Of a DNA stretch of 37,103 bases, positions 1 through 37,103 are shown one piece after another (position 1 is the stretch's first letter; each line of letters begins with the position of its first letter). The stretch lies in contig JAQBXK010000019.1 of NCBI GenBank assembly GCA_027625145.1, positions 1 to 37,103 of the forward strand. Reading direction: 5' to 3'. The DNA comes from Pseudomonadota bacterium. GTDB taxonomy: Bacteria; Pseudomonadota; Alphaproteobacteria; Puniceispirillales; Marisalimonadaceae. The notes beneath the pieces are model-generated. The model worked only from the letters and a program-made list of their open reading frames with translations, was not told the origin of the DNA and ran no database searches. The position numbers and the translations under genes are program-made.

Positions 1-2099
1 TGTATGGAAATAACTCTCATGGAACTTGTGTAGCAGGAGCAATTGCAGCAGACAGGGGAGATGGAGGAGTAGTTGGCGTCGCGCCTGACGTTTCCCTTCA
101 TATAACCAGCATGTATAACCACACAGGTTTTACTGACATGTGGAACCACTTTGCTCTTGCTGCAGATGACGCATCAACTGCAGTTGCACAAAATAATAGT
201 TGGGGTTATCCAACTCTTCCAACTGATGTTTTTGAATCAGGTAAAGAAAGCAGTGGAAGAACATATGCTCAACATATGGCTGCGGTCTCTTTGGGGTCAT
301 TAGATACAACGACTGTCGAGCAATACATTACCGCATTAAACAACTTCCAAAGTCATGGTGTAATTGTATTTGCGAATGGCAATGATGAGACTCAATCCAA
401 TACTTCTTTCACTTCAGCGTTACCAAGATACTTTTCTCAACTTTCAGAAGCTTGGATAACCGTTGCAAACGTTGATGTTACCGAAAGCGGAGGAACTAAA
501 AGCTATACAAACAAAGGTAATCCATGTGGAGTTGCAGGTCCATTTTGCATGGCAGCAGATGGCTGGAGAATAACACTTCCATCAGTAGTTGTGGGTGGTA
601 CTTCTTATCATTCAAACACATACGGAACATCATTTTCAGCTCCAACTGTGTCTGGCGCAGTTGCTATTCTTTCAGATCATTTTCCAAATCAAACACCTGA
701 ACAATGGACAAACAGGCTCTTTGCTTCTGCAAATAATAACATTGGTTTTACTCAAGTTGGCACCATTTCATATGGCAATGGTGTTGAACATGGATATAGC
801 TCTGAGGCAGGACATGGAATGTTGGATTTGTGGGCAGCGCTTCAACCAATAGTTACAACTTCATACGCCTCCTCAATCTATGCGGGCGCTGCAAATTTAG
901 ATAGTTCAAACCGTTATCAACTCAGTAAGTCTGCTTTACAGACATCATCATCATTTGGAGATGGTATTAAACTAAACCTTAAAACATTAGATAACTATTT
1001 CTTTGACGCGCTTGGTGGTGGCTTCAAATACGACATGTCAAATCATTTATCAACTGTCGCTGAAACAGCTAAAACCATTGATATGGATAAAGAACTGAAT
1101 CTATTAAACGATCCAATCAAAGATAAATTTGGAGTCGAAAGAAAAATCAGTTTTGATGGTTCAGCGACAGATAGCTTAGATAAATATAACAGTCAACGCT
1201 TCATTACAACAGTTGATGGGGCAGCACCAGCCATTCAGTCATTTTTTGATTTTGGTTCAACAACCTTATCTTCATATATAGACTATAATATGCCTTACCT
1301 AGCAATTAAAGAAGGTGGTGTCGGATTAACATATGCTCAAAATATTGGGGATACACGTTTCCTTTTCAGCTTTAATACACCTGTTGAAGTTGGTGCTGGT
1401 GAACAAACCAAAGGTAAGCAAACTGTTAATGTAATGTCATCTGATACTATGTTAACGCCAACAACACACCTTGGATTCATGGCTGGAAATGCTGTTGAAA
1501 AAGATCAATTTCTTGGTCTTCAGGGTACGGAGGCATTTAACCTCAATAACTCTGAGAGCAACACATCATTCATCGGGGTTAAATCTGGTCACATGATCGA
1601 CAATAATTTAAAAATTAACGCGATGGCAAAAAGTGGCAGAAGCACTATGGACAGAAAAGGTGATGGATTAATAACAGGCGCATCAAATGTAGTATCAAGC
1701 TCTTACGCCCTTTCATTAGAAAAGGCTAACATCTTTAGCAATGATAACCTTGCAATATCAATAACGCAGCCAAATCGTGTAGAACAAGGTCAACTAAATG
1801 TGATTACAAGCAACCTCCCTGATAGTGATGGCAACATTACATACAATAACCATAACCTATCAATCGCTCCATCGGGAAGACAGAAGGACCTAGCAGTTAG
1901 CTATTCAAATATTGTTAATAGCAATGTGACGATTTCCGCTAAGTTGGTTGCTACTAAAGAACATAATCACGTGAAATCTGCCAAAGATGTGTATTCAGGT
2001 TTTCTTGGATTTAAATCAGGTAACGTTAAAATCGGAACATCCGTTGGATCTCATCGTGAAGGCTTTGATGCACAATTTATCTATTCTAAGAAGTTCTAA
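1..2099 (+). CDS. S8 (subtilisin-family) autotransporter serine protease, 5' truncated by window edge
   Basis: The reading frame is already open at base 3 and runs to the TAA at 2097-2099, so the signal peptide, any prodomain and the catalytic Asp lie outside the window. The catalytic His is visible at bases 18-20 in the motif HGTCVAG, followed by an Asn motif NNSWG near 196-210 and the nucleophile Ser at 630-632 in GTSFSAP. After roughly residue 285 the chain turns into a Ser/Thr/Asn-rich passenger and then a region of alternating polar and hydrophobic stretches ending in Phe (YSKKF), the usual last residue of an outer-membrane beta-barrel. I infer export by the Sec pathway and a type V (autotransporter) route, with the protease displayed on or released from the cell surface. 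The next gene encodes a protein of the same architecture. Base composition is less AT-rich than the following gene (24 of 60 G+C at 301-360). The family is clear; the substrate is unknown. Confidence 0.85.
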   Translation, partial: YGNNSHGTCVAGAIAADRGDGGVVGVAPDVSLHITSMYNHTGFTDMWNHFALAADDASTAVAQNNSWGYPTLPTDVFESGKESSGRTYAQHMAAVSLGSLDTTTVEQYITALNNFQSHGVIVFANGNDETQSNTSFTSALPRYFSQLSEAWITVANVDVTESGGTKSYTNKGNPCGVAGPFCMAADGWRITLPSVVVGGTSYHSNTYGTSFSAPTVSGAVAILSDHFPNQTPEQWTNRLFASANNNIGFTQVGTISYGNGVEHGYSSEAGHGMLDLWAALQPIVTTSYASSIYAGAANLDSSNRYQLSKSALQTSSSFGDGIKLNLKTLDNYFFDALGGGFKYDMSNHLSTVAETAKTIDMDKELNLLNDPIKDKFGVERKISFDGSATDSLDKYNSQRFITTVDGAAPAIQSFFDFGSTTLSSYIDYNMPYLAIKEGGVGLTYAQNIGDTRFLFSFNTPVEVGAGEQTKGKQTVNVMSSDTMLTPTTHLGFMAGNAVEKDQFLGLQGTEAFNLNNSESNTSFIGVKSGHMIDNNLKINAMAKSGRSTMDRKGDGLITGASNVVSSSYALSLEKANIFSNDNLAISITQPNRVEQGQLNVITSNLPDSDGNITYNNHNLSIAPSGRQKDLAVSYSNIVNSNVTISAKLVATKEHNHVKSAKDVYSGFLGFKSGNVKIGTSVGSHREGFDAQFIYSKKF

Positions 2100-2177
2100 A
2101 TACCAGATATATAGATTGGCACTGGTAAAGATAGTGAAAGCTTAGAGTTTTTAAATTCATTAACTTTTAATATTTAA

Positions 2178-2195
2178 ACTTACATCTTTGTAAGT
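2178..2195. repeat. Short inverted repeat between the two protease genes
   Basis: ACTTAC and GTAAGT form a perfect 6-bp stem around a 6-base loop, just upstream of the second protease. There is no T-run after it, so it is a weak candidate for an operator or leader hairpin rather than a terminator. Confidence 0.25.
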
Positions 2196-2246
2196 AATTG
2201 AATGAAATTCAAAATTAAGATATTTTTAAAAATGGGGGTTTTTATA

Positions 2247-5120
2247 ATGATAATTAAAACAACATATAAAATGGCTACAAGCCTAATTATAATTTCAAGT
2301 CTTATGGCTTTGCCAAATATTTCATATTCAAAAGAGGTTAAAAACGAAGATTTTTTAGCTAAGCTATTATCTTCATTTACTTCTAAAAATGAAACTCCTA
2401 AGACAACTCAAATTTTTGAAGCTGATATCAAATCAATTAAATTAACATCCATTGATGATTTTGAGTTTTCAATTAAAGACGTCTTAAAAAATTACTTTGA
2501 TATAAAAACAGTAAATAAGATAATAAATAATATATCAAGTGAGGATGATAAAACTATTCAAGCCAAAAATATTGAAGAGTTTTTAAAATTACTCCCTAAA
2601 TCCCCTTCTGATAAAGTTAACGGAGCTGCTTTAATTAGACTAGCTAATCAATTAAGCACCGACTTAAAAACAATCTATGAAATCAAAAAAGAGATCTTAT
2701 TTCAAATTTCTAAGATCAACGGGATAAGTCTTGCTTTAACAACAAAAATTTTAAATAATACAGAAACCATAGTTAACAAAGAAGATAGTCTAGATACTAA
2801 AGAAGCTTCTTCATCAACAATGTCATGGATTGCTGGCTTAGCTGGCTTAGGACTTGCTGGAGGTGGAGGCGGTGGAGGCAGTAGTAGTAGTGGATCTACT
2901 TGGCCAACGAACCCTGTAAGTTATGAAACTACAGAATATAACGCACAATATGGCTTAGGTAACATTAATGCATCTACAGCTTATGGAAGAGGTTATACTG
3001 GTTCAGGAGTAACAGTTTCAGTTTTAGACTCACCCTTTGATACAGATCATCCTGATTTAGTAGGCGTTTTTGAAACTGGATATGATGCATCTACTGGAGG
3101 AATTGATGTAACATGTTCTGGCACTTGTACAACTTCTCACGGGACACATGTTTCAGGTATTATTGCAGCAAATAAAAATAGCACAGGCATGCATGGTGTT
3201 GCTTATAATGCAAAAATTAAACCTATAAGTATTTTTGATAGTAGTGGAACAGACGACACTTCAACCTCTCAATTAGTTAACGCTATAAATGCTGGAAGCG
3301 GAAGTTCATATGCAGCGATGAATAATAGCTGGGGCACATCAGATGTATCCCAGATCAATTTTGGAGGAAGTGTTGGAACAAAATGGGCATGGATACCATC
3401 TCAAAGTTCAGTAGCCTCTTCTGTTCAAAATGCATTAGATACTGCTGCTAACAATACAGTTATTGTTTTTGCTAACGGCAATCAAGGATGGAACTCTTCT
3501 ACAGGACAAGTTGGGTATTATAGCACTCAAAACGATGCCACAAATCAAACTAATCTCGTAGGATATTCATCTGTTTCAGTAAATACTGCAGCTACGTATG
3601 GACAATTGCCTTCGTCTAAAACTAGTCTTCAGGGTAAGTACTTAACTGTTATTGCTTTGGATAGCTCTAATAATATTGCATGGTATAGCAATGGCTGCGG
3701 TTCTATTGCCAAAGCATGGTGTATAGCAGCTCCAGGATCTTCAATTTATTCAACTGTAGATCTTGATGATACAACTGAGTCTGGAAGTTATGCTACTTAT
3801 AATGGCACTTCAATGGCAGCGCCCCATGTAACTGGAGCTATAGCTATATTAAAACAACAATTTCCTAACTTAACTTCCACTCAACTTGTGTCACTTTTAA
3901 TTAGTACAGCAACTGATCTTGGAGCTAGCGGTGTTGATGAAGTTTATGGAGTTGGGATGTTAAACTTAAGCTCTGCAACTGTTCCAAGCGGCGTATCTTA
4001 TATTGCCACAAATAATGCAAACACTCTTCAATCCACTACAAATAATACGTATATCATATCCTCTTCAGCTTTTGGAAATGCATTCAATGATTCAAAGTTA
4101 ACGGTTGGCGTGTTAGATGCTTATGATAGAGCTTATATATGGAACCCAACTATTGAAAGTGTATCTCTTACAAACGTAAATGCTGATGATTATCTAAATC
4201 AATTTATGAACTCAAACACATCAACAACTGACATTGGAACAAATGCCCAGATTACTTTTAAATCAATAGATAAAAATATAGCTAACTACAATAATCTCCA
4301 ATTTTCTTATCAAGGAGATGACATAACGTTTTCTTCAAAAATGCTAAAAGACAAAAAAATATATTATCTACTAAATACAGATAAAGAAAATTTGCCATCC
4401 TTTACAAATATTTTTTCTAATTTTAATTCTATAAATCAGCATACTAGCGAATGGCAATTATCTGATAATATTAAATTATTTTCAATGATATCATCTGGCA
4501 AGACCGATACCAGTAATAAGGTAAAAGAGTTTTCAGTAAACACCGAATATAACTCTGGACCTTTTGTCAGCAAGTTAAGTTTTGGAAATATTTTTGAAAA
4601 AAATAGTTTTTTAGGAGCAAGTTTTTCTGGTGGATATGAATTGTCAGACGAAACTAAATCAACTTTTTTTAATTTTAGTTCACAAAATAAATTATCAAAA
4701 AATATACTGTTTTCTACAAACTATTTAAAAATGATAAGTAACGCTGATTTTAAAAATTCTAATTTTGTAAATTTTTCTACTGTTAAATCTGATTCTATGG
4801 AATTGGGATTATCTGCATCAAGCTTTTTTGAAACTAAAGACGAAATAAGTCTAAATTACAAAATACCTTTAGCCGTATATAAAGGATCAATGGATCAATC
4901 AACAGTTAAAGGCTATACATCTGATGGAGATTATAATTCAGTTAATGAAAACTATTCTCTAATTAATAGAAATAGACAAAAAACAATTTCATTGAATTAT
5001 AAATCAAATTTTGAAGAAAATACAAATTTCTTCTCTACAATACACATGACTGATAATTGGAATAATCAAAATGATAATACCGATTATGGTGTATTAGCTG
5101 GTTTTAAAATGAAATTTTAA
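2247..5120 (+). CDS. S8 autotransporter serine protease, complete
   Basis: An exported subtilisin-type protease with a C-terminal beta-barrel. I chose the ATG at 2247 because GGGGG lies 8 bases upstream and the protein then begins with an ordinary signal peptide (MIIKTTYKMA... to about SYS/KE). An in-frame ATG at 2202 would add 15 residues and has no clear ribosome site. Numbering from 2247: a helical, Lys/Asp-rich prodomain at about 30-185; a Gly/Ser linker near 200-215; the S8 domain from about 235 to 580 with Asp261 (VLDSPFD), His298 (HGTHVSG), the oxyanion-hole Asn in NNSWG near 360 and Ser522 (GTSMAAP); then a passenger/barrel part ending in Phe (GFKMKF). Canonical S8 proteases have D-S/T-G at the Asp; here it is D-S-P. 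It follows its paralogue by about 150 bp and converges on xseA with a 15-base gap. Substrate unknown. More AT-rich than the upstream paralogue (15 of 60 G+C at 4261-4320). Confidence 0.88.
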   Translation: MIIKTTYKMATSLIIISSLMALPNISYSKEVKNEDFLAKLLSSFTSKNETPKTTQIFEADIKSIKLTSIDDFEFSIKDVLKNYFDIKTVNKIINNISSEDDKTIQAKNIEEFLKLLPKSPSDKVNGAALIRLANQLSTDLKTIYEIKKEILFQISKINGISLALTTKILNNTETIVNKEDSLDTKEASSSTMSWIAGLAGLGLAGGGGGGGSSSSGSTWPTNPVSYETTEYNAQYGLGNINASTAYGRGYTGSGVTVSVLDSPFDTDHPDLVGVFETGYDASTGGIDVTCSGTCTTSHGTHVSGIIAANKNSTGMHGVAYNAKIKPISIFDSSGTDDTSTSQLVNAINAGSGSSYAAMNNSWGTSDVSQINFGGSVGTKWAWIPSQSSVASSVQNALDTAANNTVIVFANGNQGWNSSTGQVGYYSTQNDATNQTNLVGYSSVSVNTAATYGQLPSSKTSLQGKYLTVIALDSSNNIAWYSNGCGSIAKAWCIAAPGSSIYSTVDLDDTTESGSYATYNGTSMAAPHVTGAIAILKQQFPNLTSTQLVSLLISTATDLGASGVDEVYGVGMLNLSSATVPSGVSYIATNNANTLQSTTNNTYIISSSAFGNAFNDSKLTVGVLDAYDRAYIWNPTIESVSLTNVNADDYLNQFMNSNTSTTDIGTNAQITFKSIDKNIANYNNLQFSYQGDDITFSSKMLKDKKIYYLLNTDKENLPSFTNIFSNFNSINQHTSEWQLSDNIKLFSMISSGKTDTSNKVKEFSVNTEYNSGPFVSKLSFGNIFEKNSFLGASFSGGYELSDETKSTFFNFSSQNKLSKNILFSTNYLKMISNADFKNSNFVNFSTVKSDSMELGLSASSFFETKDEISLNYKIPLAVYKGSMDQSTVKGYTSDGDYNSVNENYSLINRNRQKTISLNYKSNFEENTNFFSTIHMTDNWNNQNDNTDYGVLAGFKMKF

Positions 5121-5135
5121 ATTAGAGTTTATTAA

Positions 5136-6506
5136 CTACTTAACGTCTAATTGCGCTGAGCGAGTTTCGTCTGCAAATTTAATATTCACTAGTGCTTTAT
5201 TAGATGCTTGTGAGCTAAGTTTAATTGGATTTCCTTCGCTATCCATAACAAGAGAAAAGCCTCGATCAAGAACTCTTTTAAAACTTGCCGCTTCTAGAAG
5301 CTTACCTGATGAAATAAACCTTGTTTGTTTTTTATCAATTAGATTTTCTATAAGATTTCTAAATCTTGTATCTAATAATTGTTTCTTTGCGTCTAAATTA
5401 TTAATCAATACTTTTGGCGGTAAAAGTCTTTGAGCAAATTGAGAGATTTTATTTTTCTGATCTACAAAAATATTTTGGAATAAGTTTTCTAAATCTTTAA
5501 AAGTATAATCTAATTTCTGATTTTTATTATCTAATATCTGATCAGGCTTTCCAAGTAGTCTAACTAAGTTTCTTAAGTGATCCTTATTGTTATTAACCTT
5601 ACTTAAAAAAGAAGAATGAATTCTTAAGCCAAGCTCCCCTACTCTGGCTTTTAATTCATCTCTAACAGGAACAGATTTTTCTGCGGCTCCTGTTGGTGTT
5701 GGAGCTCTTAAATCAGAAACAAAATCAATTAATGTTGTATCTGTTTCATGTCCAACCGCTGATATAATGGGAATGGTGCTATTAAAGACTGATCTAACAA
5801 CTATCTCTTCATTAAAAGACCATAAGTCTTCTAGGCTGCCACCGCCTCTTGCTACAATGATAAGATCTGGTCTTTTAACATTTGTTTCTTTTGATAATTG
5901 ATTTAACTGATCAATAGCATTCGAAACTTGTTTAGCTGATCCCTCTCCTTGAACAGCTACTGGCCAAATATAAACATGCGATGGGAACCTGTCAGATAAT
6001 CTATGTAAAATATCTTTAATAACGGCTCCTGAAGGACTTGTAATAACAGCAATAATTTCAGGAAGATAAGGGATAGGTTTCTTATGTTCTGGATTAAAAA
6101 GACCTTCTGCTAGAAGTTTCTTTCTTCTGTCTTCAAGCATTTTAAGTAAAGCACCTTCTCCAGCAACTTCCATATTATCAACTATAATCTGATACTTAGA
6201 CTGCCCTGCAAAAGTGGTTATTTTACCCGTACAAATTACCTCCATGCCTTCTTCAGGTTTAACAGATAATCTAGGAATAGTATATTTCCATATTATGGCA
6301 GCGATAGTTCCATCAGCATCCTTAAGAGTAAAATAAACATGTCCCGAGCCAGGAAAAGACGGACGAGAAATTTCTCCTCTTATTCTGACATAACTAAAAT
6401 TTGTCTCTACTAGCTTTTTAATAACATGTGAAAACTCCCCTACTGAATATACAGGGTTATTTGAAACACTATTTGTCTGAGAATCTTCAAAATTACTATT
6501 GGTCAT
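5136..6506 (-). CDS. xseA: Exodeoxyribonuclease VII large subunit
   Basis: The large, catalytic subunit of exonuclease VII, which with several small XseB subunits degrades single-stranded DNA to oligonucleotides during repair. The 456-residue length matches the family. An N-terminal OB fold (VRIRGEISRPSFPGSGHVYF, roughly residues 41-60) is followed by the catalytic domain with the conserved stretches ITSPSGAVIKDI, VARGGGSLEDLW, AVGHETDTTLIDFVSD and RAPTPTGAAE. The C-terminal half is a long helical region ending in the conserved RGFSLVMDSEG segment. xseB is not in the window. The gene is transcribed divergently from purD with a 56-base gap and converges on the second protease gene. Confidence 0.97.
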   Translation of the reverse strand: MTNSNFEDSQTNSVSNNPVYSVGEFSHVIKKLVETNFSYVRIRGEISRPSFPGSGHVYFTLKDADGTIAAIIWKYTIPRLSVKPEEGMEVICTGKITTFAGQSKYQIIVDNMEVAGEGALLKMLEDRRKKLLAEGLFNPEHKKPIPYLPEIIAVITSPSGAVIKDILHRLSDRFPSHVYIWPVAVQGEGSAKQVSNAIDQLNQLSKETNVKRPDLIIVARGGGSLEDLWSFNEEIVVRSVFNSTIPIISAVGHETDTTLIDFVSDLRAPTPTGAAEKSVPVRDELKARVGELGLRIHSSFLSKVNNNKDHLRNLVRLLGKPDQILDNKNQKLDYTFKDLENLFQNIFVDQKNKISQFAQRLLPPKVLINNLDAKKQLLDTRFRNLIENLIDKKQTRFISSGKLLEAASFKRVLDRGFSLVMDSEGNPIKLSSQASNKALVNIKFADETRSAQLDVK

Positions 6507-6562
6507 AACTTCATACTATGGCATATTGCAAAAAATCTAAAGTATTTTGGAGTAAAAAATTT

Positions 6563-7825
6563 ATGAATATTCTAGTTGTAGGTGGAGGTGGAAGAGAACA
6601 CGCCATAGCTTTATCATTATTTAATTCTCCTCAAACAAAACAGCTAATTGTTGCACCTGGAAACCCTGGTATTTCAAAGTTTGCTGAATGCAGGTCCATA
6701 GCCGCTGACGATATAGATGGACAATGTAATCTAGCAAAAGAAATAAAGGCAGACATCGTATTTATTGGACCAGAAACACCTTTGGTTTTAGGTTTAAAGG
6801 ATAGGTTAACTGAGCTTGGTATAAAGGCTTTTGGACCAACAGCTAAAGCGGCTCAGTTAGAAGGTTCGAAAAGTTTTTCAAGAAATTTTTGTGATAGGCA
6901 TAATATTCCTCAGCCTAAATTTAAATATTGTTATGATTTAGAAACAGCAAAAAAAGAAATTAAATCTTTAAATGGTTACTGTGTTGTAAAAGCTGATGGT
7001 CTTGCTGCAGGAAAAGGCGTTGTCGTTTGTGATCAAATTGATGAGGCCATACAAGCATCGAAAGAAATGCTTGAAGATAATAAATTTGGTGAAGCTGGTA
7101 AATCTATTTTAATAGAGGAAAGAATAACTGGGGTTGAGGCCAGCGTATTTGCTGTATCAGATGGTGAAAATGCTATTTTAATTGGCACAGCACAAGACCA
7201 TAAAAGAGCTTATGATAACGATCAAGGACCTAATACAGGTGGCATGGGGGCTATATCTCCAGCGCCAGCTCTAGATGAAGTCTTAACTGAAACAGTAATG
7301 AAAAATATTGTTATACCTACCATTAATGGTATGAAGTCTGAAGGCATGGAATATGAAGGTATTTTATACGCAGGCATAATGTTAACTGACGATGGACCAA
7401 AAGTAATTGAGTTTAACTGTAGATTTGGAGATCCAGAAACTCAAGTTATTCTTCCTCGTTTAAAAACTGATTTAGTTGATATTGTAAAAAAATCTGTAGA
7501 AAAAAATCTTAATAATTTTAAAATAGAACTTGTTTCCCAAAAAGCAATTACAGTTGTTATAGCAAGCAAAGGATATCCAGGATCATTCAAAAAAGAACTA
7601 GTGTTACCATCACTGGATAAAGTTGAGAAATTAAATGAGGTAACAATTTATCATTCAGGAACTTCTTTAAATAAAGATAATGATCTTATTTCTAATGGAG
7701 GAAGGGTTTTTTCTATTTCCGCGCTTGGGAAAGATGTAAAAGAATGCAGAGAGAAAGCTTATGACGCTGTTGAAACAATAAACTGGGATCAAGGTTTTTA
7801 TAGAAAAGATATCGGAAAATTATAA
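6563..7825 (+). CDS. purD: Phosphoribosylamine--glycine ligase (GAR synthetase)
   Basis: Second step of purine synthesis: ATP-dependent joining of glycine to 5-phosphoribosylamine in the cytoplasm. I placed the start at the ATG at 6563, preceded by TTGGAG at 6548-6553, because the protein then begins MNILVVGGGGREHA, the normal start of the family; the frame is open to 6518 but the extra 15 residues do not look conserved. The 420-residue length is normal. Visible are the N-terminal GGGGREHA loop, GPETPLVLGL, the ATP-grasp core (VVKADGLAAGKGVVVC), NTGGMGAISPAP and the metal-binding EFNCRFGDPETQ near residue 285. It ends only 5 bases from the convergent tadA stop, leaving no room for a conventional terminator. 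Confidence 0.97.
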   Translation: MNILVVGGGGREHAIALSLFNSPQTKQLIVAPGNPGISKFAECRSIAADDIDGQCNLAKEIKADIVFIGPETPLVLGLKDRLTELGIKAFGPTAKAAQLEGSKSFSRNFCDRHNIPQPKFKYCYDLETAKKEIKSLNGYCVVKADGLAAGKGVVVCDQIDEAIQASKEMLEDNKFGEAGKSILIEERITGVEASVFAVSDGENAILIGTAQDHKRAYDNDQGPNTGGMGAISPAPALDEVLTETVMKNIVIPTINGMKSEGMEYEGILYAGIMLTDDGPKVIEFNCRFGDPETQVILPRLKTDLVDIVKKSVEKNLNNFKIELVSQKAITVVIASKGYPGSFKKELVLPSLDKVEKLNEVTIYHSGTSLNKDNDLISNGGRVFSISALGKDVKECREKAYDAVETINWDQGFYRKDIGKL

Positions 7826-7830
7826 AATAA

Positions 7831-8283
7831 TTATCTTAACTTTTGAAAAAAATCCTTCAGTAACTGTTCACTTTTTGTTGAGGATATTCCTCCGTAAACT
7901 TCTATAGATCTCTGTGCTTTATTATTTGAAAAAACTCGAACTCCATTATCTACGGCGCCTCCTTTTTTATCCTCAGCACCATAATATAATCTTCTTATTC
8001 TAGTTTGTTTTATTAAGCCTGCACACATAACACATGGCTCTAAAGTTACCCATATATCGCAATCATCTAAAAAACGACTGCCTATAACCTTTAATGCCTT
8101 TTCAATAACTAATTTCTCAGCATGACATGTGGAATTATTATTTGTTTCAACTAAGTTATGGGCTTTAGCAATTATTTCACCGTTCTTATTTACTATTATA
8201 GCGCCAATTGGTACCTCGTTTTTTTTGTCAGCTTTAATTGCCTCAATAAGAGCTAATTCCATATAGTCAATGTGATCAATCAC
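7831..8283 (-). CDS. tadA: tRNA-specific adenosine deaminase
   Basis: Deaminates A34 to inosine in the anticodon of tRNA-Arg(ACG), an essential activity. The zinc site of the cytidine-deaminase fold is complete: HAEKLVIEKA near residue 55, with the proton-shuttling Glu, and PCVMCAG near residue 84. Its 150 residues match the family. The start is GTG at 8283-8281, supported by AAGGA on the minus strand (complement of 8292-8296), 8 bases upstream. A guanine or cytosine deaminase is less likely given the length and the EPCVMCAGLI context. It is divergent from rluB and convergent with purD. Confidence 0.94.
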   Translation of the reverse strand: MIDHIDYMELALIEAIKADKKNEVPIGAIIVNKNGEIIAKAHNLVETNNNSTCHAEKLVIEKALKVIGSRFLDDCDIWVTLEPCVMCAGLIKQTRIRRLYYGAEDKKGGAVDNGVRVFSNNKAQRSIEVYGGISSTKSEQLLKDFFQKLR

Positions 8284-8310
8284 TAATTTTGTCCTTATAG
8301 CTTAGAAATA

Positions 8311-8337
8311 TTGCTTATATTTATTAAAAGCTATAAT
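8311..8337 (+). promoter_or_regulatory. Putative sigma-70 promoter of rluB
   Basis: A perfect TATAAT stands at 8332-8337 with TTGCTT at 8311-8316, 15 bases apart (slightly short). Transcription would be expected to start near 8344, only about 2 bases before the rluB ATG at 8346, so the mRNA may be leaderless. No Shine-Dalgarno sequence precedes that ATG, which fits. Confidence 0.5.
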
Positions 8338-8345
8338 ACAAAACA

Positions 8346-9191
8346 ATGAAAAATTCATTTATAAAAAATAATTCTGATTTATCAGATAAAGAAATCAATA
8401 TCAAAAGTGATATAAATTCCAACAGTAATTCTGAAAGAATTGCCAAACGGATCGCAAGATCAGGACTTTGTTCAAGAAGAGAAGCTGAACGCTGGATTCT
8501 TAACGGTCAAGTTAAACTAAATAATAAAACTTTAACCGAATGTGGGATTAATGTAACCAAGGATGATATCATTGAAGTCAATGGAGAGCTTCTTCCAGAA
8601 AAAGTTAATACTAAACTTTGGATATATCATAAAGAAAGAGGATATTTAGTAACTAACAATGATCCTGAAGGTAGGCCAACTATTTTTGATGAATTAAAAT
8701 CTAAAATTAATATTAGATTAATATCTGTTGGAAGATTAGATATGGATTCTGAGGGATTAATTTTACTAACAAATGATGGCGATTTAGCAAGAAAACTTGA
8801 ATTACCTGCAACGGGTTGGTTAAGAAAATATAGAGTAAGGGTTCATGGCTATGTTATGCCACAAGATCTTGAACCTCTTAAGAATGGCGTTACTGTTGAC
8901 GGTATTAAATATGGTAGAATAGATGCTACTTTAGATAGACAACAAGGAAGTAACGCATGGCTAACGTTAAGTTTTCGTGAAGGAAAAAATAGAGAAGTAC
9001 GAAAAGTAATGAACCATTTAGGTTATTCGGTAAATCGCTTAATTAGAATATCATTTGGTCCATTTAACCTTAAAAGTCTTCCCGCTGGTGAATTAGAAGA
9101 AATAAAACAAAGAGTTTTAAATGATCAATTAGGAATATCTAAACCTAAGAGACCAAGCTTTGATGAAAGTCCTAAAATAAAACAAGATTAG
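8346..9191 (+). CDS. rluB: 23S rRNA pseudouridine synthase, RluB/RsuA family
   Basis: Isomerises a uridine in rRNA to pseudouridine, most likely U2605 of 23S rRNA. After a polar, Asn/Ser-rich N-terminal extension of about 30 residues comes an S4 RNA-binding domain (RIAKRIARSGLCSRREAER...) and then the catalytic domain with the family signature GRLDMDSEGLILLTNDGD (catalytic Asp near residue 135) and REGKNREVRKVMNHLGY. The 281-residue length suits RluB-like proteins, but RluE/RsuA/RluF paralogues share these motifs, so the target nucleotide is inferred. The rsmD gene begins 8 bases after the stop, so the two rRNA-modification genes are probably cotranscribed. Confidence 0.88.
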   Translation: MKNSFIKNNSDLSDKEINIKSDINSNSNSERIAKRIARSGLCSRREAERWILNGQVKLNNKTLTECGINVTKDDIIEVNGELLPEKVNTKLWIYHKERGYLVTNNDPEGRPTIFDELKSKINIRLISVGRLDMDSEGLILLTNDGDLARKLELPATGWLRKYRVRVHGYVMPQDLEPLKNGVTVDGIKYGRIDATLDRQQGSNAWLTLSFREGKNREVRKVMNHLGYSVNRLIRISFGPFNLKSLPAGELEEIKQRVLNDQLGISKPKRPSFDESPKIKQD

Positions 9192-9199
9192 TAAAATAT

Positions 9200-9781
9200 A
9201 TGAGAATAATCAGTGGAAAATTCAAAGGTCTAAACCTTCACTCTCCAAAAGATAATGAAATAAGACCTACTTCAGATAGATTAAGGGAATCTTTATTTTC
9301 AATAATTGGCTCTGAGAAATATAATACCAACATATTAAATGCGAATGTAATTGATATTTGCACTGGGACTGGAGCTCTTGGAATTGAAGCTTTATCAAGA
9401 GGAGCAAGTAATTTATTTTTAATAGATATGGCTCAAGACGCAATTGAAATTGTAAAAAAGAATATTTCAAAAATTAAACCTCAAAATATAGAAAATACTT
9501 TAATTCGTATAATTAAAGCAGATGCCAGAAAGCCATTCAAAAATATAAATATAGTTTTTGATATAGTATTTATAGATCCACCATATAACTCAAATATAAT
9601 TCAAGAATGTTTAATTAACCTAAAAGAACATAATCTTATTAATGCAGATAGTGTTATTTTTGCTGAAACAAGTAAAAATGAAATATTAGATTTGCCTGAT
9701 TTTGAAATATTAGAAACAAAAACATATGGTAAATCTAAATTAACTATAATTAAATTATTGGAATTAAGTTCTATTAAATAA
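9200..9781 (+). CDS. rsmD: 16S rRNA (guanine966-N2)-methyltransferase
   Basis: An AdoMet-dependent methyltransferase acting on G966 of 16S rRNA. The N-terminus MRIISGKFKGLNL and the segment IRPTSDRLRESLFSI are typical of RsmD. The AdoMet loop is DICTGTGALGIEALSRGA (about residues 51-68) and the catalytic motif is DPPY (near residue 126). Its 193 residues match the family. It follows rluB by 8 bases. Its last 18 bases (9764-9781) overlap the 3' end of the convergent mutL, so the two coding regions share DNA on opposite strands. Confidence 0.95.
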   Translation: MRIISGKFKGLNLHSPKDNEIRPTSDRLRESLFSIIGSEKYNTNILNANVIDICTGTGALGIEALSRGASNLFLIDMAQDAIEIVKKNISKIKPQNIENTLIRIIKADARKPFKNINIVFDIVFIDPPYNSNIIQECLINLKEHNLINADSVIFAETSKNEILDLPDFEILETKTYGKSKLTIIKLLELSSIK

Positions 9782-11560
9782 TTTCTCAATATCTTTTAAA
9801 GAAAGGCTTATGGATGTAGGTCTTCCATGATTACACTGGCCAGAATTTGGCGTGTTTTCCATTTCTCTTAATAACACGTTCATCTCATCATGATTTAATG
9901 CTCTTCCTGATCTAACTGATCTATGACATGCAATTGTTCCAAGTATTAAATCTATTTTAGCTTGATAAGATGAAGGCAAACCTGTGGATGACAAGTCATC
10001 TCCCAAGTCAGTAATTAATTGTTTTATGTCAGCATTTCCTATTATAGATGGCACCTCACGAACTATGATCATACCTTCTCCAAAGGGTTCTATTACAAAC
10101 CCTATTTCATTTAATAATAAAATATTTTCTTTGATAAAGGCTAAGGAAATCGGCTCAAGACTAATTACTTCTGGAAGAAGTAACATTTGTTTTTCAATTT
10201 TTTTATTTTCTCGAGCAGCTTTCATCTTTTCTAAAACTAATCTTTCGTGAGCTGCATGTTGATCTATTATTACAATACCATTTGAGTTTCTTGAAATAAT
10301 ATAATTTTTATTAAATTGAGCTAATGCAACTCCTAATGGATAATCTTTAGACTGATTAATATCTATATTTGCATCATTTCTTATTAAAGCTGAAACATCA
10401 TCTTGTGATGATCTAACTGGCTTAATTGATGGGCTTATATTTATGTTTTTTAACAATGACTGGGATAATAAATTGTCTTTATTATTTGATACAAATTGAT
10501 TGTCAAAACGATTTATTGCTTCTTTAGAAAGTTCCTGACTAGTTTGAGTAAAGTTAAAACTTAACTCTCTACTAATTGATCCAACAATTAAACTTCTAAT
10601 AAGAGCGTTATCTTGAAATCTAACTTCTGTTTTTCCAGGATGAACATTGACGTCTATAAAATCAGAAGGAACCTCAATAAATAAGCAAAATACAGGAAAC
10701 CTTCCTTTTGGCAATGTATCTCTATAAGCGGCTCTAATTGCACCAGACAAGTTTCTATCTTGTATAGTTCTTCCATTAACAAACAAGTGGTTTTGACTAT
10801 AGTTTGATTTATTTAAAGTTGGCAAACCTATAAAACCATGTAACTTTGCATGTTTTCGATCATTAATGATTTTAGTGTTATTGATATTAATTGACTCATT
10901 TACAAAATCTACGCCCATTATAGATGCAATTCTATTTGCAGTTGCATTCTCTGGATTTGTCTCAGCTCTAATGTTCAGTAATTCCTTACCATTTGCTTGT
11001 AATCTAAAGCCTATTAATGGATTAACTAAGGCTTGCTTCAAAATTATTTGGTGACAATAGCTATTTTCTACTTGAGAGGATTTTAAAAACTTTAGCCTAG
11101 CAGGTGTTGCATAAAATAATTTTCTTATTGTTATTATAGTACCTGATTGCCTTGAAGATGGATAAACCTCATTAACTTGACCGGCAATAACATCAATCGA
11201 CCAAGCGTCTTTTGAGTTTTTAGCCCTTGTCTGAATATTTAATTCGCTAACCGCTGCAATCGATGGCAAAGCCTCTCCTCTAAAACCAAGATGTTCTATA
11301 ATAACAAGATCATCACTAGGCAGTTTAGAAGTTGCATGCCTCTCTATAGCCAGAGGTAATTCATGTTTATTAATTCCTATTCCATTATCGGAAACAGAAA
11401 TTAAATGCTTACCTCCATCATCAATAATAATATCTATCTGAGAAGCTTGTGCATCAATTGAGTTTTCAACTAGCTCTTTTAAAGCTGAAGCAGGTCTTTC
11501 TACAACTTCTCCTGCTGCGATTTGATTTATAAGGTTTTCTGGAAGTCGTCTGATTTCCAT
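9764..11560 (-). CDS. mutL: DNA mismatch repair protein MutL, with endonuclease motif
   Basis: Couples mismatch recognition by MutS to strand removal. The N-terminal GHKL ATPase domain shows LINQIAAGEVVERPASALKE, DNGIGI and GFRGEALPSI within the first 105 residues. After a variable linker at about 340-400, the C-terminal domain carries DQHAAHERLVLE (433-444), which fits the DQHA(X)2E(X)4E endonuclease motif of MutL proteins that nick DNA themselves, plus ACHRSVRSG and CNHGRPT near the end, both part of the metal site. E. coli MutL, which relies on MutH, lacks this motif. AAGGA lies 7 bases before the ATG. It is the last gene of the ribF-ileS-lspA-bamF-mutL run, 12 bases after bamF, and its 3' end overlaps rsmD by 18 bp. 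Confidence 0.97.
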   Translation of the reverse strand: MEIRRLPENLINQIAAGEVVERPASALKELVENSIDAQASQIDIIIDDGGKHLISVSDNGIGINKHELPLAIERHATSKLPSDDLVIIEHLGFRGEALPSIAAVSELNIQTRAKNSKDAWSIDVIAGQVNEVYPSSRQSGTIITIRKLFYATPARLKFLKSSQVENSYCHQIILKQALVNPLIGFRLQANGKELLNIRAETNPENATANRIASIMGVDFVNESININNTKIINDRKHAKLHGFIGLPTLNKSNYSQNHLFVNGRTIQDRNLSGAIRAAYRDTLPKGRFPVFCLFIEVPSDFIDVNVHPGKTEVRFQDNALIRSLIVGSISRELSFNFTQTSQELSKEAINRFDNQFVSNNKDNLLSQSLLKNINISPSIKPVRSSQDDVSALIRNDANIDINQSKDYPLGVALAQFNKNYIISRNSNGIVIIDQHAAHERLVLEKMKAARENKKIEKQMLLLPEVISLEPISLAFIKENILLLNEIGFVIEPFGEGMIIVREVPSIIGNADIKQLITDLGDDLSSTGLPSSYQAKIDLILGTIACHRSVRSGRALNHDEMNVLLREMENTPNSGQCNHGRPTSISLSLKDIEKLFNRT

Positions 11561-11572
11561 TTTAAATCCTTG

Positions 11573-12103
11573 TTACTTTATGAGCATGGATTTACCAGAA
11601 CTTTTTTCAATAGCAGGAGAAGCTTCTTCATTTATCGGCTTACCTGAAAGTTTATTATTTCTTATCCTTAAAGCTTCTTTTTTAGTATCAAGGACAACTC
11701 CAATCTCTGGGATTGTACCAAATAATTGTTGTATACCAGTTTGTTCACTAATCGCTATTCCGATATTTTCTTCTTCAACTATTTTTCGTATATCTTTTGG
11801 CACATCTTCAGATTCAAATAATTTTATAAAACTATTAGGAGAATTCTTATTTTTTTGGTCCTTAATATTAAATGTTTTATTAAGAGAAATATTTTGATCT
11901 ATATTATTTTTTTCATTACTTATTATCATTTCTGGATCTATTCCATACCCAGGAGGGACAACAAGTGAAGGCGTCATACCAATAGAAAATTCATCCGGGA
12001 CTGATTTTTCCTTTCCTAGAGCTACTCTTAGATCTGTGCAACTAGACACAGATAGAACTGTAGGAAGTAATATAATAAAAATCTTAGCTAACTTATTTTT
12101 CAT
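11573..12103 (-). CDS. bamF: DUF3035 / BamF-like outer-membrane lipoprotein
   Basis: A 176-residue predicted lipoprotein. I use the ATG at 12103 because GAAGG lies 8 bases upstream and the protein then starts with a lipoprotein signal peptide, MKNKLAKIFIILLPTVLSVSSC, with Cys22 as the lipidated residue; the open frame extends to 12154 without support. The following segment (VPDEF...GMTPSLVVPPGYGIDP) is the recognisable core of the alphaproteobacterial DUF3035 family, whose Caulobacter member BamF belongs to the beta-barrel assembly machine. The rest is polar and probably disordered. Its start overlaps the lspA stop by 11 bases, so the lipoprotein is likely translated in step with the signal peptidase that should process it. 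The family call is good; the BamF role is by analogy. Confidence 0.8.
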   Translation of the reverse strand: MKNKLAKIFIILLPTVLSVSSCTDLRVALGKEKSVPDEFSIGMTPSLVVPPGYGIDPEMIISNEKNNIDQNISLNKTFNIKDQKNKNSPNSFIKLFESEDVPKDIRKIVEEENIGIAISEQTGIQQLFGTIPEIGVVLDTKKEALRIRNNKLSGKPINEEASPAIEKSSGKSMLIK

Positions 12104-12581
12104 AGTATGAACCTTCGATAGAAAAAAATTGATTAAAAAGAAACAACGATGCACCTATAAATATTATTGTATCAGCAAGGTTAAATGCTGGCCAGTGGAA
12201 ATCATTTATATGAAAATCAATAAAATCTACTACCTTTCCATATATTATCCTGTCAATAGCGTTTCCTATAGCACCACTTGATATTAACATAAAACCGAAA
12301 GATGAGTATCTTGGTAACTTAAAAGAAGACCATATTAGCCATGCACCCATAATAAAGGCAAACGCAGTAAATCCATAGCGACCTAATTCTCCTGAATCTT
12401 GAAAAAATCCAAATGAAATTCCTTTATTCCAAACTGGAGTCATAGATAAAAAAGATGATATTTCTATTGATTTAAATTCAATAAATAGATTTTCTATCGC
12501 CCATTGTTTAGTTAATTGATCAAGAACAATAAATACAATAAAAATTAAAATAAGATTGAATATACCAATATTTTTTTTCAT
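12093..12581 (-). CDS. lspA: Lipoprotein signal peptidase (signal peptidase II)
   Basis: An inner-membrane aspartyl protease that cleaves prolipoprotein signal peptides before the lipidated Cys. Four hydrophobic segments fit the family, as do 162 residues. Motifs present are DQLTKQWA near residue 21, NKGISFGFF, and the two catalytic aspartates in GNAIDRI (near 107) and FNLADTIIF (near 135). It starts 4 bases after the ileS stop in the widespread ribF-ileS-lspA order, and its end overlaps the start of the lipoprotein gene bamF. Confidence 0.96.
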   Translation of the reverse strand: MKKNIGIFNLILIFIVFIVLDQLTKQWAIENLFIEFKSIEISSFLSMTPVWNKGISFGFFQDSGELGRYGFTAFAFIMGAWLIWSSFKLPRYSSFGFMLISSGAIGNAIDRIIYGKVVDFIDFHINDFHWPAFNLADTIIFIGASLFLFNQFFSIEGSYYEK

Positions 12582-12585
12582 TTAA

Positions 12586-15351
12586 TTAACTTTTAATAAC
12601 GCTTTTACATCTGTTACATATCTCAGCATTATCATTCACTTCTTGAACAACTTTCCAACACCTTAAACATTTTCCACCTGATGCAAGCTCAACCTTTACA
12701 TCAAATATATCTTTCTTGGTTTTATTTGATTGCATATCAACATCTGAACAAATAAATAAATCAGGTAAGTTTAAATTTATTAGTTCATTAAAAGTATTCT
12801 CGTCTGTATGAATAATAACCTTTGCTTGTAAACTTGAACCAAGTAATCCTTCTTTTCGCTTTCCTTCAATAGCGGTTGTAACAATTGATCTAAGTTCTCT
12901 AATATTAGTCCATCTTTTTCCAATTAATTGATTAAACCAACTTTTCTCTGGCTTATAGTAAGTCTGAAGATGAACTGAATTTTCTGGATCATTATACCTG
13001 CTTTGCCAAGCCTCTTCAGAAGTAAAACATAAAATTGGAGCTAGCCAAGTTGTTAATGAATTGAATAGAATATCCATTACAGTTCTACATGCTCTTCTTT
13101 CTTTACCATCTAATTCTTCACAATATAAAGTGTCTTTTCTAATATCAAAATAAAATGCAGATAAATCAACTGCACAAAAATTATGAATATCTGTATAAAT
13201 ATCATGTAAATTAAATTTCTTTGTATTTTCCTCTATCTTGATACTTAATTCAGCAACTCTATGCAAAACCCATTGTTCTAATTCTGGCATTTGATTAAAT
13301 TCAATCTTTTCTTTTTCTTCAAATCCATTTAGCCCGCCTAAGAGATACCTAAGAGTATTCCTTAATCTCCTATAGTGATCTGAATGCCTTACAAGAATTT
13401 CTTTTCCTATTCTCAAATCATCATAATAGTCAGATCCAACAACCCACAAACGAAGAACATCTGCACCAAATTCATTTATAACTGATTGTGGTGCGGTGAT
13501 ATTACCAAGAGATTTTGACATTTTACGACCTTGTTGATCAAGAACAAAACCATGAGTTAAAACTGCATCATATGGAGCTCTTCCTCTAGTTCCACAACTT
13601 TCAAGTAACGAAGAATGAAACCAACCTCTATGTTGATCTGTCCCTTCTAAATATAATGAGGCAGGCCAAAATAAATCCTCTCTCTCCTCTAATACAAAGG
13701 CGTGAGTAGAACCTGAATCAAACCATACATCAGCTATATCCATTACTGCTTCATATTCATCAGGGTTATATTTTGATCCAAGAAAAAATGAAGCTGGCTT
13801 TTGAAACCAAGCGTCAGCTCCTTCAATTCTAAAGGCTTCTACGACCCTATCTATAACCTCTTGATCTCTAAGTGGTTCTTGTGTTTTTTTATTAACAAAA
13901 ATACCTAATGGAACACCCCATGCTCTTTGACGAGAAATACACCAGTCAGGTCTGTCTTCAATCATTTTTGTTATACGGTTTGCCCCTTGTGGAGGGAAAA
14001 AAGTAGTTTCTTTAAGCGATTTAAGAGCAGTATTTCTTAAATTATTAGTTTCCATTGAAATAAACCATTGGGGAGTTGTTCTAAAAACTAGTGGCGCCTT
14101 TGATCTCCAACTATGTGGATAGGAATGATTTAAAGAACCTCTTCCTATTAATCCACCATGTTCAGACATTATATCTGCAATTTTCTCATTATCCTTTAGT
14201 ACTCTAAGTCCACCTAAAAGTGGTAAATCCGGGTCTAAAATTCCGTTATCAGAAACTGTTTCAGGTATAGGCAAGTTATTCTTTTTACCAAGTTCAAAAT
14301 CATCTGCCCCATGCCCAGGAGCAATGTGAACAAATCCAGTTCCTTGATCTGTTGTTACAAAATCGGCTTCTAGTAAAACAACATCATAATCATATCCAAA
14401 TCCTCTAAGTGGGTGAGCTAATATAATACCTTCCAGCTCTTCACCTTTCAAATCGCCAACAACTTCAAATTCTTCAACTAACAATTCTTTAACCACCGTA
14501 TCTAGTAACTTAGAAGCTACAACAATCTGGTCTCCAATTTTTGCTAATGAGAGATCTTGAACTTTTTTAATTTTAACTAATGAATAATCAATATCTTTAC
14601 CATAAGCTACAGCCCTATTTCCAGGCATTGTCCATGGAGTTGTTGTCCATATTATAACTTCATAACCTTTTAAAGCTTCTAATTTAGTTTGAATAATTGA
14701 AAATCTGGCAAATATAGTAGTACTTGTATGATCATGATATTCTATTTCGGCCTCAGCAAGAGCTGTTTTTTCAACGGGTGACCACATAACTGGCTTTACG
14801 CCCCGATATAAGCTTCCATCCATCAGAAATTTCCCAATCTCAGACATAATAATTGCCTCAGATTCATATTTCATAGTAGCATATGGGTTTTCCCAATCAC
14901 CATATATACCTAATCTTTGAAATTCTTCAGATTGAATGTCCATCCAATTTTGAGCAAAATCTCTACACTCTTTTCTGAATTCAACAACTGGGATATCGTC
15001 TTTATTTTTTTTCTTTTTTCTATAATTTTCTTCTATCTTCCATTCGATTGGCAATCCATGACAATCCCATCCAGGGACGTAATTGGCATTTTTTCCTAGC
15101 ATCGATTGCGAGCGGTTAATTACATCCTTTAAAATTTTATTAAGCGCATGTCCTATATGTAAATTCCCATTAGCATAAGGCGGTCCATCATGAAGAATAA
15201 AAGGTTCAGAATCTTTTCTTTGCTCTCTTAATTTTTTATATAATTCTGTTTCTTTCCATAACTTTAATATTTGAGGCTCTTTAACGGGCAAGCCAGCTCT
15301 CATAGAAAAATCTGTTTTTGGCAAATATACAGTATCTTTATAATTAGTCAT
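12586..15351 (-). CDS. ileS: Isoleucine--tRNA ligase
   Basis: A class I aminoacyl-tRNA synthetase charging tRNA-Ile, with an editing domain against valine. At 921 residues it is a full-length bacterial enzyme. The HIGH motif is at residues 65-68 (GNLHIGHALNK), the catalytic WCISRQRAWGVPLG segment lies in the middle, and KMSKSLGN around residue 600 is the second ATP-binding signature. The C-terminus has a zinc site of two Cys pairs (CLRCW and CNRC). It is 64 bases downstream of ribF and 4 bases upstream of lspA on the minus strand. Confidence 0.98.
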   Translation of the reverse strand: MTNYKDTVYLPKTDFSMRAGLPVKEPQILKLWKETELYKKLREQRKDSEPFILHDGPPYANGNLHIGHALNKILKDVINRSQSMLGKNANYVPGWDCHGLPIEWKIEENYRKKKKNKDDIPVVEFRKECRDFAQNWMDIQSEEFQRLGIYGDWENPYATMKYESEAIIMSEIGKFLMDGSLYRGVKPVMWSPVEKTALAEAEIEYHDHTSTTIFARFSIIQTKLEALKGYEVIIWTTTPWTMPGNRAVAYGKDIDYSLVKIKKVQDLSLAKIGDQIVVASKLLDTVVKELLVEEFEVVGDLKGEELEGIILAHPLRGFGYDYDVVLLEADFVTTDQGTGFVHIAPGHGADDFELGKKNNLPIPETVSDNGILDPDLPLLGGLRVLKDNEKIADIMSEHGGLIGRGSLNHSYPHSWRSKAPLVFRTTPQWFISMETNNLRNTALKSLKETTFFPPQGANRITKMIEDRPDWCISRQRAWGVPLGIFVNKKTQEPLRDQEVIDRVVEAFRIEGADAWFQKPASFFLGSKYNPDEYEAVMDIADVWFDSGSTHAFVLEEREDLFWPASLYLEGTDQHRGWFHSSLLESCGTRGRAPYDAVLTHGFVLDQQGRKMSKSLGNITAPQSVINEFGADVLRLWVVGSDYYDDLRIGKEILVRHSDHYRRLRNTLRYLLGGLNGFEEKEKIEFNQMPELEQWVLHRVAELSIKIEENTKKFNLHDIYTDIHNFCAVDLSAFYFDIRKDTLYCEELDGKERRACRTVMDILFNSLTTWLAPILCFTSEEAWQSRYNDPENSVHLQTYYKPEKSWFNQLIGKRWTNIRELRSIVTTAIEGKRKEGLLGSSLQAKVIIHTDENTFNELINLNLPDLFICSDVDMQSNKTKKDIFDVKVELASGGKCLRCWKVVQEVNDNAEICNRCKSVIKS

Positions 15352-15415
15352 TAATTCTTCTCTTTGTTATCAAATAATCATTATCAAGCTTATTAGGGAA
15401 GCTTTATTAAATAAA

Positions 15416-16414
15416 TTATTTTAATTTATGGAATTCACATGCCTTATTAGTATCAATTGCTATCTGTTCTTTTAATTCATTTAAAGAGTTAAATTTCTTT
15501 TCTGCTCTTATAAAACTCAATAATTCAACTTTTACTCTTTTACCATAAAGATTTGTATCAGTATTGTTATTTTTAAAATCTATAATGTGAGTTTCTATAT
15601 TTATAGAATCACCTGATACCGTTGGTCTTGTTCCAATGTTTGAAATAGATGGTAGCCATTCTATTTCATTATCAATGTTAGTATCTGTTATGACTTTCAG
15701 TCTTGTAACATAAACACCTAAAGGTGGCTTTAAAAAGTATTCCATATCAACATTTGCCGTTGGAAATCCTAAATCTCTTCCTTTTTGTTTACCAAGAATA
15801 ACTTTTCCAGTAACACACCAATTTCTTCCTAAAAGTTTTTTTACTTCATTTAACTCTCCAGCTTTAATTAAGCTTCTAATTACTTGGGAGCTGATAATTT
15901 CATCTTGTACATCATTACTATTTTTAATTTTTTTGACTTGAACTAAGTCAATTCCAAAAACCTCTAATCCGATTTTCTTACCAAGGTCTTTTCCAATATC
16001 TATATTGCCTTCTCTGTTTTTACCAAACTTAAAATTTACACCTGCAAACATTTTTTTAACACGAAAAGCTTTTGATAAAACATTCAATAAAAATTCATTT
16101 GGATTTAAGTTTTTTAATTGCTCGTTAAATTCTATTATTATTAAATAATCAACGCCAAGCTTAGATAATTGATATTTTTTTTCTTGATCATCTAACAGTT
16201 TAAACGAAGAGTTTTTAGAACTAAAAAATTCTCTTGGATGTGGTGAAAATGTAACAACACCAAAAGATAAATTATTTTCTTTGGCTTTTATTTTTGCTGC
16301 TTCTAAAAGTCTTGCATGCCCTAGATGAACTCCATCAAAATTTCCAATAGCTATAATAATATCTTCATTAATTTGAGAGATATTATCACCATATTTCCAA
16401 TTTATAGTTTTCAT
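15416..16414 (-). CDS. ribF: Bifunctional riboflavin kinase / FAD synthetase
   Basis: Phosphorylates riboflavin to FMN and adenylates FMN to FAD. The N-terminal adenylyltransferase domain has GNFDGVHLGHARLL near residue 23 and VVTFSPHPREFF; the C-terminal flavokinase domain has GKQKGRDLGFPTANV near 209 and GVYVTR. The C-terminal segment ELLSFIRAEKKFNSLNELKEQIAID is typical. The 332-residue length is normal. AAGG precedes the ATG by about 6 bases. As first gene of the minus-strand operon it probably carries the operon's promoter in the 178-base gap shared with mscS. I saw no FMN riboswitch there. Confidence 0.96.
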   Translation of the reverse strand: MKTINWKYGDNISQINEDIIIAIGNFDGVHLGHARLLEAAKIKAKENNLSFGVVTFSPHPREFFSSKNSSFKLLDDQEKKYQLSKLGVDYLIIIEFNEQLKNLNPNEFLLNVLSKAFRVKKMFAGVNFKFGKNREGNIDIGKDLGKKIGLEVFGIDLVQVKKIKNSNDVQDEIISSQVIRSLIKAGELNEVKKLLGRNWCVTGKVILGKQKGRDLGFPTANVDMEYFLKPPLGVYVTRLKVITDTNIDNEIEWLPSISNIGTRPTVSGDSINIETHIIDFKNNNTDTNLYGKRVKVELLSFIRAEKKFNSLNELKEQIAIDTNKACEFHKLK

Positions 16415-16506
16415 AAAAACCTTATACCCTCTTTAGGAATTTAAACTCAAGTTCATATGTGATTAATTTAATCAAAATAGTACAATTTAAAAAAATAATC
16501 ATATTT

Positions 16507-16536
16507 TTGTATTAAGAAAATATAAAAATGTATAAA
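16507..16536 (+). promoter_or_regulatory. Possible promoter of the mscS-chaC pair
   Basis: TTGTAT at 16507-16512 and TATAAA at 16531-16536 are 18 bases apart, in the 178-base gap between ribF and mscS. The -35 is a poor match and the region is nearly all A/T, so the call is tentative. No other structure was found in this gap. Confidence 0.3.
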
Positions 16537-16592
16537 ATAAGAACTATAAATTATAAAAACTATTTTTTATTGCGTAATCGGAGCTTCAGTTA

Positions 16593-17435
16593 ATGAATGA
16601 AAAAATGAATATAGACTTTGAGATTGTTTCAAACTTAATAGATAGCACAATTCATATTTTTGTTACATATGCAGGTCAAGTTCTGGGCGCAACAATTATT
16701 CTAATATTGGGCTTCTATTTCGCCGGAAAACTTAGTGGAATTGCAAGAAAAAACTTAAGCTTATTTAACAAAATTGATCCTTTAATAGTCCCAATTATTG
16801 GCAATGTAATAAGATACGGCATTATTATAATTACATTAATAGCTGTATTAGGCCAATTTGGCGTTCAAACTACTTCTATAATTGCAATCTTAGGTGCAGC
16901 TGGCTTAGCGATTGGTTTAGCTCTTCAAGGAACTTTATCAAATGTAGCGGCTGGAGTTATGTTATTACTACTAAGACCTTTTACAACTGGTGATTGGGTA
17001 GAAACTGGAGGTGTTTCTGGAACTATCAAAGAAGTAGGTCTATTCACAACAATTATTAATACATTTGATAACGTATATGTCTCTATTCCTAATTCTAGTA
17101 TTTGGAATAGTACTATTACTAATCACTCCCATTATAAAACTAGGCGTATCGATGTGGATATAGGTATACATTATGACACAGATTTAGAATTAGCTTCTAA
17201 AGTTTTATTACAACTTGGAGAAGATGAAAGAGTTTTAAATGATCCAAACGCTCCACAGTTCCTTGTTATAAAATATGATGACAGCTCAATTGTGGTTAGA
17301 CTTAGGTTATATGCTCATACTAAAGATTGGTTTGCATTATATTCTGACTTAATGAAAAGATTAAAACCTGCATTAGATAAAGCAGGCATTGAAATACCAT
17401 ACCCACATAGAGTTATTACTTCAAAAAGCGATTGA
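16593..17435 (+). CDS. mscS: Small-conductance mechanosensitive channel, MscS family
   Basis: An inner-membrane channel that opens under membrane tension to release solutes on hypo-osmotic shock. The 280 residues match E. coli MscS. Three N-terminal hydrophobic segments (about 25-45, 65-85 and 92-125) lead into the pore helix TM3, rich in Gly/Ala (GAAGLAIGLALQGTLSNVAAG), followed by the MscS signature RPFTTGDWVETGGVSGTIKEV and IPNSSIWNSTITN. The cytoplasmic vestibule domain follows. CGGAG at 16579-16583 supports the ATG. The stop codon is 2 bases from the chaC ATG, so the two genes are very likely cotranscribed. Confidence 0.94.
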   Translation: MNEKMNIDFEIVSNLIDSTIHIFVTYAGQVLGATIILILGFYFAGKLSGIARKNLSLFNKIDPLIVPIIGNVIRYGIIIITLIAVLGQFGVQTTSIIAILGAAGLAIGLALQGTLSNVAAGVMLLLLRPFTTGDWVETGGVSGTIKEVGLFTTIINTFDNVYVSIPNSSIWNSTITNHSHYKTRRIDVDIGIHYDTDLELASKVLLQLGEDERVLNDPNAPQFLVIKYDDSSIVVRLRLYAHTKDWFALYSDLMKRLKPALDKAGIEIPYPHRVITSKSD

Positions 17436-17437
17436 TA

Positions 17438-18130
17438 ATGTCTACTACAAAAAAAATTAATGATGGTTTGATTAAACTTACAAGAGAAAATATATCTCAG
17501 GGACATCTTGGAGAAACCATTAGAAATATTCCAGGAAGTGATAAAGTTCTATCAGATGAAGATTTGGTTAGAGAAAGAAGAAGAATTATCCCCGATAATG
17601 GAATTGGTGAAGATATATACATATTTGCATATGGATCGTTATTGTGGAATCCAACTGTAGAGTATGAAAAGCAATGTATTGCTAAAATATTTGGTTTCCA
17701 TAGAAGTTTTTGTATGAAAACTAAGTTAGGTAGGGGCTCATTTGAAAATCCAGGATTAATGTTGGGTTTAGATAAAGGTGGTTCATGTAAGGGATCAGCA
17801 TTTAAATTAAAAAAAAAAACAGCTATTATAAACATAGATATTTTATTTAGAAGAGAAATGGTAACAGGAGCTTATAGACCTAAACTTTTAAAAACCAAGC
17901 TTGAAAGCGGAGAAACTGTTTTATCTTTAGCTTTTACCGTTGATAAAAAACATAAAAATTATTTCCCTAAAAACACACCTAAAATTAAAGCTAATTTAAT
18001 TTCTAAAGCTCATGGTTTTTTAGGAAGTTGTGAAGAATATTTAAATAATACTCTAGAAAGCTTATCAGAATTAAATATCACAGATAATGAAATGAATAGT
18101 ATTTCTTATTTTTTAAAAAAAAATAAATAG
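17438..18130 (+). CDS. chaC: ChaC-like glutathione-specific gamma-glutamylcyclotransferase
   Basis: Predicted to split glutathione into 5-oxoproline and Cys-Gly in the cytoplasm. The substrate-binding signature FAYGSLLWNPTVEY is near residue 64, and the catalytic Glu should be the one in FRREMVTGAYRP near residue 135, where ChaC proteins have RRExxxGaYxP. The 230-residue length fits ChaC. I use the ATG at 17438; a TTG two codons earlier is in frame but overlaps the mscS stop. The pairing with an osmotic channel suggests a stress context, but this is inference. It ends 4 bases from the convergent GMC oxidoreductase gene. Confidence 0.88.
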   Translation: MSTTKKINDGLIKLTRENISQGHLGETIRNIPGSDKVLSDEDLVRERRRIIPDNGIGEDIYIFAYGSLLWNPTVEYEKQCIAKIFGFHRSFCMKTKLGRGSFENPGLMLGLDKGGSCKGSAFKLKKKTAIINIDILFRREMVTGAYRPKLLKTKLESGETVLSLAFTVDKKHKNYFPKNTPKIKANLISKAHGFLGSCEEYLNNTLESLSELNITDNEMNSISYFLKKNK

Positions 18131-18134
18131 TAAA

Positions 18135-19727
18135 TTACATGTCTTTTTTTATTAAATCTGAAGCTTTTTCAGCAATCATCATAGTAGCAGCATTTGTGTT
18201 TCCAGATGGCATAGTTGGCATAATTGAAGCATCAGCAACTCTTAAATTTTGAATACCATTAACTTTTAGTTTTGAATTTACAACTGCGCTTTCATCTATT
18301 CCCATTCTACAACTTCCAATTGCATGATATACCGTGCCACCATTATTTCTTATATAATCTAAAATCTCTTTATCAGTTTTAATATCTTTTCCAGGAAGAT
18401 TTTCTCTTAAAGATATTTCATTAATATTTGATGTTTTTAAAAGCGCTCTACACCTTTTAACACCTTCTATCATAAGATCTTGATCAATTTGTTCTTTAAG
18501 ATAGTTAGGTTGAATTAAAGGAGGAGCATTAATATCATTTGATATAGCTTTTACATACCCTCTACTATGAGGCCTAGATTGCCAAACACCGCAAGTAATG
18601 CCTGGTGTATTTTGTAGCTTTCCTATCATACCTTCAGTATAGGAAGCGGGTGTAAATACAAACTGTAAATCAGGCAAATCTATCTTAGGAGAAGATTTTA
18701 AAAATGCCCCTACATGAGCTGGGCTATAAGAAATTAATCCTTTTTTGAAAATAAACCATTTCATTATTTCTAATGCTAATTTATAACCACGAGCTCTTTC
18801 ATTTAAAGAAACTGGTTTGTTAATACTATTTGAAACTCTGACCGCATAGTGATCTTGTAGCCCTTCACCAATATTTTTGCTTTCATGTACAAGTGATACC
18901 CCAATATTTTGTAAATGCTCTGGATTACCAACTCCTGACACTTGAAGCAGATGAGGAGTTCCAATTGCCCCTGCACATAAGATAATTTCTTTCTCTGCAA
19001 AAATTTTAAATGTCTTATTATTCTTTTTACAAACTAAGCCTATAGCTTTTTTATTTTCAAAAATAATATTTAAAACCATAGTATTACTGTGAATTTCTAC
19101 ATTTTTTCTTTTCAAGGCTGGTTTTAAAAAAGCATCTGATGCACTAAACCTCATACCATTTTTAATAGTGCGTTGATAATAAAAAATACCCTCTTGATTG
19201 CCTGAATTATAGTCTTGTTGAAGAGCTATTCCTAACTCTTTTGAGCCATTAATAAATTCTTCGCATATAGGATGTTTTTCAACAATGTCAGTAACAAATA
19301 AAGGCCCATCTTTACCTCTATACTCATCATTTCCATCAGCTCTATATTCTGATTTTTTAAAGTATGGAAGTATATCATCATACCCCCATCCTAGATTACC
19401 AAGTTGTGCCCATTGATTATAATCATCTGGCTGCCCTCTGACGTACAAATGACCATTAATAGAACTTGAGCCTCCAAAACCTTTTCCTCTTGGGAAAAAA
19501 ATTTCTCTGTTATTTACCCCTTGGCTAGCTTCTGTTTTAAAACACCAATTAAATCTTTTATCATTTATTGTTTTTATAAAACCTGCCGGCATTTTTATAA
19601 ATGGATGCTGGTTACTTCCTCCAGCTTCAAGGACGCAAATATTAATATTATTAATTTCAGATAATCTGTTTGCTATAACAGATCCAGAAGATCCAGATCC
19701 AACTATTATATAATCAAATTTTTCCAT
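18135..19727 (-). CDS. GMC-family FAD-dependent oxidoreductase (choline/alcohol dehydrogenase type)
   Basis: A flavoprotein that oxidises an alcohol to an aldehyde. The N-terminal Rossmann loop is IVGSGSSGSVIANRLSE (about residues 8-24); the first GMC signature is GKGFGGSSSINGHLYVRG near residue 80; ILCAGAIGTPHLLQVSG is the second. The catalytic His lies in YHAIGSCRMG near residue 468, and the C-terminal PSGNTNAATMMIAEKASDLI carries the paired Asn. The 530 residues match the choline dehydrogenase/BetA-like branch, but the substrate cannot be told from sequence and betB or betI are not nearby. It follows the TauD-type gene by 19 bases, so the two oxidative enzymes are probably cotranscribed and may act on one substrate. 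Confidence 0.92.
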   Translation of the reverse strand: MEKFDYIIVGSGSSGSVIANRLSEINNINICVLEAGGSNQHPFIKMPAGFIKTINDKRFNWCFKTEASQGVNNREIFFPRGKGFGGSSSINGHLYVRGQPDDYNQWAQLGNLGWGYDDILPYFKKSEYRADGNDEYRGKDGPLFVTDIVEKHPICEEFINGSKELGIALQQDYNSGNQEGIFYYQRTIKNGMRFSASDAFLKPALKRKNVEIHSNTMVLNIIFENKKAIGLVCKKNNKTFKIFAEKEIILCAGAIGTPHLLQVSGVGNPEHLQNIGVSLVHESKNIGEGLQDHYAVRVSNSINKPVSLNERARGYKLALEIMKWFIFKKGLISYSPAHVGAFLKSSPKIDLPDLQFVFTPASYTEGMIGKLQNTPGITCGVWQSRPHSRGYVKAISNDINAPPLIQPNYLKEQIDQDLMIEGVKRCRALLKTSNINEISLRENLPGKDIKTDKEILDYIRNNGGTVYHAIGSCRMGIDESAVVNSKLKVNGIQNLRVADASIMPTMPSGNTNAATMMIAEKASDLIKKDM

Positions 19728-19746
19728 ATTAACATCTCAAGTCTTA

Positions 19747-20598
19747 TTAATGATTTAAAGTTGAAGTCTCTCCAGCGATAGTTGTTCTTACCATTAATCT
19801 TTTTTCTATTTTTCCTTTAATCGGAGTTGCTCTATGTAATACCGATCTATTATCCCACATTATTAAATCATATGGTTTCCAGACATGAGAATAAACAAAA
19901 CTTTTATTATCAACAAATTCATAAATTTCTTTCAAAAGATTCTGACTTTCATTTTCTGTCATACCGTCTATTTTACTACAATGGGCACCTAGATAAAGAG
20001 ATTTTCCATATTTTTTATTATTTAATACTAATTTTTGTTTAACAGGAGGTAATGCTTTTTTTTCTTCAAATGTTACTAAATTAGGATCTATTTTTAATCT
20101 TCCATGAGAATAATCATGCCAGCAAACTTTATCTTCAATATTTAATTTTAAATTTTCAGGCAAAGAATTATATGCTGCTCTCATTGACAAAAATTCAGTA
20201 TCACCTCCGTTAGAAGGTATCATTTTGGCAGATAGAATTGATAATTTTGAAGGAATTTTTTTAAACGAACTATCACTATGCCATTCTTTATTAGCTAAAT
20301 TATTTAATCTTTGTCTATCAGTAGGAGGCACAATGTTTCCATCTTCATCAAAATTACGTAGTATTATTAATTTAGACCCTGAGCCATCAGTTCCTACCTT
20401 AGTTTGCTCTAAATTTCCAAAAAACTCACTAAATTTTATATGTTGATCATTAGTTATGTTTTGATCTCTAATAACTACTACTGAAAATTCAGATAACAAC
20501 TCTGAAATTTCGTTAATAATTCCAATATCTAAAATTTTTGTAATATCTAGATCATTAATTTCAACACCAATAAACTTCTTGAGTTTATTTATAATCAT
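19747..20598 (-). CDS. TauD/TfdA-family 2-oxoglutarate-dependent dioxygenase
   Basis: A non-haem Fe(II) enzyme coupling oxidation of a substrate to decarboxylation of 2-oxoglutarate. The iron ligands are the HxD pair in KEWHSDSSFK near residue 107 and the distal His in VLHRATPIKG near 258; the 2-oxoglutarate-binding Arg is in RLMVRTTIAG near 270. The 283 residues fit the family, whose members attack taurine, aryloxyacetates, carnitine precursors and others, so the substrate is open. AGGAGT at 20606-20611 (minus strand) gives a strong ribosome site 7 bases from the ATG. It sits between a winged-helix regulator (54 bases upstream) and the GMC oxidoreductase (19 bases downstream). Confidence 0.92.
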   Translation of the reverse strand: MIINKLKKFIGVEINDLDITKILDIGIINEISELLSEFSVVVIRDQNITNDQHIKFSEFFGNLEQTKVGTDGSGSKLIILRNFDEDGNIVPPTDRQRLNNLANKEWHSDSSFKKIPSKLSILSAKMIPSNGGDTEFLSMRAAYNSLPENLKLNIEDKVCWHDYSHGRLKIDPNLVTFEEKKALPPVKQKLVLNNKKYGKSLYLGAHCSKIDGMTENESQNLLKEIYEFVDNKSFVYSHVWKPYDLIMWDNRSVLHRATPIKGKIEKRLMVRTTIAGETSTLNH

Positions 20599-20652
20599 AT
20601 TTTCAACTCCTAGATAATAAACTATGAACTTATTGATTATAAAAATCTAAAA

Positions 20653-21162
20653 TTATTTATCAATATCAACTGACTTAACACTATTTTGTTTGTTTTTTTT
20701 CAAATACTTATAAAGTGTTAACATGCTTATCCATTCATTTCGTTCATCACTATTCATTATGTTTATTCTCGCATAAACATAATCTTTCCAAGAATCATAA
20801 AGTATCTTAGATGATTGAAACTCTACTCGATTGGGCTTTCTCTTAATGTTTAACCATCCTTCATTTTCACATTCATCAACCATTGTAGCTATAGCCTGCC
20901 GGGTACTTCTTAACTCTTTAGCAACATAAGTTATTGTGTAAAATTGGTTAACAGTAAAAGCATAGTTACAAATTCTTGCAAAAACATTTCTTAAAGGTGT
21001 TGAATTAAAATACCTCTGCATTCTTGTATTTACTCGATCAACTCTTGCTTGATAAATTTTAATTTCATGTGAACTCAAAATTTTAACCATTTCTCGATAA
21101 ACAATTTCTTCGTTTAAAGATTTAGAAAATTCATTATTAATATTATCAAATTTTTTAATCAT
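20653..21162 (-). CDS. Winged helix-turn-helix (MarR-like) transcriptional regulator
   Basis: A 169-residue protein. Residues from about 75 to 125 form a helix-turn-helix and wing: TITYVAKELRSTRQAIATMV, where STRQAIATMVDECENEGWL is the recognition-helix region, then a basic wing NIKRKPNRVEF. The helical N-terminus could serve dimerisation. I do not recognise a named family. It is upstream of, and on the same strand as, the dioxygenase and GMC genes, so local control of those genes is a reasonable inference. Its own promoter lies in the 121-base gap shared with the divergent 133-residue gene, which also holds a direct repeat. Confidence 0.7.
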   Translation of the reverse strand: MIKKFDNINNEFSKSLNEEIVYREMVKILSSHEIKIYQARVDRVNTRMQRYFNSTPLRNVFARICNYAFTVNQFYTITYVAKELRSTRQAIATMVDECENEGWLNIKRKPNRVEFQSSKILYDSWKDYVYARINIMNSDERNEWISMLTLYKYLKKNKQNSVKSVDIDK

Positions 21163-21228
21163 TATTTGCCTAAATAAGTTTACAATTTTGTTCAGTTAAA
21201 TATTATTTAATTTTAATTAAAAATTTCA

Positions 21229-21255
21229 ATTTAAGTTTATATTATTATTTAAGTT
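21229..21255. repeat. Direct repeat ATTTAAGTT in the divergent promoter region
   Basis: ATTTAAGTT occurs at 21229-21237 and 21247-21255, 18 bases from start to start, between the winged-helix regulator and the 133-residue gene. It could be an operator for that regulator, but the region is very AT-rich, so chance is possible. Confidence 0.3.
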
Positions 21256-21283
21256 GAATTATTATAAAGTAAATTATTAAATA

Positions 21284-21685
21284 ATGGAACAACACCTAAA
21301 TATTAATGATGAAATAAAAACTTTAAAATTAAAAATTTTAAAAGAAAATCTTAAACAAAACTGGAACCTGGATAGTGATATCTGGAATGAAGAGTTTCCA
21401 CATGATTATAGATTTGAAGACACATATCTGCAATTGAGTTTTATTCTAGTAGATTTTAGTATGGATGAATTAAAGCATTTATCCTCAATAACAAATGTAT
21501 TTAACGTTAAAAAATTTAACCACACTATTTCTTCTTTAATTAATAATTACATCAAAAGCTGTGTGGATTATTTAAACCATGAAATAGATGGTAAAACAGA
21601 AGAATATTTTAAAAAGTTTAATAAACATAATAACTGCTTTGCGTATGAAAAAAAAATTAAAAACGAGCTAAATAAAATCAACTGA
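21284..21685 (+). CDS. Hypothetical protein, 133 residues, mostly helical
   Basis: I do not recognise this protein. It is charged, Lys/Asn/Glu-rich and predominantly helical by composition, with no signal peptide or membrane segment. An aromatic-acidic patch (NEEFPHDYRFEDTYLQLSF, about residues 37-55) sits near the centre, and the C-terminus is basic. No clear Shine-Dalgarno sequence precedes the ATG. It is transcribed away from the winged-helix regulator, so it could be a target or partner of that regulator. It converges on djlA with 112 bases between. It could be a lineage-specific gene. Confidence 0.5.
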   Translation: MEQHLNINDEIKTLKLKILKENLKQNWNLDSDIWNEEFPHDYRFEDTYLQLSFILVDFSMDELKHLSSITNVFNVKKFNHTISSLINNYIKSCVDYLNHEIDGKTEEYFKKFNKHNNCFAYEKKIKNELNKIN

Positions 21686-21769
21686 GAAGAAAAAATAAAG
21701 CGTGCTTCCAATCATATAATTTTTATATATCTAAACTTAATAACAATATGATGAAATTTATTTTATAAT

Positions 21770-21798
21770 ATAAAAATTCATATGAATTTGGTATTCAT
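21770..21798 (-). terminator. Possible AT-rich terminator after djlA
   Basis: Read on the minus strand, the djlA stop is followed by the stem ATGAAT/ATTCAT (21782-21798) and then the palindrome ATTCATATGAAT, which runs directly into TTTTTATA. The stems lack G/C, so termination strength is doubtful. Confidence 0.35.
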
Positions 21799-22523
21799 TA
21801 TCTATTTTTTAACTTTTGCACCTGTTCCCATGCAGCGTTTATAGACCTCATTTTATTTTTGCTTTCATCAATAACCTCAACAGGAACACCTTTACTCATC
21901 AACAAATCTGGATGATTATCTTTAGATAACTTGATATATCTTTTTCTTATTGTTTGAAGATCATCTGATGGATTGCTTTCTAAAACTATATAAGGATTTA
22001 ATTTATCTGAAGACTTTCTGCTTTCTTCAATGCTTTCAAACTGAGCTTGGCTTAGGCCAAAAATAAAGGCAATTTTTGCAATCATATCTTTTTCTTCTTT
22101 GCTAACTTCGCCATCAGCTTCAGCGATATAAAACAAGATATTTATGACTTCTTCAAGTACACCTATATTTCCAGAATAAATTTCAGCAATTTGCTTTGCA
22201 TATGGTTCATAACCTGTACTTTCATCTTTTGCTTTATTAAAAATCTTGGCAACTTCATCTATGTCTTTATCAGGAATTTTTAATTTGTCTTTTACAGCAA
22301 TTAATTCTTCTTTTGTTACTACTCCGTCGGCTTTACTTAGCTTGGCAGATAACACAATTAAAGATAAAGCAAAAATTTGTTGGTTCTGCTCAATAGAACT
22401 TGAGTTCCTTGATTTACCTCCTATTGAAACCTTTCCACCAAGGAAAGAACCCAATAATGCGCCAAAAGGACCTCCAAAAGAGAATCCTATCATTCCACCT
22501 ATTAAACTTCCCCAAATAGACAT
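21798..22523 (-). CDS. djlA: DjlA-like protein: TerB domain plus C-terminal J domain
   Basis: A membrane-associated DnaJ-type co-chaperone stimulating DnaK. The N-terminus has a Gly-rich hydrophobic segment (IGGMIGFSFGGPFGALLGSF) resembling the single membrane segment of E. coli DjlA. A TerB-like helical domain follows at about 45-165 with two acidic loops (KADGVVTKEEL and EADGEVSKEEKD). The C-terminal J domain (about 175-238) has the invariant HPD in KDNHPDLLM. The 241-residue length and domain order match DjlA. AAAGGA precedes the ATG. It stands alone between accessory genes. Confidence 0.88.
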   Translation of the reverse strand: MSIWGSLIGGMIGFSFGGPFGALLGSFLGGKVSIGGKSRNSSSIEQNQQIFALSLIVLSAKLSKADGVVTKEELIAVKDKLKIPDKDIDEVAKIFNKAKDESTGYEPYAKQIAEIYSGNIGVLEEVINILFYIAEADGEVSKEEKDMIAKIAFIFGLSQAQFESIEESRKSSDKLNPYIVLESNPSDDLQTIRKRYIKLSKDNHPDLLMSKGVPVEVIDESKNKMRSINAAWEQVQKLKNR

Positions 22524-22757
22524 TTTATTCCTTTAAATTTTTTAAAATTATTAAATTGATTTACGTTCTATATATAATCTTTTTTTTAATATATCTATTT
22601 AATATAATTAAAGAGAATTAACCTTAGTACCTACTCTCGTTGAAGTGTGATTAAATATATAAGTTTTTTTTTGTATAATTAACTAGCTACTTAATTATTT
22701 CAAACTAAATGTAAATTGATTTAATACCATTTTCAAATTTTTAATGGATATAATAAA

Positions 22758-22786
22758 ATTATTATTATTATTATTATTATTATTAT
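22758..22786. repeat. (ATT)9 trinucleotide microsatellite upstream of the SDR gene
   Basis: Nine perfect ATT units plus two bases run from 22758 to 22786, ending 14 bases before the GGGAG ribosome site of the SDR gene. The tract probably lies in its 5' leader or promoter spacer. The rest of the 287-base gap (22524-22810) holds a TATAAT at 22674-22679 without a good -35 and a weak CCATT/AATGG inverted repeat just before the tract. Confidence 0.85.
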
Positions 22787-22810
22787 AAATAATAAAAAAT
22801 GGGAGCAATT

Positions 22811-23569
22811 ATGCAAGATCATCAAATTTTAAAAGACAAAACTATTATAGTAACTGGTGCAGCAACAGGGATTGGTCAAGCTTTTTCAATTGCAGCATCT
22901 TCTTATGGCGCAAAAATTGTAGTTGCAGATATGAATCCAGGTGACAAGACGGTTCAACTTATTAAATCTTCTGGTGGAGAAGCCATATACACTAAAGTTG
23001 ATGTAAGTGATGAAGAATCTACAAAATCTATGGCTAAAGCAGCTATTGATTGGACTGGACGTATAGATGGATTAATTAATAATGCAGCCTATTTTCGTGA
23101 AGTCAAACTTACTCCTTTTGAAGAAATCAAAATGGAAACTTGGGATAGAATTTTTGATGTAAACGTCAAAGGCATATGGCAATGCTGCAAATCCGTAATA
23201 CCTTCTATGAGAGAAATTGGAGGAGGTAGTATAATTAATATATCTTCTGTTGTAGCAGTTGCAGGACAACCAGGGTATCTTCATTATGTAGCTACAAAAG
23301 GTGCAGTTCTTGCAATGACAAAAGGTCTTGCAAAGGAATGTGGAGTAGACAACGTTCGTGTTAATACAATTGCTCCTGGATTTGTAATTACAGATGCAAC
23401 CAAGAATAGACCAATAGAGTGGCAACAAAATTTTCTTAAGGCTCGAGCTATGTCAAGAGAGCAAAGACCTGAAGACTTAGTCGGCACTGCGGTTTATCTT
23501 TTATCAGATCTTTCAGCTTTTGTATCAGGCCAAACACATGTTGTAGATGGTGGACATATTATGTATTAA
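22811..23569 (+). CDS. SDR-family NAD(P)-dependent oxidoreductase
   Basis: A classical short-chain dehydrogenase/reductase of 253 residues. I use the ATG at 22811, 5 bases after GGGAG; an in-frame ATG at 22799 adds four residues and would place the ribosome site inside the coding region. Visible are the cofactor loop TGAATGIGQAF near residue 13, an acidic residue after the second strand (VVADMNPGD) suggesting NAD preference, NNAA near 88, the catalytic Ser in NISSVVAVAG, and YVATK near 155 (Tyr and Lys). The C-terminal segment SAFVSGQTHVVDGGHIMY is typical of FabG-like SDRs. The substrate is unknown. It ends 75 bases before the truncated tRNA-Leu copy. Confidence 0.92.
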   Translation: MQDHQILKDKTIIVTGAATGIGQAFSIAASSYGAKIVVADMNPGDKTVQLIKSSGGEAIYTKVDVSDEESTKSMAKAAIDWTGRIDGLINNAAYFREVKLTPFEEIKMETWDRIFDVNVKGIWQCCKSVIPSMREIGGGSIINISSVVAVAGQPGYLHYVATKGAVLAMTKGLAKECGVDNVRVNTIAPGFVITDATKNRPIEWQQNFLKARAMSREQRPEDLVGTAVYLLSDLSAFVSGQTHVVDGGHIMY

Positions 23570-23644
23570 TTTATATCATTTCTAATAATACAACTTATAA
23601 GAAAATATTTAATTTTTACAATTATTCGCTACCGTGGTTTTAAA

Positions 23645-23700
23645 ATTTGGTAGGGATACCCGGAATCGAACTGGGAAGCATTGCGGCACTGGTTTTTGAG
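23645..23700 (-). pseudogene. Truncated tRNA-Leu copy (3' half), candidate attachment site
   Basis: These 56 bases match 25845-25900 of the intact tRNA-Leu(CAA) region at 54 positions (differences at 23672 and 23680) and lie exactly 2200 bp from it in the same orientation. The match runs from 3 bases beyond the CCA end, through the T-arm and variable arm, to the 5' edge of the anticodon loop, and stops there. One change breaks a T-stem pair, and the 5' half needed for a tRNA is absent or unrecognisable, so it cannot fold as a tRNA. A short later similarity (CACCGTAT against CACCATAT) leaves open a decayed full-length duplicate. Confidence 0.85.
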
Positions 23701-23870
23701 CTAAGTGATGACACCGTATAATTAACAGAATCAAGTAAACTTAAGGATTGCACGCGCGTCTCTCCAGGACTTCTTATGTATTGTAAACATGATCAAGCCA
23801 ATATAGTCTATTTTGGTACAATTTTTCGTACCACAAAATATTAAACAAATTTAAAAACTATTCTAATCTT
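23701..23870. other. Non-coding stretch beside the tRNA remnant, with CpG-rich patch and inverted repeat
   Basis: No gene was found. A G/C- and CpG-rich patch around the palindrome ACGCGCGT (23752-23759) is out of character with the surrounding AT-rich DNA. TGGTAC (23814-23819) and GTACCA (23828-23833) form a perfect 6-bp stem with an 8-base loop. It has no T-run on the minus strand, so it is not a standard terminator for the HAD gene. Confidence 0.5.
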
Positions 23871-24494
23871 TCATTTTAATATCTCAGTTAATCGGTAGAG
23901 TGATTTTTCTATATAATCTGCTTTATTTTCACTTTTATGTTTTAAGCCAATTCGATTATGCCAATAAACATCCATTCCCATTGCCTTTGCACCTTCAACA
24001 TCAAACGGTGATCCTGCTACAAATAATGTTTTTTGTGGAGAAGCTCTCAGTTTTTTAAGAATACCCTCGTACATTTTTGGATGTGGTTTATAAAAACCAA
24101 TCTCTTCAGCAGTAACTGAACAATCAAAGGTTATGTCAATCAATTTAATTGCTTCATTTCCTTCTTTAATAGAACAGTTAGTGGCTACTCCAAGTAAATA
24201 ACTCTTACTAAGAACTTTTAATACCTCGTCGACTTCTGGCCAAGGCCTTAGAGAAGACCATTGTTGAATAAGGTTTTGTGCTATTTTAGAATTCAAGCCT
24301 ACATCTTCAGCTGCTGATAATACTAAATCTTCATATTTCTTGTAATTAAACGTGCTATATGTGATTTCAAGATATCGTGCTCTCCATTTACGCCCCATCA
24401 ACTCTGATCCAGCTATTTCATTCCATAAAGACCAAGAGTCTATTAAGCCTGTGAGCAAATCAAAAACCACAGCATCATATTTACATTTATTCAT
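23871..24494 (-). CDS. HAD-superfamily hydrolase, 2-haloacid dehalogenase-like (type II)
   Basis: A 207-residue HAD hydrolase. I use the ATG at 24494, 6 bases after GGAG (minus-strand complement of 24501-24504); the frame is open to 24533 without a ribosome site. Motif I is VVFDLLTGLIDSW with the nucleophile Asp near residue 9; the second Asp of HAD phosphatases is missing, as in haloacid dehalogenases. Motif II is GVATNCS, motif III is FYKPHPKMY (Lys), and motif IV is AGSPFDVEGAKAMG (Asp). The last segment and the following HNRIG resemble type II dehalogenases. Whether it removes halogen or acts on another substrate is not decidable by eye. It follows the D-threonine-aldolase-like gene by 32 bases, and both lie between the two tRNA-Leu copies. 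Confidence 0.85.
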   Translation of the reverse strand: MNKCKYDAVVFDLLTGLIDSWSLWNEIAGSELMGRKWRARYLEITYSTFNYKKYEDLVLSAAEDVGLNSKIAQNLIQQWSSLRPWPEVDEVLKVLSKSYLLGVATNCSIKEGNEAIKLIDITFDCSVTAEEIGFYKPHPKMYEGILKKLRASPQKTLFVAGSPFDVEGAKAMGMDVYWHNRIGLKHKSENKADYIEKSLYRLTEILK

Positions 24495-24526
24495 TATAAT
24501 CTCCAAATTTAATAGGTCGTAATTTC

Positions 24527-25666
24527 CTACCAACCATTAGTTCTAGACCATGTGTCTGTAATCATATTATTTTCTAATATATTATAATTTGTAAATCCAG
24601 CACAGGTCAAACAAGAGTGATTAGGCAAAATTCTAACTAAACTTCCTATTGGTAATTTATCAAACCAATCAAGATTATAAATATTTATTGAGCCATGCTC
24701 TTGATGAATTTCAGATACATTAAGTCCTAACAAAGGTATTCCTGTGTCTTGATTACAAATCAAACCAAATCCAGCTTCAGGCATGAATTTATTTGCACTA
24801 GTATCTTTTGATAACGCTAATGCACCTGCATCAATGATTATTTTTTTCTTTTCATGATTATGTCCTATTACACTCGCTAGGATAGTTATTGCTATGTCTT
24901 CAATTTTACAAATACCTCTAGAAGCTTGTGCTAAATCCCAAAACATATATATACCTGCTCTAACCTCAGTTATATCATTAAGATGTGAAGCAAATAACAT
25001 AGTTGGAGTTGAACCTATGCTTATTATTGGCGGGGTTTGATTAAAATTAACCATGTTTTTAACAGAAGCTAGTGCATCTTCACGTTCTTTATTCGCGATT
25101 GATAAAATTTCTTTTTTATCATTGGTAGAATAACTATGACCTGCATGTGTTAAAATACCAATCAAATTAGTATTTTTACAATTACTAAATATTTTAGATA
25201 TTTCTAATATTTTTTGATCTTCAAAACCTAAACCACTTCTTCCTTCACCACAATCTATCTCAATAAAAATTTCAAATTTCGTGTTATTCAAATTACTAAA
25301 GTTTACAATTGCTTTAGCTACAAAAATTGAATCTAAAACTAAACGAACCAAACAATTATATTTTTGCTGAATAAAATTTAATCTAGTTAATTTTCTTGGT
25401 ATAATACAAACTGCATACAATATGTCTTTAAAACCAGCAGAAGCAAAATATTCAGCTTCTTGAAGTGTCGATACTGTTATAGGTCCTATTTCTTGATCGA
25501 GAGCTATTTTTGCAATTTCAATACTTTTTGATGTTTTAACATGAGGTCTAAGTATAGTGTTTAATTGAATACATCTTTGCCTGGCCCTAAGGCAATTTTT
25601 TTCTAAGATGTTTTTGTCTAAAATCAAACAAGGTGTCTCGAGTTCTTCTAAATTATTTATTTTCAT
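24527..25666 (-). CDS. PLP-dependent D-threonine aldolase / D-serine dehydratase-like protein (DSD1/alanine-racemase fold)
   Basis: A fold-type III PLP enzyme of 379 residues acting on a D-amino or 3-hydroxy-amino acid. The start is the ATG at 25666, 9 bases after GGAG (complement of 25676-25679); an ATG at 25681 lacks a ribosome site. The N-terminal barrel begins LETPCLILDKN; the PLP Lys should be the one in RPHVKTSK near residue 46; VSTLQEAEYFASAGF and DCGEGRSGLGF are typical of the family. The C-terminal domain has the metal-binding H-x-C in PNHSCLTC near 355. D-threonine aldolase, D-serine dehydratase and beta-hydroxyaspartate aldolase share this layout, so the reaction is left open. It is probably cotranscribed with the HAD gene. 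Confidence 0.85.
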   Translation of the reverse strand: MKINNLEELETPCLILDKNILEKNCLRARQRCIQLNTILRPHVKTSKSIEIAKIALDQEIGPITVSTLQEAEYFASAGFKDILYAVCIIPRKLTRLNFIQQKYNCLVRLVLDSIFVAKAIVNFSNLNNTKFEIFIEIDCGEGRSGLGFEDQKILEISKIFSNCKNTNLIGILTHAGHSYSTNDKKEILSIANKEREDALASVKNMVNFNQTPPIISIGSTPTMLFASHLNDITEVRAGIYMFWDLAQASRGICKIEDIAITILASVIGHNHEKKKIIIDAGALALSKDTSANKFMPEAGFGLICNQDTGIPLLGLNVSEIHQEHGSINIYNLDWFDKLPIGSLVRILPNHSCLTCAGFTNYNILENNMITDTWSRTNGW

Positions 25667-25810
25667 ATTCTTTGACTCCATAATCTATACAGAAAGTTAA
25701 AGATTTATTTTTGTTCATCAAGGTTTTTATTCTTTAAATTTAGGATTTATTTTTAAGAAAGTATTTGTATGGACAGCCTGAAAAATGCTTTTTTGTACCA
25801 CATTTAAAGT

Positions 25811-25836
25811 AAAAATTTAATCAATATATATATTGA
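25811..25836 (-). terminator. Palindrome downstream of tRNA-Leu, possible terminator
   Basis: TCAATATATATATTGA at 25821-25836 is a perfect 16-bp palindrome, 11 bases beyond the CCA end of the tRNA. On the minus strand it is followed by TTAAATTTTTAC, so it could work as an AT-only intrinsic terminator for the tRNA. Confidence 0.4.
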
Positions 25837-25847
25837 ATTAAAAGATT

Positions 25848-25932
25848 TGGTAGGGATACCCGGAATCGAACCGGGAAGCCTTGCGGCACTGGTTTTTGAG
25901 ACCAGCGTGTTTACCTATTTCACCATATCCCC
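25848..25932 (-). tRNA. tRNA-Leu(CAA)
   Basis: An 85-base class II tRNA. Read on the minus strand: acceptor GGGGATA pairing with TATCCCT (a G-U pair at position 1-72), D-stem GTG/CAC, anticodon stem CTGGT/ACCAG with loop CTCAAAA giving anticodon CAA, a variable arm with GCC-GCAA-GGC, T-stem CCCGG/CCGGG with loop TTCGATT, discriminator A and an encoded CCA. All arms pair. The 361-base gap in which it lies (25682-26042) holds no other gene. The 3' half is repeated 2200 bp away at 23645-23700. Confidence 0.96.
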
Positions 25933-26042
25933 ATACTTGTAAAAAGTAATAAGTACCACATATATATATCAATAGAAATAAATTGGAAATTTATTATTAA
26001 GTATATTTGACTTAAATAAATTGATATTCACTAGGAAGAATT

Positions 26043-26642
26043 ATGGAAAATATTTCTTACAAAAATAAGATAAATAATCTTATAGAAAAAGCTAAAGTTA
26101 AAGCAAATCAACCTATTGCTGACAAAGCCTTAGGCTTTATTTCTGCAATTGAATCAATTTTCTTTCCAATACCAGTTGATCCATTTTTAGGAGCACTAAC
26201 ACTTGCTGCACCTCATAAATTTATTAGATTTGCTGTTATCTGCACAGTTTTCTCAGTAATAGGAGGATTAATTGGATGGCTTATAGGTTATTTAATAGGC
26301 CCCTCAATTGAGAGCTTTTTAGTAAATATTCCTTGGTTTTCAGAAGAAAAATTTACCGAAGTTAAATACGCTTATAAAGATAATGGAATGTTAATTATTT
26401 TTCTTGGTGCTTTTACACCACTGCCCTACAAAATAATTACATTAACGAGTGGAATGGCAGAAGTTAATATTTTTGCTTTTATTGTAATGTCAATATTAGG
26501 AAGAGGTATTCGTTTTTTTATAGTTGCATTTCTAGTAAAATATTTTGGGAAATCAGGTTTACTTTTTTTAAAGAATAATATTTTTATCTCTACTGCTATT
26601 TTAGGAATAGCAATTATTGCCGTTTGCTTTTATATTTTTTAA
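26043..26642 (+). CDS. yqaA: YqaA-family (DedA/VTT-like) inner-membrane protein
   Basis: A 199-residue integral membrane protein with about four or five hydrophobic segments. The N-terminal ALGFISAIESIFFPIPVDPFLGALTLAAP and the mid-protein GAFTPLPYKIITLTSGMAEVN are the re-entrant-loop motifs of the SNARE-associated/VTT (DedA-related) family, some of whose members move polyprenyl phosphate or phospholipids across membranes. The exact role of YqaA is not established. AGGAAG at 26033-26038 supports the ATG. Its stop abuts the dsbB ATG with no gap, and coq7 follows, so the three form one transcription unit. Confidence 0.88.
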   Translation: MENISYKNKINNLIEKAKVKANQPIADKALGFISAIESIFFPIPVDPFLGALTLAAPHKFIRFAVICTVFSVIGGLIGWLIGYLIGPSIESFLVNIPWFSEEKFTEVKYAYKDNGMLIIFLGAFTPLPYKIITLTSGMAEVNIFAFIVMSILGRGIRFFIVAFLVKYFGKSGLLFLKNNIFISTAILGIAIIAVCFYIF

Positions 26643-27170
26643 ATGTCTAAAAATTTTACTAAAAACATTTTAAAATTAAGCTTTTATCAGAAAACAATTC
26701 TATTTTTAAAGTTATCTTTTTGTATATCTACAACTATGCTTCTTTCTGCATTTTATCTTCAATATTTTAAAAATTTACCACCTTGTGACCTGTGTATTAC
26801 TCAAAGGTGGTTTCACGTCTTTATTCTTTTATACAGCTTAACTATTTATATAATTATAAAAACTAAAAACTTACCCCTTACATTAGTGATATTGGGATTA
26901 GCATTGGTATGGATCTCTAGTGGCTTAGCAGGTATGTATCATTTTGGTATTGAGCTTAAATTATGGACTGGCCCAGAGGCATGTTCTTCAAATCTAATTT
27001 TTTCAAAAGATTTATTAAAAGATTTATTAAACAAATCTCCTATAAAATGCGATGAAATTATGTTTAGTATTTTAGGAATTTCTCTTGCGGGTTGGAATGC
27101 AATTATTTCTTCTATAATTTTTTTATTTTTAAGTTTAATTTTAATTACAAAAGGTATCTTAAAACCATGA
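26643..27170 (+). CDS. dsbB: Disulfide bond formation protein B
   Basis: An inner-membrane protein that reoxidises DsbA and passes electrons to ubiquinone. The first periplasmic Cys pair is C48-x-x-C51 in LPPCDLCITQRW, and the second pair is C114 and C136 in the second periplasmic loop; four hydrophobic segments surround them. The 175 residues match the family. It begins at the base after the yqaA stop, and its TGA overlaps the coq7 ATG (ATGA at 27167-27170). DsbA is not in the window. Confidence 0.93.
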   Translation: MSKNFTKNILKLSFYQKTILFLKLSFCISTTMLLSAFYLQYFKNLPPCDLCITQRWFHVFILLYSLTIYIIIKTKNLPLTLVILGLALVWISSGLAGMYHFGIELKLWTGPEACSSNLIFSKDLLKDLLNKSPIKCDEIMFSILGISLAGWNAIISSIIFLFLSLILITKGILKP

Positions 27171-27691
27171 AAGACAAAGTAACTAAAGATGCCATTGATT
27201 CAATGCTTAGAGTCGATCATGCAGGAGAAACTGCGGCTGCAAAAATATATGATGGTCAATTAGCAATACTCGGTAATAGCTCAGTAGGATCAACCATTCA
27301 ACATATGAAAGACCAAGAACAAGAACATTTAGATACTTTTAACAAACTTCTAATTGAAAATGATACCAGGCCTACCGCCCTCCTTCCTATTTGGAATATT
27401 ATGGGTTTTGGACTAGGTATGGCTAGTGCTATTATGGGCAAAAAAGCGGCAATGGCTTGCACAATCGCTGTTGAGGAAGTTATTGGAGAGCATTATTCAA
27501 AACAGGTTGAAGCTTTAGGAACAGAAAGACCAGAATTAAAAAAAACATTAATGAAATTTCGCGATGAAGAATTAGATCACCTTAACATTGGAGTTGATCA
27601 TGAAGGAAGAGATGCTAATGGATACCAAATCATGAAAACAATAGTTCAATTTGGTTGCAGAACTGCAATAAAAATTTCAGAAAAAATCTAA
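27167..27691 (+). CDS. coq7: 3-demethoxyubiquinol 3-hydroxylase (Coq7)
   Basis: A di-iron hydroxylase of late ubiquinone synthesis, acting at the membrane. I start at the ATG at 27167, which overlaps the dsbB stop as ATGA and gives the family N-terminus MKDKVTKDAIDSMLRVDHAGE. The di-iron ligands are visible as Glu21 (DHAGE), E51-x-x-H54 (EQEH), the Glu in AVEEVIGEHY and DEELDH near residue 136. The 174-residue length matches bacterial Coq7. Coupling to dsbB is functionally neat, since DsbB uses ubiquinone. It converges on the HNH gene with a 17-base gap containing an AATAATT/AATTATT inverted repeat (27701-27717). Confidence 0.95.
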   Translation: MKDKVTKDAIDSMLRVDHAGETAAAKIYDGQLAILGNSSVGSTIQHMKDQEQEHLDTFNKLLIENDTRPTALLPIWNIMGFGLGMASAIMGKKAAMACTIAVEEVIGEHYSKQVEALGTERPELKKTLMKFRDEELDHLNIGVDHEGRDANGYQIMKTIVQFGCRTAIKISEKI

Positions 27692-27708
27692 TTGATTAAT
27701 AATAATTT

Positions 27709-28272
27709 TTAATTATTGTTTTCTAACTCTGTATCCCAATATAGAAAATCACCCCAAGATTCATGTAAAAAGTTAGGTGGGAAATATCTTCCATTTCTCT
27801 TTAATATACTCGTACTAGGTGGAGTAGGCTTCATCAATGGATACATATTAATTTCACTTGGTCTTTTGCTTCCTTTTTTAAAATTACAAGGAGCACATGC
27901 TGCAACTACATTACTCCAATTCGTCTTTCCACCAAGAAATCTAGGAATAACATGATCAAAAGTTAATTCGTGGGATTGTTTTGTCAGCCCACAATATTGA
28001 CATGAAAATCTATCTCGTAAAAAAACATTGAACCTAGTAAAAACAGGAGATCTTTGAGCTTTAACATATTGCTTTAGTGAGATAACACTTGGAACTTTCA
28101 TCCTAAAGCCAGGAGATCTTACTACCTCATCATATTCAGAAACTATGTTTACTCTCTCAAGAAACACTGCCTTTATTGTTTCTTGCCAAGACCATAAAGA
28201 CAATGGGAAATAGCTTAAAGGTTGATAATCAGCATTTAAAACCAATGTTGGAGAAAAAGAACCAAATGACAT
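27709..28272 (-). CDS. HNH endonuclease-domain protein
   Basis: A 187-residue protein with a complete HNH nuclease motif in its second half: CQYCGLTKQSHELTFDHVIP (CxxC, then DH), RFLGGKTNWSNVVAACAPCN (Asn and a second CxxC) and the following KKG. The first half (VLNADYQPLSYFPLSLWSWQ) is the conserved start of a widespread stand-alone bacterial HNH family. No intron, intein or phage gene is near, so a homing or phage role is not indicated; its cellular function is not known to me. The neighbours are core genes. Confidence 0.85.
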   Translation of the reverse strand: MSFGSFSPTLVLNADYQPLSYFPLSLWSWQETIKAVFLERVNIVSEYDEVVRSPGFRMKVPSVISLKQYVKAQRSPVFTRFNVFLRDRFSCQYCGLTKQSHELTFDHVIPRFLGGKTNWSNVVAACAPCNFKKGSKRPSEINMYPLMKPTPPSTSILKRNGRYFPPNFLHESWGDFLYWDTELENNN

Positions 28273-28353
28273 GCCATGTTCCTAAATTTAATAATAATCT
28301 AGATTAGATTAATAATATTAAAGTTTTATTAAATTAGAAACAGATATTATAAA

Positions 28354-29016
28354 TTAATTAATTGTTTTCAAAAGCTCCATTCCAGCACTAATGCCCTCTG
28401 GATCAATACCATGACCAAGATTAGGTCTAGATAGAGTTTGAACGTTAAATCCAATATTATTTAATAGCTTTTTAGAGTTAATTAATGATTGAAAAGGAAC
28501 AACTTCATCTTTTTCTCCATGAACCAATAAAACGGGCGTATTTGCAAAATTATGTTTCCCATTTATAATTTGATTATTAGCTGCTTCTACATTTTCTACT
28601 CTTAAAGCTCCGGAGTATCCTATGATTGCAGCAAATTGCTGATTATTAATTAATAAACATTGTAAACTCATCATTGCACCTTGAGAAAATCCAATTAATA
28701 TTACGTCTTTAAATGATAAATTAAGGCTTTTAGCTTCATATTGTATAAGAGAAATTAAATTTTCTGAGGCTTTAATTGCGCCTGCAGGAATCTGATCTAT
28801 TGGAAACCATTCTCTTCCAGATGGAGACATTGAACATGGATGAGGAGCATCTGGTGAAATAAACGTAGCGTTTGGCATTGCCATTGAAAATGGATTTGCT
28901 AAATCAATTAAATCTTTGCCATCAGCTCCATAACCATGCAAAAAAACCACTAATTTATTTGACATGCCGCCAGCAGCTGGAGGACGCCTATAAATATTAT
29001 TTATTGTATTGCTCAC
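28354..29016 (-). CDS. Alpha/beta hydrolase, carboxylesterase/phospholipase type
   Basis: A serine hydrolase of about 220 residues. The start is probably the GTG at 29016-29014, 5 bases after GGAGG (complement of 29022-29026); the ATG at 29028 would place this ribosome site inside the gene. Motifs: VVFLHGYGADGKDLIDLA (oxyanion region), the nucleophile Ser in IGFSQGAMMSL near residue 112, Asp in HGEKDEVVP and His in LGHGIDPEG. This is the bacterial carboxylesterase/lysophospholipase (EstB/YpfH-like) pattern. The substrate is unknown. It is divergent from moaA across 167 bases that contain TATAAT at 29055-29060. Confidence 0.88.
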   Translation of the reverse strand: MSNTINNIYRRPPAAGGMSNKLVVFLHGYGADGKDLIDLANPFSMAMPNATFISPDAPHPCSMSPSGREWFPIDQIPAGAIKASENLISLIQYEAKSLNLSFKDVILIGFSQGAMMSLQCLLINNQQFAAIIGYSGALRVENVEAANNQIINGKHNFANTPVLLVHGEKDEVVPFQSLINSKKLLNNIGFNVQTLSRPNLGHGIDPEGISAGMELLKTIN

Positions 29017-29183
29017 ACAAACCTCCATTTACTATTAATGCTTAAAGTATTTTCTATAATAAAATATCATTTTTAGGTTTAATAAATAATTGTTACTTAT
29101 ATTTAAAAATAATATATCATACAAAAATATAATAGATTTAATTACATTTAAATTTTAAGTACTAATTTTGAAAAATAGATGCA

Positions 29184-30188
29184 ATGGAAATTAAAAATAA
29201 ATTAATTGATCCTTTTGGACGAGAGATAAACTATCTAAGAGTATCTGTTACCGATAGATGCGACTTCAGATGTACTTACTGTATGTCAGAAGATATGCAA
29301 TTCTTGCCCAAAAAAGATGTTCTAAGCCTTGAAGAAATTGAAGAGATTTGTAAATCTTTTATGAAACTCGGAACTCGTAAAATAAGATTAACTGGAGGAG
29401 AACCTCTTGTTAGAAAAGGCATAATGCAAGTTATTAATAATTTAGGCAAAGAAGTTGGAAAAGGATTAGATGAATTAACTATCACTACAAATGGTAGTCA
29501 GCTTGAGACTAAAGCTGAAGAATTATTCAAGGCTGGTGTTAGAAGAATTAATGTTTCCTTAGATCACTTAGACCCTATTAAATTTAAGGAAATAACTAGA
29601 TGGGGAGACCTTGATAAGGTTAAAGCAGGTTTAAAAATAGCTAAAGAAATTGGCTTAAAAATAAAAATCAATACTGTAGCAATAAGTGAATTTAATGAAT
29701 ATCACTTAGCTGATATTTTAAATTGGTGCGGTGAAGAAAATTTTGACATGACTATTATTGAAGTTATGCCAATGGGAGATATTGGCAAAGATAAAAGGTA
29801 CGGTCAATACTTACCCTTAAGTAAAGTAAGGTCTGAACTAGAAAAGACTTTTACTTTAACTGATATTCCAGAAAGAACTAGTGGTCCTGCGAGATACGTT
29901 TCTGTGAAAGAAACAGGAAGAAACCTAGGATTTATAACTCCCTTAACACATAACTTTTGTGAAAGTTGCAATAGAGTTAGATTAACATGTACAGGAACGC
30001 TTTATATGTGTTTAGGGCAAGATGACAATGCGGACTTAAAAACCGTACTTAGAGAAAAAGGCCCAGAAGCTTTAGAAAATGCTATTAGACATGCTATAGG
30101 AAGAAAACCTAAAGGACATGATTTTGAAATTTCACGACAATCTTCAAATGTTTCAGTAAATAGGCACATGTCTCTAACTGGTGGATAA
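29184..30188 (+). CDS. moaA: GTP 3',8-cyclase (molybdenum cofactor biosynthesis)
   Basis: A radical-SAM enzyme that, with MoaC, turns GTP into cyclic pyranopterin monophosphate. The N-terminal 4Fe-4S cluster motif is C26-x3-C30-x2-C33 ([13 protein letters not shown]); [11 protein letters not shown] follows. The C-terminal second cluster has [21 protein letters not shown]. The protein ends in the conserved Gly-Gly tail (SLTGG) required by MoaA. Its 334 residues are normal. No other molybdopterin gene is in the window. It ends 5 bases from the convergent MFS gene. Confidence 0.97.
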
Positions 30189-30193
30189 AAATA

Positions 30194-31366
30194 CTATAAT
30201 AATTTTAAATCTTTTCCTCTAATATAAAGCATACAAAAAAACAAAATAAAAACTGGAATGAATGCGTAACTTATCATTATTTCCCAACCCATATTACTAT
30301 GAAGTATTCCAGCTAAAAAAGAACCTAACGCAACAAATATAAAGATTATAAAATCTGTAACTCCTTGTACTTTTGCTCTTTCTTTAGGGGATGAGGATTT
30401 TGCTATTATATCACTTCCACCAACATAAAGAAAATTCCAACCAAGTCCGCATAGAAATAAAGCTATCCAGAAATGGTAGATAGACTGACCTAGAACTCCA
30501 AAACAAAGTGAACAAAAGTAGAGCAATAATCCCATTAACATTACTTTACGATTACCTAAAAATAAGATGAGTGAGCCAGTAAAAAATGAAGGCGCATACA
30601 TTGCAATAATGTGCCATTGAATTACAGTTGCACTGGCGCTATCTCCTAATTTTGATATATTCACAATCTGCAAAGGTGTAGCAGTCATAATAAAACTCAT
30701 TAGTGAGTAACCAATAGCTGCCGCTAAAATTGCAATTATCAGTATCTTTTGATTTAAAATGACGATCAAAGATCTGATATTTCCAGTTTGTTGTTTTGGT
30801 TTTTCAATTTTTATAAAAAGAAGAATTACAAAGTTCAATAGTTGAACTAAAGCAGCTAATACATAAGCTCCTAAGTAAAAATATTTTGGGAAAAGATCAA
30901 AAGAATATCTTGAAATCTCTGGGCCTAATATAGCTGCGGCTAATCCTCCCGCCAACACAAGAGAAATAGCCTTACTTTTAAATTTATCTTTTACATTATC
31001 AGCTGCTGCGTAACGATAAAATTGTTGGTTTGCTTGAGAAAATCCTATTAGGACAGAACCAAAAATAAATAATAAAAAGTTTTTATCAAATATTGAAAAA
31101 GCAATAGCTATATATCCTAAAATAGCTGAAACGGCTCCTAGTAAGAACATAGGCTTTCTACCTATTTTTCCCATAAACAAAGAAACAGGTATGAGTGTTA
31201 ATGCTATCGTTAAGAATTGCAGTGATAAAGGAACCGTTGCATATGCTTTGCTTGAAGCGAGAAGAGAGCCAACCAACCCTGTATTTAGTATATTGATACT
31301 AGTCGAAGTTACTGATAATCCTTGTGCGATTGAAAGAATTAAAACATTTCGTTTTTGCAATTCCAA
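30194..31366 (-). CDS. MFS transporter
   Basis: A 390-residue protein with about 12 hydrophobic segments in two halves. The loop between helices 2 and 3 has FMGKIGRKPMFLLGA, matching the major facilitator G-x-x-x-[DN]RxGR-type signature. The substrate is unknown. The start appears to be TTG at 31366-31364: an in-frame TAG lies immediately upstream, no ATG occurs before the first transmembrane helix, and there is no convincing ribosome site. It is divergent from the P1 peptidase gene. Confidence 0.87.
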   Translation of the reverse strand: MELQKRNVLILSIAQGLSVTSTSINILNTGLVGSLLASSKAYATVPLSLQFLTIALTLIPVSLFMGKIGRKPMFLLGAVSAILGYIAIAFSIFDKNFLLFIFGSVLIGFSQANQQFYRYAAADNVKDKFKSKAISLVLAGGLAAAILGPEISRYSFDLFPKYFYLGAYVLAALVQLLNFVILLFIKIEKPKQQTGNIRSLIVILNQKILIIAILAAAIGYSLMSFIMTATPLQIVNISKLGDSASATVIQWHIIAMYAPSFFTGSLILFLGNRKVMLMGLLLYFCSLCFGVLGQSIYHFWIALFLCGLGWNFLYVGGSDIIAKSSSPKERAKVQGVTDFIIFIFVALGSFLAGILHSNMGWEIMISYAFIPVFILFFCMLYIRGKDLKLL

Positions 31367-31444
31367 CTACTTATTGTTTTTATATAGACATGTATTAGAC
31401 TTCATTTCAATATAACCCTTTGATAAATGATAGAGGAGACAAAA

Positions 31445-32545
31445 GTGAATATAAATCCTGGCCCCGGTAAAAAAAATCTTATTACAGATGTACCTGGAGT
31501 TCAAGTTGGATGTGCTCAAAACAAGAAAATTGGGACTGGAGTTACAATTATATCCGGTAAAAACCCATTCTCAGCAGCAGTGGATGTTAGAGGTGGAGGA
31601 CCAGGAACAAGAGAAACTGATATGTTAAACTTAGAAAACTCAATTGGTAGAGCAGATGCAATTGTTCTTTCAGGAGGCTCTGCTTATGGACTTGATGCAA
31701 GTTCAGAAATACAAGATTTACTTCGACAAGATAAAAAAGGTTACAAATTAGGCAAGGCAATTGTTCCACTAGTACCTGCTGCAGTAATATTTGATCTTAA
31801 TATAAATGATAACCCTCATGTGAACGAAATTGGAAAACAATCATTATGGCGAAAACTAGCTAATGAAGCTTATAAAGTATTAAGCTCTGACTTTAAGTTG
31901 GGTTCATATGGTGCTGGATGTGGAGCTACAACAGCTACATTAAAAGGTGGCCAAGGTTCTTCATCATGGATACAAAAATACTCAAATAATGAGATATATT
32001 CTGTAGGTGCTTTAATAATAAATAACGCTGTTGGCAATCCATTAATGAACAAAGGTCCTTTTTTTATTTCAGGAAATCTAGAGTTTGAAAACGAGTTTGG
32101 AGGAAGGGGGGCATCTCAAGAAAATTATGATGGAATTTTAAGAGCAAAAAGATTGCCTTCTAGCCTTGGTATTTCAGATACCTTTGATAAGATAAAACAT
32201 TCTTATGAAAACAACACTTCAGATATAGCCAGCAATACTGTTATTGGCATTGTCGCCACAGATGCCCCTTTGAGTAGAAATAATTTAAAAAGACTAGCTA
32301 TTATGGCACATGACGGAATAGCAAGATCTGTAAACCCTTCCCATACACCAATGGATGGAGACACTATTTTTGCAATTACTACTAACCCACAAAATGATGA
32401 AAAAAAACTTTCTAATGTAGATATTTTAACTTTAGGGTCAAGAATAAGTGATTGTGTTTCCAGGGCCTGTAACAGAGGGGTTTATGAAGCAAAACAAATA
32501 GGTCTATCTAAACCAGATTGGAAAAGCTTATTTCAAAAACAATAA
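31445..32545 (+). CDS. P1-family (S58, DmpA-like) peptidase / amidase
   Basis: A self-processing N-terminal-nucleophile hydrolase related to the aminopeptidase DmpA and the nylon-oligomer hydrolase NylC. I prefer the GTG at 31445, 6 bases after GAGGAG; an ATG at 31427 is in frame but puts that site inside the gene. Conserved segments include NLITDVPGVQVGCA, DVRGGGPGTRETD, LSGGSAYGLDA, GSYGAGCGATTA and INNAVGNP. The expected cleavage point is between Asn264 and Thr265 (SNTVIGIVATDA), making Thr the nucleophile. The natural substrate is not known. It ends 2 bases from the convergent pssA. Confidence 0.88.
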   Translation: MNINPGPGKKNLITDVPGVQVGCAQNKKIGTGVTIISGKNPFSAAVDVRGGGPGTRETDMLNLENSIGRADAIVLSGGSAYGLDASSEIQDLLRQDKKGYKLGKAIVPLVPAAVIFDLNINDNPHVNEIGKQSLWRKLANEAYKVLSSDFKLGSYGAGCGATTATLKGGQGSSSWIQKYSNNEIYSVGALIINNAVGNPLMNKGPFFISGNLEFENEFGGRGASQENYDGILRAKRLPSSLGISDTFDKIKHSYENNTSDIASNTVIGIVATDAPLSRNNLKRLAIMAHDGIARSVNPSHTPMDGDTIFAITTNPQNDEKKLSNVDILTLGSRISDCVSRACNRGVYEAKQIGLSKPDWKSLFQKQ

Positions 32546-32547
32546 TT

Positions 32548-33342
32548 TTATTCAACTTTTGCTTGAAGTGCTTCTTCTTTTTTTTTCAAGCGAATATAAA
32601 ATAAAGGGGCAAAAGGTATACTAATTAAATAAATCAAAACTAAAATTGTAAAACCTTTGATTGGATTACTAATTATAGCATTACTCAACAAAGCTAAAAT
32701 TACAAGCATAGGTATTACTAACGATTTTGGAATTTGAAAAACTTTTCCTGAGAATGTTGGTAAGTTACTAACCATACCAATTGAAATTACAACTATCCAA
32801 AAACCAATAATTTCTGGTGACTTAAAGTCAGTAATTTCTAGAATGTTCTCTAATGCAATTGGCAAAAGTAATAAAAAAGCTGCAGCGGGAGTAGGTATTC
32901 CACTAAAATAATTTTTTGCGTAGCTTGGTCTTTCAGATAATTCTGAATTAAATCTAGCAAGCCTTAAAGCAGCGCAGATAACATATAATACAATAACAAT
33001 CCAAAATAAATTATTTACAGGATTGCCTATCCACAAAAATATTGAAAAAGCAGGTACAGCGCCAAAAACAACAAAATCAGACAAAGAATCTAGGTGCATA
33101 CCAAAATCGCTCGTGGATTTTAATAATCTTGCTACTCGCCCATCTAACATATCGAAAACTGCTGCAATAATTATCATTATAATTACATTATCCCAGCGAC
33201 CTAATAAAGCTTGATACATGGCTTGTAAACCAAAGATTAAAGCACATACTGTTAAAAAATTAGGTAGCATCCATAAAATAGAAAACCTTCGTGGCCTTGA
33301 TTCAAAAGCTTTTTTAGCTAATTTAAACCCCTTGTTATTCAT
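32548..33342 (-). CDS. pssA: CDP-diacylglycerol--serine O-phosphatidyltransferase
   Basis: An inner-membrane enzyme making phosphatidylserine, the precursor decarboxylated by Psd. The CDP-alcohol phosphotransferase motif is complete: DMLDGRVARLLKSTSDFG, then LDSLSDFVVFG, giving D-G-x2-A-R-x8-G-x3-D-x3-D at about residues 67-90. Several hydrophobic helices follow. The 264 residues fit the gram-positive-type (subclass II) PssA also common in alphaproteobacteria. Its ATG shares one base with the psd stop (TAATG), so translation is probably coupled. Confidence 0.94.
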   Translation of the reverse strand: MNNKGFKLAKKAFESRPRRFSILWMLPNFLTVCALIFGLQAMYQALLGRWDNVIIMIIIAAVFDMLDGRVARLLKSTSDFGMHLDSLSDFVVFGAVPAFSIFLWIGNPVNNLFWIVIVLYVICAALRLARFNSELSERPSYAKNYFSGIPTPAAAFLLLLPIALENILEITDFKSPEIIGFWIVVISIGMVSNLPTFSGKVFQIPKSLVIPMLVILALLSNAIISNPIKGFTILVLIYLISIPFAPLFYIRLKKKEEALQAKVE

Positions 33343-34058
33343 TAAATTTGACTTTGGACTGATTTACTGTTTTTACTAAAGTCAGCTAGGATAGTCTCAC
33401 CAGCAAGCGTTTTTTGTCCAGGAAGAACTGAAACCGAGGCATCAGATGGAAAGTAAACATCAACCCTGCTTCCAAATCTTATCAAACCAAAAATATCTCC
33501 AGCTTTAAGTGATGAACCAATATCTACATCACAAATAATTCTTCTAGCCACTAATCCTGCAATCTGCACAAAAGCAATTTTTTTACCATTTTCCGTATCC
33601 ATTCCTAATATTAGTCTCTCATTATCAGATGAAGCCTTGTCCAAACTAGCATTGAAAAATAATCCCGGTATATAATTTTTATAAGTAATTTTTCCTAACA
33701 TAGGCGATCTATTAACATGAACATCAAAAACGTTCATAAATATACATATTCTTTGCCAATCACCATCTGGAAGGCCTAATTCTTGATCTGGAATCACTTT
33801 TGAAATCTCTATAATTCTTCCATCCGCAGGGGCAATTATTAAGTTATTTTTATTAACACCTGATAAAATTGGAGTAACACGATTAGGATTTCTAAAAAAA
33901 TAAATACACCAAACAGTTAAAATAAATCCCACAAAATATAACGGGCTCCATATCCAGCCAATTATAACTGTTAATATTACAAAAATTGCAATAAATGGAG
34001 TGCCTGCAGGATGAATAGGCACTAATACAGATGTTTTAATAGAATCAATAATTGACAT
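33342..34058 (-). CDS. psd: Phosphatidylserine decarboxylase, pyruvoyl-dependent proenzyme
   Basis: Converts phosphatidylserine to phosphatidylethanolamine. The proenzyme should cleave itself between Gly196 and Ser197 in LIRFGSRVDVYFP, where Ser becomes the pyruvoyl group; many Psd proteins have LGST here, and FGS is the short-form (PSD-A type) variant. Other conserved parts are APADG (76-80) and FDVHVNRSP near 111-119. Two N-terminal hydrophobic segments would anchor it in the inner membrane. At 238 residues it is the short type. AGGAAA precedes the ATG. It is followed by pssA with a 1-base overlap. Confidence 0.95.
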   Translation of the reverse strand: MSIIDSIKTSVLVPIHPAGTPFIAIFVILTVIIGWIWSPLYFVGFILTVWCIYFFRNPNRVTPILSGVNKNNLIIAPADGRIIEISKVIPDQELGLPDGDWQRICIFMNVFDVHVNRSPMLGKITYKNYIPGLFFNASLDKASSDNERLILGMDTENGKKIAFVQIAGLVARRIICDVDIGSSLKAGDIFGLIRFGSRVDVYFPSDASVSVLPGQKTLAGETILADFSKNSKSVQSQI

Positions 34059-34143
34059 TTTATTTTCCTATACAAATTAACATTCAATTTAAACAAATTA
34101 TCATCATAATTTTCATAATATGAAGAGTAATCATTTAATACAA

Positions 34144-34172
34144 TTGCACTTCTTATCACAATATTGTATTTA
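34144..34172 (+). promoter_or_regulatory. Putative promoter of the 95-residue gene
   Basis: TTGCAC at 34144-34149 and TATTTA at 34167-34172 are 17 bases apart, placing transcription start near 34179, shortly before TTGGAG and the GTG start at 34197. Confidence 0.45.
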
Positions 34173-34196
34173 TTAAAGCATAACTTGGAGTAAATT

Positions 34197-34484
34197 GTGA
34201 ATAAAATTAAAGAAAATAAATTAAATTCAATTAAATTACAACTTAATGAAATAAATGAATTTGTTAAAGTAAAAGTTAACGATGAAATCCAAAAAACCAT
34301 TGATGATAGTATAGATAACAAAGAAAATGACACTCTAATATTAACAAAAATTGTTAATATTAGAGATAAAGAAGAAAATACTATAAAAATTATTGATGAA
34401 ATTAGAGATGAATTAAATATAATTAAATTAATGCTCATCAAACAAGAAAAAAAAATGGATGAAATTATATTAAAAATTAAATAA
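34197..34484 (+). CDS. Hypothetical protein, 95 residues, predicted coiled coil
   Basis: I do not recognise this protein. It is almost entirely charged and helical, with Ile/Leu at heptad-like spacing (for example KIIDEIRDELNIIKLMLIKQ), so a coiled coil is likely. There is no signal peptide or membrane segment. The start is GTG at 34197 with TTGGAG at 34185-34190, 6 bases away, and a plausible promoter upstream. A hydrophobic reading frame on the opposite strand (34022-34441) is its antisense shadow. An 11-bp inverted repeat follows at 34501-34531. It is the first of three consecutive plus-strand genes of unknown role. Confidence 0.6.
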   Translation: MNKIKENKLNSIKLQLNEINEFVKVKVNDEIQKTIDDSIDNKENDTLILTKIVNIRDKEENTIKIIDEIRDELNIIKLMLIKQEKKMDEIILKIK

Positions 34485-34500
34485 TTTTACTAAATTTTAA

Positions 34501-34531
34501 TTAAAGATTTGTTAATTAAGCAAATCTTTAA
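34501..34531. repeat. 11-bp perfect inverted repeat
   Basis: TTAAAGATTTG (34501-34511) and CAAATCTTTAA (34521-34531) are exact reverse complements around a 9-base spacer. The repeat lies between the 95-residue gene and the secreted repeat protein. It has no clean T-run after it, so it may be a weak terminator or a dyad binding site for a regulator. Confidence 0.7.
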
Positions 34532-34632
34532 AACATTAGTAGAACTTTTAAAAATAGCGTTTAAAAAAAATGTATCTTTTTTAGTTCTGTGTTATATATT
34601 AATTGCTAGTGTTTAAGTTTGTGGAGGTTTAT

Positions 34633-35814
34633 ATGAGTTTTATTGGGGTCAATCTCTCAAGGCTAATCTTTAGTATGAGTCTAATTGTATTAATATTTAA
34701 TACCAATTCCGTTTTTGCCGGTGGTGATCCAACTATAAAAGATGAAAAAGTAACTAGCAATAAAAACAACATCTCTCAGCACAAACACAAAAAAGACAAA
34801 ATTGATCAAAATTCAAAAAAAAATTCTAAATCAGACATGAAGTCTTCTTCTAAAGATTCAACTTACAGCAATCAAAATCAGGTTTCAAAAAATGATCCTT
34901 CTGAAACTGCTGGCTTTGCTGCAATTGAAGATGTTCCCCTTATAATAGACTTATCTTCTGTAACTGATGCTGATGGAATGGGTACAGTTAGTGTTCAATG
35001 GCAAATATCTTCTGATCCAAAAAAATGGACAAACATAAGTGGTGCGACAAATCAATCATTTACTCCAAGAGAAATTCACGTAGGTAGCCGATTAAGAGTA
35101 GTTATATCATATGTTGACGGTCAAGGTAATCTAGAGCCTTTAACAAGTCCTCCTTCAACACCTGTAAGAAATGTTAATGACAAACCTACAGGCTCAGCTC
35201 GATTAATAGGATCATCAGTAGAAGACAGTGCTTTAGTAGTTGATACTTCAGGAATTGCAGACGAAGACGGTATTGGTGGATTTGATATTACATGGCAACG
35301 CTCATCATCAAAATCTTCTTGGGAAGCTTATCCAACTGGAGATAAAAATGAAGTACTTAGGCTAACACAAAATCAAGTTGGATATTCATTCAGAGCTGTT
35401 GTTTCATATGTAGATTCACACGGAACAAGAGAAGTTCTTTACACAAGCCCATCTGAAACTATAGATAATTTAGATGACCCTGTACAAGGTGAAGTCACTT
35501 TCGTTGGAGAGCCTAAAGAAGGAATTACTCTTCGAGCACTATCCAACTCATTATCAGATGAAGACGGCATAGCATCAATATCTATAAGTTGGGAAACATC
35601 TAAAGATGGAAGAAATTGGATGGGGTTAAATAGTTTAAGCGGCCCAGTTTTAAATTTAAATCAATCTCTTGTTGGATCTCAAGTGAGAGCTAGAGTTGCG
35701 GTAGTTGATAATTTTGGAATAGAGACAAATTTATATAGTCAAGCAACAAGAACGGTTGAAAATGTTAATAATAAACCATCTGGCAGAATAGTTATTAGAA
35801 GAGTTGGTCAATAA
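34633..35814 (+). CDS. Secreted protein with three Ig-like 'DxDG...W...VND' repeats
   Basis: A 393-residue exported protein. The start is the ATG at 34633, 5 bases after GGAGG (34623-34627); the frame is open to 34603. A signal peptide ends at about Ala29 (SVFA/GGD). Residues 30-90 are a Lys/Ser/Asn/His-rich, low-complexity linker. Three repeats of about 95 residues follow (about 95-187, 188-286 and 287-383), each with DADG/DEDG, then a Trp strand, V-G-x-x-x-R, a VSYVD- or VAVVD-type strand and a VNDKP/LDDPV/VNNKP boundary. The same repeats occur in tandem in giant RTX adhesins and cadherin-like surface proteins. No C-terminal type I secretion signal, sorting motif or membrane anchor is visible, so it may be periplasmic or released by another route. 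Function unknown; adhesion or glycan binding is only a guess. Confidence 0.8.
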   Translation: MSFIGVNLSRLIFSMSLIVLIFNTNSVFAGGDPTIKDEKVTSNKNNISQHKHKKDKIDQNSKKNSKSDMKSSSKDSTYSNQNQVSKNDPSETAGFAAIEDVPLIIDLSSVTDADGMGTVSVQWQISSDPKKWTNISGATNQSFTPREIHVGSRLRVVISYVDGQGNLEPLTSPPSTPVRNVNDKPTGSARLIGSSVEDSALVVDTSGIADEDGIGGFDITWQRSSSKSSWEAYPTGDKNEVLRLTQNQVGYSFRAVVSYVDSHGTREVLYTSPSETIDNLDDPVQGEVTFVGEPKEGITLRALSNSLSDEDGIASISISWETSKDGRNWMGLNSLSGPVLNLNQSLVGSQVRARVAVVDNFGIETNLYSQATRTVENVNNKPSGRIVIRRVGQ

Positions 35815-35864
35815 ATTAAAAATTTTTAATAAACAAGCCTTGTAATTTTGATTAAACATTACAA
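35815..35864 (+). terminator. Palindrome and hairpin after the repeat-protein gene
   Basis: Directly after the stop codon, ATTAAAAATTTTTAAT (35815-35830) is a perfect 16-bp palindrome. A second inverted repeat, TTGTAAT (35840-35846) with ATTACAA (35858-35864), follows. Both are AT-rich, so termination is possible but unproven. Confidence 0.3.
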
Positions 35865-35909
35865 CATTATCATTAAATATATTGTTTGTTAATTAACGGA
35901 GCATCATGA

Positions 35910-36185
35910 ATGAAACAAAAATATGGTAAAAAAATATCTTACTCTAATGTAATACCATTTGTTAAGAACCTTAAGAAAAATGATGCCAAAACTACTTCTA
36001 CAATAGCAGCAATTTTAGCAATAAAAATAGAACATCCAACAAACATCTCACCTGAAGATTTTTTAATTGATCAAATAGAAACTTTTGAAAACATAGAGAT
36101 ACTTGCTTTTGAAGACGCATTAGAAAATGAGAATATTGGCTTAACAACTAATGAAGCTCAAAATGAAGCTGCAAATGATGCTTAA
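35910..36185 (+). CDS. Hypothetical protein, 91 residues, acidic tail
   Basis: I do not recognise this protein. The first 30 residues are basic (MKQKYGKKISYSNVIPFVKNLKK), and a hydrophobic patch follows (TIAAILAIKIEHP). The second half is acidic and ends in a Glu/Asn/Ala-rich tail (NEAQNEAANDA). There is no clear signal peptide. GGAG at 35898-35901 lies 8 bases before the ATG. An overlapping out-of-frame ATG at 35906 opens a 7-codon frame ending at 35929. It follows the repeat protein by 95 bases. The good ribosome site and biased composition support a real gene. Confidence 0.6.
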   Translation: MKQKYGKKISYSNVIPFVKNLKKNDAKTTSTIAAILAIKIEHPTNISPEDFLIDQIETFENIEILAFEDALENENIGLTTNEAQNEAANDA

Positions 36186-36459
36186 ATAATAATGCAGATA
36201 AGTTCTTCTCTTTAATAAAATAACAAATCAAATTACATATATTACTAAATTATATTTTATACTGTTTATAAAAATAATTTAATTATCAAATATGAATCAT
36301 TATAAAAATATATATGGAATAAATTCAACTATTTATAGATCATAGATATAGGAATTAGGTGCTTAGCTCTATTTTAAAATTAAGTTACTTAATAATTTAA
36401 TATCAATTAAAGATCTTATCTGCACAAATCGAAATAAGATAAAAAAGCTAGATTTCTAA
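36186..36459. other. AT-rich intergenic region with one weak hairpin
   Basis: No gene or RNA was recognised in these 274 bases between the convergent 91-residue gene and bioY. ATCTTAT (36413-36419) and ATAAGAT (36434-36440) form a 7-bp stem with a 14-base loop just beyond the bioY stop; on the minus strand only a weak T-rich stretch follows, so it is a doubtful terminator. Confidence 0.4.
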
Positions 36460-37050
36460 TTATGAATGTTTTTTCGTTAGTTTCCATATTTGAGTAACTA
36501 ATAAAGTTGCTAGTAACAGTTTATAAAAATCACCGACCATATATAATTTCATCATCAAAATAGCTTTTTCAAAACTTAAAAAAAGACTAAGTTGGATAAT
36601 ACCAAAAAAATAAATAATAAATAAACCTAAAAACATTGCTATAAAAGCTTTAAGTATATTCCGTCCCCAACCTCTATCAGCTAATTCACCCATAATAATT
36701 GCTGCAATAAGAAAGCCAAATAAAAAGCCTCCTGTAGGCCCCATTAAATAGAGCATTCCGCCTCCGTTGGCAAATACAGGTAACCCGATCATTCCTTGAA
36801 ACAAATAAAGACTAATTGAACCAGCAGCAAGATTTCTACCACATAACATTGCTATTATTAAAATAGCAAAGGGCTGCATAGTCATTGGTATAGTATATAA
36901 ATCTACTTTAATTTTTGCGGATATAATTAATAAAATACTACAAATTATAATTGTAAAAGTTGAAGTTAAGATTGAAAATTTATCTTTACTGTTTCCTTTA
37001 AGAGTAAAACTTTCAATCCATGTTGTTGTTAAACCATTATTATTAATCAT
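36460..37050 (-). CDS. bioY: Biotin transporter BioY (ECF S component)
   Basis: A membrane protein of 196 residues that binds and imports biotin, alone or with an ECF energising module. About six hydrophobic segments are present, and the family signatures are visible: IPMTMQPFAILIIAMLCGRN near residue 55-75, GLPVFANGGG and LMGPTGGFLFGF near 102-113. The N-terminal extension of about 25 residues is polar. No bioMN (ECF ATPase/transmembrane) or biotin-synthesis gene is in the window, and I see no BioR-type palindrome in the 53 bases upstream before the window ends. Confidence 0.93.
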   Translation of the reverse strand: MINNNGLTTTWIESFTLKGNSKDKFSILTSTFTIIICSILLIISAKIKVDLYTIPMTMQPFAILIIAMLCGRNLAAGSISLYLFQGMIGLPVFANGGGMLYLMGPTGGFLFGFLIAAIIMGELADRGWGRNILKAFIAMFLGLFIIYFFGIIQLSLFLSFEKAILMMKLYMVGDFYKLLLATLLVTQIWKLTKKHS

Positions 37051-37103
37051 AAAATGTCTTTCAATTTAATAAGTGAGATATTTATATTAAAATTTTTTAT
37101 ATA

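Follow-up and report, generated by a model that had tools for sequence, protein, structure and literature searches.

The window analysed in this study, a stretch of 37,103 nucleotides, contains a single tRNA gene as identified by ARAGORN, tRNA-Leu(CAA), on the minus strand at positions 25848-25932. A repeat search of the window revealed a direct repeat of 59 nt with 95% identity, whose copies at 23642-23700 and 25842-25900 have the same orientation and a spacing of exactly 2200 nt. The copy at 25842-25900 (minus strand) covers the tRNA gene from just past the CCA end to the 5′ edge of the anticodon loop, and that at 23642-23700 (minus strand) is a displaced 3′ fragment of the tRNA which stops at the same edge. 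Genes for a HAD hydrolase and a PLP enzyme lie between the two copies. A preliminary description of this DNA had reported much of this arrangement, namely 54 of 56 identities between 25845-25900 and 23645-23700, a distance of 2200 bp, an intact tRNA at one end with a 3′ fragment at the other, and the two genes in between, and our results agree with it in each of these respects.

When the whole genome of the host (2,265,925 bases, completeness 95.7%) was searched with the tRNA as query, only two places were matched, the full-length gene (E 4e-42) and the fragment (E 9e-21). Two matches with these E values indicate a similarity far beyond chance, and that the tRNA is single copy. The sequence that follows the fragment (23701-23740) matched the 5′ half of the tRNA no better than shuffled sequences, 53% of which scored as well.

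The HAD hydrolase gene (23871-24533, minus strand) encodes a protein matching Pfam HAD_2 and, below the cut-off, TIGR01428. Its nearest solved structure is a fluoroacetate dehalogenase (PDB 9c9e, E 9.9e-50), and the protein is best described as haloacid/fluoroacetate-dehalogenase-like. The second gene (24527-25681, minus strand) encodes a fold-type III PLP enzyme with the domains Ala_racemase_N and D-ser_dehydrat, whose nearest structures are D-threo-3-hydroxyaspartate dehydratase (PDB 3wqc, E 7.6e-77) and D-serine dehydratase. A D-threonine aldolase structure was far behind (E 3e-14). The comparison with solved structures therefore speaks against the name "D-threonine-aldolase-like" that the enzyme had been given, and favors a predicted D-threo-3-hydroxyaspartate / D-serine dehydratase-like protein. 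The functions of both proteins are predicted from their sequences.

Element ends

Approximately 140 bp to the right of every fragment have the same sequence in the relatives described below, whatever the cargo. A profile of this distal arm made without the window's genus matched the window at 23704-23839 (E 2.6e-19), with no second window match below E 0.8, as well as the other genome of the genus, G001 (E 1.6e-19). In addition, a BLASTN search of the host genome with an arm query derived from relatives, which included only three tRNA bases, gave a match at 23771-23833 (E 7.5e-12). On these grounds 23701-23839 (plus strand) was assigned as the distal att arm of the element family. The distal arm includes two arm-type direct repeats (23811-23834, plus strand), the degenerate TTTTGGTACAA and TTTCGTACCAC, and the pattern TTTNGTACCAC has exactly two matches in the 37 kb, at 23824-23834 and 25791-25801, one for each end of the element, where 0.05 would be expected. 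The tRNA-proximal arm is also conserved in relatives, in which it carries the repeats TTTTCGTACCA. The proximal-arm profile had no match in the window, and a single arm-type repeat, TTTTGTACCAC (25791-25801, plus strand), is all that remains there; the proximal arm of the window element appears to be shortened. The arm-type repeats are putative arm-binding sites of an integrase. Weak arm matches outside the family (in G094, G109 and G047) were set aside, as they are without a tRNA-Leu fragment.

Cassettes at tRNA-Leu(CAA) in related genomes

Besides the window's own genome, the genus (g1) is represented only by G001, whose contig ends inside the HAD gene; the family also includes genera g2, g3 and g4. 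The relatives with the same junction are presumably for the most part single cells of the SAR116 cluster (e.g., AG-915-M14, AG-426-A06 and AG-911-J10), as we take "AG" in the names of SAR116 relatives to denote single-cell genomes. SAR116 is an abundant ocean lineage, most of which is uncultured. The SAR116 tRNA-Leu/arm junction was also seen on a contig filed as Candidatus Latescibacterota (L181, JABIQT010000281.1), which is most likely mis-binned.

At least 23 related SAR116 genomes carry the tRNA 3′ fragment, which lies beside differing cargo on the 3′ side of tRNA-Leu(CAA) and ends at position 54-59 of the tRNA query, the exception being an internally truncated copy in G065. All at this one tRNA, the relatives have loci that are empty, occupied, stacked in tandem or filled by an integrase-bearing parent. 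In many members without an integrase the arms enclose only one to six cargo genes, and the cargo names that follow were read by eye from the protein sequences. Cassette A, with an amino-acid-type ABC transporter and an amidohydrolase, was found in eight genomes (G032, G036, G013, G015, G023, G029, G035 and G063), cassette B, with hydantoinase B/A and in some cases an oxygenase and a binding protein, in four (G028, G029, G021 and G064), and cassette C in two (G035 and G029). A cassette with a urea/branched-chain-type ABC transporter and an amidase is present in G015, and single-gene cassettes of about 1.2-2.4 kb are present in G068, G071, G073, G078 and G026. Several genomes have two or three cassettes in tandem, and in all eight stacks the fragment farthest from the tRNA matches it worse than the nearest does, which is expected if every new insertion enters at the tRNA.

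The preliminary description had pointed to strains with an empty site and to larger integrase-bearing elements at the same tRNA as means of checking its claims, and both were found. No empty site was seen in g1; the empty sites are in the sister genus g3, where a peptidase-like gene (c47) directly adjoins the tRNA in G018, G014, G009, G012 and G030, whereas in G026 and G028 that gene is followed by a fragment, cargo and then the tRNA. Up to the core, the left flanks of empty and occupied sites are 97.9% (G018/G026) and 98.1% (G014/G028) identical.

Cassette B with both of its arms has 98.05% identity over 6.8 kb between G028 (g3) and G029 (g2), compared to 66-69% identity between the flanks of the two genera where these can be aligned (G028 versus G035 and G032, the right flank of G029 being off its contig). 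Cassette C has 99.3% identity over 3.5 kb between G035 and G029. There is no intact integrase gene in either cassette. Lacking an integrase, cassette B has crossed between genera nearly unaltered. A truncated fragment precedes cassette B in G065 (L161:3389-3429), where the hydantoinase genes are missing, which suggests a deletion inside the stack.

Integrase genes and parent elements

There is no integrase gene between the repeats of the window element, as is consistent with the earlier proposal that an integrase had been lost or had acted in trans. Nor did the host genome, at 95.7% completeness, contain a close relative of the integrase of the family (best match E 5.6e-5, 25% identity). Larger integrase-bearing elements at the same tRNA-Leu are represented by L095, L161 and L163. 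L095 (G015) encodes an intact 370-residue Phage_integrase, a tyrosine recombinase, whose gene abuts the proximal arm with its 3′ end; R208, H318, R321, H344 and Y354 are invariant in three relatives and were taken as the predicted catalytic residues. L161 (G065) is a whole element of 12 kb from fragment to tRNA. Its integrase is N-terminally truncated, and it also encodes an SF1 helicase-nuclease, an HTH regulator and a primase-like protein. L163 (G068) is similar to L161. Cargo adjoins integrase remnants in G026 and G027, and inspection by eye showed such remnants in G028, G029 and G003 as well.

Among the proteins annotated in the integrase-bearing elements there were no relaxase or conjugation genes. 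Viral contigs did not contain the junction pattern, and no family integrase was confirmed in them; in a phage collection the integrase had distant matches only, the best listed being below 28% identity and mostly from streptococcal satellite phages. The SF1 helicase, a 1103-residue protein in L161 (6400-9711) and L162 (G071), has a C-terminal DUF559/MTES nuclease domain and matches PADLOC candidate defence models (MkoC, MkoA and Hhe). By eye, a RecQ-like protein was also seen in G071 and McrBC-like proteins in G068. On contig 27 of G028 (L123, 5250-10561), an integrase 52% related to that at tRNA-Leu is situated on the 5′ side of a tRNA-Trp. There is no tRNA repeat, but the distal arm has a partial copy 3.6 kb upstream; L123 is possibly a sister element with another target. 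An integrase remnant is also located near a tRNA-Trp in G007 (L124).

Origin of the cargo genes

Most g2 genomes with this region assembled have the HAD / PLP-enzyme pair, or only the PLP enzyme, between djlA (c9, named by search result) and acnB (c11, named by eye from its sequence). At this native position the genes are about 3-33 kb away from the tRNA, and no fragment adjoins them. Starting from djlA, G001 has acnB, fragment, arm and HAD before its contig ends, and the window has an SDR gene, fragment, arm, HAD, PLP enzyme and tRNA. The SDR gene (22799-23569) occupies the place that acnB has in G001, after djlA and before the fragment, and no acnB could be located in the window's genome. 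The fragment-arm-HAD junction is collinear in the window and G001 (89.6% over 576 nt), so that the arrangement is older than their split. DNA similarity of the window element to the native locus is limited to the two genes, whose G+C content (29.9%) is as in the flanks (29.9-30.6%). The window groups with G031 both in the enzyme tree (support 91/78) and in a tree built from four flanking proteins (91/96); as this support is moderate and the window has a long branch, the direction of the move is not certain.

Discussion

The tRNA 3′ core repeat, conserved distal arm and arm-type repeats at both ends identify the window element, at the level of sequence, as a member of a family that integrates at tRNA-Leu(CAA). 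The claim of the preliminary description that integration had occurred by a tyrosine-recombinase-type reaction at the 3′ part of the tRNA is upheld by the repeat, the conserved arm, the empty and occupied sites and the integrase-bearing kin. Site-specific integration is well supported, and our confidence in it is higher than in the fuller reading, which we nevertheless hold to be very probable, that an integrated cassette without an integrase extends from the 3′ end of the tRNA (about 25845) as far as the displaced fragment at 23645-23700, and that the resident gene pair was relocated into it.

The 59-nt tRNA-like block could also be what is left of a second, complete tRNA-Leu that arose by tandem duplication and lost its 5′ half, as tRNA duplications do occur, and the preliminary description had named such a decayed duplicate as the main alternative. 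The fragments of the relatives, however, stop at the same base beside unrelated genes, the sequence past the break is the conserved element arm rather than anything resembling a tRNA 5′ half, and pairs of empty and occupied sites exist; together these refute the alternative, leaving it highly improbable. Many of the relatives are fragmented genomes, a circumstance in which an error of assembly or binning might be suspected. The probability of such an artefact is practically negligible, given that the junction is common to the window and G001, that the titled relatives are mostly SAR116 single-cell genomes with separate records, and that element and backbone are on the same contigs.

The pair was previously thought to have entered from outside as the cargo of a mini-island, and other cassettes at this tRNA-Leu do carry transferred cargo, some of it with higher G+C. 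Acquisition of the HAD and dehydratase-like genes from outside the lineage is nevertheless unlikely, as most g2 relatives have orthologs of the pair not far from this tRNA with no fragment adjoining, the tree of the pair agrees with that of the flanking genes, and its G+C does not differ from its surroundings. It is also conceivable that the position beside the tRNA is the ancestral one and that the other genus moved the pair between djlA and acnB, since only two g1 genomes are available and the long branch of the window makes rooting unsure. We give this reading a similarly low probability, because the order djlA-pair-acnB occurs both in G008, the deepest g2 genome of the enzyme tree, and in G031, the sister in both trees, and because a fragment and arm separate acnB from HAD in G001. 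The simplest reading is that the pair was resident and moved into the cassette. Alternatively, the pair of a close relative may have been imported in a cassette and the resident copy lost, which would produce the same trees as relocation.

The sequence of events may be pictured as follows. A recombinase supplied by an integrase-bearing relative, located elsewhere in the genome or in tandem, would act on a circular cassette and recombine its core with the tRNA. As attB target, the tRNA would be restored at the proximal end of the element, and the old 3′ end would be displaced outward as the fragment that forms the distal att core. Repeated rounds of integration would generate stacks. In the lineage of the window and G001, the resident djlA-acnB pair would have ended up between the att arms, either through capture and re-integration or through cassette import of a close relative's pair with loss of the old copy. 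Given its shortened proximal arm and a genome that lacks any close relative of the integrase, the window element now looks fixed. The word "remnant" that was originally applied to it is partly apt for those same two reasons.

Integrons, whose trans-acting recombinase inserts small gene cassettes at the array's proximal end, offer a parallel. Unlike integrons, the SAR116 locus has neither IntI nor attC, its target is a tRNA, and its cassettes carry their own att arms. The closest known kinds are CIMEs, the ssrA islands of Dehalococcoides and tycheposons. CIMEs, e.g., in Streptococcus salivarius, consist of att-flanked, integrase-less cargo and form tandem stacks at a conserved gene's 3′ end, with the most decayed copies farthest from the target and with similar sizes of 1.2-13 kb (PMC7563491). 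The window element likewise keeps its att sites and has neither integrase nor transfer genes. However, CIMEs derive from conjugative or mobilizable elements, whereas the SAR116 parents have HTH regulator, DNA-primase-like and helicase genes and are more phage-satellite-like. The Dehalococcoides islands are similar in that they insert serially at a single stable-RNA gene and leave a 3′ repeat each time, with about half lacking integration genes and with catabolic cargo (PMC3146451), but they involve a serine recombinase and tmRNA as opposed to a tyrosine recombinase and tRNA-Leu(CAA). The tycheposons of Prochlorococcus are described as tRNA-bounded elements of marine streamlined bacteria with a tyrosine recombinase and nutrient-use cargo (PMC10872708, PMC11389934). 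Their likeness to the SAR116 cassettes is one of description, and compared with tycheposons as described there the recombinase-less SAR116 cassettes are small (1.2-6.8 kb) and share one pair of att arms. An additive flexible genomic island of Ca. Methylopumilus has recurrent short 3′ repeats of tRNA-Lys and variable genes, and in the available part of that account it is described with a 20-nt repeat only and no att arms or parent integrase (PMC10872708). A literature search of papers outside subscription returned no description of these SAR116 cassettes. In the literature compared, we have not seen described either a near-identical integrase-less cassette in two genera or a resident gene pair relocated into a cassette.

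Conclusions

Our results suggest that an island bounded by a tRNA fragment need not contain foreign genes. We propose tentatively, and with less than even confidence, that tRNA-Leu(CAA) is an integron-like platform of SAR116, at which att-arm-flanked cassettes of one to six genes owe their movement to the integrase that a satellite-like parent supplies in trans, are exchanged between genera and can take up resident genes, the HAD/dehydratase pair of the window being an example. The precise att sites make mobilization in trans directly testable. Potentially, the locus represents a route by which SAR116 bacteria gain nutrient-scavenging genes, such as the hydantoinase, ABC uptake, amidase and polysaccharide-related genes among the cargo, with no need for a recombinase in each cassette.
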